Part shown: one piece after another, positions 1 through 64,000 of the stretch | Layout of the letters: every line of letters begins with the position of its first letter | How positions within the stretch are numbered: position 1 is the stretch's first letter | Origin: Actinoplanes sp. SE50/110 | GTDB lineage: Bacteria; Actinomycetota; Actinomycetes; Mycobacteriales; Micromonosporaceae | DNA: 64,000 bases | Assembly (NCBI RefSeq): GCF_900119315.1 | Contig: NZ_LT827010.1 | Location: 3,319,001 to 3,383,000, forward strand | Direction: 5' to 3' | The notes under the pieces: generated by a model | What the model was told of the DNA's origin: nothing | Database searches by the model: none | Seen by the model: the letters and a program-made list of their open reading frames with translations, nothing else | Position numbers and translations under genes: made by a program

Positions 1-1557
1 GGTCCGCTTTCCGTGCGATCGGCTTCCCCCCGCGTATTCGGCGAAGCCGAGCGCTCGGGCCGCCCGGAGGGCTTCATCAGCGACCCGGGTCTTGCCGATG
101 CCGGCTTCGCCGTGCAGCCAGACCAGGTGCCCGTGGCCCTTCTCCACCTGCTTGGCGAAGGCGTCCAGAAGGCCCAGTTCCGAGGCTCGGCCCACCAGTG
201 AGCCGGGCGCCGCCTTCGATCTGGCGGCCGGCGGCCCCGCTTCCTGTGCTTCGCGGACGATCCAGACCGGAACAGGCTCGGCTTTGCCCTTCGCGGACAC
301 CGCGGCCTGCCGCGCATTGAGCGCGATGTCGCCGACGCGGTCGTGCGTGACCTGATCGATGAGCAGGTGGCCGGCGGGTGCCGCCTGCATCAGCCGGGCG
401 GCCAGGTTGACGGCGTCGCCCACCACGGCGTACTCCCGGCGGATGTCTGAGCCGACCTCACCGCAGTAGACCCGCCCGGTGGTGACGCCTCCGCGGTAGG
501 GACCGCCCGGGAGTGCCAGCAATTCGAGACAACAGCGCAGGGCGCGCTCCTCGTCGTCCTCGTAGCTGACCGGGGTGCCGAACACCGCGACCAGCACGGT
601 GCCCTTGTCATCCGCCATCAGATGGCGCAGATGGCCACCGTACTGATCGATGATGGCGACGCCGGCTCGCAGGAATCGCTGCAACGTCCGGACGGTCTGC
701 GGATCGTCCACCGACAGGTCCGGCAACCGGACGAACGCGGTGGTCACCTTCCGGTGCTCGTTCACGAGTTCGTGTCGGCCCGACCGGAGCCGGTCGCGGA
801 TGGCGGGGTGCAGAAAGGGGGTCAGAAGACCTTCGAGATCGGCGATCGGCGAGACGGCGGTTGCCGGCGGGACGGGTACGTCCAGTTCGGGTCCGGCCGT
901 GTCCAGCAGACCGGGGTCCACGACGATCTCCCCCCGCTCCGCACGGTGCAGCGCGCTGACCGCCTGATCCAGCGCCGGGCCGGCGACCAGGTGTTGCAGG
1001 CGGATGCCGGGGTCGCCGAGGACCATGACCAGTACCGGGCCCGAAGCCATCCCGACCCGGATCGCCAGGGAGCGTTGACCTTCGGGGGTCGGCACCGGGT
1101 CGACGGACGCGGTGGCCATGCGGATGATCTCGGCACATCGCACCGCTCGACGCGCCACCGTCAACGCGGTGTCCGGGGTGTAGCGGAACAACCCGATCAG
1201 CGCGTCCCCGGCGAAGTCGACCACGCTGCCGCCCGCGGTGACGATGGCCTCCGCGGTCACCGCGAACCAGCGATTGATCACGGAGGTGAGGCGCTCGGTG
1301 CCATAGCTGCCCGAGCCGGCCAGGCTTTCGGCCATGGCGGTGAAGCCGGCCACGTCGGCGAAGAGGATGACCGCGTCGGTCCGCTCGGAAAGGGGCAGAT
1401 TGCCGACACTTTCGCCGGTCCTGAGTAGACCGATGGCATGATCAGGCAGGTAGGAGCGCCAGGTAGCGGCGAGTTCAGCCGCGATCTGTGACGTGGGACT
1501 GGAGTCGTCAGTCACTCCTGGTGTATCCGCCTTCCGGATCTTATCGGTACGTTGCAT
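1..1557 (-). CDS. Class III adenylyl/guanylyl cyclase with tandem cyclase domains and AAA-type ATPase, C-terminus cut by window edge
   Basis: The reading frame stays open for 519 codons to the window edge. Residues about 60-190 form a cyclase domain with the first metal site in FADVAGFT and the second in DFAGDALIGLF. A second cyclase-like domain follows (about 270-400). Its first metal position is replaced (FVRLPDLS), but GDAVNLAARL is kept. Near the cut end lies a P-loop, GEAGIGKT, starting the ATPase module. Two cyclase domains followed by a STAND/AAA ATPase is the layout of soluble adenylyl cyclase (ADCY10-like). One active and one degenerate domain would form the catalytic pair, presumably making cAMP in the cytosol. 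An in-frame ATG two codons upstream (1563) is an alternative start. The gene is divergent from the next one. The product (cAMP or cGMP) cannot be told from what I read. Confidence 0.85.
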   Translation of the reverse strand, partial: MQRTDKIRKADTPGVTDDSSPTSQIAAELAATWRSYLPDHAIGLLRTGESVGNLPLSERTDAVILFADVAGFTAMAESLAGSGSYGTERLTSVINRWFAVTAEAIVTAGGSVVDFAGDALIGLFRYTPDTALTVARRAVRCAEIIRMATASVDPVPTPEGQRSLAIRVGMASGPVLVMVLGDPGIRLQHLVAGPALDQAVSALHRAERGEIVVDPGLLDTAGPELDVPVPPATAVSPIADLEGLLTPFLHPAIRDRLRSGRHELVNEHRKVTTAFVRLPDLSVDDPQTVRTLQRFLRAGVAIIDQYGGHLRHLMADDKGTVLVAVFGTPVSYEDDEERALRCCLELLALPGGPYRGGVTTGRVYCGEVGSDIRREYAVVGDAVNLAARLMQAAPAGHLLIDQVTHDRVGDIALNARQAAVSAKGKAEPVPVWIVREAQEAGPPAARSKAAPGSLVGRASELGLLDAFAKQVEKGHGHLVWLHGEAGIGKTRVADEALRAARALGFAEYAGGSRSHGKRT

Positions 1558-1601
1558 AGTCATCGCTCAGTGCGTTGTGTTGGCCAGGGGGTAACCGGGA
1601 C

Positions 1602-2201
1602 ATGCCTATTGCAGTAAGCGACGCTGCCTTCGAACTGGTCGGCGCGTGCGCTCATGCGCTTCGGTTTGCCCTCGCCGCTCCTCTCGACTATCCGTATGCC
1701 GCGGCCGGCATCTCGACGACCACTCCGCCGCCGGCGTTGTTCCGGCGGGTGCAGGTGGCGTCGCCGCCGCCGGACCGTGGTGCCGAGCCGTGGCACACCG
1801 GCCTCACTCTGGACGACAAGCCGTTCCAGGCTGACCTGCCCACCGACCGGCTGGGTGAGGTGCGACTTGAGGATGGCATTCCTTCGCTCGATCTGCCGGA
1901 TCCGTCCAGCATCGTACTGGATCGATGGTTCAGCGTTCCGCGTCGCAGCAGCACGATTGCTTTCCCGGGCCGAGATTTCGGGCAGTATCTCCTGTCCGTT
2001 CAGTACTGGAACCCTGTCCCGCCGGGGGAGCCGGCGGTGACCAGGGACGTCGCCTACCACGGGACGTACCGGTTCGAGTTCGAGCGGCCGCCGGCCGGGG
2101 ACTGGATCGCGGTGAGCTTCGAGGGCTTCTGGCCGCCCGAGCGGGACAGCGCCGACCTGCTGATTCCGCTGGGCGAGTGTGACGACAACTGCCCGACCTG
2201 A
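1602..2201 (+). CDS. Hypothetical protein, 199 aa
   Basis: A 199-residue soluble protein that I do not recognise. It has no signal peptide or membrane segment. The middle is rich in Pro and Asp, and the C-terminus ends with a Cys-containing acidic tail (GECDDNC). The ATG at 1602 is chosen because the protein-like composition begins there and a purine-rich GGGGG stretch lies just upstream. A GTG further upstream would add nine residues. A strong hairpin follows the stop codon, so it is probably a single-gene transcript. It is divergent from the cyclase gene, with only about 45 bp between them. Confidence 0.7.
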   Translation: MPIAVSDAAFELVGACAHALRFALAAPLDYPYAAAGISTTTPPPALFRRVQVASPPPDRGAEPWHTGLTLDDKPFQADLPTDRLGEVRLEDGIPSLDLPDPSSIVLDRWFSVPRRSSTIAFPGRDFGQYLLSVQYWNPVPPGEPAVTRDVAYHGTYRFEFERPPAGDWIAVSFEGFWPPERDSADLLIPLGECDDNCPT

Positions 2202-2216
2202 CAAGACAGAACGGGG

Positions 2217-2250
2217 GAGCGGCCGCTCGGCACCAGCCGGGCGGCCGCTC
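2217..2250 (+). terminator. Strong hairpin terminator, 10-bp perfect stem
   Basis: GAGCGGCCGC and its exact reverse complement GCGGCCGCTC are separated by 14 bases, 16 bp after the preceding stop codon. There is no clear U-tract, which is common for actinomycete terminators. Confidence 0.7.
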
Positions 2251-2500
2251 TGTCTCTGCGGTCGGCGTCGGCCCCGGCGTCGCCCCGCGCCGACGGTGAT
2301 CGCACCCCATCACTGTCCCGGCACCGGACCGACAGGCCCCTCCGGGTGCCGATCATTGCGGCGTACGCGGTGATCACCCCGTACGCCGCCATCGGACCGT
2401 GCGGAAAAAGCGGCCTGGACGTGCGCAGGACGCCGCGCGCAGATATGTACAGGGGTGGGGTTGTGGGTTCAGGATGACATTGAGGCCCGAGGAGGTGGCG

Positions 2501-2749
2501 ATGATCATCGTGGTGATGTTGTGGCTGGCCGCGCTCGCCACCGGGGTCTGGGCGGTGTGGCCGGCCAAGGAGAAGAAGGTTGCGGCCGTCGCGCCGCCCC
2601 GGCCCGAGCCCGGCAGTCTCGAAGGGGTACTGGTGGCGCAGCTCGTGCGGGCGGAGATCAGCGCGGCGCAGTATCGGCGGGCCGTCGAGGGGATCGCGGC
2701 GCGCGACGAGCAGCGGCATCCGATGTCCGTGCCGGGGGAGGAAGCCTGA
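2501..2749 (+). CDS. Small membrane protein with SHOCT-like C-terminal helix
   Basis: An 82-residue protein. One N-terminal transmembrane helix (MIIVVMLWLAALATGVWAV) is followed by a basic linker and a C-terminal segment of the form LVxQLVRAEISAAQYRRAVEGI, split here by an x for length. That segment resembles the SHOCT short helical domain that often ends membrane-anchored bacterial proteins. The start is fixed by an excellent Shine-Dalgarno sequence, GAGGAGGT, seven bases before the ATG. A longer upstream reading without such a site is unlikely. Function is unknown. It converges on the DUF6346-like gene. Confidence 0.75.
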   Translation: MIIVVMLWLAALATGVWAVWPAKEKKVAAVAPPRPEPGSLEGVLVAQLVRAEISAAQYRRAVEGIAARDEQRHPMSVPGEEA

Positions 2750-2828
2750 ACGGGGTCGGGGGCCCGCCGCGCCCCGAGCAGGATCCCTGCCCGGACGGCG
2801 CAGGCCGCCCGGATCTGGGCCGTCGACG

Positions 2829-3275
2829 TCAGCGGAACGAGACCCGTTCCCGGAGCGCCCGGCGCAGGCCGGCCAGACCGAGGAGCAGGGCGGCGACCGC
2901 GACCAGGGCGATCAGCCAGGCGGTGACCACGATCAGCGGGCGGAACGGGCGGTCGGGGCGGGCGTACTTGCCGTTGCCCAGATCCCCGATGGTGATCGTC
3001 CGGCCCAGCTCGGACGCGTCGGCGAAACCGTACCGGTTCGGGTTCACCATCTCCTTGCTGCCGTCCCGCCAGACCACGTCCACCCGGCACTTGCTCGTGT
3101 AGCCGAATCCGGCGAACGTCAGAGGTCCGTATTCGGTACACAGGTACACGGTCCCGGTGCCGACCCGCTGCGCATCGTCGAAATCGGCCTGGCTGTGCCG
3201 GGCGACGGTCGGCACCATAAGCCCGAGCACGACACTCGCCACCACCAGCGCGAGTGATACCAGAAACTGTTTCAC
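2829..3275 (-). CDS. DUF6346-like membrane protein, 148 aa
   Basis: Two transmembrane helices flank an extracytoplasmic domain. Helix 1 is at residues 4-24 and helix 2 at about 113-137, before a short basic tail. The central part contains two cysteines (YLCTEYG and SKCRVDVVW) that could form a disulfide, and the phrase VNPNRYGFADASELG. This layout and these residues resemble the actinobacterial DUF6346 family. The assignment is from memory of the family pattern and is tentative. The GTG start overlaps the stop of the upstream frame-broken gene as GTGA, so the two were translationally coupled. Function is unknown. Confidence 0.75.
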   Translation of the reverse strand: MKQFLVSLALVVASVVLGLMVPTVARHSQADFDDAQRVGTGTVYLCTEYGPLTFAGFGYTSKCRVDVVWRDGSKEMVNPNRYGFADASELGRTITIGDLGNGKYARPDRPFRPLIVVTAWLIALVAVAALLLGLAGLRRALRERVSFR

Positions 3276-3761
3276 TTCGGCTCTCCGTACACCTGGGCTT
3301 TGAGTTGGAGGATCCGCATGGCCTGATCCTCGATCATCCGGCCGGCGGCGATGCCGGCCGCATGGCAGAACGACGCCTCATCGAGGGTACGCAATGTGCC
3401 TTCGGCGATGGTGATCCGCCACGTGGACATGCCCTGAACGGTGATCGTGATCCGGCCATCGGGTGAGGTGCCTCCCGTGACCGGGGCGGAGCGTCGCTCG
3501 CGTCCACGAAGGCCAGCGGCAGCGCGGCCGTGCCGACCGGAAACGCCGCGATGGTGGCGATCGCCGCGACCGTGGTCAGCGGGACGGTCCAGGTGTCTGG
3601 TCTTGAACTCTCGGGCGGCCCGGCCGCTCCACAGGGTCAGGGAGTCACTGGCCGTCTTCGCCCCGGCGAATTCCGGACGCGGGTCGCCCGGCAGCTCGAA
3701 GATCGGGCTCGCCGCGTTCTGTGTGGACGTTCAGCGCGACGGTGTGGTCGTGGTGCTCCAT
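3272..3761 (-). pseudogene. Frame-broken gene upstream of the DUF6346-like gene
   Basis: An ATG at 3761 has a good Shine-Dalgarno (GGGGAGGG), but its frame stops after 36 codons. Protein-like sequence continues in other frames: [16 protein letters not shown] in a second frame, [19 protein letters not shown] (a hydrophobic stretch) in a third, then [18 protein letters not shown] back in the second, ending exactly in a GTGA overlap with the next gene. About three single-base indels would be needed to restore one protein of about 160 residues. The intact start signal and the coupled stop argue it was a real gene recently. It is either decayed or the assembly has indels in GC runs. Confidence 0.55.
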
Positions 3762-3785
3762 GGCTGCCCTCCCCGCGGGTCCCCT

Positions 3786-4268
3786 TCATGCGAGGGAACG
3801 CCGGGAGTCGTCGGCCGGTTCACCCACCACCTTCGCCGGGTCGATCCGGGTCAGCGAGCCGAAGATCGCGGCACCCTGGTAATACACCCACGCCAGCGTG
3901 TAGCAGGCCGGCCGGACCGGCCGGCGGTATGTGGCGCAGGTGCGTCGGAGGTCGGCATGGAAAGCGGCATCCAGACGATTCTTGTTGGCGCTCAATTCGC
4001 CGGCCTTCTTGTAGTTGCGATAGCCGAAGTCGTGTCGCCAGCAGGGGAGGCGGAAGTCGAATCCGAGTGGCCGGTCGGGGCTGGCCGAACAGTAGTCGGT
4101 GCCCCAGTCGAAATGGTATTCGTCGGGCGCCTGCCGGGCGGTGTTCCAGGCCGCGAAACTGGACGCGTCCGGCTGGGTGTAGGACGCCAGCACGGCCTCA
4201 CGATCGGGAACGGTCATGCCCATGGTGGCTACCGCGGCGGTGATCAGGGCGGTCAGGGTGGGCGACAT
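3786..4268 (-). CDS. Secreted prokaryotic phospholipase A2
   Basis: A 160-residue precursor of the bacterial/fungal phospholipase A2 family (hydrolysis of the sn-2 ester of phospholipids outside the cell, Ca2+-dependent). The catalytic His-Asp pair is in [12 protein letters not shown]. Upstream lies the [19 protein letters not shown] segment that supplies a paired cysteine and calcium-loop residues. Four cysteines are placed for two disulfides. The N-terminus (about 20 residues) is hydrophobic and signal-like. GGAGG lies six bases before the ATG. A second, better-conserved paralogue lies at 19842-20348 on the same strand. Confidence 0.85.
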
Positions 4269-4385
4269 CCGGGCCTCCAGAGGGGGACGGGTCGCTCAGT
4301 CTGGTCCGCACGCCGTACGCGTCAATCGGTTGTCGTCGTTGTTTCTGATCGGTGTGCAAAGCGGCACTTCCGGTACTTTGCCAGC

Positions 4386-4715
4386 ATGATCGTCGTTCGC
4401 TCGCTGCTGTTGTTCCTGCTCGCGGCTCTCACCGAGATCGGCGGGGCGTGGCTGATCTGGCAGGGCCGGCGGGAGCACCGCGGCCCGTGGTGGGTGGTGG
4501 CCGGGGTGCTCGCGCTCGGGGCGTACGGTTTCGTCGCGACCCTGCAGCCCGACGCCGGCTTCGGCCGGATTCTCGCCGCGTACGGCGGCGTCTTCGTGGC
4601 CGGCTCGCTCGCCTGGGGTGTGCTGGTCGACGGCTTCCGGCCGGACCGCTGGGATCTGGCCGGCGCCGTCATCTGCCTGATCGGCGTCACCGTGATCATG
4701 TATGCGCCGCGGTGA
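4386..4715 (+). CDS. YnfA/UPF0060 family small membrane protein
   Basis: A 109-residue protein with four predicted transmembrane helices. It shows family hallmarks: an N-terminal [14 protein letters not shown] segment, then [18 protein letters not shown], and [15 protein letters not shown] near the end. The YnfA family belongs to the small multidrug-resistance-like fold. Physiological substrates are not settled, so I assign only the family. Length is typical. It is a single gene flanked by the phospholipase on one side and a convergent solute-binding protein on the other. Confidence 0.9.
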
Positions 4716-4724
4716 CCGGCGGGG

Positions 4725-5975
4725 TCAGCCCAGCACGATCGGCTCGAAGATCGAGGAGAATCGCTGCTGCTCCTCGGCGGTGCCGAAGTTCACGTAATAG
4801 TGCAGCTTCGCGTAGTCGGTCTCGCTCGGGAAGACCAGGTCGCTCTTCGCGACCAGCTCCATGTCGCTGCGATCGGTTCCGGACAGCTTGGCCGCGTCCT
4901 TGAGGATCTGCGCCTGCGCCGCCGGCACCGGGCAGGCGTAGTTGATGTATTCCGCCAGCGACGCCGCGTTCTCCACCCGGTAAAAGAAGTTAATCATCAT
5001 GAGGGCGTCGACCGGGTTGGCGGCGGTCACCGGAATGGCGAAATTGTCCGTCCAGATCGTGCCGCCCTCCTGCGGGATCACGAACTTGAGGTTCGTGCCG
5101 TCGGACAGGTTCTTCTGGAAGACGTCGCCGGACCAGGCCTGGGTCAGCCACACCTCGCCTTTGCCGAGCGCGTCGACGTAATCCTGCTCGTAATACTTCC
5201 GGACGATGCCGGCGTCGCGCTGCTGCTTGAGTTTCGCCGCCGCCTTCCTCCAATCCGCCTCGTTCGACTCGCCCGGCTTGACACCGGCGGCGAGCAGGCC
5301 GAAATTGGCCAGTTCGGTGCTGTCGGACATCATGCCGACCTTGCCCTTGAACTTCGGATCCCACAGATCGGCCAAGCTGGTGATCTCCCGGCCGGTCTTC
5401 TTCGGGTCGTACGCGATGCCGGTGATCCCGGAGGCCCACGGCACACTGAAGACATTGCCCGGGTCGAACGTCTCGGTGGCGTATTTCGGGCCGGCGTTCG
5501 CGGTGAAGTTCGGCAGCCGGGAATGGTCCAACGGCGCCAGGAAACCGGCCGCCCGGAACTGGCCGAACTGGATGCCGTTGGTGATCACCATCAGGTCGTA
5601 ACCGATCGACTGTTTCGCCGAGAGCTGCGGCTGCACCTTGGCGAACCAGGGGCCCATCTCCTGGATGACCTCCTGATAGTTCACCTTGATGCCGGTCTCC
5701 GCGGTGAAACGGGTCAGCTCGGGGTGCTTCGGGTCCATGTAGAGCGGCCAATTCGCGAAATCGAGTCTGCCGTTCTTCGCTTTACCCTGCCAGAATGTGG
5801 CCAGGGCGTCGGCGTCCACAACGGCCGCGGGCGTGCCTCGGCCCGGCACCCCGCACGCGGCCAGCGCAGCGCCGAGCGCGGACAGCCCGCCGAGCCGCAG
5901 CGCGTCACGCCGGCCGAGTCGTCGCCCGGTCGCGCCGCGCAGGAGGGACGGGGCGGGGGTGCTGCGCGGAAACAT
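4725..5975 (-). CDS. ABC transporter substrate-binding lipoprotein, spermidine/putrescine (PotD)-type
   Basis: A 416-residue protein. The N-terminus carries a twin-arginine motif (GRRDALRLGG) running into a lipobox (ALAAC, Cys41), so it is probably Tat-exported and lipid-anchored. The mature part begins LDFANWPLYMD and contains GYDLMVITNG, PWASGITGIAYDPKK and VWLTQAWSGD, typical of PotD-family polyamine-binding proteins. The start is the ATG at 5975; longer readings cross low-complexity DNA. No permease or ATPase gene is next to it, so it must work with components encoded elsewhere or have another role. The ligand is inferred from the family only. Confidence 0.85.
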   Translation of the reverse strand: MFPRSTPAPSLLRGATGRRLGRRDALRLGGLSALGAALAACGVPGRGTPAAVVDADALATFWQGKAKNGRLDFANWPLYMDPKHPELTRFTAETGIKVNYQEVIQEMGPWFAKVQPQLSAKQSIGYDLMVITNGIQFGQFRAAGFLAPLDHSRLPNFTANAGPKYATETFDPGNVFSVPWASGITGIAYDPKKTGREITSLADLWDPKFKGKVGMMSDSTELANFGLLAAGVKPGESNEADWRKAAAKLKQQRDAGIVRKYYEQDYVDALGKGEVWLTQAWSGDVFQKNLSDGTNLKFVIPQEGGTIWTDNFAIPVTAANPVDALMMINFFYRVENAASLAEYINYACPVPAAQAQILKDAAKLSGTDRSDMELVAKSDLVFPSETDYAKLHYYVNFGTAEEQQRFSSIFEPIVLG

Positions 5976-6576
5976 CAGACTCCGATCACGGGCGGGGATT
6001 TCGGCGGCTCTGTCGCGGGCCGCCGCACGGCGACACACTGGTCCGATCGTCGGCAAACCGTAACGATCCCGACGGCCTGTCAAGATCATCTTTTCGGTCG
6101 CGAGCCGTCGTCCGTTTGCGGCCCGGCCTCCTCCGGGACGGCCGTCCGCCCTCGTCCGCTCCGCCAAGATCAAGATCCCGATTGCGGTGTACGCCGTGCC
6201 ACCGCCCGCCTCGCCCCGCCGGCGTTCCGCCGCGCCGTCCCTTCCGTCCGCGCCGTCCCTTCCGTCCGCGCCGGCTCCGGGTTCCTCCGCTCCGGTCGTC
6301 CGGGCCGGCTCTGGGTTCCTGCTCCGATCGTCCGGGCCGGCTCCGTTTCGGGCTGGTCCCTGTCGTCCGTACCGGTCCTGTTTCGCGTCGGTCCTTGCGC
6401 CGTCCGGGCCTGTTCCGTTTCGCGTCGAGCTGCCGTCCGGGTCGGTTCCTTTGCACGCGGCCCGAGGGGCCGTTCCCGCGGCGCACCATTCGCGGCGGCC
6501 CGCACAATGGGGTCGCGTAGGCGTGCTAGCTTTCGTTTCCATGCGCGTCGACGACGCTCGCGGAAAGGCAGATCCC
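5976..6576. other. Divergent intergenic region with degenerate direct repeats
   Basis: About 600 bp between two divergent genes without a convincing ORF. Around 6236-6272 an 18-bp unit (GTCCCTTCCGTCCGCGCC) occurs twice in tandem. From about 6273 to 6360 a looser unit of about 33 bp containing CGTCCGGGCCGGCTC repeats. Promoters for both neighbours must lie here, but I could not identify them with confidence. Confidence 0.5.
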
Positions 6577-7035
6577 ATGCATCCGGACGTACGCGTGGCG
6601 CAGGCCGGCCCAGTCGACCTGGACACCGTGACCACGCTGTTCCTGGGCTATCTCGATTTCTACGAGGCGCCCGCGGACCGGGCCGAGGCGCGTCAATTCC
6701 TCAGCGACCGCATGACCCGCGGCGAATCCACCGTCCTGCTCGCCCGGATCGGTGCCCAGGCGGCCGGTTTCACGCAGCTCTACCCGTCATTCAGCTCGGT
6801 CCGCCGGGCGCCGATCTGGGTGCTCAACGACCTGTTCGTCGACCCGGCGTTCCGCGGCAGAGGCGTCGGCCGCACCCTGCTGCGCACCGCCGCCGACCTC
6901 GCCGAACAGAACGGCGTCGTCCGCATCGAACTGTCCACCGACGAATCGAACAGCACGGCCCAGGCGCTGTACGAGTCCGAGGGCTACCGCACCGGCTTCC
7001 CGGTCCGCCACTACCTTCGCCGCATCGGCGCCTGA
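6577..7035 (+). CDS. GNAT family N-acetyltransferase
   Basis: A 152-residue single-domain acetyltransferase. Motif A, which binds acetyl-CoA, is clear: LNDLFVDPAFRGRGVGRTLL, with the R-G-x-G-R pyrophosphate loop. Motif B is ALYESEGYR and the C-terminal strand follows. The start at 6577 has GGAAAGG eight to ten bases upstream; an in-frame ATG at 6541 is possible but poorly supported. The acceptor substrate is unknown. Directly after the stop lies a tandem repeat of 36-39 bp units. Confidence 0.85.
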   Translation: MHPDVRVAQAGPVDLDTVTTLFLGYLDFYEAPADRAEARQFLSDRMTRGESTVLLARIGAQAAGFTQLYPSFSSVRRAPIWVLNDLFVDPAFRGRGVGRTLLRTAADLAEQNGVVRIELSTDESNSTAQALYESEGYRTGFPVRHYLRRIGA

Positions 7036-7320
7036 CCGCCCAGCCGCCTCGGCGCGGGGAGGGACGTCTGACCGCCGAGCCGATCTCGCGCGGTCGGTGG
7101 ACCCTTGACCGCCGAGCCGATTCCGCGCGGTCGGTGGACCCTTGACCGCCGAGCCGATTCCGCGCGGTCGGTGGACCCTTGACCGCCGAGCCGATCCCGC
7201 GCGATCGGTAGACCCCCTGACCGCAGGGCCGGCCCCGTGCGGGAGCCGCGGACGCCTGACCGCCGGGCCGGCCCCGTGTGGGAAACGTGGAGGCCTGACC
7301 GCTGAGCGGGTCATCGGTAT
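7035..7320. repeat. Tandem repeat, 37-bp unit, about 7 copies
   Basis: Copies beginning with ACCGCC(G/C)AGCC start at 7035, 7071, 7108, 7145, 7182, 7220, 7259 and 7298. The four central copies are spaced exactly 37 bp and nearly identical; the outer ones are degenerate (36-39 bp). The block starts at the stop codon of the GNAT gene. Confidence 0.85.
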
Positions 7321-7520
7321 TCATGGCACCCGATCGCTGAGTCGGCCCCCGGTGCGGAGGGCACGGCGTCTGGCCCGTCGCACCGGTCCGGCCCGGGCGG
7401 TGCGACGGCCTGCTTCCGGGCGCTGCCTCACCGGCGACAGCATGCGGCGGGTGGGGCACGAAAGCAGCCGCGGGACGCCCTCGGACTGTCGAGAGCGCCC
7501 CGCGGCTGATCGGTGCCGGG

Positions 7521-8999
7521 TCAGTTGCCGGAAATGGACCAGTGCCAGGCCTCGACCGGGAAGTTGACGAAGCCGTACGTCTTGGCGTGTGCCGTCAGCC
7601 ACTTGAACGCGGCCGTCTTCGACGAGATGGTCCTGCCTCCCGACGTGATGTCGACGGCCAGGCCCAGCTCGTGCAGGGAGCGCCCCGGGATCGCGGTCGG
7701 CACCCGGCACGACGACGACGGCGCCGTCCAGACGTCGGGGCAGCCGTTGATGGTGCGCAGCTCGATCTGGCGCTGGGTGGTGCGGAAACCGCCCCCGGAA
7801 AGCTGGACGCCGTCCGCCTTCGCCGCGTCGATCATGTGCTGGAAGGCGAAGGCGACACTGCGGTGCACGGTCACGCCGTACACCTGGGTGGTGTCCTCGA
7901 TCTTGAAGTTGGCCCGGACCTGGGTGACCACGTCCCTACTGAGGGCGGCGGCCTGACCGGCCAGCGACGCGGCGGTGGGCAGCGCGGTGATCGCCTGCTG
8001 GGTGCGGGTGACAGCGGTCGCCCCGGTCGCCGCGCCGGCGGTGGCCTCGGCGATCCGGGCGCGAGCGGCACGCTCGGCCTTGGCGGCGGCGGCCAGGTCG
8101 GCGGCGGTCGTCTGGGTCTGCGCCTTGCGAACGCCGACCGTCTTGGTGGCCGCGGTGACCGCGGTGGTCGCACGGATGACCCCGGTGGTGGCGCGGGTGA
8201 CGCGGGTGATGGCCCGGTCCGCCCCGGCCGTGGCCTGGGTGACACCGGCGCCGGCCTGGGTGACCGCGGTGCCGGCCTGGGCGACCGCGGTGGTCGCCGA
8301 GGTGACCGCGGTGGTCGCCCGCGGAACGGTGGCGGTCGCGTGGTTCAGCGCGGTGGCCGCCCGGGTGACCGCGGTGGTCGCCCGCTTCACCGCGACGGCG
8401 TTGCGCGGATTCCGCCGGTCGGCCGCGGCCAGGTTCCGCTTGGCGAGGGTCAGGTTCTGCTTGGCGGAAGCCAGGTTCTGCTTGGCGGTGGTCAGATTCC
8501 GCTTGGCGGCGACCAGGCGCTGCCGGGCGGCGGTCAGGTTCCGGTCGGCGGTGGTGAGGCCGCGCTTCGCGGCGGTCACGGTGATGCCGGCGGCGGCCAG
8601 GGTCTGCTTCGCGGTGGTCAGGGTCTGCCTGGCGGTCACCAGGTTCTGCTGGGCGCCGGTCAGGGCGGTGCGGGCGGCGCTGAGATCGGCGCGGGCCCTG
8701 GTGTCCGCGGTGGTGGCGGTCGCCACCGTGGCCAGTGCCGTCCGGTCCGCCCGGTTCGCGGCCGCTGCCTCGGCGTTCCAGGTGCGGACCGCGGCCTGCT
8801 GGCCGGCCAGCGAGGTGCGCATCGCCGCAAGCTGCGTGTCGTGGGTGAGGCTGCGGTACATCAGGCTCGACCAGCTGGCCGCCACCTTCGGCACCGCGGC
8901 CTGAGCCGGTGCCGGCATGCCGATCGCCGAACCGGCGGCCGTCAGCGCGATGATCGCCGCGGCGGCGGACTTCCGGAGAGTTCGCTGTCGTGTCGTCAC
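7521..8999 (-). CDS. Secreted D-alanyl-D-alanine carboxypeptidase (M15/VanY) with long helical repeat stalk
   Basis: A 492-residue protein. A signal peptide (about 1-34, ending AQA) is followed by about 300 residues of Ala/Thr/Lys/Arg-rich heptad-like repeats (AKxNLxxAKxNL in the first half, Thr/Val-rich later) that should form a long coiled coil. The C-terminal M15B peptidase domain carries the zinc ligands His443 and Asp450 in SLHELGLAVD and His486 in EAWHW, with Glu483 as general base. The domain trims the terminal D-Ala of peptidoglycan stem peptides outside the membrane. The repeat region is unusually long for the family and probably acts as a spacer across or along the wall. Its coding strand produces long shadow frames on the other strand. 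Confidence 0.9.
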   Translation of the reverse strand: MTTRQRTLRKSAAAAIIALTAAGSAIGMPAPAQAAVPKVAASWSSLMYRSLTHDTQLAAMRTSLAGQQAAVRTWNAEAAAANRADRTALATVATATTADTRARADLSAARTALTGAQQNLVTARQTLTTAKQTLAAAGITVTAAKRGLTTADRNLTAARQRLVAAKRNLTTAKQNLASAKQNLTLAKRNLAAADRRNPRNAVAVKRATTAVTRAATALNHATATVPRATTAVTSATTAVAQAGTAVTQAGAGVTQATAGADRAITRVTRATTGVIRATTAVTAATKTVGVRKAQTQTTAADLAAAAKAERAARARIAEATAGAATGATAVTRTQQAITALPTAASLAGQAAALSRDVVTQVRANFKIEDTTQVYGVTVHRSVAFAFQHMIDAAKADGVQLSGGGFRTTQRQIELRTINGCPDVWTAPSSSCRVPTAIPGRSLHELGLAVDITSGGRTISSKTAAFKWLTAHAKTYGFVNFPVEAWHWSISGN

Positions 9000-9032
9000 C
9001 CGAAGACTGTGAAAGCCGCCGGGTTCGACCTC

Positions 9033-9050
9033 CGGTCCCGATCAGGACCG
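9033..9050. promoter_or_regulatory. Inverted repeat upstream of the carboxypeptidase gene
   Basis: CGGTCC and GGACCG are separated by six bases, 34-51 bp upstream of the carboxypeptidase start at 8999. It could be an operator or an mRNA leader hairpin. No regulator is implied by the neighbours. Confidence 0.35.
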
Positions 9051-9109
9051 AAAAGGTTGCAAGAATCCGCACCCCTTGCAGCCCGACCCGACCACCACCC
9101 GCCGTCCCG

Positions 9110-9320
9110 CCGGCCGACTACCATCCGCCGGCCGGCTCCGTCCCCGCCTGCCGCCTTCGTCCCGCCCGCCGAGTGTGACCCGCCAGCCGGGTGTGACCCG
9201 CCAGCCGGGTGTGACCCGCTTGCCGGCTTGGTCACGCCGGCCGGCTTCGTTCCGCCAGCCAGGTGTCCGCTTGCCGGCTTTATCCCGCTTGCCGGCTTCG
9301 CCCCGCCGGCCGAGTATGTC
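9110..9320. repeat. Degenerate tandem repeat, 18-bp unit
   Basis: Successive variants of GTGTGACCCGCCAGCCGG fill this stretch. Three consecutive copies from 9173 are nearly identical and later ones drift to CTT(T/C)xxxCCGCTTGCCGG. There is no credible gene. Confidence 0.75.
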
Positions 9321-9484
9321 GCGCCAGTCGACTCCGTCCCATCCCAGCGGCGCCGAGCGGTGCAGTCCGGCCCGCGCCGTGCCCGGGCCCGTCCCGGGCT
9401 GCGCCGCCCGGTGCGCCTTGCGTTGGCAGCCGGCTTGCGCTCCGGTGCGGTTTGCCGACTGGTGTTCTATGAGGCTCGCCGAGC

Positions 9485-9620
9485 GGCCGAGTGGGCCGTG
9501 CAGGCCGAGTGGGCCGTGCAGGCCGAGTGGGCCGTGCAGGCCGAGTGGGCCGTGCGGGCCGTGTAGGCCGAGTCGGCCGTGCGAGCGGAGTGGGCCCTGC
9601 GAGCCGAGCGGGCCGAGCGG
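9485..9620. repeat. Tandem repeat, 18-bp unit, about 4 perfect plus degenerate copies
   Basis: GGCCGAGTGGGCCGTGCA repeats without change from 9485 for three units, then with small changes to about 9620. The block lies immediately 3' of the membrane protein gene that ends at 9637. Confidence 0.85.
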
Positions 9621-9636
9621 CGCCGGCAGACGCGTT

Positions 9637-10014
9637 TTAGTTGGGGGTGAAGAGGCCTTCGATGCCGACGATGATGGCGATCACGCCGAAGATCGCGATG
9701 ACCAGTGCCCGGCCTGCGGGTTCGGCCGGTCCCGGAGCCTCCAGAATTCGGCGCCCGGTGAACTTTTCCCAGGTCAGTAGCAGCCCCACGGCGATTCCGA
9801 CCACCTCGAAGTGCCAGATGTGCCCCTCGAAGAGGTGCACGATCAGGAAGTAGCCCGCCGCGATCAGCGCCACGATGCCGATCAGCCAGGCCCAGCGGGC
9901 GACCCGGTCGGTGAAGCGCTCCAAGTTGTCGCCCACGTTCGGCAGGCGGCGCAACAGGGGGATCGCCAGCAGCAGGCCGCCGAGGATGTTGCAGAGATCG
10001 AGCAGGAACGCCAT
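9637..10014 (-). CDS. Small integral membrane protein, four helices
   Basis: A 125-residue protein with four predicted transmembrane helices, around residues 8-22, 42-62, 68-83 and 103-120. Between helices 1 and 2 is a charged stretch ([20 protein letters not shown]), and after helix 3 a short loop (TWEKFTGRR). It is well conserved in character (clean hydrophobicity pattern, strong codon bias), but I do not recognise the family. The ATG at 10014 is the first start before the hydrophobic helix. It is probably monocistronic. Repeats follow the stop, and a possible mobile-element relic lies upstream. Confidence 0.75.
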
Positions 10015-10076
10015 GGCGGAGAGCGTAATGGGAGCGATCCCAGCCCGCTACTCGAGCGCTGATCACTTACGGACTT

Positions 10077-10300
10077 CGGTGGCCGAGCTGGTCAAACGCC
10101 GAGCTTTCCGTCCGCGCCCCGGGGATCGAGAGAGGAGGCCGTCAGTGCCCGCGGGCCGGTGGAATCGGCCGGCTTCAAGGCGACGGCGTTGGTCTCCGGA
10201 AGCCGCGATGGAGCGGCAAGGGTGAAGAGGCAAGGGCGTAAGTAGGCCGGAGCCCTCGTGGCGTCGACGAGGCCAAGCCGCCCCTGCGCAGCAGGGGCGG
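10077..10300 (+). mobile_element. Possible relic of an IS200/IS605-type (tnpB) 3' end, with terminal hairpin
   Basis: The stretch reads like the GC-rich 3' tail found after actinobacterial tnpB genes: a segment around GGTGGAATCGGCCGGCTTCA (10158-10178), a phrase around GGTCTCCGGAAGCCGCG, an open C-terminal frame ending in KRQGRK and stop at about 10240, then at 10278-10300 a perfect 10-bp hairpin (CCGCCCCTGC, 3-base loop, GCAGGGGCGG) followed by GAATCGC. No transposase body is present. The resemblance is from memory and needs a nucleotide search. Confidence 0.3.
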
Positions 10301-10652
10301 GAATCGCCCGGTGGGTGGGGCTCTGGGCGTGCACATGGTGGTCTATCGGGTGGGGTGGGGTGGGGTGGCGGCGCGTTCGGAGGGGCGCGGTGGTTTGGCG
10401 GGTGAGGGAGGGGTGGGGCTGATGAGCGTTAGGCGTGATCGCGGTGGTGTGTCGGGTCAGGGATCGGTGGGTCGTGTGGGCGTTGGGCGTGGGAGCGGTG
10501 GTGTCAGGTAGGTCGTGTGGGCGTTGGCCGTGGGCGCGCTGGTTTGGCGGGTCAGGCAGCGGAGGTCGGTGAGGCGTGGGGCGTGGGCGGGGCGCTCTGT
10601 CGGGCCAGGGAGCCGCGGGGTGCGGGGCGTTGGCCGTGGGCACGATGGTTTG
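10301..10652. repeat. Degenerate G/T-rich repeats 3' of the NAD-kinase-like gene
   Basis: Variants of a unit of about 45-50 bp containing GTGTGGGCGTTGGCCGTGGG and GGTTTGGCGGGTCAGG recur to the stop codon of the leftward gene at 10653. Frames across it are strongly low-complexity in both directions, so I call no gene here. Confidence 0.55.
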
Positions 10653-11534
10653 TCAGACCAGCGAGAGGTGGCGCGGGGCGAGGCTGACTCGGACGCGCTG
10701 GCCCCAGGAGAGCTCCAGGGCGTCGGACTCCAGGCCGTCGGCGAAGACGACCAGGCGTTCGCTTTCGCTGGTCAGCTCCAGCTCCTGACCGGTGGTGAGA
10801 AGGCCGGAGACGCAACTGACGCCGGTGACCGGGGAGGGCCACGCCTCGCGGACGAACCAGCACAGGGCCGGGTCGGCCGGGGCTGGCAGGGGAGGGGCGG
10901 TGGCGCGGTCGCGGGCGATCGAGGCGCACCAGCCGGTGGCGCCGGTGCCGGTGCCGACGATCAGGCCGGAGGAGGACTGGCGCTCGCGGGTGCCGTCCGG
11001 GGTGGTGATCACGTATCGGGCGGACTGATGGCCGGCGTGACCGATGTAGATCTCGTTGAGGCCGGCCAGCTCCTGTCCGTCGTCGAGCCGGGCGACCACC
11101 ATGGTGCGCTGCTGGCGGGGCAGGCTGCCGCGGAGCAGCCGGCCGACCGCCGTCGCGGGGTGGCGGACCAGGACACCGGGGTTGCGGCCGGGCTCCGGGT
11201 CGACGCCGATCACCGGCTGGCCGTCGAGATATTTCGCGACGTTGGCGACCAGACCGTCCTGCCCGACGGCGATGACCACGTCCTCCGGGGCGAACAGGAA
11301 GCGCGGCAGGTCGGCGCGCTCGACGTGGCCGCGCCGCCAGTCGGCCGGGATGGCGGCCCCGACCTGGGTCAGTGCCTCCCGCAGCGCCTCGTGCCGGGTG
11401 GACACCTCGTCGAGGTCTCGGCCGCGCTGTTTCAGGAAGTAGGCCGCGGCGCCGCGGGTGCCGTGCCGGGCGAGCAGCTCATCGAGCTCGCTGCGCCGCG
11501 ACACGATCACCACGCGGGGGGTCAAGGTGCTCAC
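10653..11534 (-). CDS. NAD(+)/ATP-NAD kinase-like protein
   Basis: A 293-residue protein of the NAD kinase / diacylglycerol kinase-like superfamily. The glycine-rich nucleotide motif, usually GGDGT, reads [13 protein letters not shown]. The NE motif is LNEIYIG. The conserved loop that binds NAD is [16 protein letters not shown] at 11534 is chosen because GGAGG lies eight bases before it. The changed first motif suggests altered phosphate donor or NAD-binding use, so it may not be the housekeeping kinase. It lies 185 bp downstream of the SPFH gene on the same strand and probably belongs to the unit controlled by the facing Nudix regulator. Confidence 0.75.
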
Positions 11535-11719
11535 CAGAAGATCCTCCAATACCGCTCGTCACCATGGGCCCGCGGCGAGCCGGCCGCCGGCCGCGGATCG
11601 GGCCCGAGCAGTCCGGCCGGCGCGCCGGGACTGCTCAGGCGGCAGGCCGCCCGCGCAGGCTGATCAGCGTGCCGGGGTTGCCTGCGCGGTGGTCCATTTG
11701 ATCAGCCCGCTGAGGGTGG

Positions 11720-12745
11720 TCAGGAGCCGATGCGGCCGAGGAGCCTGGTGAGCATGTCCGGGGTGACGGTGAGCTCGCCGATCGCCGGGAGGTGCTGGGC
11801 CAGCTCGCGCAGGGCCAGCGCCTGCAGCACCTCGGGCGGCAGGTCCCGGTAGGCCGCGAGGCGGGCCGCCTCGGCCTCCGCCTCGGCGAGGCCGACGACC
11901 CGGGCGCCGGCCGCCCGGGCCTCGTCGCGCAGCCGCTCGGCGTCGGCCTCGGCGCTCGCCGCGAGCCGCGCCCGCTCGGCCTCGCCCTGGGCTGCCACCA
12001 GCTGCGACTCGGCGTCCAGCTCGGCGCCACGGCGGGCGTTGGCGCCGTGCTGCTCGACCAGGTGCTGCTCCTGCCGGGCGAGCTCGATCTTGCTCTGCAG
12101 CTCGTTCTCCGCGATGGAGCGTTCCTGCTGGACGGCGTGCGCCCGCCGGGCGTAGGTGGCCCGGTCGGCGTCCTGCTGCACCTTTTCCCGGGTGGGGGTC
12201 TGCAGCGCGCGCTCCAGGTCGGGCTCGGGACGGATCGCCACCACCCGGGCGCTGACCACGGTCACCCCGGTCTCGGCCAGCCGCGGGTCGGTGGCCAGCG
12301 CGTCGGCGACGCCCTGGCGGACCGGGGCGATGCCGGTGGTCAGCGTCTCGGCGAGCGGCAGCCGGGCGATCAGGTCGAGCGCGGGCTGCTGGGCCAGCTC
12401 GGCGAGCAGTGTGGCGACCTGGTCGAGGGGCTGACCGTGCCACTGTCCCCGGTAGGGGTCGATGGAGAAGTCGAGCCGGGACGCTGCGGCGGCCGGGTCG
12501 CTGAACCGGTAGGTCACCGTGGCCTGCACGGTCACGTCGGCGAAGTCCTCGGTGCGGGCGTGGAACAGCAGGGGCAGCTCGCGGTCGTCGACCGGCACCT
12601 CGGAGAGGACCGCGGTGAGCGGCCGATACCAGAAGGCGAGCCCGGTGCCGGCGCGCTTGGCCCGGCCCCGCACGGTGTAGCTGACCCAGCTGGTCGGGGC
12701 GGAGCGCAGGTGGCGCAGGTGCAGGCGGCGCTTGATGTCGGCCAT
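11720..12745 (-). CDS. SPFH/Band 7 domain protein
   Basis: A 341-residue protein. Residues about 25-190 look like a Band 7/SPFH domain (VQATVTYRFSDPAAAA, GVTVVSARVVAIRPEPDLERAL). Next is a long Ala/Glu/Arg coiled coil (about 195-290) and a C-terminal segment, PPEVLQALALRELAQHLP. It lacks an obvious N-terminal transmembrane helix, so membrane association would be peripheral or via oligomers. ATG at 12745 is preferred because AGGAAGGA sits eight to nine bases upstream. An in-frame GTG at 12772 is the alternative and would make a leaderless mRNA. It is transcribed from the divergent operator region and followed by the NAD-kinase-like gene. Confidence 0.8.
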   Translation of the reverse strand: MADIKRRLHLRHLRSAPTSWVSYTVRGRAKRAGTGLAFWYRPLTAVLSEVPVDDRELPLLFHARTEDFADVTVQATVTYRFSDPAAAASRLDFSIDPYRGQWHGQPLDQVATLLAELAQQPALDLIARLPLAETLTTGIAPVRQGVADALATDPRLAETGVTVVSARVVAIRPEPDLERALQTPTREKVQQDADRATYARRAHAVQQERSIAENELQSKIELARQEQHLVEQHGANARRGAELDAESQLVAAQGEAERARLAASAEADAERLRDEARAAGARVVGLAEAEAEAARLAAYRDLPPEVLQALALRELAQHLPAIGELTVTPDMLTRLLGRIGS

Positions 12746-12774
12746 CGGGGGGTCCTTCCTCGTTTTCGTCACGA

Positions 12775-12805
12775 TGACGATAAAGCCTGCGAGCTATTAT
12801 CGTCA
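12775..12805. promoter_or_regulatory. Divergent operator: perfect 9-bp inverted repeat overlapping both promoters
   Basis: TGACGATAA (12775-12783) and TTATCGTCA (12797-12805) are exact reverse complements separated by 13 bp. On the plus strand TATTAT (12795-12800) is seven bases before the ATG at 12808, a leaderless -10. On the minus strand TTGACG (12806-12801), an 18-bp spacer and TATCGT (12782-12777) form a promoter for the SPFH gene. A protein bound here would block both directions. Confidence 0.75.
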
Positions 12806-12807
12806 AC

Positions 12808-13500
12808 ATGACCCTTAATGCGATGGCGGTCACGGTCGACCTGGTCCTGCTCACCATCCGGCAGCAGCGGCTGCAGGTGCTGCTGGTCCGCCGCGGTATC
12901 GAGCCCTTCCGGGGCGGCTGGGCGCTGCCCGGCGGGTTCGTCCTCGACGACGAGGACCTCGACGACGCCGCCCGCCGCGAGCTGCGCGAGGAGACCGGGG
13001 TCGACGCGGTCGCCGGTCACCTGGAGCAGCTCGGGACCTATGGGCGGCCCGGCCGCGACCCGCGCGGGCGGGTGGTGACGGTGGCCTATCTCGCGATGCT
13101 CCCCGACCTGCCGGCCCCGGTCGCCGGCAGCGACGCCGCCGGGGCCGCCTGGCGGCCGGTCGACGAGGCCGGCGACCTCGCCTTCGACCACGACCGGATC
13201 CTGGCCGACGGCGTCGAGCGGGCCCGTGCCAAGCTGGAGTACACACCGCTCGCCACGGCGTTCTGCCCGCCCGAGTTCACCGTGGCCGATCTGCGGGTGG
13301 TTTACGAGTCGGTCTGGCAGGTGCAGTTCGACCCACGCAACTTCCATCGCAAGGTGACCACCGCGGAGGATTTCATCGAGCCGACCGGCCACAGCGTGAC
13401 CCGCGAGCGCGGTCGCCCGGCCCAGCTGTTCCGCCGCGGCCACGCGCCGCTGCTGCACCCGCCGCTGCTGCGCCCGGGCAGTCTCGGCCAAAAGTCGTAG
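12808..13500 (+). CDS. NrtR-like Nudix-domain transcriptional regulator
   Basis: A 230-residue protein. The Nudix box is complete (GGFVLDDEDLDDAARRELRE, then ETGV, residues about 42-64). After about residue 145 comes a winged-helix-like C-terminal domain (FTVADLRVVYESVWQ, NFHRKVTT), the arrangement of NrtR-type regulators, which sense ADP-ribose or related NAD metabolites with the Nudix domain and bind DNA with the tail. Because the box is intact it could also hydrolyse its ligand. There is no room for a ribosome site between the palindrome and the ATG; the mRNA is probably leaderless. It is divergent from the SPFH/NAD-kinase-like genes, which are its likely targets along with itself. Confidence 0.85.
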   Translation: MTLNAMAVTVDLVLLTIRQQRLQVLLVRRGIEPFRGGWALPGGFVLDDEDLDDAARRELREETGVDAVAGHLEQLGTYGRPGRDPRGRVVTVAYLAMLPDLPAPVAGSDAAGAAWRPVDEAGDLAFDHDRILADGVERARAKLEYTPLATAFCPPEFTVADLRVVYESVWQVQFDPRNFHRKVTTAEDFIEPTGHSVTRERGRPAQLFRRGHAPLLHPPLLRPGSLGQKS

Positions 13501-13590
13501 GGGTGATGCCGCCTCCTCACCATCCGGCAGATGCACAGCTGTTGCACAGGCACGGCATGCTGCGATGTGCACGGCTCGGGGGAGGCATGG

Positions 13591-15555
13591 ATGACGATGG
13601 TGATGGAACGGACGGCTGAGGTGCGGCCGCTGCCGCAGCGGTGGGTGCGCCCGCCGTCGTCGCGTCGTGTGGTGGCACGGGTCGTGCAGTTCGTCGGCGC
13701 GGTCAGCGCGGTGTCCTCGGTGCTGCCCCCACGGCACCACCAGGTGGCGCTGCTGGCCGGCATGATCCCGACGACCGGGCTGCTCACCGCGCGGGTGGCC
13801 TCCGGGGTGGTCGGCGTGCTGCTGGTCTATCTCGGTTCCGGGCTGCGCCGCGGCAAGCGCCGGGCCTGGCAGGTCGCGCTCACCCTGTCGCTGATCGCGA
13901 TCGGCCTGCACCTGGTCAAGGGCGGGCTGATCCCGATGGCGGTGGCCGGCGGGATCGTGGCACTGCTGCTGTCGCGCCGCCACGAGTTCACCGCCGAGGG
14001 CGATCCGCGCAATCGGTGGCGGGCGGCGCGCGCCTGTGCCACGTTCCTCTCCGCGGGCTTCGCCCTCGGTTTCGCCGAGATCGCCGTACGCGTCGATCAC
14101 CTCACCGGCCGCCCCGGCGTGCTCAGCTGGGCGGCCCACGCGCTGCTCGGACTGGTCGGGATCACCGGCCCGGTCCACTTCGTCTCGCCGCTGGCCGATC
14201 TCACGGTGACGGTGACCACCGGGGCGTTCGGGCTGCTGGCGTTCGCCTCGGCCGCGCTCCTGCTGCTGCGGCCCAGCACCGGGGCGGCCGCGTCGCCCGG
14301 TGACGACCCGGCGCGGCTGCGCGCCGTGCTCGACCGGCACGGCGACGGCGACTCGCTCGGCTATTTCGCGCTGCGCAGCGACAAGCAGCTGGTCTGGGCG
14401 CCGTCCGGCCGGGCCGCGGTGGCCTACCGGGTGGTCAACGGGGTGAGCCTGGCCTCCGGTGACCCGCTCGGGCTGCCGTCGGAGTGGCCGCAGGCGATCG
14501 GGCAGTGGCTGGCCGACTGCGCCCGGCACGGCTGGACCCCGGCCGTGCTGGCCTGCGGCACCGCCGGTGGCCGGGCGTATCAGAAGACCGGGCTCGACGT
14601 CATCGAGCTGGGTGACGAGGCGATCGTCGACGTGGCCGGGTTCTCGCTGGACGGGCGGCCGATGCGGGGGGTGCGGCAGGCGGTCGCCCGGATCCGCCGG
14701 GCCGGCTACACCTGCGCCGTGCTGCGCCAGCGCGATCTGCCGGCGGAGACGCTGGCCGAGGCGGTGGCGTGCGCCAACGCGCTGCGCGACGGCAAGGTGG
14801 AGCGCGGCTTCTCGATGGCCCTGTCCCGGCTCGGCGATCCGGGCGACGGCGACTGCGTGCTGGTCCTCTGCCGCGACGAGGAGGGCACGCTGCGCGGGCT
14901 GCTGCAGCTGGTGCCGTGGGGACGGCGGGGGCTGTCGCTGGACCTGATGCGCGGTGACCGGACGGCGCCGAACGGGCTGACCGAACTGATGATCGTCTCG
15001 GCGATCGAGGCGGCGCCCGGGTTCGGGGTGGCCCGCATCTCGCTGAATTTCGCGGTGCTGCGCTCGGTGTTCGCCCGGGCCGAGGAGCTGGGCGCCGGGC
15101 CGGTGATCCGGCTGTGGAGCCGGGTGCTCAGGGCGGCGTCGCGGCTGTGGCAGATCGAGTCGCTGTACCGGGCCAACGCCAAGTATCAGCCGGACTGGCA
15201 GCCCCGCTTCCTCTGCTTCCCCTCGGCCCGCGACCTGCCCCGGATCGCGATCGCCGCCCTGCGTGCCGAGTCGTTCCTCCCCACCGGCGGCCCCTCCTCG
15301 ATCGCAGCCTGCCCCGCCACACCGCCGGCCCAGGTCGCCGAGGGCTCGGCGACGCAGAAGGCGCAGGTCGCTGAGGGCTCGGCGACGCAGAAGGTGCAGG
15401 TCGCTGAGGGCTCGGCGACGCAGAAGGTGCAGGTCGCTGAGGGCTCGGTCGACGGATCGGCCACACCGCCCGCCGACCCCGCGGGGGGAGCGGCCACCCC
15501 ACCCGGGCCCGCACCCGGACCTGTCCCCGGCGGCCCCGCCGGGGACGGCTCGTGA
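13591..15555 (+). CDS. MprF/LysX-type membrane protein with DUF2156 phosphatidylglycerol lysyltransferase domain
   Basis: A 654-residue protein. The first 230 residues hold about six transmembrane helices. Residues about 255-560 form the DUF2156 (MprF C-terminal, double GNAT-like) domain: LGYFALRSDKQLVWAPSGRA, AYRVVNGVSLASGDPLG, and later NGLTELMIVSAIE and ARISLNFAVLRSVF. Such proteins transfer an amino acid from aminoacyl-tRNA to phosphatidylglycerol at the inner membrane face, changing surface charge. There is no lysyl-tRNA synthetase module as in LysX. The last 90 residues are low complexity with an 11-residue repeat (QVAEGSATQK) in four copies. The start at 13591 has GGGGGAGG five bases upstream. 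It heads a three-gene overlapping operon. Confidence 0.85.
   Translation: MTMVMERTAEVRPLPQRWVRPPSSRRVVARVVQFVGAVSAVSSVLPPRHHQVALLAGMIPTTGLLTARVASGVVGVLLVYLGSGLRRGKRRAWQVALTLSLIAIGLHLVKGGLIPMAVAGGIVALLLSRRHEFTAEGDPRNRWRAARACATFLSAGFALGFAEIAVRVDHLTGRPGVLSWAAHALLGLVGITGPVHFVSPLADLTVTVTTGAFGLLAFASAALLLLRPSTGAAASPGDDPARLRAVLDRHGDGDSLGYFALRSDKQLVWAPSGRAAVAYRVVNGVSLASGDPLGLPSEWPQAIGQWLADCARHGWTPAVLACGTAGGRAYQKTGLDVIELGDEAIVDVAGFSLDGRPMRGVRQAVARIRRAGYTCAVLRQRDLPAETLAEAVACANALRDGKVERGFSMALSRLGDPGDGDCVLVLCRDEEGTLRGLLQLVPWGRRGLSLDLMRGDRTAPNGLTELMIVSAIEAAPGFGVARISLNFAVLRSVFARAEELGAGPVIRLWSRVLRAASRLWQIESLYRANAKYQPDWQPRFLCFPSARDLPRIAIAALRAESFLPTGGPSSIAACPATPPAQVAEGSATQKAQVAEGSATQKVQVAEGSATQKVQVAEGSVDGSATPPADPAGGAATPPGPAPGPVPGGPAGDGS
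15330..15452 (+). repeat. In-frame 33-bp tandem repeat, about 3.7 copies
   Basis: Units encoding (A/V)QVAEGSATQK are repeated in the C-terminal tail of the DUF2156 protein. The unit is a multiple of three, so copy number can change without breaking the frame. Confidence 0.85.
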
Positions 15556-16220
15556 GACTGACCGGCCTGCCGCTGCTGCTGCTCACCGCCCTCCTGCTGA
15601 TCGTCGTCGCCGCCGCCACCGCGCGCTGGTGGCGCTCGGCGGCGGTCCGGATCACCGGCCTGATCCTGGCCGAGGTGCTGGTGGTGGCCGGTGCGGGCCT
15701 GATCGCCAACCGCAGCCAGAACTTCTATCCGACCTGGCAGGCGCTCGCCGGCCACGTCCCGCCGGTGGCGGTGGCGGCCAGCACCGGCGCCGGCCGGCTC
15801 GACGCGCGGCTGGCCGCCGGCGGCCCGATCGCCTGGTCACCGCCCGAGGCGGCCGGCTGGCACCTGGCCGCCGCGCCGGTCCTGGTGGCCTCCCCGGAGT
15901 ACACCCGGGCCCCCGACCGCCTGTTCCCGGTCGTCGTGGTGCTGTGCGGGGCCGCCGGCGTACCGCGGGTGCAACAGTGGGCCAGCCGGGCGGACCGGGT
16001 GCTGACCGTCATCCTGGTGCCGACCCGCGCGACCTCCGGCAGCGCGCTGGCGAGCCTGCCCAGCAGCCTGCGCCGCGACGCCCGTGCCGGAACCGACGTG
16101 ATCACCCTGCACGACCCGGATCCGGCCGATCTGGACGCGGCCGTGCGTGACCTTCCGGAGCCGCTGGCGGCGCCGCTGTACCTGCCGCCGCCGCGGCTGG
16201 CGCACGAGGTGCGGCCGTGA
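15552..16220 (+). CDS. Membrane-anchored esterase-like protein lacking a catalytic motif
   Basis: A 222-residue protein. Two N-terminal transmembrane helices (about 5-22 and 32-50) are followed by an extracytoplasmic domain beginning SQNFYPTWQALAG. This is closely parallel to the next gene (TETYPTWGTLAG), so the two are paralogues. The second half has a short alpha/beta-hydrolase-like strand (RLFPVVVVLCGAAGV) but no GxSxG nucleophile. It is about 100 residues shorter than its neighbour. GTG start overlaps the upstream stop as GTGA, and its own stop overlaps the next GTG in the same way. Function unknown; possibly a non-catalytic partner of the esterase. Confidence 0.75.
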   Translation: MRLTGLPLLLLTALLLIVVAAATARWWRSAAVRITGLILAEVLVVAGAGLIANRSQNFYPTWQALAGHVPPVAVAASTGAGRLDARLAAGGPIAWSPPEAAGWHLAAAPVLVASPEYTRAPDRLFPVVVVLCGAAGVPRVQQWASRADRVLTVILVPTRATSGSALASLPSSLRRDARAGTDVITLHDPDPADLDAAVRDLPEPLAAPLYLPPPRLAHEVRP

Positions 16221-17203
16221 GGATCGACGCGCCCGCCACGGTCCTGGTCACCGTGGCCTTCACCCTGCTCGCGACGGTGTCGCTGGGCCTGCTCTGGAGG
16301 CGGGCCCGGCTGCTCACCCGGATCGGGCTGGCCGCTCTGGTGCTCGTGCTGGTGACCGGGTCGGCCGGGCTGCAGCTCAACCGGATGACCGAGACCTATC
16401 CGACCTGGGGCACCCTCGCCGGTCTGCCGAGTCCGGAGATGCACATCGGCGAACGGCTGGTCAGCTATCCGGTGCGGGGCCCGGCCAGCGGCCTCGACAT
16501 GACCATGACCGTGTATTTCCCGGCCGCCTACCGGGCGGATCCGCGGCGCCGGTTCCCGGTGATCGAGGCGCTGCACGGGTTTCCCGGCACGCCGTCGACC
16601 TGGGTACGCCGGCTCGACATCGTGCGGCATCTGGATCAGGAGATCGCGTCGGGTCGGATGGCGCCGGCCGTGGTGCTGCTGCCCTATCTGACGCCGCGGC
16701 GGCTGTTGGACACCGAGTGCACCAACCTGGTCGGCGGCCCGCAGACGGAGACCTATCTGACCCGTGACGTGCCCGAGTGGACGATGGCGCACCTGCGGGT
16801 CCGGGCGGACCGGGCGGCGTGGGGCCTGACCGGGTATTCGGCGGGCGGCTTCTGCGCGATGAACCTGCTGCTGCGGCACCCGGACCGGTACGCGGCGGCG
16901 GCCAGCCTGTCCGGTTTCGCCGATCCGGGGATCAAGGTGGGCGACCACAGCGAGGCGACCACGAACAACGTCGCGTGGCGCCTGGAACACCTGCCCCGGC
17001 CGCGGGTGGCGATGTGGATCGGCTGGGCCGCCGACGACCACCTGGCGCGCAGCGGCTCCCGGGAGGTGGTGCAGGCCGCGAAGGCGCCGGTCACCGTGGT
17101 CACCGCGGTGGTGCCGCACGGCGGCCACAGCCATGCGGCCTGGCAGCAGATGGAGGGCCCGGCTTTCGACTGGCTCTCCGCCCATCTGGCCCGCGCCGAA
17201 TAG
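16217..17203 (+). CDS. Membrane-anchored esterase (PF00756-type alpha/beta hydrolase)
   Basis: A 328-residue protein with two N-terminal transmembrane helices and an extracytoplasmic esterase domain of the esterase D/antigen 85 type. Visible features are the strand RFPVIEALHGFPGT with an oxyanion-hole HG, the nucleophile elbow GLTGYSAGGFCAMN, a late Asp in IGWAADDHL, and the catalytic His in VPHGGHSHAAW. Substrate is unknown; antigen-85-like relatives act on cell-envelope acyl chains. It is the third gene of the operon with the DUF2156 protein, which suggests a joint role in envelope lipid or surface modification. Confidence 0.85.
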   Translation: MRIDAPATVLVTVAFTLLATVSLGLLWRRARLLTRIGLAALVLVLVTGSAGLQLNRMTETYPTWGTLAGLPSPEMHIGERLVSYPVRGPASGLDMTMTVYFPAAYRADPRRRFPVIEALHGFPGTPSTWVRRLDIVRHLDQEIASGRMAPAVVLLPYLTPRRLLDTECTNLVGGPQTETYLTRDVPEWTMAHLRVRADRAAWGLTGYSAGGFCAMNLLLRHPDRYAAAASLSGFADPGIKVGDHSEATTNNVAWRLEHLPRPRVAMWIGWAADDHLARSGSREVVQAAKAPVTVVTAVVPHGGHSHAAWQQMEGPAFDWLSAHLARAE

Positions 17204-17306
17204 GGGCCAGACTGATCGAGTACGGCCCTCGACCATGTCGATGCCATGACGGTTCCGGAACCGGAATGTATTGACGCGGGTGTAAAGCGGAAACAATTCT
17301 GGGCGC

Positions 17307-19220
17307 ATGATGCGGCGCGGTGTGGCGGCACTTGTTCCAGCGATCCTGCTCATTCCGGGCCCGGCGGTGGCGGCCGTGGGGCGGCCCGGTGGCGGGGAAC
17401 CCCGGGCGCGGGTGTGGGTCACCACGGTGGACCGCTCGGAGTTGCTGCACGAGCGGTCACCGGTCGGCTTCCGCCGGGGGAGCAGCGCACTGACCACGAT
17501 CACGGTGAACCCGGAGCGGACCTTCCAGCGGATGGACGGCTTCGGGGCGGCGCTCACCGATGCCGCGGCGAGCGTGCTCTACCGGCTGAGCGCGGCGGAC
17601 CGTGCCGACGCCGTACAACAATTGTTCGATCCTGAAAAGGGGATCGGGGTCAGCTTCCTGCGGCAGCCGATCGGCTCGTCCGACTTCACCGCCGCGGCCG
17701 CGCATTACACCTATGACGACGTGCCGGCCGGGCAAACCGATTTCGGGTTGCGGCATTTCAGCGTGGAGCACGATCGGGCGCAGATCCTGCCGCTGCTGCG
17801 CGCGGCGCGCCGGCTGAATCCGCGGCTGACCGTGCTCGCCACGCCGTGGAGCCCGCCGGCCTGGATGAAGACCGGCGGCTCGCTGATCGGTGGGCGACTC
17901 AGGGACGACCCGCGGATCTACGACGCGTACGCGCGGTATCTGGTGAGATTCGTCCAGGCCTATGCCGCCGCGGGTGTCCCGGTCGACTACCTGACCGTGC
18001 AGAACGAGCCGCAGAACCGGCTGCCCGGCGGCTATCCGGGCACCGACATGCCGGTGCGCCAGGAGGCGGCGGTGATCGAGCGGCTCGGCCCGCTGCTGCG
18101 TCAGGTCAGCCCGCGCACCCGGATCCTGGGATACGACCACAACTGGCAGACCCACCCGGGTGATGTCGGGTCCACCCCGCCCGGCGAGGACCCGGAGACC
18201 GACTACCCGTACCGGCTGCTGGACTCCCCGGCCGGGAAGTGGCTGGCCGGAACGGCCTACCACTGCTATTCCGGCGATCCGGGTGCGCAGACCGCCCTGC
18301 ACGAGGCGCACCCGGACAAGGGCATCTGGTTCACCGAGTGTTCCGGTTCGCACGGCGCCGGCGACACCGACGAGCAGATCTTCCGCGGCACCCTCACCTG
18401 GCACGCCCGCACGCTGGCCATCGGGGTGCCGCGGAACTGGGCGAAGTCGGTGGTCAACTGGAACATCGCGCTGGACAGCGGCGGCGGCCCGCACCTGGGT
18501 GGCTGCGGCACCTGCACCGGGCTGCTGACCCTGCTGCCGGACGGGACGGTGCGCCGGGACGCGGAGTTCTTCACCATCGGGCACCTGTCGAAGTTCGTCC
18601 GGCCCGGCGCGGTGCGGATCGCCAGCACCTCGTTCGGCACCACCGGCTGGAACGGCCAGATCATGGACGTCGCGTTCCGCAATCCGGACGGCTCCACCGC
18701 GTTGGTGGTGCACAACGAGAACGACGAGCCGCGCAGTTTCGCGGTCGCGGTCGGCGCCCGCACCTTCGAGTACACGCTGCCCGGCGGGGCGCTGGCCACT
18801 TTCGTCTGGCCGCGCTCGGTAGGCGCCCGCCCCGGCGAGATCCCGCTGACCGGGGCGACCGCGGTCGCCGTCCCGCCGGGCGAGGGCGCGCCGCTGGCCG
18901 TCGACGGCGACGCGTCGACCCGGTGGTCCAGCGGGGCGGCCCAGGCGCCCGGGCAGTATCTGCAGGTCGATCTCGGCGCCGACCGGGTGTTCCGCCGGGT
19001 GGCCGTCGACAGTGGGGACAACCTCGGCGATTACGCCCGCGGCTGGCAGCTGTCGGTCAGCCGGGACGGGGCCACCTGGACCACGGTGGCCGCCGGCGCC
19101 GGGACCGGTCAGCTGACCGAGGTGGCGCTGCGGCCGACCCGGGCCCGCTACCTGCGCATCACCTCGACCGGCGGCAGCGGCAGTTGGTGGAGCGTGGCCG
19201 ACCTGCGCCTGTACCGCTGA
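17307..19220 (+). CDS. Secreted GH30 family glycosidase with C-terminal F5/8-type (discoidin) carbohydrate-binding domain
   Basis: A 637-residue secreted enzyme. The signal peptide covers about 1-22 (ending AVA). Residues about 55-510 are a GH30 (glucosylceramidase-like) barrel plus beta domain: FQRMDGFGAALTDAAA, PWSPPAWMKTGGSL, acid/base Glu234 in TVQNEPQN and nucleophile Glu344 in WFTECSGSH. Residues about 515-637 form a F5/8 type C domain (TRWSSGAAQAPGQYLQVDLG). Family members cleave beta-glucosides, beta-xylans or beta-1,6-glucans; the exact substrate is open. The Shine-Dalgarno is poor. TTGACG at 17270 followed after 17 bp by CAATTC would give a nearly leaderless transcript. It converges on a lipoprotein gene with no gap. 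Confidence 0.9.
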   Translation: MMRRGVAALVPAILLIPGPAVAAVGRPGGGEPRARVWVTTVDRSELLHERSPVGFRRGSSALTTITVNPERTFQRMDGFGAALTDAAASVLYRLSAADRADAVQQLFDPEKGIGVSFLRQPIGSSDFTAAAAHYTYDDVPAGQTDFGLRHFSVEHDRAQILPLLRAARRLNPRLTVLATPWSPPAWMKTGGSLIGGRLRDDPRIYDAYARYLVRFVQAYAAAGVPVDYLTVQNEPQNRLPGGYPGTDMPVRQEAAVIERLGPLLRQVSPRTRILGYDHNWQTHPGDVGSTPPGEDPETDYPYRLLDSPAGKWLAGTAYHCYSGDPGAQTALHEAHPDKGIWFTECSGSHGAGDTDEQIFRGTLTWHARTLAIGVPRNWAKSVVNWNIALDSGGGPHLGGCGTCTGLLTLLPDGTVRRDAEFFTIGHLSKFVRPGAVRIASTSFGTTGWNGQIMDVAFRNPDGSTALVVHNENDEPRSFAVAVGARTFEYTLPGGALATFVWPRSVGARPGEIPLTGATAVAVPPGEGAPLAVDGDASTRWSSGAAQAPGQYLQVDLGADRVFRRVAVDSGDNLGDYARGWQLSVSRDGATWTTVAAGAGTGQLTEVALRPTRARYLRITSTGGSGSWWSVADLRLYR

Positions 19221-19652
19221 TCAGGGCCGCAGCAGCGGCACCAGCAGTTCGAGCGCCCGGTCCAGGCTCTCGTGGTGCTCGGCGCAGTCGTCGGTGCTCA
19301 CCGACCAGGACGGCGTGCTGATCCGGTAGCGGTAGCCGTCGGCGCAGATTCCGGACGATGCGGACGGGATCGGGTCGGCGGTGGCGAGGACCTGCCGGAG
19401 TGCGTCGAGGACGGTCCGGTCGACGGCGACCGGGCCGCTGCTGCCGGCACCCTGCCGGGTGACCGTCATCCGGCCGTCGGCGTCGATGTGCAGGCGGTCG
19501 CTGCGGCCGGCGAATCCGCCGCTGCGGCTGAAGTCCAGCGGGAAGACCCGGTCGGGCGCGCCGCTGACCTGCGGCGTCGAGCCGCCGGCGGGGGCGGCGG
19601 CGCAGGCGGCGACGAGGGTCAGCAGGAGCACGGGGGCGAGGAGTCGCGTCAT
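19221..19652 (-). CDS. Putative lipoprotein, 143 aa
   Basis: A hydrophobic leader (MTRLLAPVLLLTLVAACAA) carries a lipobox, VAAC, at Cys17, followed by a Gly/Pro/Ser linker and a compact domain of about 110 residues with two cysteines (GICADGYRYR and TDDCAEHH). Similar small actinobacterial lipoproteins have no known function. Its stop codon directly abuts the stop codon of the GH30 gene on the other strand, so the two transcripts must overlap at their ends. Confidence 0.75.
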   Translation of the reverse strand: MTRLLAPVLLLTLVAACAAAPAGGSTPQVSGAPDRVFPLDFSRSGGFAGRSDRLHIDADGRMTVTRQGAGSSGPVAVDRTVLDALRQVLATADPIPSASSGICADGYRYRISTPSWSVSTDDCAEHHESLDRALELLVPLLRP

Positions 19653-19694
19653 ACCGGTATGACATGCCCAGCGGACGTCCGGTTCCCACCTGAG

Positions 19695-19800
19695 GTGAAC
19701 CGGCTGAAGTGAACCGGTGGGGTGAATCGGCTGCGGTGAACCGGCTGAAGTGAACCGGTGGGGTGAATCGGCTGCGGTGAACCGGCTGAGGGGAACCGGA
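19695..19800. repeat. Tandem repeat, 41-bp unit, about 2.6 copies
   Basis: Copies begin at 19695, 19736 and 19777, the first two being identical. The unit itself contains three variants of GTGAA(C/T)CGG. It lies between the lipoprotein start and the 3' end of the phospholipase gene. Confidence 0.85.
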
Positions 19801-19841
19801 CGGAAGGTGGCCGCAGGCGGGCCACCTCCCGGATCACCGGA

Positions 19842-20348
19842 TCAGGACTTCTCGAGCGCCGCGGCGGAGCGGATGTCGGCCTGATCGACCGCCGCCAGCG
19901 AACCGAAGTTGTGCACCGCCTGGTAATACGTCCAGGCCACCGAGTTGCAGGCCGCCTGTGACAGCGTCGAATAGGTGGCGCACTTGCGCTTGAGGTCGGC
20001 GTAGAGCATCGAGTCCAGACGGTCCTTGTTGGCGTCGAACGTGCCGACCGCCTTGTAGTTGCGGTACCCGAAGTCGTGCCGCGCGCAGGACAGCTTGAAG
20101 TCGAAGCCGAGCGGGTTGTCCGGGCTGGTCGTGCAGTAGTCGGTGCTCCAGTCGAACCCGTAGTCCGACCAGGCGCCCTGGTTGTTGCGGGCGGCGAGCC
20201 AGCTGGTGTAACTGCCCGCGCTGGTCTGGGTGAAGCCGGACAGGACGCTGAGCTTGTCGGCGGGGGCCGCGGCGGCCGGGGTGGCGACGGCGACCACGGC
20301 GGTGGCGGTCACGGCGGCGGCGAACAGGGAACGAACGGCGGTGGGCAT
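19842..20348 (-). CDS. Secreted prokaryotic phospholipase A2 (second copy)
   Basis: A 168-residue precursor. The signal peptide is about residues 1-28 (ending AAA). The mature enzyme has the full bacterial phospholipase A2 pattern: a segment ending FDWSTDYCTTSPDNPLGFDF, the catalytic His-Asp in [12 protein letters not shown], then ANKDRLDSMLYADLKRKC and a final CNSVAWTYYQAVHNFG. Four cysteines should form two disulfides. It should release fatty acid and lysophospholipid extracellularly, with Ca2+. It is clearly paralogous to 3786-4268, but with a better signal peptide and no C-terminal extension. Confidence 0.9.
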   Translation of the reverse strand: MPTAVRSLFAAAVTATAVVAVATPAAAAPADKLSVLSGFTQTSAGSYTSWLAARNNQGAWSDYGFDWSTDYCTTSPDNPLGFDFKLSCARHDFGYRNYKAVGTFDANKDRLDSMLYADLKRKCATYSTLSQAACNSVAWTYYQAVHNFGSLAAVDQADIRSAAALEKS

Positions 20349-20436
20349 CCAGGCTCCTCAGTCGGTCGGGCTGCCACTGAGGGAACCGAAATGCTCTTGC
20401 GATCATCTATATCTACCGGAGGTAGGGTTGATCATC

Positions 20437-21183
20437 GTGAGCGCATCGATCAACGACAGACAACGCCGGCAGCACGCCACGTCGTTCGGAGCCGCCGCCC
20501 GCGAGTACCGGCGCGGCCGGCCGCCCTACCCGCGGGAGGCCGTCGACTGGCTGCTCCCGACCGGCGCCGCCACCGTCGTGGATCTGGGCGCCGGCACCGG
20601 CAAGTTCACCGAGCTGCTGGTCGCCCCCGGCCGTGAGGTGATCGCCGTCGAGCCGTCCGCCGGGATGCGCGAGCAGCTGGCCGACGCGGTGCCCGCCGCC
20701 ACCGTGCACGGTGGCACCGCCGAACGGATCCCGCTACCGGACGCGTCCGCCGACGCGGTGCTGATGGCCCAGGCCTGGCACTGGGTCGACCCCGAACTCG
20801 CGGTCCCGGAGATCGCCCGGGTGCTGCGCCCCGGCGGCACCCTCGGTCTGGTCTGGAACATCCGGGACAGCCGCGAGCCGTGGGTCGCCGAGCTCGACGA
20901 CCTGCTGCACCACCACAGCCGTCAGGACCTCGACACCGCGCCGGAACTGCCCGCCCCGTTCGCCGCCGCCGAACGCGCCGAGTTCTCCTGGCGGCACACC
21001 CTGACCCGGGACGCGGTGCTGGACATGATCGCCTCCCGCAGCTACGTGATCGTGCTGCCCGAGCCGGAACGCGCCGAACTGCTCGGCAACGTCACCGAAC
21101 TCCTCGCCTCGCACCCCGATCTCGCCGACCACGACGACATCGTGCTGCCCTACGTCACCCGCTGCACCCGCGCGACCCGCTGA
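20437..21183 (+). CDS. SAM-dependent class I methyltransferase (Methyltransf_11 type)
   Basis: A 248-residue methyltransferase. Motif I (SAM-binding) is VVDLGAGTGKFTELL. The acidic residue ending strand 2 is in VIAVEPSAGM. Motif IV region reads DAVLMAQAWHWVD and the post-motif ARVLRPGGTLGLVWN is typical. It is similar to UbiE/trans-aconitate-type enzymes; the substrate is unknown. GTG at 20437 is used. An in-frame TTG at 20428 is four bases from GGAGGT and is an equally good start. It is divergent from the phospholipase gene and followed by a 22-bp tandem repeat. Confidence 0.8.
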   Translation: MSASINDRQRRQHATSFGAAAREYRRGRPPYPREAVDWLLPTGAATVVDLGAGTGKFTELLVAPGREVIAVEPSAGMREQLADAVPAATVHGGTAERIPLPDASADAVLMAQAWHWVDPELAVPEIARVLRPGGTLGLVWNIRDSREPWVAELDDLLHHHSRQDLDTAPELPAPFAAAERAEFSWRHTLTRDAVLDMIASRSYVIVLPEPERAELLGNVTELLASHPDLADHDDIVLPYVTRCTRATR

Positions 21184-21197
21184 TCCCGCCGGCGCGC

Positions 21198-21351
21198 GGA
21201 GAAGGAGACCCGGGAGCGCGGAGGAGGAGAGCCGGGAGTACGGAGAAGGGGACCCTGGAGCGCGGAGGAGGAGAGCCGGGAGTACAGAGAAGGAGAGCCC
21301 GGAGTACGGAGGAGGAGAGCCGGGAGTACGGAGAAGGGGAGCCGGGAGTCA
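21198..21351. repeat. Tandem repeat, 22-bp unit, 7 copies
   Basis: Seven consecutive 22-bp units of the form CGGAGRAGGRGASCCGGGAG plus two bases lie between the convergent methyltransferase and methionine aminopeptidase genes. Alternate units are near identical, so 44 bp may be the higher-order unit. Confidence 0.85.
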
Positions 21352-22119
21352 GGCCGGGCGCCGGGTCAGGACCTGTGGTCCCGATTCGGTGATGGCGACG
21401 GTGTGTTCCGAGTGGGCGGTGCGCGAGCCGTCGGCAGACCGGATGGTCCAGCCGTCCGCATCGAACTTGATCTTGTCGGTGCCGCGGCAGAACCAGGGCT
21501 CGATGGCGATGGTCAGGCCCGGGTCGAGGCGCATGCCGCGGCGGGCGCGGCCGTTGTTCGGGATGTGCGGGGCCTCGTGCATGGTGCGGCCGAGCCCGTG
21601 CCCGCCGAATTCCAGATTCACCGCGAGGCCGTACGCGTGGGCGACCTCGCCGATCGCCGCGGAGATGTCGCCGAGGCGACCGCCGGGCTGGGCCGCGGCG
21701 ATGCCGGCTTCCAGGGCGACCTCGGTGGACTCGATCAGTGCCAGGTCGTCGGGGTCGGGCTCGCCGACGATCACCGAGACCGCCGAGTCGGCGACCCAGC
21801 CGTCGATGCCGACCGCCATGTCGATGCTGAGCAGGTCGCCGTCGCGCAGGACGTAGTCGTGCGGTAGGCCGTGCAGGACCGCGTCGTTGACCGACAGGCA
21901 GAGCACGTTGCGGAACGGGCCGCGGCCGAACGACGGGGCGTAGTCCCAGTAGCAGGACTCGGCGCCGCGCTGCTCGATCCGGCGGCGGGCGTGGTGTTCG
22001 AGATCCATCAGGTTGACGCCGACGGCGGCGGTCCCGCTCAGCTCGGCGAGCAACTCGCCGACGAACTGGCCGGTCACCGCCATCCGGGCGATCTCGCCGG
22101 TGGACTTGAGTTCTATCAC
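21349..22119 (-). CDS. map: Methionine aminopeptidase, type I
   Basis: A 256-residue M24 metalloprotease of the usual length. Residues visible are the substrate-binding His in VLHGLPHDYVL, metal-binding Asp pair in LLSIDMAVG and VADSAVSV, His in GHGLGRTMHEAP, Glu in IAIEPWF and the final Glu in HSEHTVAI. It removes the N-terminal Met from nascent proteins in the cytosol. The gene starts with GTG at 22119, and TATAAA on the minus strand ends six bases before it, so the mRNA is probably leaderless. Since it is not beside secY/infA as the housekeeping map usually is, it is likely a second copy. Confidence 0.9.
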   Translation of the reverse strand: MIELKSTGEIARMAVTGQFVGELLAELSGTAAVGVNLMDLEHHARRRIEQRGAESCYWDYAPSFGRGPFRNVLCLSVNDAVLHGLPHDYVLRDGDLLSIDMAVGIDGWVADSAVSVIVGEPDPDDLALIESTEVALEAGIAAAQPGGRLGDISAAIGEVAHAYGLAVNLEFGGHGLGRTMHEAPHIPNNGRARRGMRLDPGLTIAIEPWFCRGTDKIKFDADGWTIRSADGSRTAHSEHTVAITESGPQVLTRRPA

Positions 22120-22162
22120 GGTATTTTTATACCACGCGTCCGGCAGGGGTTATCCTGCTGGC
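22120..22162. promoter_or_regulatory. Divergent leaderless promoters with small palindrome
   Basis: GGTAT-TTTT-ATACC (22120-22133) is a perfect inverted repeat covering the minus-strand -10 (TATAAA) of the aminopeptidase gene. On the plus strand TATCCT (22151-22156) stands six bases before the XRE gene's ATG. The palindrome is a candidate binding site for that regulator. Confidence 0.55.
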
Positions 22163-22429
22163 ATGGTGCGCCAACCACTGACCCCCGAGCAGATCGCCGC
22201 GGGCCGGCGTCTCGGGGCCGCGCTGCGGGCCGCCCGGGCCGGTCGCGGCCTCGTCGAGGTGGCACTGGCGGCCGGCATCTCACCGGAGACGCTGCGCAAG
22301 ATCGAGGCGGGCCGGCTGCCGGCGCCCGCGTTCGGCACGGTGGTCTGCCTGAGCCGGGCCCTCGACGTCCCGCTGGGTGACCTGGCCGACGTCTGGCTCG
22401 CCGACACCGCGGTCAGCCGCGCGTCCTGA
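22163..22429 (+). CDS. Small XRE-family helix-turn-helix regulator
   Basis: An 88-residue protein that is almost only the HTH domain: RRLGAALRAARAGRGLVEVA, then LAAGISPETLRKIEAGRLPAP (split here), with the recognition helix around SPETLRKIE, and a closing helix LSRALDVPLGDLADVW. This is the cro/C1 XRE pattern. No effector domain is present. It is apparently leaderless. Its divergent position suggests it controls itself and the adjacent aminopeptidase gene, but it might act elsewhere. Confidence 0.85.
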   Translation: MVRQPLTPEQIAAGRRLGAALRAARAGRGLVEVALAAGISPETLRKIEAGRLPAPAFGTVVCLSRALDVPLGDLADVWLADTAVSRAS

Positions 22430-22434
22430 CCCAC

Positions 22435-23826
22435 TCAGCAGGCCGGGCGCAGCTCCTCCGAGCGCATCCGCGGGTCGAAGGCCCGGCAGGTGCCCGGCAT
22501 CGTCTTCTTCGCCCGGTACATCGCCAGGTCCGCGTCCTCCAGGACGTGCGCCGCGCTGCGCCCCGGCCCGGTGTAGGCGATCCCCACGCTGGCCCGGGTC
22601 AGCACCGCCCGCCCGGCGATGTCGAACGGCCGCGCGATCGCGTCGACCACCCGCTGCGCGATCTCCCACGCCTGCGCCTCGCCGGTGATCGGTTCGAGCA
22701 GCACCGCGAACTCGTCACCGCCGAAGCGGGCCGCCATGTCGGTGTCCCGAACCGCGCCGACCAGCCGGTCCGCCACCCCGCGCAGCAGCTCGTCGCCGGC
22801 GGCGTGCCCGAGCGTGTCGTTGACCTGTTTGAACAGGTCCAGGTCGAGGTAGAGCAGGGCGGCCGAGGCGTTCTCCGCCAGGGACTTCTCCAGCCGGCGC
22901 AGGAACAGCGCACGATTCGGCAGCCGGGTCAGCGGGTCGTGGTGCGCCTCGTGCACCGCGGCCGCGGTGTGCGCGCCGGTCAGGGCCAGGCTGGCCTGCT
23001 CGCTGAAGGCGGCCAGCACGTCACGCCGCTCCGACTCGCGCACGTCACCGCCGTGCCCGGCGAACACCAGTGCGCCGGCGAGCCGGTCACCCCGGTAGAC
23101 CGGCGCCCCGGTCAGGTCGCCGTCGACGACCGGCTCGCCGGCGGCCATCGTCCGCTCGGCGAGCAGCAGCACCGACGACCGGTCGTAGGGTCCGGCGGCC
23201 GACGCCGGGTCGTCGGCGTCGGAGAGCACCAGGACGACCGCCGCGTCCGGTAGCAGCCGCCGGGCCTCCCCGGTGATCGTGTCGAGCTGCTCGTGCAGCG
23301 GGGTGCCCTGGCCGGCCGCCCGCTGGATCCGCAGCAGCGTCTCCAGCAGCCGTTCCCGGCGTTCCAGCGCCCGCACCAGGACCAGCCGGTCCTCGGCCTC
23401 CCGCTCGCGTTCCCGGCGCAGCTGCTGCTCGGCGGCGAGGGTGCGCAGGCTGCGCAGGGCCAGCCCGAGCACCTTCGCCATGCCCTGCAGCATCTGGCGT
23501 TCCTCGGCGGTGAACGGCTCGTCGGTCCGGGCCACCACCAGCCGTTCGGTGTTGTCGCCGGCCAGCGCGTGCATGCTCACGTACGCCTCGCCGACGCCCG
23601 GGAAGGCCGCGGTCTCCGAGCGCAACCCGAGGAACAGCGCCGGGTCGGGGGAGCGGCCCAGCCCGACCGACGCGGTCAGGGTGTCGCCGCAGACCACCGC
23701 GCCCAGTTCCGCGTCGGTGGCCTCGGTGGCCCGCTGCACCGCGACCCGGGCGACGCTGGCCTCGTCGCCGGCCCGGGTGACGGCGGTGAAGTATTCGCTG
23801 ATCTGCAGCATCGACCAGGTGGTCAT
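22435..23826 (-). CDS. Diguanylate cyclase with GAF-like sensory domains
   Basis: A 463-residue cytosolic protein. Residues 1-130 look like a GAF-type sensor, about 130-170 a helical linker (EQQLRREREREAEDRL), and about 170-290 a second GAF-like region. The C-terminal GGDEF domain (about 300-460) starts DPLTRLPNRALFLRRL and has an intact active site, MAARFGGDEFAVLLE, so it should make c-di-GMP from two GTP. I see no RxxD inhibitory site immediately before it. The gene starts 11 bp after the FIST gene's stop and is surely in its operon. Confidence 0.9.
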   Translation of the reverse strand: MTTWSMLQISEYFTAVTRAGDEASVARVAVQRATEATDAELGAVVCGDTLTASVGLGRSPDPALFLGLRSETAAFPGVGEAYVSMHALAGDNTERLVVARTDEPFTAEERQMLQGMAKVLGLALRSLRTLAAEQQLRREREREAEDRLVLVRALERRERLLETLLRIQRAAGQGTPLHEQLDTITGEARRLLPDAAVVLVLSDADDPASAAGPYDRSSVLLLAERTMAAGEPVVDGDLTGAPVYRGDRLAGALVFAGHGGDVRESERRDVLAAFSEQASLALTGAHTAAAVHEAHHDPLTRLPNRALFLRRLEKSLAENASAALLYLDLDLFKQVNDTLGHAAGDELLRGVADRLVGAVRDTDMAARFGGDEFAVLLEPITGEAQAWEIAQRVVDAIARPFDIAGRAVLTRASVGIAYTGPGRSAAHVLEDADLAMYRAKKTMPGTCRAFDPRMRSEELRPAC

Positions 23827-23836
23827 GGCGACCCGA

Positions 23837-25003
23837 TCAGCTCAGCGCGAGGGCGGCCACGGTCAGGTGATGCATCCCCTTCGCCCCGGCCTGCCGGATG
23901 ATCTCGCCGTTGGAGTAGAACCCGCCGAACGGCACCGGCTTCAGGGCGTCCCGCAGGCGCTCGGTGGCCAGCTCGGTGCTGTCCTCGCCCAGCGCGATCG
24001 GACGTACACAGCAATCGAAGACCAGGACCCCGAGCGGTGCCGCGCCGGACAGCGACTCCATCGCGGCGCGGCCCGCGGCCGCCGCCGCGCCGACCACCTC
24101 GTCGGTCTCGCCGGCCATGAACCAGACCATCGCGCCCTCGGGCGTGTCGGCCAGGCCGGAGATGGAGCGCTCCGCGGCGTCGCACGCGAAGATGATCCGG
24201 ATGTCCTCGCCGGTGCGCCGGGCCAGCCCGAGCGGCCGGATCGTGGCGAACTGCAGGAACGCCGACGGGTCGGCGGACAGCCCCTCCGGCGCCCCGGTGC
24301 GGCGCAGGTAGACGTCGAGCGCCGGCTCCCCGTCCAGCTCGTAGATCTTGCCGCCCTCGCTGCGGGTCACCACCATCGGCTCGTCGAGCCGGTGCCAGCC
24401 GTGCGCCATCCCGATCCCGAACGGCGACGGCGCGCCGAGCGCCGCGCCGAGCACCGCGTTCGGCAGCACCTGCACCGGACCGCCGTCGCTGAAGAACGCG
24501 AACGTGCCGGTCTGCGTCACGTTGTCGCCCGCGCAGCCACCGATCAGCGGCACCTGGGCGCCGCTGACCGCGTAGGCACCGCGGACCACCTCCTGCTGGT
24601 CGCCGCTGCGCCCGTCGCCGAGCATCAGCAGCACCCGGTGCTCGGCGTCCACGTCGTCGAGCGCCGAGGCCACCGTCTCGCCGGCGGTGTACAGGTCGAC
24701 GCTGTCGTGCGGCACCGCGCGCACCGCCGCGGTGTAGCCGCCGAGCGCGTTGACCACCACGCCGGCGCCGCCACCGTCCGACGTGTACTCCCCGGACGTC
24801 GAGCAGCCGATCATCAGCACGTCACCGCCGGCCGCGGCGTGCACCGCGGCGGCCATCTCCGGTGTGGCGTGGGTCAGCGAGGCGAAGACGATCACCAGGC
24901 TGGCGCGCCGGCCGCCGAGCGCCTCGCGGCAGGCCTGGCTTCCGGCCTCGGCCGGGTCGGCCAGCAGGCTGCGCCCGACCCCGAACCAACGCTCTGCGTC
25001 CAT
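23837..25003 (-). CDS. FIST domain sensory protein
   Basis: A 388-residue protein with FIST_N (about 25-220: SLVIVFASLTHATPEM, LMIGCSTSGEYTSDG, PLIGGCAGDN) and FIST_C (about 225-370, ending GGFYSNGEI) domains. FIST domains are predicted small-ligand sensors that accompany signal-transduction proteins. ATG at 25003 is preceded by GAGGGAGCGGGAC, a good ribosome site. Immediately downstream is the diguanylate cyclase, so the pair probably transmits a ligand signal to c-di-GMP through protein contact. The ligand is unknown. Confidence 0.85.
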   Translation of the reverse strand: MDAERWFGVGRSLLADPAEAGSQACREALGGRRASLVIVFASLTHATPEMAAAVHAAAGGDVLMIGCSTSGEYTSDGGGAGVVVNALGGYTAAVRAVPHDSVDLYTAGETVASALDDVDAEHRVLLMLGDGRSGDQQEVVRGAYAVSGAQVPLIGGCAGDNVTQTGTFAFFSDGGPVQVLPNAVLGAALGAPSPFGIGMAHGWHRLDEPMVVTRSEGGKIYELDGEPALDVYLRRTGAPEGLSADPSAFLQFATIRPLGLARRTGEDIRIIFACDAAERSISGLADTPEGAMVWFMAGETDEVVGAAAAAGRAAMESLSGAAPLGVLVFDCCVRPIALGEDSTELATERLRDALKPVPFGGFYSNGEIIRQAGAKGMHHLTVAALALS

Positions 25004-25106
25004 GTCCCGCTCCCTCGCCGCCGGGGCCCGCGGTGGCAGGCCTCCCGGGATTCCTGCATCGGCGGCCGCCCCGTCGATCTGAGCGGAACCGGGCATGATG
25101 GGGCGC

Positions 25107-26297
25107 ATGGATTACGAAACCGCGGTGGGCTCGCTGTTCCAGGCCGAGGGGCGAGAAGATCCCTACCCGGCGTACGACGTGATCCGCGCCCACGCGCCGA
25201 TCTTCCCGGTCGGCGACGACCAATGGTTCGTGACCTCGCACGCGCTGGTCAGCCGGCTGCTGCGGGATCCCGGGCTGCGGGTGGCCGACCGCAGCGACTA
25301 CGACCGGCACTGGCCGGACTGGCGGGACAACCGCGGCGTCGCCTCGGTGGTGCTGTCCATGCTGCAGACCAATCCGCCGGACCACTCCCGGGTGCGCCGG
25401 GCCGCCGCGGCCACCTTCACCGCGCGCCGCGTCGCCGGCCTGCGCGACGTGATCACCCGGCAGGTCGGCGACCTGATCGACGAGATGCCGGCCGAGGCCG
25501 ACTTCATCGGCGCCTTCGCCTATCCGCTGCCGATCGCGGTGATCTGCGCGCTGCTCGGCATCCCGGACGGCGAGCGCCGCTGGTTCCGGCAGCGGGCCGC
25601 CGACCTGACCGTGGTCCTGGAGCCGATCAGCACACCGGAGGAGATGGCCCGCGCCGACAAGGCCGGCCGGGAGATCGAGGCGTACTTCACCGGGCTGATC
25701 GCCGACCGCCGGCACACCCCGCGCGAGGATCTGACCAGCGCGCTGGTCGCCGCCGCGGAGACCGACCTGACCGGCGAGGAACTGCTGGCCAACCTGATTC
25801 TGCTGCTGGTCGCCGGCTTCGAGACCACCACCAACCTGCTCGGCACCGGGCTGAAGATCCTGCTCGAGCATCCCGATCAGGCTGATCGGTTGCGGTCCGA
25901 CGCGGGGCTCGCGCCCGCTTTCGTCGAGGAGATCCTGCGGTACGACTCGCCGGTCCAGCTGACCTCCCGCTTCCCGACCGAGCCACTCGACCTCGACGGG
26001 GTGCGGGTGCCCGCCGGCCCGATGCTGACCATGCTGCTGGGCTCGGCGAACCGTGATCCGCAGCGCTACCCCGACCCGCACCGCTTCGACCCGGACCGGC
26101 CGAACATCCAGCCGGTGTCGTTCGGCGGCGGTGCACACTACTGTCTGGGCGCGCCGCTGGCCCGACTGGAGGCGCAGGTGGCCTTCCCGCTGCTGCTCAG
26201 CCGCCTGCCCGGGCTCGCGGCGGCCGGCGCGCCGGTCCGCCGCGACCGTCTCGTGCTGCGCGGATACGCCGCCCTGCCGGTCACCACCGGCCGCTGA
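25107..26297 (+). CDS. Cytochrome P450
   Basis: A 396-residue soluble class I P450 of normal bacterial length. The I-helix oxygen-activating motif is VAGFETTTN, the K-helix ExxR is in EEILRYDSPVQ, and the heme loop is FGGGAHYCLGAPLAR with the thiolate Cys346. It needs ferredoxin and ferredoxin reductase from elsewhere; none is adjacent. The substrate cannot be predicted. The ATG at 25107 is used, and an in-frame ATG at 25095 is possible. Its last 17 bp overlap the 3' end of the convergent F420 gene. Confidence 0.95.
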   Translation: MDYETAVGSLFQAEGREDPYPAYDVIRAHAPIFPVGDDQWFVTSHALVSRLLRDPGLRVADRSDYDRHWPDWRDNRGVASVVLSMLQTNPPDHSRVRRAAAATFTARRVAGLRDVITRQVGDLIDEMPAEADFIGAFAYPLPIAVICALLGIPDGERRWFRQRAADLTVVLEPISTPEEMARADKAGREIEAYFTGLIADRRHTPREDLTSALVAAAETDLTGEELLANLILLLVAGFETTTNLLGTGLKILLEHPDQADRLRSDAGLAPAFVEEILRYDSPVQLTSRFPTEPLDLDGVRVPAGPMLTMLLGSANRDPQRYPDPHRFDPDRPNIQPVSFGGGAHYCLGAPLARLEAQVAFPLLLSRLPGLAAAGAPVRRDRLVLRGYAALPVTTGR

Positions 26298-27228
26298 GCT
26301 CACTCTCGAAGAAGTCCAGGAACCCGTCCGGGTCGGGGCCGGCGTTCATCAGCACCAGATGATCGAAACCGGCCTCGCTGTAGGTCTTCACCGCGTCCCG
26401 GTAGGCCTGCGGGTCCGGGCCGCAGACGAATTGCCGCTGTACGTCTTCGGGGCGCACCGTCTGGGACGCGGCGTCGAAGTTGACCGGGTTCGGCAGCTCC
26501 GACATCACCTTCCAGCCGGTGACCGACCAGCGGGAGGTGCGGTGCGCCTCGGCGACCGCGGCGTCCACGGTGGGCGCCCAGGCCGTCGCGATCTCCGCGT
26601 ACCTAGGCCCCGTTCCGCCTTTTTCCTGAAATGTCGTGACGAGGTCGGCCCGGGGTTCGGTGGCGAACAGGCCGGAGCCGTGCGTGGCGGCCAGCTCGGC
26701 GGCCTGCTTCCCGCCCGCCGCCACCGCGATCACCGGCAGCTCGTCCGGCAGGTCGAACACCCGGGCGTCCTCCAGCTGCAGATGCCTGCCCTGATACGAC
26801 CGGTAGCCGCCCTGCCAGAGCAGGTTGATGATGTCGAGGGCCTCGGCCAGCATCTCCTGCCGGACCGCGACCCCGGGGAAACCCCGGCCCACCACGTGCT
26901 CGTTGAGCCGTTCCCCGGAGCCGATGCCCAGCGTGAACCGGCCGTCCGAGATCAGCGCCAGCGTCGCGGCCGCCTGCGCGATGATCGCCGGGTGATACCG
27001 CACCGTCGGACAGGTCACGCCGGTGGCCAGGCCGAGCCGGTCGGTGCGGGCCGCGATCGCGCTCAGCACATTCCAGGCGAACGGCGAATGGCCCTGCTCC
27101 TCCAGCCACGGGTGGTAGTGGTCGCTCATCTCGACGAAGTCGAAACCGGCCTGCTCGGCGCGGATCGCCTGACGGATCAGCTCCTGGGGGCCGAAGCCCT
27201 CGGCCATCAGCTTGTATCCGATACGCAT
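26281..27228 (-). CDS. F420-dependent oxidoreductase, LLM class, glucose-6-phosphate-dehydrogenase-like
   Basis: A 315-residue luciferase-like monooxygenase-fold enzyme. The N-terminus (MRIGYKLMAEGFGPQELI) and DFVEMSDHYHPWLEEQGHSP match the F420-dependent G6PDH-like subgroup (hydride transfer to coenzyme F420). SDGRFTLGIGSGERLNEHV and VIAVAAGGKQAAELA are typical LLM loops. Substrate may be a sugar phosphate or another alcohol. GAGGGC lies before the ATG at 27228. It lies 40 bp downstream of a second F420-type gene on the same strand, so the two likely form an operon. Confidence 0.9.
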   Translation of the reverse strand: MRIGYKLMAEGFGPQELIRQAIRAEQAGFDFVEMSDHYHPWLEEQGHSPFAWNVLSAIAARTDRLGLATGVTCPTVRYHPAIIAQAAATLALISDGRFTLGIGSGERLNEHVVGRGFPGVAVRQEMLAEALDIINLLWQGGYRSYQGRHLQLEDARVFDLPDELPVIAVAAGGKQAAELAATHGSGLFATEPRADLVTTFQEKGGTGPRYAEIATAWAPTVDAAVAEAHRTSRWSVTGWKVMSELPNPVNFDAASQTVRPEDVQRQFVCGPDPQAYRDAVKTYSEAGFDHLVLMNAGPDPDGFLDFFESELSGRW

Positions 27229-27268
27229 GCCCTCGGGCTTCCCTGGGGCATGCCGGGTAAACGTTTTC

Positions 27269-27688
27269 TCAGACGCGTTCCAGCACCACCACCGGAATCT
27301 CCCGGTCGGTCTTCTTCTGATACTCGTCGTAATCCGGCCAGACCTCGGCCATCTTCGCCCACATCTCCGGCTTCTCCTGCGCCGTGGCGACCCGGGCCCG
27401 TGCCGGGAACCGGTCACCGCGGATCTGCACCTCGACCCGCGGCTCGGCCTCGAGGTTCACGAACCAGGCCGGCGGGGCCGCGGCGCCCCCCTTGGAGGCC
27501 ACCACCAGGTAGGCGCCCCGGTGCTCGCGGAAGATCAGGGCGTGCGAGCGCTGCTCACCCGACTTACGGCCCTTGGTGAACAGGATCAGGATCTCGGTGC
27601 CGTTACGCCAGTGGAAACCGTCCTCGCCGTCGGTCTCCAGATAACGCGCCACATGCGGATCACCGTGCAACTCCATCGCAGAGGTCAT
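27269..27688 (-). CDS. Ddn-like F420H2-dependent reductase family protein
   Basis: A 139-residue protein of the split-barrel nitroreductase/deazaflavin-dependent family. Visible marks are YLETDG, then ILILFTKGRKSGEQRSHAL, with the K-x-R/K-SG-phosphate grip, and GGAAAPPAWFVNLEAEPRV, where W-x-x-N-L is the family signature. Relatives reduce quinones or nitroimidazoles using F420H2 at the membrane. The ATG at 27688 starts the conserved N-terminus. It leads the F420 oxidoreductase gene in an apparent two-gene operon. Confidence 0.9.
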   Translation of the reverse strand: MTSAMELHGDPHVARYLETDGEDGFHWRNGTEILILFTKGRKSGEQRSHALIFREHRGAYLVVASKGGAAAPPAWFVNLEAEPRVEVQIRGDRFPARARVATAQEKPEMWAKMAEVWPDYDEYQKKTDREIPVVVLERV

Positions 27689-27795
27689 GCGCCCCACCGT
27701 ACCCACGCGGCGATCACTTAAGGATTCTGTGCCGGTCAACCGAATCGCAACCGGTCTGCACTCCAACCGGGCACCGTCCGCCCGAACGGAAGGAC

Positions 27796-28065
27796 ATGAC
27801 CGACACGATGGTGGTGGAGCTGGGCCTGCAGGCCATGACGATCGCGGCGAAGTTGTCCGCGCCGATCCTGCTGACCGCGCTCGCGATCGGGTTCGCCATC
27901 TCGCTGTTCCAGTCGGTGACCCAGATCCAGGAGGCCACCCTGTCGTTCGTCCCGAAGGCGGTCGCGATCGGCGCGGTGCTGCTGTTCACCGGCAACTGGA
28001 TGCTGCACCAGATGATGACGTACACCACCCAGCTCTTCGACAAGGTTCCCGAGCTGCTCCGCTGA
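27796..28065 (+). CDS. fliQ: Flagellar export apparatus protein FliQ
   Basis: An 89-residue protein of the exact size and pattern of FliQ: two transmembrane helices (about 18-38 and 53-72), the loop FQSVTQIQEATLSFVPKA, which is the family's most conserved stretch, and a short polar tail. FliQ is part of the FliPQR export gate of the flagellar type III secretion system in the cytoplasmic membrane. GGAAGG stands four bases before the ATG. No other flagellar gene is in this window, so this is either an isolated second copy or a displaced single gene. Confidence 0.9.
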   Translation: MTDTMVVELGLQAMTIAAKLSAPILLTALAIGFAISLFQSVTQIQEATLSFVPKAVAIGAVLLFTGNWMLHQMMTYTTQLFDKVPELLR

Positions 28066-28108
28066 ACCGCCGGCGTTAATCGCTGGACCGCGGTGCGAGG
28101 ATGCGGGC

Positions 28109-28648
28109 ATGCGCAAGATTCCGACGGTGTTCCAGCGTGATCCCGAGGACCGCAGACGGGTGCTGCCCGAAGCCCACCCCGACTGCGCCTGGGTGCTGGC
28201 CGGCGAGGGCGTCGCCACCAGGAAATACGACGGGACCTGCGTGCTCCTCGACGAGGACGGCACCTGGTGGGCCCGGCGCGAGGTCCGCCCGGCCCGCACC
28301 CGGCCGCCCGGCTACCGCCCGGTGATGACCGACGAGAACACCGGCCGGACCGTCGGCTGGGAGCCGATCGCCCAGTCCTCCTACGCCGCCTGCCACCTCG
28401 AGGCGGTCGCCCGCGGCACGTCCTGGCGGCCCGGCACGTACGAACTGATCGGCCCGAAGATCAACGGCAACCCGGAGCGGGTGCCCGGCCACGAACTCGT
28501 CGCCCACGCCGACGCCGAACGCTTCGACGTTCCCCGCGACCTGGCCGGCCTCCGCGAGTGGATTCTGGCCCATCCCCGGTACGAGGGCCTGGTCTGGCAT
28601 CACCCGGACGGCCGTCGCGCCAAACTCAAATACCGCGACTTCGCCTGA
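28109..28648 (+). CDS. RNA-ligase-like nucleotidyltransferase (RLIG1/DUF5565-like)
   Basis: A compact 179-residue protein with the covalent nucleotidyltransferase motifs in order. Motif I is TRKYDGT with Lys39 as the presumed AMP-accepting lysine. A motif III-like segment is TYELIGPKINGNPE, motif IV is YEGLVWHH and motif V is AKLKYRDF (Lys172, Lys174). The order and spacing, and the LIGPKINGNPE phrase, resemble the DUF5565 family that includes vertebrate RLIG1 (C12orf29), a 5'-3' RNA ligase. Expected activity is ATP-dependent RNA end joining or self-adenylylation. It lies 43 bp after fliQ. It converges on the EamA gene with a 23-bp overlap. Confidence 0.8.
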   Translation: MRKIPTVFQRDPEDRRRVLPEAHPDCAWVLAGEGVATRKYDGTCVLLDEDGTWWARREVRPARTRPPGYRPVMTDENTGRTVGWEPIAQSSYAACHLEAVARGTSWRPGTYELIGPKINGNPERVPGHELVAHADAERFDVPRDLAGLREWILAHPRYEGLVWHHPDGRRAKLKYRDFA

Positions 28649-29603
28649 CCGACCGGGCGCCGACGCGGGGTCGCGGCGTTCGGCGGACGATGTCGTTCCC
28701 CCGGGCGTACGTGGGCGAGCGTTCGGCGCGGGAGCGACCCTCCAGCCGCTGGCCGTAGTAGGTGCCGGCGAGCACCAGTGCGATGCCGAGCAGGGCGGCC
28801 GGCGTGAGACGGTCGCCGGCCAGGGCGACGCCGAACAGCACCGCCCAGACCGGCTCGGTGCCGAGCAGCAGACTGGCGCGGGAGGCGGAGGTGCGCCGGA
28901 TCGCCCACAGCTGCACGACGAAAGCGAAGACGCTGCAGCCCAGCGCCAGGTAGGTGACCGCCGCCCACTGCGCCGGGCCGTAGGCGGCGACCGCCGCGGG
29001 CAGGGCCCGGGCGGCCACGGTCGAGCACACGACCGCCCCGGTCAGGGTCTGCAGGGCGGCCAGCGTCGCGGTGTCGTGCGACCGGCCCCGGGTCAGGTGG
29101 GCCGACAGGGTCACGTGCGCGGCGCGGACCACGGCGGCGGCCAGCATCAGGGCGTCGCCTGCTGACGGCGTACGCAGGCCTGGTCCGGCGACCAGGAAGA
29201 CCACGCCGAGCGTGGCAGCGGCCGCGCCCCCGAAGAATGCCGGCGGCAGCCATCGCCGCCGGGTGAAGCCCTCCAGGATCGGGGTCATCAGGATGGTCAG
29301 GCTGATCAACACGCCGGCGTTGGTGGCGCTGGTCATCGACAACCCGAAGGTTTCCAGGATCAGCACCGACGTCTGGGTGACGCCGAGCCCGACGCCGACC
29401 AGGAGCTCCCGGCGGTCGAAACGGCCGCGGGACCGGCGCACCGCCAGGGCCGGCAGCAGCGCCACCGCCGAGATCAGGAAGCGCAGCGCCAGCAGCACCA
29501 GCACGCCGCCCGCCGCGACCAGGGTCTTCGCCGTCAGGTAGCTGCTGCCCCAGACCACGGCGACGGCCAGCAGGAGAAGATCGCCCACGCGAGAAGTCGA
29601 CAC
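28626..29603 (-). CDS. EamA/DMT family transporter
   Basis: A 325-residue integral membrane protein with ten predicted helices in two EamA repeats. The first begins LLLLAVAVVWGSSYLTAK and the second includes LGTEPVWAVLFGVALAGDRL, the characteristic EP loop. GTG at 29603 is chosen just before the first helix. The facing LysR gene is 72 bp away and probably regulates it, a common arrangement for metabolite exporters. The substrate is unknown. The basic C-terminal tail overlaps the convergent RNA ligase gene by 23 bp. Confidence 0.85.
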   Translation of the reverse strand: MSTSRVGDLLLLAVAVVWGSSYLTAKTLVAAGGVLVLLALRFLISAVALLPALAVRRSRGRFDRRELLVGVGLGVTQTSVLILETFGLSMTSATNAGVLISLTILMTPILEGFTRRRWLPPAFFGGAAAATLGVVFLVAGPGLRTPSAGDALMLAAAVVRAAHVTLSAHLTRGRSHDTATLAALQTLTGAVVCSTVAARALPAAVAAYGPAQWAAVTYLALGCSVFAFVVQLWAIRRTSASRASLLLGTEPVWAVLFGVALAGDRLTPAALLGIALVLAGTYYGQRLEGRSRAERSPTYARGNDIVRRTPRPRVGARSVRRSRGI

Positions 29604-29675
29604 ACGGTGAGCGTCGGCGGCGGCGATCCGGTAGACAAGAGGGCAACCTCTGAATCGACGATGTAGTGGAGCCTT

Positions 29676-30563
29676 GTGGATCCGCACCACCTGCGACTGT
29701 TGCGTGAGCTCAGGGACCGGGGCAGTGTCGCCGCCGTGGCCCGTGCGCTGCACATCACGCCGTCCGCGGTGTCCCAGCAGCTGAACACGCTGCAGCGCTC
29801 GGCGCGGGTGCCGCTGACCGAGCGGGCCGGGCGGCGGCTGGTGCTCACCGCGGCCGGGCGGGCCCTGGCCGCGGCCGCGGTCGACGTGCTGACCGCGCTG
29901 GACCGGGCCGACCGGGCGGTCGGCGCCCACCTCGACGACCCGCTGTCCCCGGTCACCGTCGCGGCCTTCCACAGCGCCGCGCTGACCTGGTTCCCGGAGC
30001 TGATCCGGCGGGCCCCGCAGGTCCGCTGCGCCGACGAGGACGTGGCCCGCGCCGACTTCCCCGGTCTGGCCGGCGACTACGACCTGGTGATCGCGCACCG
30101 GGTGGCGCACAGCCCGCCGTGGCCGGCCGACCGGGTGACCGTGCTGCCGCTGATCTACGAGCCGATCCATGTGGCGATGCCGGTCGGCTCCCCACTGGCC
30201 GACAGGCAGCGGCTGACCGCGGCCGACGTCGCCGGCCAGCCGTGGATCAGCGTGCACGAGGGGTTCCCGGTCGGCGGGGTGCTCACCGCGATCGCCGCGG
30301 CGGCCGGGCGACCCCTCGACATCGTGCACCGGGTCAACGAGTTCACCGTCACGGCGGCGATGGTCGCGGCCGGTGCCGGGCTGGCGATCATGCCGGCGCT
30401 CACCACCGTGCCGGATCCGCGGGTGGTGCTGCGGCCGCTCGCCGACCTGCCCGCCGGGCGGCACATCGACGTGCTGACCCGCCCGGAGACGCTGCACCGG
30501 GCATCGGTCCGGGCCGTGCTCGGCGCGCTGCGCGAGATCAGCCGTTCCGGTGGTGCTTCTTGA
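29676..30563 (+). CDS. LysR family transcriptional regulator
   Basis: A 295-residue protein. The N-terminal winged HTH is RELRDRGSVAAVARALHITP followed by SAVSQQLNTLQ (recognition helix), then the linker helix and a LysR substrate-binding domain from about residue 88 (SPVTVAAFHSAALTWFPELI). GTG at 29676 with GGAG four bases upstream is used. Its divergent position makes the EamA gene the likely target. Its 3' end overlaps the next leftward gene by 26 bp. Confidence 0.9.
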   Translation: MDPHHLRLLRELRDRGSVAAVARALHITPSAVSQQLNTLQRSARVPLTERAGRRLVLTAAGRALAAAAVDVLTALDRADRAVGAHLDDPLSPVTVAAFHSAALTWFPELIRRAPQVRCADEDVARADFPGLAGDYDLVIAHRVAHSPPWPADRVTVLPLIYEPIHVAMPVGSPLADRQRLTAADVAGQPWISVHEGFPVGGVLTAIAAAAGRPLDIVHRVNEFTVTAAMVAAGAGLAIMPALTTVPDPRVVLRPLADLPAGRHIDVLTRPETLHRASVRAVLGALREISRSGGAS

Positions 30564-31413
30564 CGTACGTGTAACCGGGCCCCATCGCGTCCTCGTCGAT
30601 CAGTTCGTTCTCCACCGCCCACTGGTAGGCGGCCATCTGCCTCTCGGACGGCTGCGCCCCGGGCGGAAGTTTCCGGATGAACCCCTTCACCCAGTGCTCG
30701 CGCCGGTCGTGGTGCTCGTCGTCCTCGTCGTCGTCCTCGTGCGGATGCGGCGCGGGCTCCACCAGCGGGGCGTAGAACAGCAGGTCCACCGGGTCCTGTC
30801 CGTCGACCGCGGGGTAGCAGGCCAGCCCGTCCGCGTCGGTGCTGCCGGTCACCCGGGTCACGTAACCCTCCCGGATCAGCTGGTCCACCGCGTTTTTCAG
30901 CAGGAACGTGCCCTTCTGCCCGCGGCCCAGCCCGGCCTGCCCGGCCAGCGAGTCCTCCGGGAACACCGCGCTGCCGTCCTCGAACACCCGGCCCAGCCCG
31001 CGGATCACCTTGAGCACCTGCCCGCGGTTCGACGGCCGGGGATCGAAATCCCGGGTCACCACCAGCGGGTCGTATTCGTGGTAGTAGTTGACGCCGTCGA
31101 TCCGCATCGGGTCGTCGAGCACCCGGGTCCGCACCACCACCGCGTCCCGCCCGGCCTGCCAGGTGACGGTCACGACCGTCCCGGTCTGGACGTCGGCCGG
31201 CCATCCGATGCCGCTGAACCGCCAGGTGGGCTCGCGCTCCACGGCGGTCTCGAACACCTCACGGACCGCGGTGATCCCCTTGACCCGGTGCTCCAGCACC
31301 ACCATCACCGGATCCCGGCCGATCAGCGCCTCGGCGATCTCCTCCGCGACCGGGCAGACCAACCCCTCCAGGTCCGCTCGCCACAGCGTCACCCGTCGCG
31401 TCACGGTCCGCAT
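30538..31413 (-). CDS. Hypothetical protein, 291 aa
   Basis: A soluble protein that I do not recognise. The N-terminal third includes VMVVLEHRVKGITAVREVFE. The centre has YYHEYDPLVVTRDFDPRPSN, and an Asp/Glu/His-rich patch (EDDDEDDEHHDRREH) lies near residue 245, which may bind metal. The last part, PSERQMAAYQWAVENELIDE, resembles helical tails of actinobacterial housekeeping-like unknowns. GGGAGGGG precedes the ATG at 31413 by a few bases, so the long upstream extension in that frame can be ignored. It is transcribed alone. Confidence 0.75.
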   Translation of the reverse strand: MRTVTRRVTLWRADLEGLVCPVAEEIAEALIGRDPVMVVLEHRVKGITAVREVFETAVEREPTWRFSGIGWPADVQTGTVVTVTWQAGRDAVVVRTRVLDDPMRIDGVNYYHEYDPLVVTRDFDPRPSNRGQVLKVIRGLGRVFEDGSAVFPEDSLAGQAGLGRGQKGTFLLKNAVDQLIREGYVTRVTGSTDADGLACYPAVDGQDPVDLLFYAPLVEPAPHPHEDDDEDDEHHDRREHWVKGFIRKLPPGAQPSERQMAAYQWAVENELIDEDAMGPGYTYVKKHHRNG

Positions 31414-31503
31414 GTCCCCTCCCAAAACCCCAGGCCAGAAGATGCTCGCACACCGCCGGGTCCGCTGTGGCCGCCGGTTGTCGACTTGGTGGGTTCCCGC
31501 GCA

Positions 31504-31644
31504 ATGGGGCTCACCCATGTTCTGGCGGCGGAGGCGGGCTCGACCGGTCCTTCGCTCCTGACCTTCATGTCCGTTCTCGCCATGATCGGCGGCCTGGCGA
31601 CGGTCGTCCCGGGCGTGACCGGTGCCGTTCCCTGCGCCACCTGA
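31504..31644 (+). CDS. Possible small hydrophobic peptide, 46 aa
   Basis: ATG at 31504 opens a short frame with one hydrophobic segment (LLTFMSVLAMIGGLATVVPG) and a stop at 31644. There is no good ribosome site. It is included because the surrounding 380-bp gap between 31413 and 31797 is otherwise empty and the composition is membrane-like rather than low-complexity. Confidence 0.25.
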   Translation: MGLTHVLAAEAGSTGPSLLTFMSVLAMIGGLATVVPGVTGAVPCAT

Positions 31645-31796
31645 CCCGCTCCCGTTGAGCGTGCCGGGCCCGCATGGCGGGGCTCCGCCCTTTACCGAGA
31701 AAGTCTCACGGACAGGTGCCGTTCCCACCCGCGCGGCGAGGTGAGACGGGAGCGGTAGGGCGCGGCGGTGCGGCCCTGCGGCGAGCGGAGCGGCGG

Positions 31797-32303
31797 TCAG
31801 GGGGCGTCGAGGATGCCGTAACGGGCGAGGATGGCGGCGCGGCGTTCCTGGTTGACGGTGCGGACCCGGCGGGCGATGAAGAAGACGTCGAGCAGTGTCC
31901 ACACGCCCACGCCGCCGAGGGTGAACAGCATGACGATCGAGCGGGCGGTGTCTCCGAGGTAGAAGCGGTGACCGCCGAAGATGCCACAGACGCACCACAG
32001 CACGTACGCGATAAGCGGATTTTTCCGGACTGATGCATATTCCGCCTCGGCGCGGAGAAGCCGCAAGCGCTCCCACTCCGGAAGGGGCACCCCGGAGGTG
32101 GGCCGCGGGCCGGGTGGGTGGGTCTCCGGCAAGGATGAGCCCGGAGCGGGCCGCGCGCCGGGTGGGCGGATCTCCGGGAGGGATGAGCCGTGAGTCGGCC
32201 GCGGCGGTCGGCTGTCCGGAACCGGATGCGCGGCAGGCGGGAAACCGGTGCCCGGGGCTCTGCCCGGGGGAGGCTCCGTGGGTTCGGAGTGGGGCGCGGG
32301 CAC
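31797..32303 (-). CDS. TM2 domain membrane protein with Pro-rich N-terminus
   Basis: A 168-residue protein. About 75 N-terminal residues are Pro/Gly/Ser-rich with a repeated phrase GSSLPE(T/I)(H/R)PPG. A charged helix (EWERLRLLRAEAEYAS) follows. The TM2 domain comes next: LIAYVLWCVCGIFGGHRFYL, GD, then IVMLFTLGGVGVWTLLDVFF. TM2 domains are paired helices linked by a short loop, of unknown function. The C-terminus is basic. GTG at 32303 starts two bases after the upstream methyltransferase stop, so they are co-transcribed. Confidence 0.85.
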   Translation of the reverse strand: MPAPHSEPTEPPPGRAPGTGFPPAAHPVPDSRPPRPTHGSSLPEIRPPGARPAPGSSLPETHPPGPRPTSGVPLPEWERLRLLRAEAEYASVRKNPLIAYVLWCVCGIFGGHRFYLGDTARSIVMLFTLGGVGVWTLLDVFFIARRVRTVNQERRAAILARYGILDAP

Positions 32304-32305
32304 GG

Positions 32306-33100
32306 TCAGGGCTTCCGGGCGACGGCGCCGAAGAGGGAGGCGTCGACCGGGGTGGGGTGTTCCGGGTCGGCGGGGTCGGGGCGCCAGTCGCCGATCGCCG
32401 TGATGCCGGGCGCGATCGGGTCGAGGCCGGCGAAATAGTCCTCGAACGCGGCGCGGGTGCGCGGGTGGACGTCGGAGCGGCCGGTGCGCAGCGACTCGTC
32501 CCAGTTCGCCTTCAGTTCCGGGGTGAGGAAGTCGGTGGTGGCGCTGGTCATCGTCAGGTAGCTGCCGGCCGGGAGGGCGTCGACGAGGGTGTGGACGATC
32601 TCGGTGGCGCGGGCGTGGTCGGGGAGGAAGTGGATGACGGCGACCAGGATCAGCGCGACCGGCCGGGTCAGGTCGAGGATGTCGAGGGCGGCCAGGATCT
32701 CCTCGGGCCGGCGCAGGTCCTGCTCCAGGTAGCGGGTGCGGCCTTCGGGGGTGCTGGTGAGCAGGGCTCGGGCGTGGACCATGACCATCGGGTCGTTGTC
32801 GACGTAGACGATCCGGCTGTCCGGGGCGACCCGCTGGGCGACCTGGTGGGTGTTGTCGGCGGTGGGCAGGCCGGTGCCGATGTCCAGGAACTGGCGGATG
32901 CCGGCCTCGCCGGCCAGGTGGCCGACGGCGCGGCGCAGGAAGGCGCGGTTGGCGCGGGCGGCGATCCGGGCCGCGGGGTAGGACCGGGCCAGCAGGTCGC
33001 CGGACTCCCGGTCGGCGGCGAAGTTGTCCTTGCCGCCCAGCCAGTAGTTGTAGCGGCGGGCCGGGTGCGGCACCCCGGTGTCGAGCTTGTCGATCGTCAC
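32306..33100 (-). CDS. SAV2177/DUF574-family SAM-dependent methyltransferase
   Basis: A 264-residue protein of the actinomycete-specific SAV2177 family. The hallmark N-terminus is present (DTGVPHPARRYNYWLGGKDN), as are FLDIGTGLPTADNTHQVAQ (SAM motif I), RIVYVDNDPMVMVHARALL and the later LILVAVIHFLPD. These proteins are numerous in actinomycetes and mostly uncharacterised. GTG at 33100 is chosen because the conserved part begins there; longer readings are less likely. Downstream is the TM2 gene. Confidence 0.85.
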   Translation of the reverse strand: MTIDKLDTGVPHPARRYNYWLGGKDNFAADRESGDLLARSYPAARIAARANRAFLRRAVGHLAGEAGIRQFLDIGTGLPTADNTHQVAQRVAPDSRIVYVDNDPMVMVHARALLTSTPEGRTRYLEQDLRRPEEILAALDILDLTRPVALILVAVIHFLPDHARATEIVHTLVDALPAGSYLTMTSATTDFLTPELKANWDESLRTGRSDVHPRTRAAFEDYFAGLDPIAPGITAIGDWRPDPADPEHPTPVDASLFGAVARKP

Positions 33101-33180
33101 CGGACGGATCCTAATAGGATGACGTATGCCCTGGTAGAGGCGGATGATGATCACTCACCGTGTTCAGTTGACCGCCTAGA

Positions 33181-34149
33181 GTGTGGCGATTTGTCGCGAG
33201 GCTCCGGACGGGGCAGTATGCACGGGTGCAGCGTTACCGAGTTGGCATCCTGGCTGTCGCGACGGTCGTGGTCCTCGGCGGTGGCGGCCTGATCTACGCG
33301 GGCCTCGACGGCGGGTCCGGCGGTGGAGTCGTGTCCAGCGCCCTGAGCCTGGACGGGTCGGACACCTCGACCAAGGGCGCATCCCCGTCGCCGACCGGCC
33401 CGAGCCCCGAGGAGCTGGCCCGGGCCGCGCGGGCGCAGCAGGCCAAGGCGCTGACCGCCGCGCTGACGAAGCTTTCCGCGGCCTCGCCGGAGTTCTCGGT
33501 CGCCGTGCTGGACAAGACGACCGGTGAGTCCTTCGCCTTCCGGGGCGACGAGCACTATGACACGGCCAGCATCGTCAAGGCGCAGATTCTCGCCTGCATG
33601 CTGCTCAAGGACCAGGACGCCGGGCGCGATCCGAGTTCGGCCGAGATGGCCCTGGCCAAGCCGATGATCCAGTTCAGCGACAACAATGCGACCACCTCGC
33701 TGTTCGGCCGGATCGGCGGCAAGGCGGCGGTCGGCAGATGCAACAAGCGTCTCGGCCTGACCGCGACCGAGGTCGCCTCGTCCTGGGGTTTCACCCGGAC
33801 CACCGCCAACGACCAGGTCAAGCTGCTCGCCAAGTTCGTCGACGTGAAGGGTCCGCTGGACGCGGATTCCCGCAAGACCGCGTTCAAGCTGATGAACACC
33901 GTCAGCAAGGGGCAGACCTGGGGAGTGCCGTCGATCGCGCGCAGCGGCGAGACGACCACCGTCAAGAACGGCTGGGACACCCGCTCGGCCGACGGCGGCC
34001 TGTGGGCGATCAACACGATCGGCCGGGTCACCGGGGGCCGGGTGGACGTGTCGGTGGCCGTCCTCTCGCACAACAACCGGTCCCAGCCGGCCGGTCAGGC
34101 CCTGGTGGAGAAGGTCGCCAAGCTGACCCGGCAGTATCTGAAGTACTGA
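33181..34149 (+). CDS. Membrane-anchored serine hydrolase, class A beta-lactamase-like fold
   Basis: A 322-residue protein with one N-terminal transmembrane anchor (about 22-42), a Ser/Pro linker and an extracytoplasmic penicillin-recognising domain. It has the SxxK motif (Ser130-Ile-Val-Lys133, in TASIVKAQ) and SDN (Ser166-Asp-Asn168). In place of KTG there is KNG (Lys262). I do not see the ExxLN omega-loop glutamate of true class A enzymes, so efficient beta-lactam hydrolysis is doubtful and a peptidoglycan or regulatory role is as likely. The start may be GTG 33181 or GTG 33226, the latter directly before the anchor. Confidence 0.8.
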   Translation: MWRFVARLRTGQYARVQRYRVGILAVATVVVLGGGGLIYAGLDGGSGGGVVSSALSLDGSDTSTKGASPSPTGPSPEELARAARAQQAKALTAALTKLSAASPEFSVAVLDKTTGESFAFRGDEHYDTASIVKAQILACMLLKDQDAGRDPSSAEMALAKPMIQFSDNNATTSLFGRIGGKAAVGRCNKRLGLTATEVASSWGFTRTTANDQVKLLAKFVDVKGPLDADSRKTAFKLMNTVSKGQTWGVPSIARSGETTTVKNGWDTRSADGGLWAINTIGRVTGGRVDVSVAVLSHNNRSQPAGQALVEKVAKLTRQYLKY

Positions 34150-34280
34150 TCAGCCGGCGGCCGGGCCGCTCCGTCGTCGCCCCGTCGTGGCCGGTGCCCC
34201 GCCGCTGCCGGTGGCCCGCGGGACGGGTCGAGTCCGGAAACCGATGGCCGGGTGCGCACCGGGCGTGTCAGGCTGCCGGC

Positions 34281-34610
34281 GTGACCGAACGCGAGCCGAT
34301 CGTGATGCAGGTGTACTGCCGGGTGAAGGTCGTCGTCGACGACCCGGCCGCGATGACCGAGGTGGCCGTCCGCCGGCTGCGCGAGGCCGACATCGACTGG
34401 TCCGCCGAGGCCGACACCCTCGCCGAGGCGGAGGCGGAGATGCGCACCGACCTGCCGCAGGCCCTCTCCTCGCTGGTGGACCCGGCGGCGCTGCTCGCCG
34501 GCGTGCCCGGCGTCGAGATCAGCGGCGGCCGGTGGTGGGCGGAGCCCGGCGAGCCCGCGCCCGGCTTCCAGCCGGGCTTCCCCGGGCCGGCCCCTCGTCG
34601 CACCGTCTGA
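34281..34610 (+). CDS. Hypothetical protein, 109 aa
   Basis: A small acidic soluble protein. The N-terminus is VYCRVKVVVDDPAAMTEVAV, followed by helices (RRLREADIDWSAEADTLAEA) and a Pro/Gly-rich tail. The fold looks like a single alpha/beta domain, with no family I can name. GTG 34281 is used; ATG 34304 is in a different frame. It lies 44 bp before the Hsp70-like gene and could be co-transcribed with it. Confidence 0.65.
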   Translation: MTEREPIVMQVYCRVKVVVDDPAAMTEVAVRRLREADIDWSAEADTLAEAEAEMRTDLPQALSSLVDPAALLAGVPGVEISGGRWWAEPGEPAPGFQPGFPGPAPRRTV

Positions 34611-34654
34611 ACCGGACAGTGACGCATTGGTGATCTTCTGTTTGACTGGGTCGC

Positions 34655-36868
34655 ATGCAGAGCGCGCCGCGACTGGCGATCGACTACGGTTCCGCGTGCA
34701 CCCGCGCGGTGCTGGCCTGGCCCGACCGCCCCTGGCAGCCGCTGCTCGTCGAGGGCACCGCGGAGCCGTCCAGCGCGGTCCACGTCGGTGCGGACGGCGC
34801 CCTCACCGCGGGCGCCGCGGCCTGGCGGCTCGCCGCCGACGACCCGGCCGGTTTCGTGGAGTCGCCGCTGGCCGCCGGGGTCGGGACGGTCCGGGTCCGC
34901 GGCCGCAACGTGGAGATCGCCGGCCTCGTCGCCGCCACCCTGCGCCTGATCGCGGCCGAGGCGGTGCGGATGGCCGGCGTGCTGCCCGCCGACGTCCGGA
35001 TGAGCGTTCCCGCCGGCTGGGACCCGGCCCGCCGCACCTGGCTGCGGCAGGCCGCCCACCAGGCCGGGCTCAACCGTCCGCAGCTCGTCGAGGCGCCGGT
35101 CGCGGCGCTGGTCGCCACCCGCTGCACCGCACGGCCGATCCCCGTTCTGGATCCGCCGTCCGCCGCCGGACCGCCGTCGTCCCGGCCGTCCGGCGGCGGT
35201 ACGACGTATGCCGCCACGACCGCCCCCAGCCGGTTCGTGCTGGTCTGCGATGTCGGCGCGACCGCCGAGGTCAGCGTGCTGCGCGCCGACCTGTCCGGCG
35301 CCGAGGTGATGTCCACGGTGACCGGCGTCGACGCCGGTGGCCGCGCCATCGACGACCGCCTCGTCAGCATGCTCCTGCACCGCGAAGCCACCGCCGCACC
35401 CACCCGCCCGTCGCCCGCCACGACCCCGGTCGGATCCACCACGACCCGCCGGGTCCCCGACCTGGACACGACCCGCCGGGTCCCCGACCTGGACACGACC
35501 CGCCGGGTCCCCGACCTGGACACGACCCGCCGGGTCCCCGACCCGGACACCACCGGCCGAGCCGCCGATGCGGCCACCGTCGCCACCGGGCCCGCCGTCG
35601 CTGCGGAAGCCCGGCCCGCGGCCGGTGCCGGCTCACCCGCCGCCGACCGCGAAGGCGCGGCGGGCGCGGGCCCGCCCGGCGCCGAGCCGCCGGCCGGTGC
35701 GGGCTGGGGGAGTGCGGTGGATGTGGCAGCGGTGTTGCGGGACGGGGCGGCCGCCACGGTGGCGGTGTTGCGTACCGGCAAGGAGGCTGTCTCGCAGCAG
35801 CCGGCCGTGACCGTGCCGCTGCCCGCGCCCGGAGCGGCCGTCGTGCTCAGCACGACCCTGGTGGAACGGGCCGCCGAACCGGTCCTGCGGCGTCTCCCCG
35901 AGCTGGCCGCGGAGGCGTTGCGCGCCGCCGAGCTGGGCAGGAACGACATCGCGGAGGTGTACGCGGTGGGTGCCGCCGCCGCGATGCCCGCCCTGCCGCG
36001 GGTGCTGGAACGCGAGCTGGGCCGGCCGGTCCGGGTCGCCGCCCTGCCCGGGGCGGCGGTGGTGCTCGGTGTCGCCGAAGCCGAGGGCGCCGCGGCGCCG
36101 GCCGGCGAACCGGCCCCCGAGGTCCCCCGGCTGACCGTGCTCCGGGTGCTGGGCCTGATCCTGCCCGGGGCGGCTTCGGTGGCGCTGTTCAGCCATTTCG
36201 TGTTCACCGCCCGGGGGCGGACCGCCTCGAGCTGGGGTGAGCTGGCCATCGCCGGGGTGCTCGCGCTGATGCTGTGCCTGGCCGCCGGCCCGTGGATCGG
36301 CGCGGCGCTGGCCCGCGACGCCGGACTGCGCGGGCGCTGGGACGCCGCCGGGCAGATCTCCGCCGGGCTGCTCACCGCGGACGCGTTCGGGGTGACCGTC
36401 GCCGCACTGTACGCGGTGGCGGCCGGCCTCTACCTGGTGGCGCCGTTCGGCGAGCCGCTGCAGTGGTCTTTGCTGCCGGTGCTGCCCGCCGCCCTGCTGG
36501 CCGCGGCCGTCGCAGTGATCGTCCGGCGGCGGTTGATCCCGCCGGTGATCGTCGAATCCCCGCTGGTCGCGACCATCATCCTGAGCATCGGCAGCCTGCT
36601 GTACGCGCTGACGGTCCGGGCCGGCTTCCCGCCCGCGGCCGCACTGTGGGGTACGGCCGCCACCCGCACCGGCGGCGCGCTGATCGGCGTCGGCGTCGCG
36701 CTGCTGCTGTTCCGGATCACGGTGCTGCGCGGCATCACCGCGGTCGTCCTCGGCGTCTTCGGCTTCTTCATCGCGGATCCCCGCGCGGTCGGCGTCTTCG
36801 GCGTCGGCATCGGCATCGCGGTCGCCGTCTGGTGGGGCCAGCGCCTGCTCACCCTGGTCCGCCCCTGA
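34655..36868 (+). CDS. Hsp70-like ATPase domain fused to a polytopic membrane domain
   Basis: A 737-residue protein. The N-terminal half resembles an actin/Hsp70 nucleotide-binding domain: phosphate-1 LAIDYGSACTRAVLAW, VRMSVPAGWDPARRTWLRQA, connecting-type LVCDVGATAEVSVL and a late IAEVYAVGAAAAMPALP. It is interrupted at about 255-350 by a low-complexity insert with a 9-residue repeat, (T)RRVPDLDTT, in four copies. From about residue 490 on there are about nine transmembrane helices. Actinobacterial Hsp70-like membrane proteins of this kind are uncharacterised. ATP-dependent envelope or secretion function is only a guess. It ends in a long inverted repeat. Confidence 0.8.
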   Translation: MQSAPRLAIDYGSACTRAVLAWPDRPWQPLLVEGTAEPSSAVHVGADGALTAGAAAWRLAADDPAGFVESPLAAGVGTVRVRGRNVEIAGLVAATLRLIAAEAVRMAGVLPADVRMSVPAGWDPARRTWLRQAAHQAGLNRPQLVEAPVAALVATRCTARPIPVLDPPSAAGPPSSRPSGGGTTYAATTAPSRFVLVCDVGATAEVSVLRADLSGAEVMSTVTGVDAGGRAIDDRLVSMLLHREATAAPTRPSPATTPVGSTTTRRVPDLDTTRRVPDLDTTRRVPDLDTTRRVPDPDTTGRAADAATVATGPAVAAEARPAAGAGSPAADREGAAGAGPPGAEPPAGAGWGSAVDVAAVLRDGAAATVAVLRTGKEAVSQQPAVTVPLPAPGAAVVLSTTLVERAAEPVLRRLPELAAEALRAAELGRNDIAEVYAVGAAAAMPALPRVLERELGRPVRVAALPGAAVVLGVAEAEGAAAPAGEPAPEVPRLTVLRVLGLILPGAASVALFSHFVFTARGRTASSWGELAIAGVLALMLCLAAGPWIGAALARDAGLRGRWDAAGQISAGLLTADAFGVTVAALYAVAAGLYLVAPFGEPLQWSLLPVLPAALLAAAVAVIVRRRLIPPVIVESPLVATIILSIGSLLYALTVRAGFPPAAALWGTAATRTGGALIGVGVALLLFRITVLRGITAVVLGVFGFFIADPRAVGVFGVGIGIAVAVWWGQRLLTLVRP
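35441..35551 (+). repeat. In-frame 27-bp tandem repeat, 4 copies
   Basis: Units encoding TTRRVPDLD are repeated nearly perfectly inside the Hsp70-like gene; the last reads VPDPD. Being a multiple of three, expansion or loss keeps the frame. Confidence 0.85.
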
Positions 36869-36882
36869 CCGCACCGGCGGGC

Positions 36883-36928
36883 GCCGGACCCGGCGCGCGG
36901 CGCGGCGACGGGACGAGACGGGTCCGGC
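36883..36928 (+). terminator. Hairpin terminator after the Hsp70-like gene
   Basis: GCCGGACCCG (36883-36892) and CGGGTCCGGC (36919-36928) are exact reverse complements separated by 26 bases, 15 bp after the stop codon. No U-tract is seen. Confidence 0.55.
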
Positions 36929-36984
36929 ACCGGCGTACCGCCGATCATTGACCGCGAACCGCAGCGGCCAGGTAGGGTGCGGCG

Positions 36985-37461
36985 GTGCTGGGCCGACCGC
37001 TGGTGTTTCTCGACGTGGACGGGCCGCTGATCCCGTTCCGCGCCCGGACCGTCGGCGCCGCCCCACCGGCTCCGGACGGCGGCAATCCGCTGCTGCACCG
37101 GATCGACCCGGAGGACGGGCGGCGGCTGCGGAAACTCCCGGCCGACCTGGTCTGGGCCACCACCTGGATGGACGAGGCGAACGAGGTGGTCGCCCCGCGG
37201 CTCGGCCTGCCCCCGCTCCCGGTCGTCGACTGGCCGGACGAGGCGCCGCTGCCCGGCCTGCACTGGAAGACGGCGTTCCTGGTGACCTGGGCGGCCGGCC
37301 GCAGCTTCGTCTGGATCGACGACGAGCTGACCGACAACGATCGCCGCTGGGTGGCCGCGCACCATCCGGGCCGGGCCCTGCTGCACCGGGTGGACGGCAA
37401 CCGCGGCCTCACCGACGCCGACTTCTTCACCGTCGGCGCCTGGCTGATGATCCACGGGTGA
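36985..37461 (+). CDS. HAD superfamily protein resembling the Swiss Army Knife RNA-repair HAD domain
   Basis: A 158-residue single-domain HAD-like protein. Motif I is LVFLDVDGPLIPF (Asp10, Asp12). Then ADLVWATTWMDEANE and a distal FVWIDDELTDNDRRW that supplies the acidic motif IV residues. The W-A-T-T-W-x-x-x-A-N phrase recalls the HAD domain seen in Swiss Army Knife RNA-repair proteins, where it would act as an RNA or nucleotide phosphatase. As a stand-alone protein the substrate is uncertain. GTG at 36985 is used. The stop is 4 bp from the convergent chemoreceptor stop. Confidence 0.75.
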   Translation: MLGRPLVFLDVDGPLIPFRARTVGAAPPAPDGGNPLLHRIDPEDGRRLRKLPADLVWATTWMDEANEVVAPRLGLPPLPVVDWPDEAPLPGLHWKTAFLVTWAAGRSFVWIDDELTDNDRRWVAAHHPGRALLHRVDGNRGLTDADFFTVGAWLMIHG

Positions 37462-37465
37462 GGCG

Positions 37466-39046
37466 TCAGTAGCGGAAGTGGCTGACCAGGGTCTGCAGGT
37501 TGTTGGCCATCTGGCTGAGCTCGGTCACCGCCTGCTGGGACTGCGCGATGCCCTCGGTGCTGACCTGGGTGGCGGTCGCCAGGCCGGTGATGTTGGCGGC
37601 GATGTCGCCGGCACCGGAAGCGGCCAGGGCCACGTTGTGGCTCATCTGCTCGGTGGTGGCGGTCTGCTGGGCGACCGCCGCGGCGATCGTGGCCTGGTAG
37701 TCGTTGATGCTGGCGATGACCGAGGTGATCTCGCCGATCGCGGTGACCGCTCCGGCCGTGTCGGCCTGGATGGCCTGGACCCGGCGGGAGATGTCGTCGG
37801 TGGCCCGGGCGGTCTCCTGGGCGAGTTCCTTCACCTCGCCGGCGACCACGGCGAAACCCTTGCCGAGTTCGCCGGCCCGGGCCGCCTCGATGGTGGCGTT
37901 CAGCGCGAGCAGGTTGGTCTGCTCGGCGATGCTGGTGATCACTTTGATCACCTCGGCGATCTCGCGGGACGACTCGCCCAGCTTGCCGACCTGGGTGGTG
38001 GTCGCGTCGGCGACCGCCACCGCCTGCTCGGCCACCCGGGCGGCCTCGGTCGCGTTGTGCGCGATGTCCCGGATCGAGTCGCCCATCTGGTGGGTGCCCT
38101 GCGCGACGCTGCTGACGTTGTCGTTGACGCCCTCGGCGGCCTGCGACGCGGTCTGTGCCTGCGAGGCGGCCTGGTCGGCGGACCGGGACATGGTGCTCGC
38201 GGTCGCGGTGAGCTGCTCGGCGGCGGCCGCGACGGCCTGCGCCGAGCCGGCCACCGAGGACACCACCCGCCGGGTGTTGGCCTGCGCCTCGTCCAGGGCG
38301 CGGGCCATCTGGCCGACCTCGTCCTGGCCGCGGACCTCGGCGGCGACGGTCAGGTCGCCGTCGGCCATCGCCTGCAGCGCGCCGCGGACCCGCTGCAGCG
38401 GCCGGGTGATCGACAGGACGACCAGCCGGGCCAGCACGCAGACCAGGATCGCGGCGATCGCGACGGCCAGCCACAGGATGTGGTTGGCGGTGGCCCGGCT
38501 CTGCGCGGCGTTCTGGTTGGCCCGGGCCACGGTGTCCAGGAACAGCGCCCGCTCGTTCGCCAGCACCGCGCTGATCAGGTAGTTGTCGACGTCGACCTGC
38601 TCCCAGGCGAGCCGGGCGCCGGCCTGGTCGACGGCGGCCGCGTCGACGAAGCGCTTCAGCGTGATGGTGTAGTCGTCGGTGACCGCCTTGATCCGGCCGA
38701 CCGCCGCGTCCAGCCCGCTGGGCAGGTCGATCGCCTGCAGCCTGGTCAGCAGGTCGTCGACCTCGGAGATCCGGGCCTTCAGCAGCTCGCTCTGCTTGGC
38801 CGGGTCGCTGCGGACGATCGACTGGATGCCGTTGGCGCGCAGCTCGCTGGCCTCCCGGTCGAGCTGCAGCACCATCGCGCTGGCCGTGTTCAGGTTCTCC
38901 AGGTCGCGGGCGGTGCTGTCGGCGGTACGACCGTTGATCGTGGTCACCACCAGGCAGACGGCCAGGGCCAGGATGCTGGCGGCGACCAGGATGGTCAATT
39001 TGGTCCGGACCGACAGGTCGAGGAAGCGCTGGATCATCGAGCTCAC
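37466..39046 (-). CDS. Methyl-accepting chemotaxis protein
   Basis: A 526-residue transmembrane chemoreceptor. TM1 is at about 16-36, followed by a four-helix-bundle periplasmic domain (40-190), TM2 (about 192-214), HAMP (ITRPLQRVRGALQAMADGDL) and a signalling domain whose hairpin tip is intact: IAEQTNLLALNATIEAARAG. It would pass ligand signals to CheA/CheW. The GTG start overlaps the stop of the sugar-binding lipoprotein gene as GTGA, so it is translationally coupled to it. That strongly suggests the binding protein supplies this receptor's ligand. No other che gene is in the window. Confidence 0.95.
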   Translation of the reverse strand: MSSMIQRFLDLSVRTKLTILVAASILALAVCLVVTTINGRTADSTARDLENLNTASAMVLQLDREASELRANGIQSIVRSDPAKQSELLKARISEVDDLLTRLQAIDLPSGLDAAVGRIKAVTDDYTITLKRFVDAAAVDQAGARLAWEQVDVDNYLISAVLANERALFLDTVARANQNAAQSRATANHILWLAVAIAAILVCVLARLVVLSITRPLQRVRGALQAMADGDLTVAAEVRGQDEVGQMARALDEAQANTRRVVSSVAGSAQAVAAAAEQLTATASTMSRSADQAASQAQTASQAAEGVNDNVSSVAQGTHQMGDSIRDIAHNATEAARVAEQAVAVADATTTQVGKLGESSREIAEVIKVITSIAEQTNLLALNATIEAARAGELGKGFAVVAGEVKELAQETARATDDISRRVQAIQADTAGAVTAIGEITSVIASINDYQATIAAAVAQQTATTEQMSHNVALAASGAGDIAANITGLATATQVSTEGIAQSQQAVTELSQMANNLQTLVSHFRY

Positions 39047-40107
39047 CCCGCCAGCTGGTCGGCGGTGTAGTACCCGCCGTCGACCAGCACCCGCTTGTAG
39101 TTGGAGCGGTCCACGTTCACCGGCTGCAGCAGGAACGTCGGGACCACCTTGACACCGTTGTCGTACTGTTTCTCGTCGTTGACCACGGGCACTCCGCCCA
39201 GCAGCAGCGAGTTGGTCATCTGCACGGCCACCTTGGCCAACTCCCGGGTGTCCTTGTAGACGGTCTCGGTCTGTTTGCCGGCGGCGATCAGTTTGACCGA
39301 GTCGAGTTCCGCGTCCTGCCCCGTGACCACCGGTGGTTTGGCGTACCCGGCCTCCTGGACGGCTTCGAGGATGCCCCGGGCCAGGCCGTCGTTCGGGGCG
39401 AGCACCGCGTCCACCCGGGTGCCGCGCAGCGGGCCGGCGAGCAGCCGCTGCATCCGCTTCTTGGCCACCGCGTTGTCCCAGCGCTGGGTCGCGACCTGCT
39501 GGAACGAGGTCTCACCGGAGACCACCCGCAGCCGGCCGGACTTTAGGTACGGCTGGAGCACGCTCATCGCCCCGTTGAAGAAGAACGTGGCGTTGTTGTC
39601 GTCCGCCGACCCGGCGAACAGCTCGATGGTGTGGCTGCCGCCCGAACCCGCCAGGTGGAGTGCCTTCACGATCGTCGTCCCCTGCAGGATGCCGACCCGG
39701 AAGTTGTCGAAGGTGGCGTAGTAGGTGATGTTCGGGGTGTCCCGGATCAGCCGGTCGTAGGAGATCACCGGAACCTTCGCGGTCGCCGCGGCGGCCAGCA
39801 CGTCCTTCAGCGCGGTGCCGTCGATCGCACCGACCACCAGGGCCTTCTCCCCGGCGGCGAGCATCGCCTTGATCTGGCTGATCTGTTTGTCGATGTCATC
39901 CTCGGCGTACTGCAGGTCGGTCTTGTAGCCGAGCACCTGGAACTGCTGGGCGATGTTCTTGCCGTCCCCGACCCAGCGGATCGACTTGGTGGTCGGCATG
40001 GCGATCCCGATGGTGCCCCGATCCTTCTGCTCGACGGTCGTCTCGTCCGCACTGCTGCAGCCGGAGGCCGTGGCGAGCACCATCACCGCGACGACGTACC
40101 AGCGCAT
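39043..40107 (-). CDS. ChvE-like sugar-binding lipoprotein
   Basis: A 354-residue periplasmic-binding-protein family 1 member. Lipobox is ATASGC with Cys17. The fold reads through TIGIAMPTTKSIRWVGDGKN, KALVVGAIDGTALKDVL, ISYDRLIRDTPNITYYATFDN, IELFAGSADDNNATFFFNGA, DAVLAPNDGLARGILEAV and VVTGQDAELDSVKLI. These are all hallmarks of ChvE/multiple-sugar-binding proteins. No transporter permease or ATPase is adjacent; instead the next gene, overlapping by four bases, is a chemoreceptor. ATG 40107 has GGGGG upstream. It is likely a sugar sensor for chemotaxis rather than uptake. Confidence 0.9.
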   Translation of the reverse strand: MRWYVVAVMVLATASGCSSADETTVEQKDRGTIGIAMPTTKSIRWVGDGKNIAQQFQVLGYKTDLQYAEDDIDKQISQIKAMLAAGEKALVVGAIDGTALKDVLAAAATAKVPVISYDRLIRDTPNITYYATFDNFRVGILQGTTIVKALHLAGSGGSHTIELFAGSADDNNATFFFNGAMSVLQPYLKSGRLRVVSGETSFQQVATQRWDNAVAKKRMQRLLAGPLRGTRVDAVLAPNDGLARGILEAVQEAGYAKPPVVTGQDAELDSVKLIAAGKQTETVYKDTRELAKVAVQMTNSLLLGGVPVVNDEKQYDNGVKVVPTFLLQPVNVDRSNYKRVLVDGGYYTADQLAG

Positions 40108-40168
40108 GGCGCACCCCCTCCACCCCATGATCGGTCCCTGGAGCGGAATCCGGGGAGGAATGCGAAGA

Positions 40169-40375
40169 CTATTCCGGCCCTGCGACCAGCACCTTCCTGC
40201 CGCCGGCCCGCTCGGGGGCCGCAGCCGCGGCGGCCCTGCCCGCGACGGATTCCGCCGGCTCGGCCGGTGCGGGGGCGGGGGCGTCCGATCGCTTCGCGCT
40301 CAGGGCGCCGTCCGGATGGCGGACGTACCAGGCGGAGGTGTACGCGGCGAGTTCCACGCCCAGCACGGTCGGCAC
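40169..40375 (-). CDS. Small hypothetical protein, 68 aa
   Basis: Begins MPTVLGVELAAYTSAWYVRH and continues into an Ala/Pro/Glu-rich tail ending RKVLVAGPE. No domain is recognised. GTG start, weak ribosome signal. It lies 43 bp downstream of the next leftward gene and could be its operon partner or an over-predicted frame. Confidence 0.4.
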   Translation of the reverse strand: MPTVLGVELAAYTSAWYVRHPDGALSAKRSDAPAPAPAEPAESVAGRAAAAAAPERAGGRKVLVAGPE

Positions 40376-40418
40376 CCCGGTCGGCCGGATGAGGAGCCGC
40401 CCGGGGGCGAACCGGTTC

Positions 40419-40751
40419 TCAGAGATCGTCGGGCCAGGTGTGCGGATCGACGGTCCACGGCTTGCCGGCCTCGTCCCGGCGGGCGATCCGGCCCACCGGC
40501 AGGGTGGCCAGCTCGGCGAGGCCCGGATCGGTGTCGGCGATGGTGGCGATGCAGGCGATCACGCTGGCGCCGGGCAGATCCGGATCGTTGACCCCGTCGC
40601 CGACCAGCCAGTCGTTCTCCTCGTCGTGGATCACGACGCGGGCCGGCTCCTCACCGGTGAGAACGGTGCGCTGAACGACGGCGCCGAGCCGCTCGGGAAA
40701 GCGCCCACCCGGGAACGGAAACGCGACGCCGCGAAGGATGTACCCTGACAT
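40419..40751 (-). CDS. Conserved hypothetical protein, DUF2185-like, 110 aa
   Basis: A small cytosolic protein. The central phrase NDWLVGDGVNDPDLPGASVI and the end PWTVDPHTWPDD resemble DUF2185/Imm33-type domains, a family with immunity-protein members. The match is from memory and tentative. No toxin gene is adjacent. ATG at 40751. Confidence 0.65.
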   Translation of the reverse strand: MSGYILRGVAFPFPGGRFPERLGAVVQRTVLTGEEPARVVIHDEENDWLVGDGVNDPDLPGASVIACIATIADTDPGLAELATLPVGRIARRDEAGKPWTVDPHTWPDDL

Positions 40752-41102
40752 AACGGGATACTAGCGGGCATATAGCCACCAGGTAAACGCGGTGTTGCCC
40801 TCCTCAACGACCACCCCCCTCGCCGGCAATGCCCTTGCTGCTGAAGGCGGCGTCGAACGAGGCCCGCGGTGGCGGGAAGAGTCTGTCGTCGGGACTTCGG
40901 GATCGGCGGAGTCGCGGTCGGCGTCACCGGCCGGTTTCGACCCGTCCAGCGGTCGGTTCTCGGCCCGCTCACCGTCGGTTCCGACCCTCCACCGGTCGGT
41001 TTCGGCGCGCCGCCGGCTGTTTCGATCTGCTGCCCGGCCTGGCCGGAACGCCGCGGAAGGCGACCGCGAACCGCTGACGGAACTGCCCGCCGCGGGTGAC
41101 GG
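40752..41102. other. Intergenic region with CCGGTCGGTTTCG-like direct repeats
   Basis: A 350-bp gap without a credible gene. Around 40940-41020 variants of GGTCGGTT(C/T)(C/T)GGC recur at 22-36 bp spacing. Otherwise I see nothing. Confidence 0.4.
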
Positions 41103-44100
41103 TCACCTCATGTCCGGCTGCGCCTCCCGCGTGGCCGGCGGGAGGGTGACGATGAAGCGCGAGCCGCCGACCCTGCCGGGGCGGTAGCGGACGTCGCCGC
41201 CGTTGGCGCGGGCCAGCTCGCGGACGATGTAGAGGCCCAACCCGGTCCCGGCGACCTGGCCCGCGGTCCGGTCGGCGCGGGCGAACCGGGCGAACAGCCG
41301 GTCCCGGAACTCCGGCGGGACACCCGGACCCTGGTCGCGGACCTCGATGGTGACCTCGTCGCGGCCGCCCCGGGCGACGATCCCGGTCACCCCGCCGCCG
41401 TACTTGGTCGCGTTGCTGACCAGATTGGTGAGGATCTGGTCGAGGTGCCCGGGCTGGGCCGCCGCCGTCAGATCCGCCGGGCAGTCCACGCTCGCCGGCG
41501 CGACGCCGAGCGCGGCCTGGATGTGCGGCGCCACCCGGACCGGGCGGGGTACCGCGGTGAGCCGCCCGGCGTCGATGCTGACCAGCGCCAGCACCTCCTC
41601 GACGATGCCGGTCAGCCGCCGGGTGGTGGCGTGCGTGCGGGTGAGCAGGCCGACCACCGGGTCGGGCAGCGGGTCGTCCCCGGTGAGCACCAGATCGAGA
41701 TAGCCGAGGATGGTGGCGAGCGGATTGTTGATCTCGTGGCCGAGCATCCCGATCAGGTCGGCCTTGAGCTGGTTGGCCGCTTCCAGGTCACGGTTGCGGT
41801 CGGCGAGCTCGGCGGTTCGCGCCCGCACCTCGCTCTCCAGCGAGTCGTGCACCAGTGCGTTGTCCAGCGAGACGGCGAGCTGCCCGGCGATCAGCTCGAC
41901 CGTCTCCAGGCGGCCGGTGGCGAACACCCCGCGCTGGCGTCGGTTGGCCAGCACCAGCACCGCGTCCTCGGCGCGGTGGCAGCTGACCGGCAGCACCAGC
42001 AGGCTGCACGCGGTCAAGCCGGTCAGGTATGCGTCGCCGGCGAACCGGTCGTCGCGGGTGGCGTCGGCGACCAGCAGCGGCTGCCGGGTGCGCCGCACGT
42101 AGCGGACCGCGGACAGCGGCAGATCGGTGTCGGCCGTCCCGGACAGGGTCCGGTCGCGCAGCGACAGGCGCACGTCGGTGGCCCCGGTCATCGCGCTGAG
42201 CACCCCGGCGACCTCGGCGGCCAGCCCGGTCACCGTGGTCTGCGAGCTCAGCGCCCGGGAGGCGCGCAGGATCGCCATCAGATCGATCCGGTCGGCGCCG
42301 GTACCGCTGCTGGAACCGTCGGAACGGGTCCCGCGTAGGAACGGGTGTTCGGCCTCCAGGCGGGCGACCGGCCCGCCGGCGCCCCACGTCCGGTAGGCGT
42401 CGCACGCCTCGGCGAGCAGCCGGCGCCCGGTGTGCGTCAGGCCCTGCTCCAGGTGGATCCGGGCGGACCGCTCGGCGAGCAGCGCGTGCTGCCACGGCCG
42501 GCCGCCGACGCTGAGCAGCGCCTCGTCGAACAGCCGGATCGCGGTGCCCGGATCGCCCGCGGCCCGGGCCCGTTCCGCGTCGGCGAGCAGCAGCAGCGGC
42601 CGGAAGTTGAACGGCGCGTCGGCGGCCCGCCGGGCCAGCCAGTCCCGGTCCGAGGTGGCCGCCGGGTCACTCAGACAGCGGCACAGCCGGATCAGGGCGC
42701 AGGAGTACAGACCGCGGATCGTGTCGGCTCCCGCCAGTGCCACCGCCGAGTGCTCGTCCACGGCCGCCGGATCGCCGTTGAGCAGAGCGGTGAGCGCCCG
42801 CCGCTGGTGGTGGGTGGCCATCGCGGTCGGGAACGCGGCGATCTCCGCGAGGTAGTCCGCGTCGTCCCCCGGCGGGTCGCCGCGCAGATCCCGGACCATC
42901 TGCCGGTGACCGATCGCGATCAGCCGGGCGAACCGGTTGCCGGTGCGGTCGGCGAAGGCCAGCACCGCCTCCGCCTCGTCGCCCGAGGCGTCCAGTGACT
43001 CCTCGGTCTCGAACAGCAGGCTGAGCAACCGCGCCCATTGCACGCCGGCCATCTGCACGTCGCCGGCCGCCAGCAGATCCAGGCGGGTCTGCCGGGCCGG
43101 CGCGACCAGCTCCTCCAGCGGCAGGAACCAGTGCGCCGAGATCATCAGGTGCAGATGCGCCGCGATCGCGCTTTCCTGCTGATACTGGTGTTTCCGGGCG
43201 ACGTTGAGGGCGTGCTCGGTCAGCACGAAGCCGGTCCGGTAGTCGTCGAGCATGGCGATCGTCAGGCAGCTCACCGAGCCGGCCGCCCCGGCCAGTGCGG
43301 CGCACACCCCGTTCTCCTGCCACAGGGTGTGCACCTGCAGCACCAGCCACGCGTGCCGGTCCGGGTCGATCAGGAACGCCGGGAGGAGCATCCGCTCCAC
43401 GATCCCGGCGATCGCCACGGTCCGCGGGTCGGTCACCTCGGTGTCCGGGTAGTCCGGGCCGTGCGCCGCGATCCGGTCGCGCAGCTCGGTGATCGCGCGC
43501 CGGTTGTCGGCGACCAGGTCGGCGGGCGGCACCAGGCCGAAGCGCCGCAGTGCGTCCAGGCCGAGGGCGAGGGCGGCCCGGCACTCGCCGCGCTGGGTCA
43601 GCGCGTTGATCTGCACGGCGGTCGCCCCGGCCAGCGGCAGCGGATCCCGGCAGCGGACGGTCAGCTCCCGGTAGAACACGTCCGCCTCGGCGTGCCGCCC
43701 CAGGTAGTACAGCGCCGCGTGCCGGTCGATCGCGAGCGCGTCCCGGGCCGCCCGGTCGCCCCGCCCGGACAGCGGTGCGAGCAGCCGGTCCGCGGCCGCG
43801 AACAGCTCCTCGGCCACCAGGTGGTTGGCGATCCGGGCGGTGCGCCGCCCGGCCCGGTGCAGCAGTGCGGCCGCCGACCGGCGCTCGTCGTCACCGGTGA
43901 TCGCGCCGGCCACCGCCAGATACTGCTCGGCGGCCTGCCGGGTGAACTCCGCCCGGCCGGCCAGCCGGCGCGCCATGGCCAGCTGCAGCTGCTCCCGCGC
44001 GGCCGGCGGCAGCAGCTCCCGGGCGGTCTGCAGGAGCAGGTCGTGGCGGAACCGGATCGGGTCATCGGCGTCGATCAGCCCGTCCGCCGCGGCCGGGGCG

Positions 44101-45917
44101 AGGCGGGCCGGCAGACTCTCCGGCGGGATGCCGGTGGCCGTGGCCAGCAGGTCCGCGGTGACGTCGGCGCCCAGGCAGGTGAGCGCGGTCAGCAGCAGGC
44201 GGGTGGACTCGGGCTGCTGACGCAGGCGTACCGCCAACAATTGCGGCAGCCGATGGCGCGCGACGAACGAGCGGACCTCGGCCGGGTCGTAGTGCCAGCC
44301 GGCCGCGGCCGGCGTCAGCAGATTCTCCGCGCGCAGCGCGTTGAGCAATTCGACGATCGCGTACGGGTTGCCGCCCCCCGCCCCGGCCAGCAGCTCCGCC
44401 AGCTCGGTCGCGTCGTCCGGCGGCAGCCGCAGCAACGTCCCGGTCAGCGCCGCCCGACCGGCCCGGTCCAGCCCGTCCAGCCGCAGCGGCGCCCCGGCCA
44501 GCCCGTCCCGCTGCCAGCGCGTCACCATCACGCCCAGCGGATCGTCATCGCCCGCCTGCTCGTCGCGGTAGGCGGCGACCATCAGCAGCCCGGCGACCGG
44601 CCCGTCGGCGAGGACCCCGTCCAGGATCCGCAGCGACGAGGCAGACGCCCACTGCAGATCGTCGATCAGCACCACCAGCCGGCGGCGGACCGCGACCGCA
44701 CGCAGCAGGCCGGCGATCGTGGTGGCCAGCCGGGCCGCCGTGGTGAGCGGATCACCCTGGTACGGCAGCCCATCGACGCGCAGCAACGCCGCCATCTCCG
44801 GGACCACCGCGGCCAGCGCGGAGGCGTTCGGGCCGAGCGCGGCCAGGATCCGCCGGCGGTCCTCGGTCAGCTCCCACTCCGGCTCGGCCAGCAGCATCCG
44901 GCCCAGACTGCGCACCATCCGGGCGATGCCGCCGGTGTCCGTGCCGGTCCGCGACTGCTCGTAGCGACCCGACACGAACCAGCCGCCGCGCGCGGTGATC
45001 AGCGGGCGCAGGGTGTGGATCAGCGCGCTCTTGCCGATCCCGGCGGGGCCGCTGATCAGCACCGCCGGTGTCGGTTCGGCGCTCGACCGGTCCAGCGCGG
45101 CGGCCAGCTCGCCGATCTCCGCGGCCCGGCCCAGCGGCGCCTCCGGGGCGCACAGCACCGCCGGGAAGTCGCGGTCGCCGAGCACCCACCGACCGTTTGG
45201 GTCGTCGCGGAACCGGGCCAGGTCGTGGGCCAGCCCCTCGGCGCTCTGGTACCGGTCGTCCGGGTCCTTGGCCAGCAGCCGCAGCAGGATCGCGTCCAGC
45301 CGGCCGGGGAGCCCGGGCGGCCCCGGGATCCGGATCAGGGTGTCGTGGATCAGGGCGAGCGGATCGCCGGTCGGGAACGGCGGGGCGCCGGTCGCCAGGG
45401 TGTACAGGGTGGCGCCCAGACCGTAGAGATCGGCCCGTCGGTCGATCGGCAGCGCGGTCCGGCCGGTCTGCTCCGGAGGCAGGAAGCCGAGTGTGCCGAC
45501 CGGGGCCTCGTCCGGCTCCGGCGGGCCGGTCAGCGCCAGGTCGTAGTCGATCAGCACCGGCCGGCCGCGGGTCAGCATCACGTTGGCCGGGGTGATGTCA
45601 CGGTGCAGGACGCCGGCCCGGTGCACCGCGGCGAGCGTGCCGGCCAGCGCGATCGCGATGTCGACCAGCTCGGGGACCGGCATCGGGCCGGGCGGGGGCG
45701 GGGCGCCGCCGTCGTCGATCAGCATCAGGGTCTGGCGCTGCTGCCCGGCGGCGAGCCGGGGGACCCCGGGCAGGCCGGCGAGTCGGGTCAGCACGGCGCG
45801 CTCGTGTTCGGTGCGGCGGTGCGCGCCCGGGCCGGTGGCCTGCTTGGCGATCAGCGCGGGGGAGTGCCGCCGGACGACCCTGGTCCGGTCACTCCGGTAC
45901 ACCACCTCCTCACTCAC
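41103..45917 (-). CDS. Giant hybrid sensor: Ser/Thr kinase - AAA ATPase - GAF - histidine kinase
   Basis: A 1604-residue cytosolic protein. Residues about 1-270: protein kinase domain with catalytic loop HRDITPANVML and DYDLA in place of DFG. About 275-560: AAA/STAND ATPase with Walker A GPAGIGKS (Lys near 296) and Walker B RLVVLIDDLQWAS. About 560-1160: helical TPR-like region. About 1190-1340: GAF domain. About 1370-1600: histidine kinase with phosphoacceptor His1394 in LGHEINNPLATILG, N box NLVSNATKYG, G1 DQGPGVPPEF and G2 GTGLGLYIVREL. Such kinase-ATPase-HK hybrids occur in actinobacteria and cyanobacteria. No response regulator is next to it, so its output partner is unknown. Confidence 0.9.
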   Translation of the reverse strand: MSEEVVYRSDRTRVVRRHSPALIAKQATGPGAHRRTEHERAVLTRLAGLPGVPRLAAGQQRQTLMLIDDGGAPPPPGPMPVPELVDIAIALAGTLAAVHRAGVLHRDITPANVMLTRGRPVLIDYDLALTGPPEPDEAPVGTLGFLPPEQTGRTALPIDRRADLYGLGATLYTLATGAPPFPTGDPLALIHDTLIRIPGPPGLPGRLDAILLRLLAKDPDDRYQSAEGLAHDLARFRDDPNGRWVLGDRDFPAVLCAPEAPLGRAAEIGELAAALDRSSAEPTPAVLISGPAGIGKSALIHTLRPLITARGGWFVSGRYEQSRTGTDTGGIARMVRSLGRMLLAEPEWELTEDRRRILAALGPNASALAAVVPEMAALLRVDGLPYQGDPLTTAARLATTIAGLLRAVAVRRRLVVLIDDLQWASASSLRILDGVLADGPVAGLLMVAAYRDEQAGDDDPLGVMVTRWQRDGLAGAPLRLDGLDRAGRAALTGTLLRLPPDDATELAELLAGAGGGNPYAIVELLNALRAENLLTPAAAGWHYDPAEVRSFVARHRLPQLLAVRLRQQPESTRLLLTALTCLGADVTADLLATATGIPPESLPARLAPAAADGLIDADDPIRFRHDLLLQTARELLPPAAREQLQLAMARRLAGRAEFTRQAAEQYLAVAGAITGDDERRSAAALLHRAGRRTARIANHLVAEELFAAADRLLAPLSGRGDRAARDALAIDRHAALYYLGRHAEADVFYRELTVRCRDPLPLAGATAVQINALTQRGECRAALALGLDALRRFGLVPPADLVADNRRAITELRDRIAAHGPDYPDTEVTDPRTVAIAGIVERMLLPAFLIDPDRHAWLVLQVHTLWQENGVCAALAGAAGSVSCLTIAMLDDYRTGFVLTEHALNVARKHQYQQESAIAAHLHLMISAHWFLPLEELVAPARQTRLDLLAAGDVQMAGVQWARLLSLLFETEESLDASGDEAEAVLAFADRTGNRFARLIAIGHRQMVRDLRGDPPGDDADYLAEIAAFPTAMATHHQRRALTALLNGDPAAVDEHSAVALAGADTIRGLYSCALIRLCRCLSDPAATSDRDWLARRAADAPFNFRPLLLLADAERARAAGDPGTAIRLFDEALLSVGGRPWQHALLAERSARIHLEQGLTHTGRRLLAEACDAYRTWGAGGPVARLEAEHPFLRGTRSDGSSSGTGADRIDLMAILRASRALSSQTTVTGLAAEVAGVLSAMTGATDVRLSLRDRTLSGTADTDLPLSAVRYVRRTRQPLLVADATRDDRFAGDAYLTGLTACSLLVLPVSCHRAEDAVLVLANRRQRGVFATGRLETVELIAGQLAVSLDNALVHDSLESEVRARTAELADRNRDLEAANQLKADLIGMLGHEINNPLATILGYLDLVLTGDDPLPDPVVGLLTRTHATTRRLTGIVEEVLALVSIDAGRLTAVPRPVRVAPHIQAALGVAPASVDCPADLTAAAQPGHLDQILTNLVSNATKYGGGVTGIVARGGRDEVTIEVRDQGPGVPPEFRDRLFARFARADRTAGQVAGTGLGLYIVRELARANGGDVRYRPGRVGGSRFIVTLPPATREAQPDMR

Positions 45918-45953
45918 ATAACGGATACTGCTCCGCGTACAGGGATTTTTCTG

Positions 45954-46511
45954 CTATTTCGCTGCGGTTTCGCGGTGGGCGCCCGGCCACGGCCCGGGCG
46001 GCTCCGCCGGCACCGGCACGGTCGTCGTCTCGGTGCGGTAGAGGCTCATCCCGCGCGCCTGATAGTTCGGCAGCGCGGCCGGGCCGTCCAGGCTGCAGGT
46101 GTGCACCCATACCCGGGCCACCGACGGATTCAGCGCCCACGCCCGCGCCAGCGCCGCATCGAGCAGGAAACCGCCGATCCGCTGCCCGGTGAAGCTCGGC
46201 AGCAACCCGAAATAGACGATCTCCACGCTGCCGGGCCGGGTGCCGTCCAGCTCGAAATAGCCGCACGGGGTGCCGCGCACCGACGCCACCCAGGTCTGCA
46301 CGCCCGGCCGCGCCAGATGGTCGTGCCACTGCTGCCAGGTCCAGGCCAGCCGGTCGGTCCAGTTCCAGTCACCGCCGACCGCGGTGTACAGGAACCGGCT
46401 CAGCTCCGGCGACGGGATCTCGGCCCGCTCGACCCGCACCGGGACGGCCGGCGCGGCCGCCGTCGCCGGCCCGGGTGCGGTCTGCTCCAGGTACCAGGTT
46501 GTGATCTCCAC
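45954..46511 (-). CDS. GNAT family N-acetyltransferase
   Basis: A 185-residue single-domain acetyltransferase. N-terminal strand ITTWYLEQTAPG; the core has WTWQQWHDHLARPGVQTWVA, GYFELDGTRPGSVEIVYFGL, and the acetyl-CoA loop LPSFTGQRIGGFLLDAAL (Q-R-I-G-G). Motif B region is ALPNYQARGMSLYRTETT. The substrate is unknown. GTG 46511 is used because the conserved part begins immediately after; the frame is open far upstream through repeats. It lies 36 bp upstream of the kinase-hybrid gene on the same strand and may share its transcript. Confidence 0.8.
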   Translation of the reverse strand: MEITTWYLEQTAPGPATAAAPAVPVRVERAEIPSPELSRFLYTAVGGDWNWTDRLAWTWQQWHDHLARPGVQTWVASVRGTPCGYFELDGTRPGSVEIVYFGLLPSFTGQRIGGFLLDAALARAWALNPSVARVWVHTCSLDGPAALPNYQARGMSLYRTETTTVPVPAEPPGPWPGAHRETAAK

Positions 46512-46643
46512 CCGGCTATCGAAGCACCCGGTCCGGCCTCCACGTCCCGGCGACCGGCGTGATCGTCCCGACATGGGCACGCCGCGCGGCCGGCCTGCTC
46601 TCCGTCGCCGCCCTCGCCGCCCTCCATCCCACCGGACCTCCCG

Positions 46644-46763
46644 CCCCCGGCAGTACGGCCCCGCTCCCGGCCTCGCCCCCGGCAGTACGGCCCCGCTCCC
46701 GGCCTCGCCCCCGGCAGTACGGCCCCGCTCCCGGCCTCGCCGCCGGCAGTACGGACTCGCCTT
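46644..46763. repeat. Tandem repeat, 32-bp unit, about 3.7 copies
   Basis: A 32-bp unit beginning CCCCCGGCAGTACGGCCCCG occurs at 46644, 46676, 46708 and 46740 (last partial and diverged). The unit is not a multiple of three, so it is not a protein repeat. The rest of the 604-bp gap (46512-47115) shows no gene I can support. Confidence 0.85.
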
Positions 46764-47115
46764 CGGCCCCCGGTCCGTCAGCCACCAGCGCCTCCGCCGG
46801 TCGATCCTGATGGCCGCAGGTGGGCCGCGTTCGCTTCGGCTTCGCCGAGCGAGGGTCTCGGGTGGACCGGTTCTGCGAGCCGCATCCAGCGAGCGTTCCT
46901 GATCAGCTGGCTGCCGCCGCGTGTCGGCAACGACGCTGGGCGGGCTCACCGGGTGGGTCGCGGCCGCAGCACCACCGCGACGGCCGGCCATGTAGGGATT
47001 TCGACGTACGCCGCTGCCGCTTTCCGGGGTGGTGAGCTGAGTAACAGCAGAAGCTGTCACGTTTCGGCGCCCGGATCTGTCCTCCTGGTGAACGCAGCGG
47101 AGAGAGGTGGACGTG

Positions 47116-47859
47116 ATGCGGATCGCGGTGGCCGGTGGGACCGGCTGGCTGGGCAAACTGGTGGTCGCGGAGGCGGAACGGGCCGGGCACGAGGTCGTGG
47201 TCATCGCACGATCGCGCGGGGTGGACCTGGTCAGCGGAAACGGGCTGACGGACGCGCTGCGCGGGGTCGACGTGGTGGTCGACGTGTCGAATGTGCAGAC
47301 GCTCAGCGGCAGGAAGGCCACCGAGTTCTTCGAGACGGTGACCCGGAACCTGCTGAATGCCGAGCGGCGGGCCGGGGTGCGGCACCACGTCCTCGTGTCG
47401 ATCATCGGGGTGGACCGGGTCGAGTGGGGTTACTACCAGGCGAAACTCCATCAGGAGCAGATCGCCCTGAACGGCCCGGTGCCCGCCACGGTGTTGCGGG
47501 CGGCGCAGTTCCACGAGTTCGCCGAGCAATCATTGACCCGCTTCGGCGGGCCCGTAGCGGTGGTGCCGGCCATGCTGAGCCAGCCGGTCGCGGCCCGCGA
47601 GGTCGCCGTCGAACTGGTCCGCCTAGCCGAAGGCGAACCGGCCGGCCTGGCCCCGGAGATCGCCGGCCCGGAACCCCTGCAGATGGCCGACCTGGTCCGC
47701 AGGGTCGCCCGTACCCGGGGCCCGCGCAAATGGGTTCTGACCGCCACCATGCCCGGCAAGGCCGGTAGGGCCATGGCCACCGGCGGCAACCTCCCGGCCA
47801 CCCCCGGCCTGCGCGGCACCCAGACCTTCGACCAGTGGCTCACCGAATCCCGTGCCTGA
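47116..47859 (+). CDS. NAD(P)-binding atypical SDR / NmrA-like protein
   Basis: A 247-residue protein with the nucleotide-binding turn MRIAVAGGTGWLGKLVV, followed by VVVDVSNVQTLSGRKATEFF and VRHHVLVSIIGVDRVEWGYY. Tyr-x-x-x-Lys appears as YYQAK. Later parts match NmrA/atypical-SDR proteins that act as oxidoreductases or redox sensors. AGAGGTGG lies eight bases before the ATG. It stands alone. The substrate is unknown. Confidence 0.85.
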   Translation: MRIAVAGGTGWLGKLVVAEAERAGHEVVVIARSRGVDLVSGNGLTDALRGVDVVVDVSNVQTLSGRKATEFFETVTRNLLNAERRAGVRHHVLVSIIGVDRVEWGYYQAKLHQEQIALNGPVPATVLRAAQFHEFAEQSLTRFGGPVAVVPAMLSQPVAAREVAVELVRLAEGEPAGLAPEIAGPEPLQMADLVRRVARTRGPRKWVLTATMPGKAGRAMATGGNLPATPGLRGTQTFDQWLTESRA

Positions 47860-48078
47860 TCACCCACCCTCGCCCCGGTCCGTGTCCCCAGCACACCCCC
47901 GGGGCCGGCCGGCAGCCCGCGACCGAGGGCGTGTCGGCCAGCCTGCAGCGTCCGACTCCGGCCGTGGGCCTGAAGTTGGGGGTTCGCGGAGGGACGGCGG
48001 TGTCCCGCATTCGAGCATCGGCCCGCGATCGATGGCCTGCCGGAGCGTCAGCAGCGACAGGAGCGTCGGGCTTCAACG

Positions 48079-48678
48079 GTGAACAGCGGTGCGGCGGCGG
48101 GACGGAGTGTGGTGGTGGCGGAGCAGGGTGCGGCGGCGGGACGGGGTGTGGTGGTGGCGGAGCAGGGTGCGGCGGCGGGACGGGGTGTGGTGGTGGCGGA
48201 GCAGGGTGCGGCGGCGGGACGGGGTGTGGCGGTGGCGGAGCAGGGTGCTGCGGCGGGACGGGGTGCGGTGGTGGATCGGGGTGTGGCGGGGATGCTGGCG
48301 ATGAGTGCGGCGTTCGTCGGTGTCTGGGCCGCCGGTTTTCCGGTCTCCTTCTACCGGGACTTTCCGTGGGCGGGGGCGCACTGGGTCTCTGCGCTCGGGC
48401 CGTACAACGAGCACCTGGTCAGGGACGTCGGTGGGCTCTACCTTGCGCTGCTCGTCGTTTCGGTCGGCGTGGTGCGGCGGCCGACGCTGCGGCGGGTGGC
48501 GGGTGGGGCGTGGCTGGTCTTCAGCGCCGAACACCTGCTCTGGCATGCCTTGCACCTGGACGCCTTCTCCCGGGTGCACCAGGTGACGAGCATGGTGGCG
48601 CTGTCGGTCCCACTGGCCCTGTCCGCCCTGCTGCTGCGACCGGAACGCGGCGTCTCAGCCGGACCCCGGGACACCTGA
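48079..48678 (+). CDS. Small membrane protein with N-terminal 13-residue repeats
   Basis: A 199-residue frame. Residues 1-65 are repeats of VVVAEQGAAAGRG. From about 70 there are four transmembrane helices: MLAMSAAFVGVWAAGFPVSF, LVRDVGGLYLALLVVSVGVV, a third around FSAEHLLWHALHLDAF and MVALSVPLALSALLL. The His-rich third segment is unusual. The membrane part is convincing. The repeat part may be untranslated DNA, with translation starting at GTG 48288 or ATG 48294 instead. Function unknown. Confidence 0.65.
   Translation: MNSGAAAGRSVVVAEQGAAAGRGVVVAEQGAAAGRGVVVAEQGAAAGRGVAVAEQGAAAGRGAVVDRGVAGMLAMSAAFVGVWAAGFPVSFYRDFPWAGAHWVSALGPYNEHLVRDVGGLYLALLVVSVGVVRRPTLRRVAGGAWLVFSAEHLLWHALHLDAFSRVHQVTSMVALSVPLALSALLLRPERGVSAGPRDT
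48089..48275. repeat. Tandem repeat, 39-bp unit, about 4.7 copies
   Basis: Copies start at 48089, 48128, 48167, 48206 and 48245. Each contains GTGCGGCGGCGGGACGG and GGTGGTGGCGGAGCAGG with few changes. The unit is a multiple of three and in frame with the following membrane protein. Confidence 0.9.
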
Positions 48679-48941
48679 CCCGGGGTGGCCGCGCGTTGTC
48701 GAGAAGAGTGGTCACCAGGAGGCCGGACAGCCGGGTGACCACGATGGCCAGGAACACCGAACAGCACAGGAGTGTCATGCCGCCATCTTCGGCGGTAGGT
48801 ATGACAGAAACGGCTCCGGCAGAGGCCCCGGGACACCGCAGAGTCGCGCGTCACATCCCGCTCCCGGACGGGACGCCCCACCTGGTGCGCCGCGCGGCTA
48901 CCCGACGCACTCAGGGAGCGAGGGGGTGACCGGGCGGCGGG

Positions 48942-49772
48942 TCAGCGGCTGGTGAGGAGGGCCGGCATGGCGGTGGTGAGCATGTCGCGCCAGTCCGGCA
49001 GCGGGTCGACGCCGGTGCCGGACCAGCCCGCGTGGCCCAGCACGCTGTAGGCCGGGCGGCGGGCCGGTCGGACGAACCGGGCGCTGGTGGTGGGGCGGAC
49101 CCGGGCCGGGTCCAGCCCGGCTGCGGTGAAGGCCGCCCGGGCCAGGCCGAACCACGTTGTCGAGCCGGCCGCCGTGCCGTGGTAGATGCCGGGGGTGGCG
49201 CCGGAGCGGGCCAGCGCGACCAGTTGGGTGGCCAAGGCGTACGACCAGGTCGGTGGTCCTTCCTGATCGTCGACCACGTCCACGGTGTCCCGGGTCTCGG
49301 CGAGCCGCAGCATGGTGCGGACGAAGTTGGGGCCGTGCCGGCCGTACAGCCAGGCGGTGCGGACCACGGATCCGCCGGCGGCGAGGACCGCCTGCTCGCC
49401 GATGGCTTTGCCGTGGCCGTAGGCGTTGATCGGGGATCGCGGCGCGTCTTCCGGGATCGGCGTGGTGGCGGTTCCGTCGAAGACGTAGTCGGTCGACACG
49501 TGGATGAGGCGTCTGCCGGCAGCGGCGGCGAGGTGGGCCGCGCCGTGGCCGTTGATCGCGGTGGCCGCTTCGGTAGCGGTCTCCGCACCGTCCACGTCGG
49601 TCCAGGCCGCCGCGTTGATCACCACGTCGACCCCGGCCACCGCGTCGCGCACCTGGTCGGGCGAGGTGATGTCGAGGTCGGCCCGGGTGGCCGCGATGAC
49701 GTCCGCGCCGTCGAGCACGGCCTGCAGGTCCCGGCCGAGCATCCCCCCGGCCCCGGTGATCAACCACCGCAT
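48942..49772 (-). CDS. rmlD: dTDP-4-dehydrorhamnose reductase (RmlD)
   Basis: A 276-residue short-chain-type reductase. N-terminal MRWLITGAGGMLGRDLQ binds NADP(H). Then INAAAWTDVDGAE and HVSTDYVFDG, with the catalytic YGHGK (Tyr-x-x-x-Lys). These are RmlD signatures. It performs the last step of dTDP-L-rhamnose synthesis, reducing dTDP-4-keto-L-rhamnose. Its ATG overlaps the stop of rmlB as ATGA, so the two are one operon, transcribed leftward. Confidence 0.95.
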   Translation of the reverse strand: MRWLITGAGGMLGRDLQAVLDGADVIAATRADLDITSPDQVRDAVAGVDVVINAAAWTDVDGAETATEAATAINGHGAAHLAAAAGRRLIHVSTDYVFDGTATTPIPEDAPRSPINAYGHGKAIGEQAVLAAGGSVVRTAWLYGRHGPNFVRTMLRLAETRDTVDVVDDQEGPPTWSYALATQLVALARSGATPGIYHGTAAGSTTWFGLARAAFTAAGLDPARVRPTTSARFVRPARRPAYSVLGHAGWSGTGVDPLPDWRDMLTTAMPALLTSR

Positions 49773-50749
49773 CAGAGCCCGGCCTTCGCCTTCAGCGGCT
49801 CCCACCAGGCACGGTTCTCCCGATACCAGGCGACCGTCGCGGCGAGTCCGTCGTGCAGGGTGACCTGCGGTTCGTACCCCAGTTCATCTTTGATCTTGGT
49901 GATGTCCAGCGAGTAGCGACGGTCGTGCCCCTTGCGGTCCGCCACCCGGGTCACCCGCTCCCAGCCGGCCCCGCAGGCCTCCAGCAGCATCCCGGTCAGC
50001 TCCCGGTTGCTCAGCTCGGTCCCGCCGCCGATGTTGTAGACCTCGCCGGCCCGCCCCTTCTCCAGGGCCAGCTGGATCCCCCGCACATGATCGGTGACGT
50101 GCAGCCAGTCCCGGATGTTCCCGCCGTCGCCGTAGAGCGGCACCGGCTTGCCGTCCAGCAGGTTGGTCACGAAGAGCGGGATGACCTTCTCCGGGAACTG
50201 GTGTGTTCCGTAGTTGTTGGAGCACCGGGTGACGACCACGTCCATCCCGTGGGTCCGGTGCGCGGCGAGGGCCAGCAGGTCCGAGGAGGCCTTGGAGGCG
50301 GCGTACGGCGAGTTCGGCGCCAGCGGCCACGTCTCGGTCCACGATCCGTCGTCGATCGACCCGTACACCTCGTCCGTCGAGACGTGCAGGAACCGTCCCA
50401 CCCCGGCCGATCGGGCGGCGTCGAGCAGGATCTGGGTCCCGAGGACGTTGGTGGTGACGAAGGGCACGGCGCCGCTGATCGACCGGTCCACGTGCGACTC
50501 GGCGGCGAAGTGGACCACCGCGTCGTGCCCGGGAAGCAGGTCACGCAGCAGATCGGCGTCGGTGATGTCGCCCTGCACGAAGGTCAGTCGGGAATCCGTC
50601 ACCGGTAGATTCGCGCGGTTGCCCGAATAGGACAACAGGTCCAGGACGGTCACCCGGGCGCCGACCGCACCTGCGAATTCATCCTTTAGTACCGCTCGCA
50701 CATAGGCCGAACCGATGAAACCGGCGCCTCCGGTCACAAGAATCTGCAC
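49772..50749 (-). CDS. rmlB: dTDP-glucose 4,6-dehydratase (RmlB)
   Basis: A 325-residue extended SDR. NAD-binding GGAGFIGSAYVR, then VVHFAAESHVDRSI, HVSTDEVYGSI, the catalytic YAASKASSD, TRCSNNYGTHQFPEK and GGNIRDWLHVTDH, all diagnostic of RmlB. It converts dTDP-glucose to dTDP-4-keto-6-deoxyglucose, step 2 of dTDP-L-rhamnose formation. GTG 50749 is the start. TACACT on the minus strand ends eight bases before it, so the mRNA has almost no leader. Divergent from rmlA by 45 bp. Confidence 0.97.
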   Translation of the reverse strand: MQILVTGGAGFIGSAYVRAVLKDEFAGAVGARVTVLDLLSYSGNRANLPVTDSRLTFVQGDITDADLLRDLLPGHDAVVHFAAESHVDRSISGAVPFVTTNVLGTQILLDAARSAGVGRFLHVSTDEVYGSIDDGSWTETWPLAPNSPYAASKASSDLLALAAHRTHGMDVVVTRCSNNYGTHQFPEKVIPLFVTNLLDGKPVPLYGDGGNIRDWLHVTDHVRGIQLALEKGRAGEVYNIGGGTELSNRELTGMLLEACGAGWERVTRVADRKGHDRRYSLDITKIKDELGYEPQVTLHDGLAATVAWYRENRAWWEPLKAKAGL

Positions 50750-50794
50750 AGCGGCCGAGTGTACTACCGCCTCCACTGTGTTTAGTCTTCGTCG
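50750..50794. promoter_or_regulatory. Divergent leaderless promoters of rmlBD and rmlAC
   Basis: On the plus strand TAGTCT (50783-50788) is six bases before the rmlA GTG at 50795. On the minus strand TACACT (50763-50758) is eight bases before the rmlB GTG at 50749. The two -10 elements lie about 20 bp apart, so one bound factor or supercoiling could coordinate both arms. Clear -35 boxes are lacking. Confidence 0.6.
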
Positions 50795-51667
50795 GTGCGC
50801 GGAATCCTGCTGGCCGGTGGCACCGGCTCCCGGTTGTGGCCCATCACCATGGCCATGTCGAAACAGCTGATGCCAATTTTTGACAAACCGATGGTGTACT
50901 ACCCGTTGACCACACTGGTCTCCGCCGGAATTCGGGAGATCCTGGTCATCACCACACCCGAGGACCGGCCCCATTTCGAGCGTCTCCTCGGTGACGGTAA
51001 TCGCTTCGGTCTGTCCCTTTCTTATGCGGAACAACCGAAACCGGACGGGATCGCCCAGGCGTTCCGGATCGGCGCTGACTTCATCGGCGACGAGCCGGTC
51101 GCGCTGATCCTCGGCGACAACATCTTCCACGGTGTCGGCCTGGGCCGGCAGCTCGCCCGGTTCGGCCGGCCGGCGGGTGGGCGGATCTTCGCCTACCCGG
51201 TCGCCGACCCGCACCGCTACGGCGTCGTCGAGTTCGACGAGGACGGCCGGGTGCTGTCGATCGAGGAGAAGCCGGAGAAGCCGAAGTCGACGTACGTCGT
51301 TCCGGGCCTCTACTTCTACGACAGCGACGTGGTGGAGATCGCCGCCCGGCTGGAGCCCAGCGACCGGGGCGAGCTGGAGATCACCGCGGTCAACGAGGAG
51401 TACCGGCGCCGCGGCCGGCTCGACGTGACCGTGCTCGACCGCGGCACCGTGTGGCTGGACACCGGCACCTTCCAGTCGATGGTGCAGGCCTCGGAGTACG
51501 TGCGGGTGATCGAGGAGCGTCAGGGCCTGAAGATCGGCTGTGTCGAGGAGGCCGCCTGGCACCTCGGGTTCATCTCCGACGACGAGCTGCGGGAGCTGGC
51601 CCGGCCGCTGCTCAAGAGCGGGTACGGCGTCTACCTGGAGCGGCTGCTGGAAGGGGTGGTCCGGTGA
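50795..51667 (+). CDS. rmlA: Glucose-1-phosphate thymidylyltransferase (RmlA)
   Basis: A 290-residue nucleotidyltransferase. The pyrophosphorylase motif is [16 protein letters not shown]. Then [46 protein letters not shown] and [11 protein letters not shown] are RmlA signatures. It makes dTDP-glucose from dTTP and glucose-1-phosphate, the first committed step to dTDP-L-rhamnose. Its GTG is leaderless, and the stop overlaps the rmlC GTG as GTGA. Confidence 0.97.
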
Positions 51668-52275
51668 AGGTCCGGCCGTTGAGCATCGAGGGTGCCTGGG
51701 AGGTCACGCCGGCCCGGTTCGGCGACGATCGCGGCACCTTCCTGGAGTGGTACCGCTTCGACCATCTGAGCGCGGCGGTCGGGCATCGGCTGGACCTGGC
51801 CCAGGCGAACCTGTCCACCTCGGCCCGGGGGGTGGTGCGCGGGGTGCATTTCGCCGACGTGCCACCGGGCCAGGCGAAGTATGTGACGTGTGTGTCCGGC
51901 GCGGTCCTCGATGTGGTGGTGGACGTCCGGGCCGGCTCGCCGACCTTCGGGCGGTGGGAGGCGGTGACCCTGGACGACACCGACCGGCGCGCGGTCTATC
52001 TGGCCGAGGGTCTCGGGCACGCGTTCTGCGCGCTGACCGAGGGCGCCGTGGTCGCCTACCTCTGCTCGGCCACCTACCGGCCGGGGCACGAGCACGGCGT
52101 CCACCCGCTCGATCCCGAGCTGGGCATCGCCTGGCCGGCCGGGACGCCGCTGCTGTCGCCGAAGGACGCGGCCGCGCCGTCGCTGTCCGAGGCCCTTGCG
52201 GCCGGGCTGCTGCCACGGTATGACACATGCCGTGACTACGTCGAAACAATGCGTCGCGATGACGACAGTGAATAG
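51664..52275 (+). CDS. rmlC: dTDP-4-dehydrorhamnose 3,5-epimerase (RmlC)
   Basis: A 203-residue cupin. Visible landmarks are [11 protein letters not shown], then [16 protein letters not shown] with the catalytic His, [20 protein letters not shown] (central barrel), [15 protein letters not shown] and, near the end, [16 protein letters not shown], consistent with the epimerase. It epimerises C3 and C5 of dTDP-4-keto-6-deoxyglucose. GTG at 51664 overlaps the rmlA stop. With rmlABD it completes the dTDP-L-rhamnose pathway in this locus. Confidence 0.95.
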
Positions 52276-52503
52276 TCCGGCGTGTGTGATTGACCTTTTT
52301 CGATACTCGTAGTAACCGCATCCGGGAATCCGGACAGGTCCGCATTGGCCCTCAGCCGAAACGCCATTCGCGTCGGACGGAAGGGTGTAGCGCGGACCGG
52401 GTACGGTTCGGAAGTCTGTCTCATGTGTCCGGTGGGTTTGCAACGTGTGACCCGCCGGTCACTGCTGAGCGTGGTCCACGCTCCGGCGCCTGAAGCATCC
52501 GGA

Positions 52504-52541
52504 TTGTCCGGTTTGCCACTTAACTTTCGATAATGGATTGA
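52504..52541 (+). promoter_or_regulatory. Candidate promoter of the polysaccharide assembly operon
   Basis: TTGTCC (52504-52509), 19-bp spacer, GATAAT (52529-52534). The start would be near 52541, about 24 bases before the GTG at 52565. The 289-bp gap upstream (52276-52564) holds no gene. Confidence 0.45.
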
Positions 52542-52564
52542 CCGCAGCCAATGGGGGCAGAGGC

Positions 52565-54061
52565 GTGCAGACAATCGAATCGCTGGCCACCGTCGACCTG
52601 AGCGAACGCGCTTCGCAGGTCCGGCGGGGTAAACGGGCCGGCGAGACGCGGGCGGGCTGGCAGAACCGGTACGCCCGGATGCTGTACCTCATCGACTATG
52701 TCGTCGGGCTGGGCGCCGCGTGCTGGGCGCTCGTCCTGCGCTTCGGCCCGGACGGGTCGGAGCCGAACATGAAGGGCTACGTCCTGCTGACGGCCCTGCT
52801 GCCGATCGCCTGGATCGTCTGCCTGTCGGCGAACCGGGCGTACGAGCCGCGCCACCTGTTCGTCGGCACCGACGAGTACGCCCGGGTGTTCCGGGCCGGG
52901 CTGGCCCTGACCGCCGCGCTGGCCATCGTCTCGTTCGCCTTCGACCTGCGGCTGGCCCGCGGCTACGTGAGCATCGCGCTGCCGCTGGCGATCGTCGTCG
53001 ACCTGGGCGCCCGCTACCTGTACCGGCAGCGCCTGCACCGCTCCTGGGGCCGCGGCAACCGGCTGCACCGGGTGCTGCTGGTCGGCCACGAGAAGGCGGT
53101 CTCCGACATGACCCGCCGGTTGCGCCGCGAGCGGTACCACGGGCTCGGCGTGATCGGCGCGGTGCTGCCGGCCACCCCGACCCCGAAGACGTTCGCCAAG
53201 GGCATGCCGCCGGTCTACGGCACCTTCGACGCGGTCGACTCGGCGGTCACCCGGGCCGACGCGGACACCGTCATCGTGCTGGCCTGCCCGGAGATCGACG
53301 GCCCGGCCCTGCGCCGGCTCGCCTGGCAGCTGGAACGCGACGAGATCGACCTGATCGTGGCCAGCACCCTGGTCGACGTGGCCGGCGACCGGACCACCAT
53401 CCGCCCGGTGGACGGCCTGCCGATGCTGCACGTCGAGCACCCCAAGCTCAAGGGCAGCGCCCGGTTCCTCAAGGCCACCTTCGACCGGGTCGGCGCGATC
53501 GCGCTGCTCGGCCTGCTCTCGCCGATCCTCCTGGTGGTCTCCGCGCTGGTCCGGTGGGGCCGGGGCGGCCGCGGGCCGGTGATCTTCAAACAGGAGCGGG
53601 TCGGCAAGGACGGCCGCACCTTCATGCTGTACAAGTTCCGCACCATGGTGGTCGACGCCGAGGCGCGGCTGGCCGAGCTCAAGGAGCTCAACGAGCACGA
53701 CGGCGAACTCTTCAAGATCCGCAACGATCCGCGGGTCACCCCGATCGGCCAGTGGCTGCGCCGCTTCTCGGTGGACGAACTGCCCCAGCTGCTGAACGTG
53801 GTGAAGGGTGACATGTCGCTGGTCGGACCGCGCCCGCCGCTGGCCGCCGAGGTGGCCGGCTACCCGGCGGACATGCTGCGCCGGCTCGTCGTCAAACCCG
53901 GCCTGACCGGCCTGTGGCAGGTCTCCGGCCGCTCCGACCTGTCCTGGGAGGAGTCGATCCGGCTCGACCTCAGCTATGTGGAGAACTGGTCGCTCGCCAT
54001 GGACCTGGCCATTCTGTTCCGCACCGTCAGCGCCGTCGTGCGCAGCTCGGGAGCCTACTGA
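52565..54061 (+). CDS. Polyprenyl-phosphate sugar-1-phosphate transferase (ExoY/WbaP family)
   Basis: A 498-residue integral membrane protein. The N-terminal half has four or five helices (YARMLYLIDYVVGLGAACWA onward) and a CoA-binding-like middle (HRVLLVGHEKAVSDM). The C-terminal bacterial sugar transferase domain has one more helix (RVGAIALLGLLSPILLVVSA), then FKQERVGKDGRTFMLYKFRT, RRFSVDELPQLLNVVKGDMS and LVGPRPPL with KPGLTGLWQVSGRSDLSWEE. It starts repeat-unit synthesis by moving sugar-1-phosphate from a UDP-sugar to undecaprenyl or similar phosphate. GTG 52565 is used. It heads the operon; its stop overlaps the next ATG (TGATG). Confidence 0.95.
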   Translation: MQTIESLATVDLSERASQVRRGKRAGETRAGWQNRYARMLYLIDYVVGLGAACWALVLRFGPDGSEPNMKGYVLLTALLPIAWIVCLSANRAYEPRHLFVGTDEYARVFRAGLALTAALAIVSFAFDLRLARGYVSIALPLAIVVDLGARYLYRQRLHRSWGRGNRLHRVLLVGHEKAVSDMTRRLRRERYHGLGVIGAVLPATPTPKTFAKGMPPVYGTFDAVDSAVTRADADTVIVLACPEIDGPALRRLAWQLERDEIDLIVASTLVDVAGDRTTIRPVDGLPMLHVEHPKLKGSARFLKATFDRVGAIALLGLLSPILLVVSALVRWGRGGRGPVIFKQERVGKDGRTFMLYKFRTMVVDAEARLAELKELNEHDGELFKIRNDPRVTPIGQWLRRFSVDELPQLLNVVKGDMSLVGPRPPLAAEVAGYPADMLRRLVVKPGLTGLWQVSGRSDLSWEESIRLDLSYVENWSLAMDLAILFRTVSAVVRSSGAY

Positions 54062-55410
54062 TGACCGCACGTCCCCGTCTCACCGTCATCGGGACCGGGT
54101 ACCTCGGCGCCACCCACGCGATCTGCATGGCGGTGATGGGCTTCGAGGTGCTCGGCGTCGACGTCGACTCCCGCAAGATCGAGCGGCTGGCGGCCGGCGA
54201 GGTCCCGTTCTTCGAGCCCGGTCTGCCGGAGCTGCTCACCAAGGCCCTCGAGTCCGGCCGGCTGCGGTTCACCACCGACTTCGCCGAGGCCGGCGCCTTC
54301 GGTGACGTGCACTTCGTCTGCGTCGGCACCCCGCAGCAGGCGGGTTCCGAGGCGGCCGACCTGACCCATGTCGACGCCGCGGTGACCGCGCTCGCCGCGC
54401 ACCTGACCCGCCGTACCCTGGTGGTCGGCAAGTCCACCGTCCCGGTCGGCACCGCCGCCCGGCTGGCCGGTCCGCTGCGCGAGCTGGCCCCGGCCGGCGA
54501 TCAGGTGGAGCTCGCCTGGAACCCGGAGTTCCTCCGCGAGGGCTTCGCGGTCGACGACACGATGAGACCCGACCGGCTGGTCTTCGGTGTCACCAGCGCG
54601 TGGGCCGAGGACCGGCTGCGCGAGGCGTTCCAGCCGGTGCTCGCCCAGGACGTGCCGGTCAAGGTCACCGACCTGCAGACCGCCGAGCTGGTCAAGGTTG
54701 CGGCGAACTCGTTTCTGGCCACCAAGATCTCCTACATCAACGCGATGGCCGAGGTGTGTGAGGCGACCGGCGCCGACGTGCACGACCTCGCCGAGGCCCT
54801 CGCCTACGACGAGCGGATCGGCGGCCGGTTCCTGCGCCCCGGCCTCGGTTTCGGCGGCGGCTGCCTGCCCAAGGACATCCGGGCGTTCGCGCACCGGGCC
54901 GAGGAGCTCGGCGTCGGCCAGGCCGTCGGCTTCCTGCGCGAGATCGACGGGATCAACCGCCGACGCCGCGCCCGTACCGTCGATCTGGTCGTGGAACTCT
55001 GCGGCGGGCACGTCGCCGGTAAGCGGGTCGCCGCGCTCGGCGCCGCCTTCAAGCCCAACTCCGACGACATCCGGGACGCGCCGGCCCTCGACGTGGCGGC
55101 CACCCTGCACCGGATGGGCGCCGGCGTGGTCGTCTACGACCCGGCTGCGATGGACAACGCGAAACGGGTGCACCCGGAGCTGACGTACGCCACGAACGCG
55201 CTGGACGCCGCGCGCGACGCCGACGTCGTGGTGCTGCTCACCGAGTGGAACGAGTTCCGCGACATCGAACCGTCCGCGATGGCCGCCGTGGTCCGCGGCC
55301 GCCGCATCGTCGACGGCCGACACGCCCTGGTCCCGGCCCACTGGACCGCCGCCGGCTGGGAATACCGTGCCCTCGGCCGCCCCACCTTCGCAGGAACGAG
55401 CAACGCGTGA
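54061..55410 (+). CDS. UDP-glucose 6-dehydrogenase family protein
   Basis: A 449-residue nucleotide-sugar dehydrogenase. NAD-binding VIGTGYLGATHAICMA; then VGKSTVPVGTA, LAWNPEFLREGFAVDD, ELVKVAANSFLATKISYINA and the active-site GFGGGCLPKDIRA with Cys268. A C-terminal domain includes AALGAAFKPNSDDIRDAPAL. These are typical of Ugd, which oxidises UDP-glucose to UDP-glucuronate in two steps. Related enzymes use UDP-mannose-type sugars, so the donor is a good guess only. ATG 54061 overlaps the upstream stop by one base. Its stop overlaps the next GTG as GTGA. Confidence 0.95.
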   Translation: MTARPRLTVIGTGYLGATHAICMAVMGFEVLGVDVDSRKIERLAAGEVPFFEPGLPELLTKALESGRLRFTTDFAEAGAFGDVHFVCVGTPQQAGSEAADLTHVDAAVTALAAHLTRRTLVVGKSTVPVGTAARLAGPLRELAPAGDQVELAWNPEFLREGFAVDDTMRPDRLVFGVTSAWAEDRLREAFQPVLAQDVPVKVTDLQTAELVKVAANSFLATKISYINAMAEVCEATGADVHDLAEALAYDERIGGRFLRPGLGFGGGCLPKDIRAFAHRAEELGVGQAVGFLREIDGINRRRRARTVDLVVELCGGHVAGKRVAALGAAFKPNSDDIRDAPALDVAATLHRMGAGVVVYDPAAMDNAKRVHPELTYATNALDAARDADVVVLLTEWNEFRDIEPSAMAAVVRGRRIVDGRHALVPAHWTAAGWEYRALGRPTFAGTSNA

Positions 55411-56474
55411 AAGTCTCCGTGGTACGCCCGGATGAACTCGGACCCGGCGAGCTGGCCGCGTGGCGCCAGTTCCAGAAGGACCAGCCCGGACTGCAGAGCC
55501 CCTTCCTGGCCCCGGAGTTCACCCTCGCGGTCGCACGGCAGCGGCCCACCGCCCGGGTCGCGGTGCTGGAGGACTCCGACGGGATCGCCGGCTTCTTCGC
55601 GTACGAGGTACGCAACCGCGTGATCGGCGTCCCGGTCGGGTTCGGCATCACGGACTGTCAGGGCGTCGTACACCGGCAGGGGTGGGACTTCGATCCGACT
55701 GCCCTGCTCAGGGCGTGCAAGCTGCCGGTCTGGGAGTATGACCACCTGATGGCCGGGCAGTTCGGGCGGTTCCACACGGCGGTCGCCGGGTCGCCGCTGA
55801 TGAACCTCACCGACGGCTACGCGGCGTATGTGGAGGATCGCAACCGGGCCGGTGACGTGGTCAAGCAGACCCTGCGCAAGCAGCGGAAGATGGCCCGCGA
55901 GGTCGGCGACGAGCGGTTCGTCTGGGACGACCGCGACCCGGTGGCGCTGGCCGCGCTGCGCGAGTGGAAGTCGGCGCAGTACCGGCGCACCCAGCAGTAC
56001 GACCGCTTCGCCACCCCCTGGATCGAGGGCGTCCTCGACGAGTTGCGGGCGTCGGACGCGGACGGCTGCCGCGCGGTGGTCTCCACGGTGTACGCCGGGG
56101 ACCGCCCGGTCGCCGCGCACCTCGGCCTGCGCAGCGAGAACGTGCTCGCCTACTGGTTCCCCTCCTACGACCAGGAGCTGTCGAAGTACTCGGCCGGCAT
56201 TCTGCTCTGCCTGCGGATGGCCGAGGCCGGCGCGGCCGACGGCATCCGGCTGATCGATCTCGGCAAGTCCGAGGCGCTGTACAAGACCCGGCTGAAGAAC
56301 GACGAGACCCCGGTCGCCGCCGGCCGGGCCGGTCGCGGTGCGGTCGCGACCGCGCGGCGCGCGCAGACGGCGCTGACCCGCACGGTCAAGCAGGGCGCGC
56401 TGGGGGAGAAGCTCAAGAGCGGCCGCACCGGCAGGGTGCTGCGCGGACTGAAGGCGAGGCTGGCGTCGCGATGA
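55407..56474 (+). CDS. FemAB/CelD-like GNAT acyltransferase of the polysaccharide operon
   Basis: A 355-residue soluble protein with two GNAT-like halves (acetyltransferase_6 / CelD-BcsL type). Landmarks are the N-terminal LAAWRQFQKDQPGLQSPFLA, typical of the family, TLRKQRKMAREVGDERFVWD, then VAAHLGLRSENVLAYWFPSY and LSKYSAGILLCLRMAEAG, with RLIDLGKSEALYKTRLKN. Such proteins occur in exopolysaccharide clusters and probably acylate or aminoacylate a sugar or lipid carrier. GTG 55407 overlaps ugd; the stop overlaps the next ATG as ATGA. Confidence 0.85.
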   Translation: MKVSVVRPDELGPGELAAWRQFQKDQPGLQSPFLAPEFTLAVARQRPTARVAVLEDSDGIAGFFAYEVRNRVIGVPVGFGITDCQGVVHRQGWDFDPTALLRACKLPVWEYDHLMAGQFGRFHTAVAGSPLMNLTDGYAAYVEDRNRAGDVVKQTLRKQRKMAREVGDERFVWDDRDPVALAALREWKSAQYRRTQQYDRFATPWIEGVLDELRASDADGCRAVVSTVYAGDRPVAAHLGLRSENVLAYWFPSYDQELSKYSAGILLCLRMAEAGAADGIRLIDLGKSEALYKTRLKNDETPVAAGRAGRGAVATARRAQTALTRTVKQGALGEKLKSGRTGRVLRGLKARLASR

Positions 56475-57394
56475 CGATTCTGGTGGCGGTCGTCTCCTAC
56501 AACAGCGCCCGGCTGCTCCCGGACCTGATCGCCGGGCTGCGCACCGGCCTGGACGGGATGAAATGGCACCTCACGGTCGCCGACAACGCGTCGCGGGACG
56601 ACAGCGTCGCGGTGCTCCGCGAGCTGGCCCCCGAGGCGACCGTCGTCGAGATGGGGCGCAACGCCGGATACGCGGCCGGGATCAACGCGGCGGTCGCCGC
56701 CTCGCCGGCGTACGACGCGATCCTGGTCCTCAACCCCGACGTCCGGCTCACCCCCGGCTGCGTGCCGCGCCTGCTCGCAGCGCTGCGCGTGCCCGGTACC
56801 GGGATCGCCGTGCCGCACCTTGTCGACGGCTCCGGCGCGCTGATCCACACCCTGCGCCGGGAGCCCAGCGTGCTGCGCACGCTCGGGGACGCCGTCCTCG
56901 GGGCACGGCGGGCGGGCCGCTTCCGGTTGCTGGGTGAGGTGATCACCGACGAGCGGGCGTACGTGTCGCAGGGCGTGACCGACTGGGCCGAGGGCTCGAC
57001 CCAGCTGATCAGCGCGGAATGCTGGTCGCGGGTGGCACCGTGGGACGAGTCGTACTTCCTCTACTCGGAGGAGACCGACTTCGCGCTGCGCGCCCGGGAT
57101 CTCGGCCTGCGCACCCGCTACGTGCCGGACGCGCACGCCGTGCACCTGGAGGGCGACTCGCGGGTCTCCCCGGGTCTGTGGGCGCTGCTCACCCTCAACC
57201 GGGTGCGGCTGTTCGGCCGGCGGCACGGGCCGGTGCGGACGGCGGCGTACTGGGCCGCCCTGCTGCTGCGCGAAAGCAGTCGCGCCGCCCTGGGCCGGAA
57301 ACCGAGCCGCGCCGCCACCCGCGACCTGCTCACCCCGTCCCGCCTCCGGGAGACCCCCGGCCCGGCCAGCGTCGCCCGGGTCCGGGCGAGCTGA
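56471..57394 (+). CDS. Glycosyltransferase family 2, rhamnosyltransferase-like
   Basis: A 307-residue GT2. The N-terminus is ILVAVVSYNSARLLPDLIAG; VADNASRDDSV supplies the DxS region, RNAGYAAGINAAVAAS is a hallmark of WcaE/Rha-type GT2 proteins, and ILVLNPDVRLTPG is the DxD-equivalent loop (NPD). Later QLISAECWSRVAPWDESYFL and YSEETDFALRARDLG mark the acceptor site. It adds a sugar to the lipid-linked repeat unit at the cytosolic face; the family and neighbours make L-rhamnose a reasonable donor. ATG 56471 overlaps the previous stop. It is the last gene of the overlapping operon. Confidence 0.9.
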   Translation: MTILVAVVSYNSARLLPDLIAGLRTGLDGMKWHLTVADNASRDDSVAVLRELAPEATVVEMGRNAGYAAGINAAVAASPAYDAILVLNPDVRLTPGCVPRLLAALRVPGTGIAVPHLVDGSGALIHTLRREPSVLRTLGDAVLGARRAGRFRLLGEVITDERAYVSQGVTDWAEGSTQLISAECWSRVAPWDESYFLYSEETDFALRARDLGLRTRYVPDAHAVHLEGDSRVSPGLWALLTLNRVRLFGRRHGPVRTAAYWAALLLRESSRAALGRKPSRAATRDLLTPSRLRETPGPASVARVRAS

Positions 57395-57448
57395 CCGGCG
57401 GATCTCGCGGCACTGGCCGGTGTCCGGACGGGCGGTAGACTGGGTCCC

Positions 57449-57631
57449 ATGACTCTCGCCGACCTGCTGTCTCCGGGCACCATCGTCCCCACGGCGGCGC
57501 TGGCCGGCGCGGCGTTCCTGGCTGTTCGCGCGCTGAAGGCCCGCATGGTCCGGGTCGTCCGGGTCATCGACCGCAACGGCAAGGTCCACGAGATGCGCGA
57601 GGACGACCCCCGCATCTCCGGCCACCTCTGA
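57449..57631 (+). CDS. Small membrane-anchored hypothetical protein, 60 aa
   Basis: A hydrophobic N-terminal half (IVPTAALAGAAFLAVRALKA) followed by a basic and acidic tail, VRVIDRNGKVHEMREDDPRI. TAGACT (57436-57441) lies seven bases before the ATG, so the mRNA appears leaderless. Not recognised. Confidence 0.65.
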   Translation: MTLADLLSPGTIVPTAALAGAAFLAVRALKARMVRVVRVIDRNGKVHEMREDDPRISGHL

Positions 57632-57645
57632 GCCCCACCCGGGGC
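57632..57645. terminator. Short GC hairpin between convergent genes
   Basis: GCCCC-ACCC-GGGGC directly after the stop of the small gene and before the stop of the Lrp gene at 57650; it could end transcription from both sides. The stem is only 5 bp. Confidence 0.35.
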
Positions 57646-57649
57646 CCGC

Positions 57650-58105
57650 TCAGGGCATCGGGAGCGGGGACTGCGGCTTGGTCACGGCGAAGGCGAAGCT
57701 GGTCGTGATCGAGCCCAGCGACGGGATGGCGCGCAGCTCGCGGCGCAGCAGATCCTCGTAGGCGGCGAACGAGGCCACCACGATCTTCACCATGTAGTCG
57801 TCGTCGCCGGCCAGCAGGTAGGCCTCGACCACCTCGGGGATGGCGCGCAGCCGCGCCTCCACCTCGTCGACCACCGTCGAGGTGTGCGAGAGCAGGGTGA
57901 GCCGGGCGAAAGCGGTGATCGTCAGGCCGAGCGCCTCCGCGGACAGCACCGCGGTGTAGCCGGAGATCACGCCGGAGTCCTGCAACTGGCGGACCCGGCG
58001 CAGGCAGGGGGAGGGGGACAGGCCGACCCGGTCGGCGAGTTCCTGGTTGGTGAGGCGGCCGTCCTTCTGCAGTTCCAGCAGAATCCGGCGATCGATCGAG
58101 TCCAC
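57650..58105 (-). CDS. Lrp/AsnC family transcriptional regulator
   Basis: A 151-residue protein. The N-terminal HTH is MDSIDRRILLELQKDGRLTN then QELADRVGLSPSPCLRRVRQ (recognition helix at SPSPCLRRV). The C-terminal RAM/Lrp_AsnC ligand domain runs from about 65, with VVEAYLLAGDDDYMVKIVVA typical. Lrp-type proteins bind amino acids and form octamers. GTG 58105 is used. The EamA transporter gene faces it 81 bp away and is the obvious target, as in many amino-acid exporter pairs. Confidence 0.92.
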   Translation of the reverse strand: MDSIDRRILLELQKDGRLTNQELADRVGLSPSPCLRRVRQLQDSGVISGYTAVLSAEALGLTITAFARLTLLSHTSTVVDEVEARLRAIPEVVEAYLLAGDDDYMVKIVVASFAAYEDLLRRELRAIPSLGSITTSFAFAVTKPQSPLPMP

Positions 58106-58108
58106 GTA

Positions 58109-58186
58109 GCAGATTCTGCCACCGGGAGGCCGGTTGAGGGCAGAACTAGCAATCGGCTGCGCCTGAAGAATTCCTAGTCTGGCCGC
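58109..58186. promoter_or_regulatory. Lrp/EamA intergenic control region
   Basis: GCAGA-T-TCTGC (58109-58119) is a perfect odd palindrome just before the Lrp start, and a half-site-like GGCAGAACTAG recurs at about 58138. On the plus strand TAGTCT (58175-58180) is exactly six bases before the EamA ATG, a leaderless promoter. The palindrome is a candidate Lrp-family site. Confidence 0.5.
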
Positions 58187-59104
58187 ATGGTCCAGCGACA
58201 ACACCGTGGCATGCTGGCGCTCGGCGCCGCCGTCCTGCTCTGGGCGTCGTTCGCGCTCACCGTCCGGGGCATCGGCGGGTCCGGGCTGACCGCGATGGAC
58301 GCCGCGTTGCTGCGGTTCGGCACCCCGGTCGTCCTGCTGTCGCCGTGGCTGCCGCGCGCCGTCCGGGCGGTCCGCCGGGAGCGGCCGACGACGATCGCCG
58401 CCCTCCTGCTGGCCGGGCTGCCGCACTATCTGCTCTCCGCGCTGGGCGGGCGGCTGGCCTCGGCCGCCGTGGTGGGCCTGCTGCTGCCCGGCACGGTGCC
58501 GCTGTTCGTGGCACTGCTCAAGCGGGACCGCCGCCGGTGGCCGGCGCTGGCCGCGATCCTGCTCGGGGTGGCCGTGCTGACCGTCGCGCACGCCGGCCTG
58601 GCCGGGATCGCGGTGCTGCTGGCCGCCGGGCTGGCGTGGGCGGTCTACACGATGGCGCTGAGCCGCACCGGACTGGATCTGATCAGCCTGGTGCTGGTCG
58701 TCTGCACACCGTCGGCCCTGATCGCGCTGGCCGGGTCGGCGCACCTGAAAGCCGCCCCGGCCGGGACCATCGTGCTGTTCGTGGTGCTGCAGGGGGTGGG
58801 CACCGGAATCGTGTCGACGCTCAGCTACGCGTACGCCGTCCGCCGGCTGGGCAGTTCGATCCCGGCGGTGACCGGCGCGCTCAGTCCGGTGCTGACCACC
58901 CTGCTGGCCGTGCCGATCTTCGGGGAGGGCCTGACCGCCGGTGCCGCCGTGGCGCTGCTGCTGATCGTCGGTGGGGTGGTCGCCTACAACGCGCCTCAGC
59001 GCCAGCGTTTGACCACGCCGGCCGCCGCGTTGCGCAGCCGCACCGGGAGCCGGCGCGACCCTTGGGTGGCCGCACGTACCGTCGACGGGGTGTCGTCCCG
59101 ATAG
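58187..59104 (+). CDS. EamA/DMT family transporter
   Basis: A 305-residue membrane protein with ten helices in two EamA repeats: MLALGAAVLLWASFALTVRG opens the first and IAVLLAAGLAWAVYTMALSR the second, with ALSPVLTTLLAVPIFGEGL as the conserved loop of the second repeat. Probably an exporter of an amino acid or related metabolite, given the divergent Lrp regulator. The last 40 residues are hydrophilic and lie over the 3' end of the convergent deacetylase gene (109-bp overlap). The natural C-terminus probably was near residue 270. Confidence 0.88.
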   Translation: MVQRQHRGMLALGAAVLLWASFALTVRGIGGSGLTAMDAALLRFGTPVVLLSPWLPRAVRAVRRERPTTIAALLLAGLPHYLLSALGGRLASAAVVGLLLPGTVPLFVALLKRDRRRWPALAAILLGVAVLTVAHAGLAGIAVLLAAGLAWAVYTMALSRTGLDLISLVLVVCTPSALIALAGSAHLKAAPAGTIVLFVVLQGVGTGIVSTLSYAYAVRRLGSSIPAVTGALSPVLTTLLAVPIFGEGLTAGAAVALLLIVGGVVAYNAPQRQRLTTPAAALRSRTGSRRDPWVAARTVDGVSSR

Positions 59105-59658
59105 ACGCTGAACCGCGGCTGCAACCAGCGGCCGGGCCGCGCCGGGCGCCGGTCGCTGGTGAAGACGGTGGTGTAGCCGAGCCGGCGCAGCGCGCCGAGG
59201 GTGCCGCGGTCGTACCGGCCGAGCGGGCACGCGGCGCGGGTGACCGGCCGCCCGATCACCGCGGAGATCCGGTCCCGGGCGTCGGCGAGCTCGGACCGCG
59301 TGGTGTCCGCGGTCAGGCCCCGCCACGGGTGGTGGTGCATCCCGTGCGTGCCGACCGCCATCCCCTGTTTGAGCAGGTCACGCAGGTCGGCCTCGCCGAG
59401 ACTGCCGGGCTGGTCGAGCCGGCCGGCGAGAACGAAGAACTCGGCGGTCAGGCCCCGGTCGAGCAGGGCGGGCAGGGCGATCTCGATATCCGAGGAGTTG
59501 CTGTCGTCGAAGCTGAGGCTGACCGCGGGCCACGCGGCGACCTCGTCGAGGATCGCGTGGAACGCGTCTTCGGTGATCCAGTACTGGTCCTCGCCGGGCT
59601 CCAGGTCGCGCCGCGGGGTCCCGATCCCGTGGAACAGGATGTTGAACTGCTCAGGCAC
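58996..59658 (-). CDS. Polysaccharide deacetylase family protein (NodB-like)
   Basis: A 220-residue carbohydrate esterase 4 fold. Motif 1 is VSLSFDDSNSSDIEIALPAL, with the DD metal/catalytic Asp. Motif 2 is GTHGMHHHPW (H-x-x-x-H pattern). R-motif region CPLGRYDRGTL is present. It would remove N- or O-acetyl groups from a polysaccharide. No signal peptide or TM is seen, so it may act on lipid-linked intermediates inside the cell. GTG 59658 has GGAG seven bases upstream and overlaps the upstream GT2 stop by 8 bp. Last gene of the leftward operon. Confidence 0.85.
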   Translation of the reverse strand: MPEQFNILFHGIGTPRRDLEPGEDQYWITEDAFHAILDEVAAWPAVSLSFDDSNSSDIEIALPALLDRGLTAEFFVLAGRLDQPGSLGEADLRDLLKQGMAVGTHGMHHHPWRGLTADTTRSELADARDRISAVIGRPVTRAACPLGRYDRGTLGALRRLGYTTVFTSDRRPARPGRWLQPRFSVYRDDTPSTVRAATQGSRRLPVRLRNAAAGVVKRWR

Positions 59659-60490
59659 TCGCCGACTCCCTGGTTGACGCGTCCCGGCCCCACTCGGTAT
59701 CTGGGCGACGTCTGGCCTGCACGGCTGCGTACACGGTGATGGCGACGTAGCAGACCGCGGCGGGGGCCAGCCAGGGGCGGCGCAGCACCACGTCCTTGAG
59801 CCAGGACGAGCGCCCGGACGGGCGTACCGCCGCCTGGATCTCACCGCGGGCCGCCGCGGCCCGCATGGCCGCGTTGCCGGCCCGGACCCGGATCAGCCGG
59901 CGGATCAGGTCGCGGGTGTGGCGCGGCGTCGCGACCACCGACGCGACCGATGCCACCTGTTGTTTCTCGTCGGTGGTGAAGAGTGAGTCGACGAACAGGT
60001 CGTCCGCCACCATGTCCGGAAATCTGGTGAACCGGGCCCGACCGGACCCGGACAACGCGATCACACCGCGGCCGAACAGTCCGGTTCGCAGGGCGGGTAG
60101 ATGCCGGTGCACGCTGAAGTACGCCCGGACCGGCAGCGGCCGCCCGGAGAGATCGAGTTCCCGTCGGGCGGTCGCCGCCGGCGTCGAGGCACACGCCGCC
60201 GCGAGGTCCCGCAGACCGCTGGTGGTCAGCATGATGTCCGCGTCCAGATAGACCCGTGGAAAACCGGCCGCGACCTCGTCGGCCGCGTTCAGGGCGCCGG
60301 GTTTGCCCGGCTCCGGGAGTTCGATGACGCGGACGCCACGGGATCGCGCGACCGCCGCGGTGTCGTCGGTGCACCCGTTGGCCACCACGGTGACGTCGAA
60401 CTCGCCGGGCCGCGCGTCGGCGAGCAGGGTGTCCAGGCACCGCCCGAGCACCGCCGCCTCGTTGTGCGCGGCGATCACCACACTGGTCAC
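59651..60490 (-). CDS. Glycosyltransferase family 2, membrane-associated
   Basis: A 279-residue GT2. SVVIAAHNEAAVLGRCLDTL opens the GT-A domain, FDVTVVANGCTDDTAAVARS follows, and YLDADIMLTTSGLRDLAA provides the DAD metal-binding triad. Near the C-terminus RRPWLAPAAVCYVAITVYAA is one predicted membrane helix. The donor is unknown. GTG 60490 overlaps the GT4 stop as GTGA. Confidence 0.9.
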   Translation of the reverse strand: MTSVVIAAHNEAAVLGRCLDTLLADARPGEFDVTVVANGCTDDTAAVARSRGVRVIELPEPGKPGALNAADEVAAGFPRVYLDADIMLTTSGLRDLAAACASTPAATARRELDLSGRPLPVRAYFSVHRHLPALRTGLFGRGVIALSGSGRARFTRFPDMVADDLFVDSLFTTDEKQQVASVASVVATPRHTRDLIRRLIRVRAGNAAMRAAAARGEIQAAVRPSGRSSWLKDVVLRRPWLAPAAVCYVAITVYAAVQARRRPDTEWGRDASTRESASA

Positions 60491-61731
60491 GGCGCGTCCA
60501 CCCGGGACGGCGCCGAGGACGGCTGCCGCTGCGCCGGGATCCGCGGTGTGCCGCCACGGCGCAGCAGCCGGTCCCACACCGCGATGTACTGCACCGCCTG
60601 GTGCTCCCAGGACAGGGAGTCGCGGAACCGCTCGCGGCCGAGCTTGCGCATGCCGGCCCGCAGGTCAGGGTCGTCGAGCAGGGTGTCGATCGCGGCCGCG
60701 AACTCTTCCGGCGTGCCGTTCGGCACGTAGAGCCCGGCGTCGCCGACGGTCGCGTGCGTCTCGATCAGGTCGGCGGCCACCACCGGCACGCCGCGCCCCA
60801 GATATTCCACGGTCTTGGCCATGGTCGACAGCTGGTTCATCCGGGTCGGCAGGTCGGGCTGGATCGCCACGGTGGCCTCGCGCAGCAGCGCGTCGACCTC
60901 GGGTCCGCCCAGCCAGCCGGTGAACTCCACCACGTCGCCCAGGCCGCGCTGCGCGGTGAGCTCGCGCAGGCCGGCGGCGGTCTCGCCGTCCCCGGCCAGG
61001 ATCATCTTCCAGCCGGTGCGGCCGCGCAGCCCGATCAGCTCCTCGGCGGCCAGCACGGCGCCCTCGACGTTGTCCTGCGGGCCGAAGACGCCCAGGTAGA
61101 CGACGCGGTGCGGACCGTCGGCGGGGCCGTCCGAGGAGGCGATCTCGGCGAACGCCGGGCCGTTGCGGACCACGGTGACCTTCTCCGGTCTCACTCCGCG
61201 GCGCACCGCGTTGTCCTTGAACGACTCGTTGGTCGCGAAGACCGCGGTGGCGGTGCGCAGCGTCGCCCACTCGAAGGCGACCAGCAGCCGGGAGACGAGC
61301 GGGTTCGGCTCGCCGCCGCGCGAGACGTAGACCTCGGGGGAGAGGTCGTGGTGGTCGAAGACCCAGGGCCGGCCGAGCGCCCGGACCAGCAGCGCGAGCG
61401 GGAAGTAGATGTCCGGCGGGTTGCACACCTGGACCGCCTGGGCCCGGCCGCGCAGGATCTCGCCGAGCAGCCGGATGCTGATCCAGAGGAACGACCAGAA
61501 GAACTCGACGGCGAACGAGAGCACCCCGCTGCCGTAGACGACGATCGGGTACGGCCGGAGTCGGGTCCGCTCGCTGCCCGGGAGGATCGTGAGGCTGCGG
61601 TCACCGCGCGGTGCGATCACCGTCACGTCGTATCCGGCCGCCTCGAGACTCAGGCATTCCCGGATCACGCGGCGATCCTTCTCGGCCGGCAGGTTCGCCA
61701 CCAGAATCGCGACGCTCGGTCTTTTCCCCAC
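60487..61731 (-). CDS. Glycosyltransferase family 4 (GT-B)
   Basis: A 414-residue GT4. The N-terminal domain starts SVAILVANLPAEKDRRVIRE with a membrane-associating stretch (VLSFAVEFFWSFLWISIRLL). The donor-binding C-terminal domain has VVYLGVFGPQDNVEGAVLAA, MILAGDGETAAGL, VEFTGWLGGPEVDALLREA, and the E-x7-E region reads TMAKTVEYLGRGVPVVA. It adds a sugar to the growing repeat unit. GTG 61731 is used. First gene of the three-gene leftward operon (GT4, GT2, deacetylase). Confidence 0.92.
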   Translation of the reverse strand: MGKRPSVAILVANLPAEKDRRVIRECLSLEAAGYDVTVIAPRGDRSLTILPGSERTRLRPYPIVVYGSGVLSFAVEFFWSFLWISIRLLGEILRGRAQAVQVCNPPDIYFPLALLVRALGRPWVFDHHDLSPEVYVSRGGEPNPLVSRLLVAFEWATLRTATAVFATNESFKDNAVRRGVRPEKVTVVRNGPAFAEIASSDGPADGPHRVVYLGVFGPQDNVEGAVLAAEELIGLRGRTGWKMILAGDGETAAGLRELTAQRGLGDVVEFTGWLGGPEVDALLREATVAIQPDLPTRMNQLSTMAKTVEYLGRGVPVVAADLIETHATVGDAGLYVPNGTPEEFAAAIDTLLDDPDLRAGMRKLGRERFRDSLSWEHQAVQYIAVWDRLLRRGGTPRIPAQRQPSSAPSRVDAP

Positions 61732-61795
61732 GAATCACACCCCGCGCTCAGCAGCCTACTGACGCGAACAACATTTCAGAAACGCGCTCGCGTGG

Positions 61796-62470
61796 CTAAT
61801 GGGCTGAACGGACCAGTGGATCAGTCCAATTCGGGGAGTCTGCCGTGGACAACCGTGCCGACCGGCGTCGGCGCAGCAGCTCATCTGTCCACAATGTGAC
61901 AGCGGCGGTCAGCAGCGCGCCGAGCAGCGCGACGCCGACCAGCGAGCGCAGCGGCGAGTGGGTGAGCAGCGTCGAGGTCGGCGGGACCAGGGTGGCCACG
62001 GTGATCCGCAGGTCGCGCTTGACGTTCCACTCGTCCTGCATAGCCTTCAACTCCTGCTCGTACGTGCTGCTCAGGACCTGCAGCGAGGCGAGCGCGTCGG
62101 CCTCGGCCGAGCTGGTGTTGGTGATCGACATCGAGCCGATCACATACCGCGGCTCCTGCCGGGTGCCGGTGTTGCGCGGCTCGAACCGGTACGTCCCGGT
62201 GACCCCCTTGGCCCGGAACATGGCCTGCGAGTCGGGGGTGTTCAGCCGGTTCGCGATGGCCGCCGCGGTCACCGCGATCGACGGGTACAGACCGGTCACC
62301 GGGTTCGGCGCGTACGGCGACACCGGCGGCTGGATCATCAGCACCTCGGAGGCGAGGAACCGGTCCCGGGTGTGCACGGCCGGACTGGCCACGGCGGCGG
62401 TGAGCACCGCGCCCACGATGATCAGATACCAGCGGCGTTTCAGTACACCCGCCATGTCGGACAGAAACAT
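61796..62470 (-). CDS. Wzz/YveK-like polysaccharide co-polymerase family membrane protein
   Basis: A 224-residue protein. TM1 (RRWYLIIVGAVLTAAVASPA) lies near the N-terminus; an extracytoplasmic domain of about 140 residues contains SSAEADALASLQVLSSTYEQ (helical), and TM2 (LRSLVGVALLGALLTAAVTL) lies near the C-terminus. This is the topology of chain-length determinant proteins. There is no kinase module, so any tyrosine kinase is encoded elsewhere. ATG 62470. It is divergent from a second protein of the same type. Confidence 0.75.
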   Translation of the reverse strand: MFLSDMAGVLKRRWYLIIVGAVLTAAVASPAVHTRDRFLASEVLMIQPPVSPYAPNPVTGLYPSIAVTAAAIANRLNTPDSQAMFRAKGVTGTYRFEPRNTGTRQEPRYVIGSMSITNTSSAEADALASLQVLSSTYEQELKAMQDEWNVKRDLRITVATLVPPTSTLLTHSPLRSLVGVALLGALLTAAVTLWTDELLRRRRSARLSTADSPNWTDPLVRSAH

Positions 62471-62683
62471 GATTCACCCGTTTCCCTGGTGCCGGCCTGC
62501 TGCAGCTCTCCTTAGCCTGCCCGACCGGAGCTCGTCAACTTCGATGTGGATCGGATGTCCAATAGCTTCCGTAGCATTCGTCGTATAGCTTGGCGGCGTG
62601 CGTCGGGGGCCGCCTTGGCGGAGTTCCGATGAGGAACTCCGTGGCGACGAAAGACGTCCTGGCGGGAATTGGGAGAGGCGTCC

Positions 62684-63601
62684 GTGGACCTCGGCGAGAT
62701 CTTGCGCGTCCTGCGCAACCGCTGGCTCATCGTCGTGCCCATGCTGGTGCTGGCGGTGGGTCTGGGCATCACCACGTACCTCATGGTGCCGACCACCTAC
62801 TCCACCTACACCATGGTCAGCCTGCTCAGCGCCCCGGCGGCGACCAAGGCGGCCACCGAGGGCCAGGACAACCCGTTCCTGAACTTCAACGGCTCGCTCG
62901 TGGCCACCGCCGACTTCCTCGGCCGCCGGCTGCAGTCCACCGACACGCAGCTGGAGCTCAGGGCCGACGGAATCACCGAGAAGTACGTGGTGGCCCTCGC
63001 CGAGAACGCCCAGGGCCCGTTCCTCACCATCACCCTGACCGGCGACGACCAGGAGCACCTGCTCGCCTCGGCGACCCGGCTCGCCCAGTACGCCGACAAG
63101 ACGCTCACCGAGATCCAGCAGCAGAACAACGTCGCGGAGAAGGACCGGATCAAGCTGACCCAGGTCATCCCGCCGCAGAAGCCTCAGGTGGAGACGAAGG
63201 CGAAGCTCAAGCTGGTGATCGTCGCCGGCGGCGGCACCGCGGCACTCGGGTTCGTCGCGGCCTTCGCGGTGGAGAGCATCAGCCGGGCCCGGCGCCGCAA
63301 GGCCGCGCTGGCCGCGAGCGAGGCGGCCGAGCCCCCGGTCAGCACCGCCAGGCCGGCCGCCGGTTCCGCGGTCGCCTCCCCGGACATCGAGGGCACCGTG
63401 GTGCTGCAGCTCCCGCCGAAGAACGAGCCCCGGATGGGCGTCGCCGGCTCCTCCGCCGCGGCCTCGGTGGACGTGGAGAAGACCCAGCGCATCCAGGTGC
63501 CGCCGCCGCGGCAGGGCGGCGGGCTCGCCACGACGTACCAGTCGAACGGCAACGCCGTGGACCGTAGGGGTAAAGATGCCAACCGGGTCAACGGCAGCTG
63601 A
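62684..63601 (+). CDS. Wzz-like polysaccharide co-polymerase protein with long cytoplasmic tail
   Basis: A 305-residue protein. Helix 1 is in [20 protein letters not shown] and a second helix in [20 protein letters not shown]. Between them lies about 140 residues, including [20 protein letters not shown] and a helix ([17 protein letters not shown]) as in capsule chain-length regulators. A Pro/Ala-rich cytoplasmic tail of about 90 residues follows. GTG 62684 has GGGAGAGG six bases upstream and matches the usual [12 protein letters not shown] start. TATAGC at 62584 is a possible -10. Its end overlaps the next gene by 27 bp. Confidence 0.8.
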
Positions 63602-64000
63602 GGCTCGCCGCACCACGCGCGAGCCGCACGCGGCCACCGTCACCGACCGCCGCCCGGGTCGCCTGTACCGCTCCCAGCAGCGCCTGCGCACCCTCGGCCC
63701 GGATTCCCTGCTCGCCACCTACATCGTCCTGCTGCTGGTCGTCCCGGCCCGGCTGGTGGTGGCCAGCATCGGCGCTACCGGCACGGTCGCCAACCTGTTC
63801 CTGCTGGTCTCGCTGCTGTGGTACGCGATCAGCTGGTTGATGCGCCGGGTCACCCCGGCGCCGTTCACCCGGGTGCCCCGGCTCGCACTGCTCTTCTACG
63901 TCGTCGCGATCCTGCTGGCGTACGTGGCGGTCGGCCGCCGCGACGCCGACGCCGCCGAGTACAGCGCCGCCGACCGGGCCCTGCTGCAGCTGCTGATCTG
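63575..64000 (+). CDS. O-antigen-ligase/polymerase-like membrane protein, C-terminus beyond window
   Basis: ATG at 63575 with AGGGGT four bases upstream opens a frame with no stop before the window ends (142 codons). After a basic N-terminus there are helices: [38 protein letters not shown] and [18 protein letters not shown]. Its position after a co-polymerase gene suggests the Wzy-like polymerase or ligase of this locus. Confidence 0.7.

What the first reader, a model, noticed from the sequence alone, without database searches (positions are those of the whole stretch)
10653..13500. NrtR-like divergon: Nudix regulator facing SPFH and NAD-kinase-like genes with a perfect operator
A 31-bp site with 9-bp exact arms (TGACGATAA/TTATCGTCA) overlaps both the leaderless promoter of the NrtR-like gene and the promoter of the SPFH gene. 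The targets are not standard NAD salvage genes but a Band 7 protein and a kinase with an altered GGDGT motif. This suggests an NAD-metabolite-responsive membrane-scaffold system that I have not seen described.
Basis: partly seen in the sequence, partly recalled or inferred. Interest (0 to 1): 0.75.

Follow-up and report, generated by a model that had tools for sequence, protein, structure and literature searches.

The report
Nudix-regulated SPFH and NADK2-like gene pair
Many actinobacteria appear to control a scaffold-type protein and a relative of the mitochondrial NAD kinase through a nucleotide-sensing repressor with two neighbouring DNA sites, a conserved module for which my paper searches found no description.

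Summary
The 31-bp inverted repeat is real (12775-12805), but it is not the operator. It is the facing halves of two 21-bp palindromes, 34 bp apart: 12763-12783 and 12797-12817. Twin sites occur in 55 of 56 readable relatives with an adjacent regulator and 8 of 16 without. A twin-site pattern hits 53 of 394 genomes of the class, control 0; of 20 hits fetched have SPFH and kinase. In 7 of 7 kinase-bearing genomes of genus g28, where the regulator lies elsewhere, the palindrome is at both promoters, linking regulator and targets in trans. The kinase-like protein is nearest human mitochondrial NADK2 (E 7e-18; Z 24.4); G(Q/P)DGL replaces GGDGT, but the catalytic Asp and NE/D stay. SPFH and kinase are adjacent in 24 of 24 kinase-bearing genomes of two phyla. 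By hydropathy the SPFH protein has no N-terminal membrane anchor. Best reading: an NrtR-type, probably ADP-ribose-released repressor of an SPFH/NADK2-like module. Effector, direction of control, enzyme activity and complex formation are untested.

The parts
12808..13500 (+). NrtR-type Nudix/winged-helix regulator, 230 aa, intact Nudix box GFVLDDEDLDDAARRELREETGV
   Evidence: Pfam NUDIX 7.8e-23 and NrtR_WHD 5.7e-13; full-length match to S. oneidensis NrtR 3gz5, E 6.3e-29; box checked
11720..12745 (-). SPFH/Band 7 protein, 341 aa, SPFH core then long helix, no N-terminal hydrophobic anchor
   Evidence: Pfam Band_7 5.7e-14; model pLDDT 85.9, pTM 0.52; nearest folds HflK/C, erlin, prohibitin, flotillin, vault protein; hydropathy
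10653..11534 (-). NADK2-like kinase-fold protein; GTG start at 11534 suggested by relatives (the ORF opens at TTG 11549)
   Evidence: profile hit to human NADK2 7r4j E 6.9e-18; model pLDDT 92.4, Z 24.4 to 7r4l; start from alignment
12763..12783 (.). operator site 1 (SPFH side), TTTTCGTCACGATGACGATAA
   Evidence: conserved 21-bp palindrome; the only place in the whole genome with under 2 mismatches to the pattern
12797..12817 (.). operator site 2 (regulator side), TTATCGTCAACATGACCCTTA, dyad on the regulator start codon; weaker, 3 mismatches to the pattern
   Evidence: conserved partner site 34 bp from site 1
12777..12806 (-). candidate SPFH promoter, TTGACG-18-TATCGT, spanning both operators
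   Evidence: consensus scan only
12795..12800 (+). candidate -10 (TATTAT) of the regulator, 7 nt before ATG 12808 (leaderless-like)
   Evidence: read by eye; inference, not found by the scan

Best explanation
The divergon is a dedicated regulatory module. An NrtR-type repressor dimer binds each of two 21-bp palindromes, usually 34 bp apart start to start and in some genomes about one helical turn more. It thereby shuts both the SPFH-kinase operon and its own gene. A Nudix-domain ligand, most likely ADP-ribose or a close NAD breakdown product, releases it; because the Nudix box is intact in most members, the regulator may also hydrolyse the ligand and reset itself. The induced products are a soluble or peripherally bound SPFH assembly protein and a kinase-fold partner of the NADK2 type, which probably acts on NAD(H) or a related nucleotide while held by the SPFH assembly. 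Shown here by sequence: gene identities, conservation of the pair, twin sites, and linkage of regulator and targets also when they are far apart. Inferred: binding, repression, ligand, enzyme activity, SPFH-kinase complex, role in NAD stress.
For: Of 72 readable named loci, twin sites (each at least 14 of 18 letters) occur in 55 of 56 with an adjacent regulator and 8 of 16 without; 57 distinct promoters have spacing 34 (52), 33 (4) or 32 (1). Spacing 44 in G082, G250 and G362, 45 and 46 in G1094 and G1038 (match lengths). Twin pattern: 100 of 250 genomes of the family, control 1 of 250; 53 of 394 of the class, control 0 of 394. In the 34 genomes of the window's genus seen in both: kinase and twin site 14, kinase only 0, twin only 1, neither 19; Fisher p 1.1e-8. 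In 7 of 7 kinase-bearing g28 genomes the unlinked regulator's promoter and the SPFH promoter both carry the palindrome; of 44 sites in 14 genomes I place 33 at those two promoters by position or sequence. Plantactinospora and Micromonospora orphan regulators nest inside the linked clade (100/97). Kinase homology; catalytic motifs; SPFH adjacency 12 of 12 and 12 of 12.
Against: No binding, ligand or enzyme data. GGDGT is changed in every member seen (83 of 83 and 12 of 12, one genome in both sets), so the kinase could be inactive or have another substrate. 8 of 16 loci without a linked regulator lack the twin sites; G271 has the pair without sites, and G316 has all three genes in a row without a site of this type, so the pair and even the trio exist without this operator. 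No regulator was looked for systematically in the Pseudomonadota genomes. The 34-bp spacing may partly reflect promoter geometry. 7 of the 44 strong sites lie at unexplained places. The pattern was derived from these loci, so hits in the window's own family are partly by construction. Foldseek E-values barely separate NADK2 (1.6e-17) from a bacterial NAD kinase (3.4e-17).
Confidence: 0.6

Rival explanations
1. The operator is one 31-bp palindrome with 9-bp arms and a 13-bp spacer.
For: Exact arms in the window; 30 of the 95 upstream regions printed (some genomes twice) keep the exact 31-bp form, mostly Actinoplanes-like.
Against: Outer half-sites are conserved; the distance between the inner arms varies (32-34, 36 in L018, 44) while the 21-bp unit does not; unlinked g28 regulators carry a single 21-bp site.
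Confidence: 0.03
2. The NADK2-like protein is a catalytically dead or sensory NAD(P)-binding subunit of the SPFH assembly, not a kinase.
For: Second Gly of GGDG is Q or P in 83 of 83 and Q in 12 of 12, and Thr is L, V or M; a separate NAD-kinase match, probably the housekeeping enzyme, exists in the same genome (C1:7551828).
Against: Catalytic Asp, NE/D and region II are kept in 83 of 83; [quoted passage not shown]
Confidence: 0.35
3. The module belongs to a wider set of NAD/nucleotide-depletion conflict systems under NrtR-type control; SPFH-kinase protects or rebuilds NAD(P) during such attack.
For: Perfect twin sites between a SIR2-domain gene (10 bp from its start) and a histidine kinase gene in G354; sister regulators form a clade, at least three of them beside PNP_UDP_1 effector-like genes, one with an effector-associated domain; PMC9503650 (section 31) predicts ADPr-sensing Nudix regulators in ADP-ribosylglycohydrolase conflict systems.
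Against: SIR2 link seen in one genome only; no PADLOC hit for SPFH or kinase; the trio looks stably inherited rather than rapidly exchanged (my impression, not measured).
Confidence: 0.3
4. The conserved spacing and half-sites are only promoter elements (-35/-10), not operators.
For: One sigma70-like promoter fits the two sites.
Against: The motif is a 21-bp palindrome, recurs singly at unlinked regulator promoters, occurs with about 10 bp more spacing, and co-occurs with the module.
Confidence: 0.03

Closest known systems
NrtR / MsNrtR, ADP-ribose-responsive Nudix repressors of NAD genes
   Same: Nudix domain plus NrtR winged helix over the full length; palindromic operators at own and target promoters (MsNrtR 23-bp site: PMC6800001, passages)
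   Different: Targets are SPFH and an NADK2-like gene, not nadABC; operator TTNTCGTCA-N3-TGACGANAA differs from GTTTTCGA-N7-TCGAAAAC; Nudix box intact; operators doubled
Bacteroides AraR (NrtR family)
   Same: Two tandem 21-bp semipalindromes in front of an operon (PMC4666351, passages); AraR_C Pfam hit
   Different: AraR sites are separated by 3 bp or 42 nt and it responds to arabinose; here the usual gap is 13 bp (34 start to start)
Human mitochondrial NADK2 (C5orf33/MNADK)
   Same: Best sequence-profile match and best VIA-align fold match, including the N-terminal region and the SSG...GTG..W stretch
   Different: GGDGT replaced by G(Q/P)DGL; bacterial; beside SPFH in 24 of 24 kinase-bearing genomes checked. 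Descent from a common branch was not tested by a tree
SPFH assemblies (HflK/C, erlin, prohibitin, flotillin, vault protein)
   Same: SPFH core and long helix
   Different: No N-terminal membrane anchor by hydropathy; neighbour gene is NADK2-like (that proteases or NfeD proteins are the usual partners is recalled, with QmcA-YbbJ and FtsH-HflKC titles seen)

Membership tests
NrtR family regulator | Nudix domain followed by NrtR winged-helix domain | tested here: met
   Pfam NUDIX and NrtR_WHD above cut-off; 3gz5 alignment of residues 4-208
NrtR family regulator | Conserved palindromic site at own and target promoters | tested here: met
   binding itself is not testable here
NrtR family regulator | Degenerate, inactive Nudix box, as reported for MsNrtR | tested here: not met
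   Strict box in 53 of 56 adjacent regulators and in the window protein; a reported trait of MsNrtR, not strictly defining
NrtR family regulator | Release by ADP-ribose | not testable with these tools
   needs EMSA or ITC
NrtR family regulator | Controls NAD biosynthesis or salvage genes | tested here: not met
   Linked targets are SPFH and kinase-like genes; outside this locus the own genome has only sites with 2-3 mismatches, of which I located one, inside an ORF. NCBIfam NtrR equivalog: 125 of 400 bits required
NAD kinase, NADK2 type | NAD-kinase fold | tested here: met
   Z 24.4, 274 aligned, rmsd 2.9 to 7r4l
NAD kinase, NADK2 type | GGDG motif | tested here: not met
   GQDGL 66 and GPDGL 17 of 83; GQDG(L/V/M) 12 of 12, one genome in both sets
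NAD kinase, NADK2 type | Catalytic Asp, NE/D motif and conserved region II | tested here: met
   Asp and region-II pattern 83 of 83; NE 80 and ND 3 of 83; motif roles from PMC8553519 passages
NAD kinase, NADK2 type | Phosphorylates NAD(H) | not testable with these tools
   needs an enzyme assay
SPFH / Band 7 protein | SPFH domain | tested here: met
   53 bits, cut-off 23.6; folds
SPFH / Band 7 protein | N-terminal membrane anchor (transmembrane helix or hairpin) | tested here: not met
   Crude hydropathy only, 38 rows: the two highest 19-residue means (2.06 in L095, 1.84 in L019) start at residues 144 and 123, inside the SPFH core; the other rows are at or below 1.52. Lipid or amphipathic anchoring not tested

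The most novel reading that the evidence does not exclude
An ADP-ribose-class repressor with an intact, self-resetting Nudix site governs a bacterial NADK2 lineage that works inside an SPFH assembly: an NAD-damage-induced, scaffolded nucleotide kinase that in some genomes is co-regulated with NAD-cleaving effectors. It would be the bacterial counterpart of the mitochondrial NADK2 branch.
Probability: 0.3. Interest if true: 0.82.

Novelty: new variant of a known kind. Interest (0 to 1): 0.6.

Why it matters
It gives a non-salvage target and a doubled operator to a family of NAD-sensing repressors, and exposes a bacterial NADK2-like family tied to SPFH proteins in two phyla. PMC6675116 (passages and section 14) calls the origin of the mitochondrial NADK clade uncertain; a bacterial relative with a fixed SPFH partner gives something concrete to test, both on that origin and on what SPFH assemblies hold.

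Tried and rejected
Rejected: the single 31-bp operator. Rejected: the kinase-like gene as the housekeeping NAD kinase, since another NAD-kinase match is at C1:7551828. Not supported: membrane-anchored SPFH. Known defence system: PADLOC gave nothing for SPFH or kinase and one weak match (PDC-S07, 1.6e-6) for the regulator.

Led nowhere: the two extra perfect sites in G082 (439069, 445508) sit by genes without informative family hits. No consistent divergent partner was seen at the orphan Plantactinospora/Micromonospora regulators. Literature: 0 papers for SPFH+NAD kinase, stomatin+NAD kinase+operon, SPFH+NADK, flotillin+NAD kinase+Actinobacteria; NrtR+band 7 gave one unrelated paper. SPFH+Nudix+operon gave 4, of which I read passages of one, PMC7159879, not relevant. 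SPFH+Streptomyces+regulon gave 4, listing only. NrtR+Nudix+regulator+NAD gave 34, 25 listed, and NrtR+Streptomyces 11; of these I read passages of PMC6800001, PMC4666351, PMC5045206 and PMC9503650 (plus its section 31), the rest in the listing only. Four NADK2 terms, at least three required: 26, 12 listed; passages of PMC6675116 (plus section 14) and PMC8553519 read. The library holds only open-licence papers. Rodionov 2008 and Huang 2009 are not held and are known to me through other papers and recall. PMC6675116 says the NADK duplicates of mycelial Actinobacteria are unrelated to the eukaryotic pair; I did not test whether its Streptomyces nadK2 is this family. If it is, that speaks against my mitochondrial link.

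G016 and G020 left out of the presence table (not drawn); G008's weak match (28%, E 5e-4) counted as no kinase. Some twin-pattern hits look degenerate (for example G826, G873, G1110, G1240, G1327) and were not inspected: I fetched 20 neighbourhoods of my choice (11, 9), not all and not at random. An eighth g28 genome, G228, has neither kinase nor twin site. Genus names for G handles are my inference; the tool gives none. The scan finds close relatives only.
Full report
What is there. Three genes lie at 10653-13500: a divergent Nudix/winged-helix regulator (12808-13500, +), an SPFH protein (11720-12745, -) and a NAD-kinase-like protein (10653 to about 11534, -). The 31-bp inverted repeat is exact at 12775-12805, the only copy in the window and absent from 100 shuffles. 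By its nearest named relatives the window is from Actinoplanes or close by (inference).

The operator. A scan of GTDB species genomes with the SPFH protein, which reaches close relatives only, returned 76 loci. By tblastn 75 of 76 carry the kinase (the other, L073, lies at a contig end) and 57 of 76 carry the regulator. Upstream regions show not one but two 21-bp palindromes, TTNTCGTCA-N3-TGACGANAA, mostly 34 bp apart start to start. In 72 readable loci both sites are present in 55 of 56 with an adjacent regulator (the miss, L089, has one site) and in 8 of 16 without. Among 57 distinct promoters the spacing is 34 in 52, 33 in 4 and 32 in 1; one unnamed locus, L018, has 36. In G082, G250 and G362 it is 44, in G1094 and G1038 45 and 46 (match lengths). 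About one more helical turn points to bound dimers on one DNA face (inference). Site 2 is centred on the regulator's ATG.

Specificity. In the window's 9.24-Mb genome a 21-bp pattern finds site 1 with 0 mismatches; the next best place (2 mismatches) lies inside an ORF, and site 2 has 3 mismatches. A twin-site pattern, derived from these loci, hits 100 of 250 genomes of the family (reversed-pattern control 1 of 250) and 53 of 394 of the class (control 0 of 394). I fetched 20 of these neighbourhoods, chosen by me: 18 of 20 have SPFH, 18 of 20 the kinase and 18 of 20 a regulator. The two without SPFH (L238, L241) have a related regulator next to a PNP_UDP_1 effector-like gene; two with SPFH and kinase (L256, L257) have no regulator in the stretch. 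In 34 genomes of the window's genus seen in both, the twin site is present in 14 of 14 with the kinase and 1 of 20 without it (Fisher 1.1e-8).

Trans linkage. Seven genomes of one genus (g28; Streptomyces by my inference) have SPFH-kinase with operator sites but no regulator match in the short flank held. Each has an unlinked regulator (59.6-61.7% identity) whose own promoter carries one palindrome. Across 14 genomes scanned with at most one mismatch there were 44 sites; by position or sequence I place 33 at the SPFH or regulator promoters. Of the rest, 2 are at a SIR2-domain gene, 2 at the G362 regulator/PNP promoter, and 7 are unexplained; the control gave 2. Three Plantactinospora and one Micromonospora genome likewise have an unlinked regulator, with twin sites, that nests inside the linked clade (100/97); the g28 orphans group with linked regulators of other families at 91/87, below the starred level. 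This is the strongest evidence that this regulator controls these genes.

The regulator. It matches Shewanella NrtR over its full length (E 6e-29) but keeps a canonical Nudix box, as do 53 of 56 adjacent orthologues, whereas MsNrtR's motif is described as less conserved, without detectable hydrolase activity (PMC6800001, passages). It could therefore both sense and consume its ligand (inference). It is not the NCBIfam NtrR equivalog (125 of 400 bits).

The kinase-like protein. It has no Pfam hit of its own (15 of 38 alignment members hit NAD_kinase at E up to 0.1). Its profile hits human mitochondrial NADK2 at 7e-18, bacterial NAD kinases at 2e-6 or weaker. The AlphaFold model (pLDDT 92.4) aligns best to NADK2 by VIA-align: Z 24.4 over 274 residues, against about 20-22 for bacterial NAD kinases; Foldseek's E-values barely separate them (1.6e-17 and 3.4e-17). 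GGDGT is GQDGL in 66 and GPDGL in 17 of 83, but the Asp, the NE/D motif and region II are kept in 83 of 83. Members over the whole length occur in 12 of 296 Actinomycetota (one, G316, split over two frames at a contig end) and 12 of 398 genomes of the phylum of a Stenotrophomonas relative; the weaker matches (25 and 70 genomes) cover mostly residues 80-210 and look like ordinary NAD kinases. SPFH is adjacent in 12 of 12 and 12 of 12. In G316 regulator, SPFH and kinase lie in a row on one strand, without a site of this type; G271 has the pair without sites.

The SPFH protein. Its model (pLDDT 85.9, pTM 0.52) resembles HflK/C, erlin, prohibitin, flotillin and vault protein (Z about 12-14). A hydropathy scan of 38 rows shows no N-terminal anchor; the two highest means (2.06 in L095, 1.84 in L019) fall inside the SPFH core. 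'Membrane scaffold' is thus not supported as stated.

Wider regulon. In G354 perfect twin sites lie between a SIR2-domain gene, 10 bp from its start, and a histidine kinase gene (SIR2_2, E 1.5e-9; weak PADLOC SIR2-family hits). Sister regulators, including one in the window's own genome (L108), form a clade (100/100), and at least three lie beside PNP_UDP_1 genes. PMC9503650 (section 31) predicts ADP-ribose-sensing Nudix regulators in ADP-ribosylglycohydrolase conflict systems; the terms SPFH and NAD kinase do not occur in it. A role in NAD stress or conflict is thus plausible but rests on few genomes.

Judgement. Control of the SPFH-kinase pair by this regulator is well supported by comparative sequence evidence. 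Effector, sign of control, enzyme activity and physical complex are inferred. My paper searches found no description of the module in the open-licence library. PMC6675116 holds that actinobacterial NADK duplicates are unrelated to the eukaryotic pair; whether that covers this family I did not test, so the mitochondrial link is one of resemblance, not shown descent.

Noticed in passing
11535-11719: The gap between SPFH and kinase is 188 bp by my measure, the longest of 94 loci; 63 of 94 overlap or lie within 20 bp. The stretch has only short partial matches elsewhere in the genome.
   Followed up: partly
L231:3666-5769: Perfect twin operator before a SIR2-domain gene in G354 (Plantactinospora), away from the orphan regulator.
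   Followed up: partly
L230:5070 and L230:11509: Two perfect single 21-bp sites 6.4 kb apart in G082, each at the start of an ORF without an informative family hit.
   Followed up: no
L116:3752-7628: Another NrtR-like paralogue in the own genome (65% identity) heads a run of genes ending in an adenylosuccinate synthetase-like gene.
   Followed up: no
L175, L177-L179 upstream regions: A further g28 paralogue clade carries a related but different palindrome, TTATAGTC-N5-GACTAT(T/A)A, suggesting diverged operator specificity.
   Followed up: no
L151:4776-8410: In the g28 genome G082 SPFH-kinase is divergent from arginine deiminase and ornithine carbamoyltransferase genes, with the operators between them; G185 (L153) looks the same by eye.
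   Followed up: no
L241:4080-6740: A PNP_UDP_1 domain in one reading frame with effector-associated domain EAD2 beside a sister regulator with a twin site.
   Followed up: no
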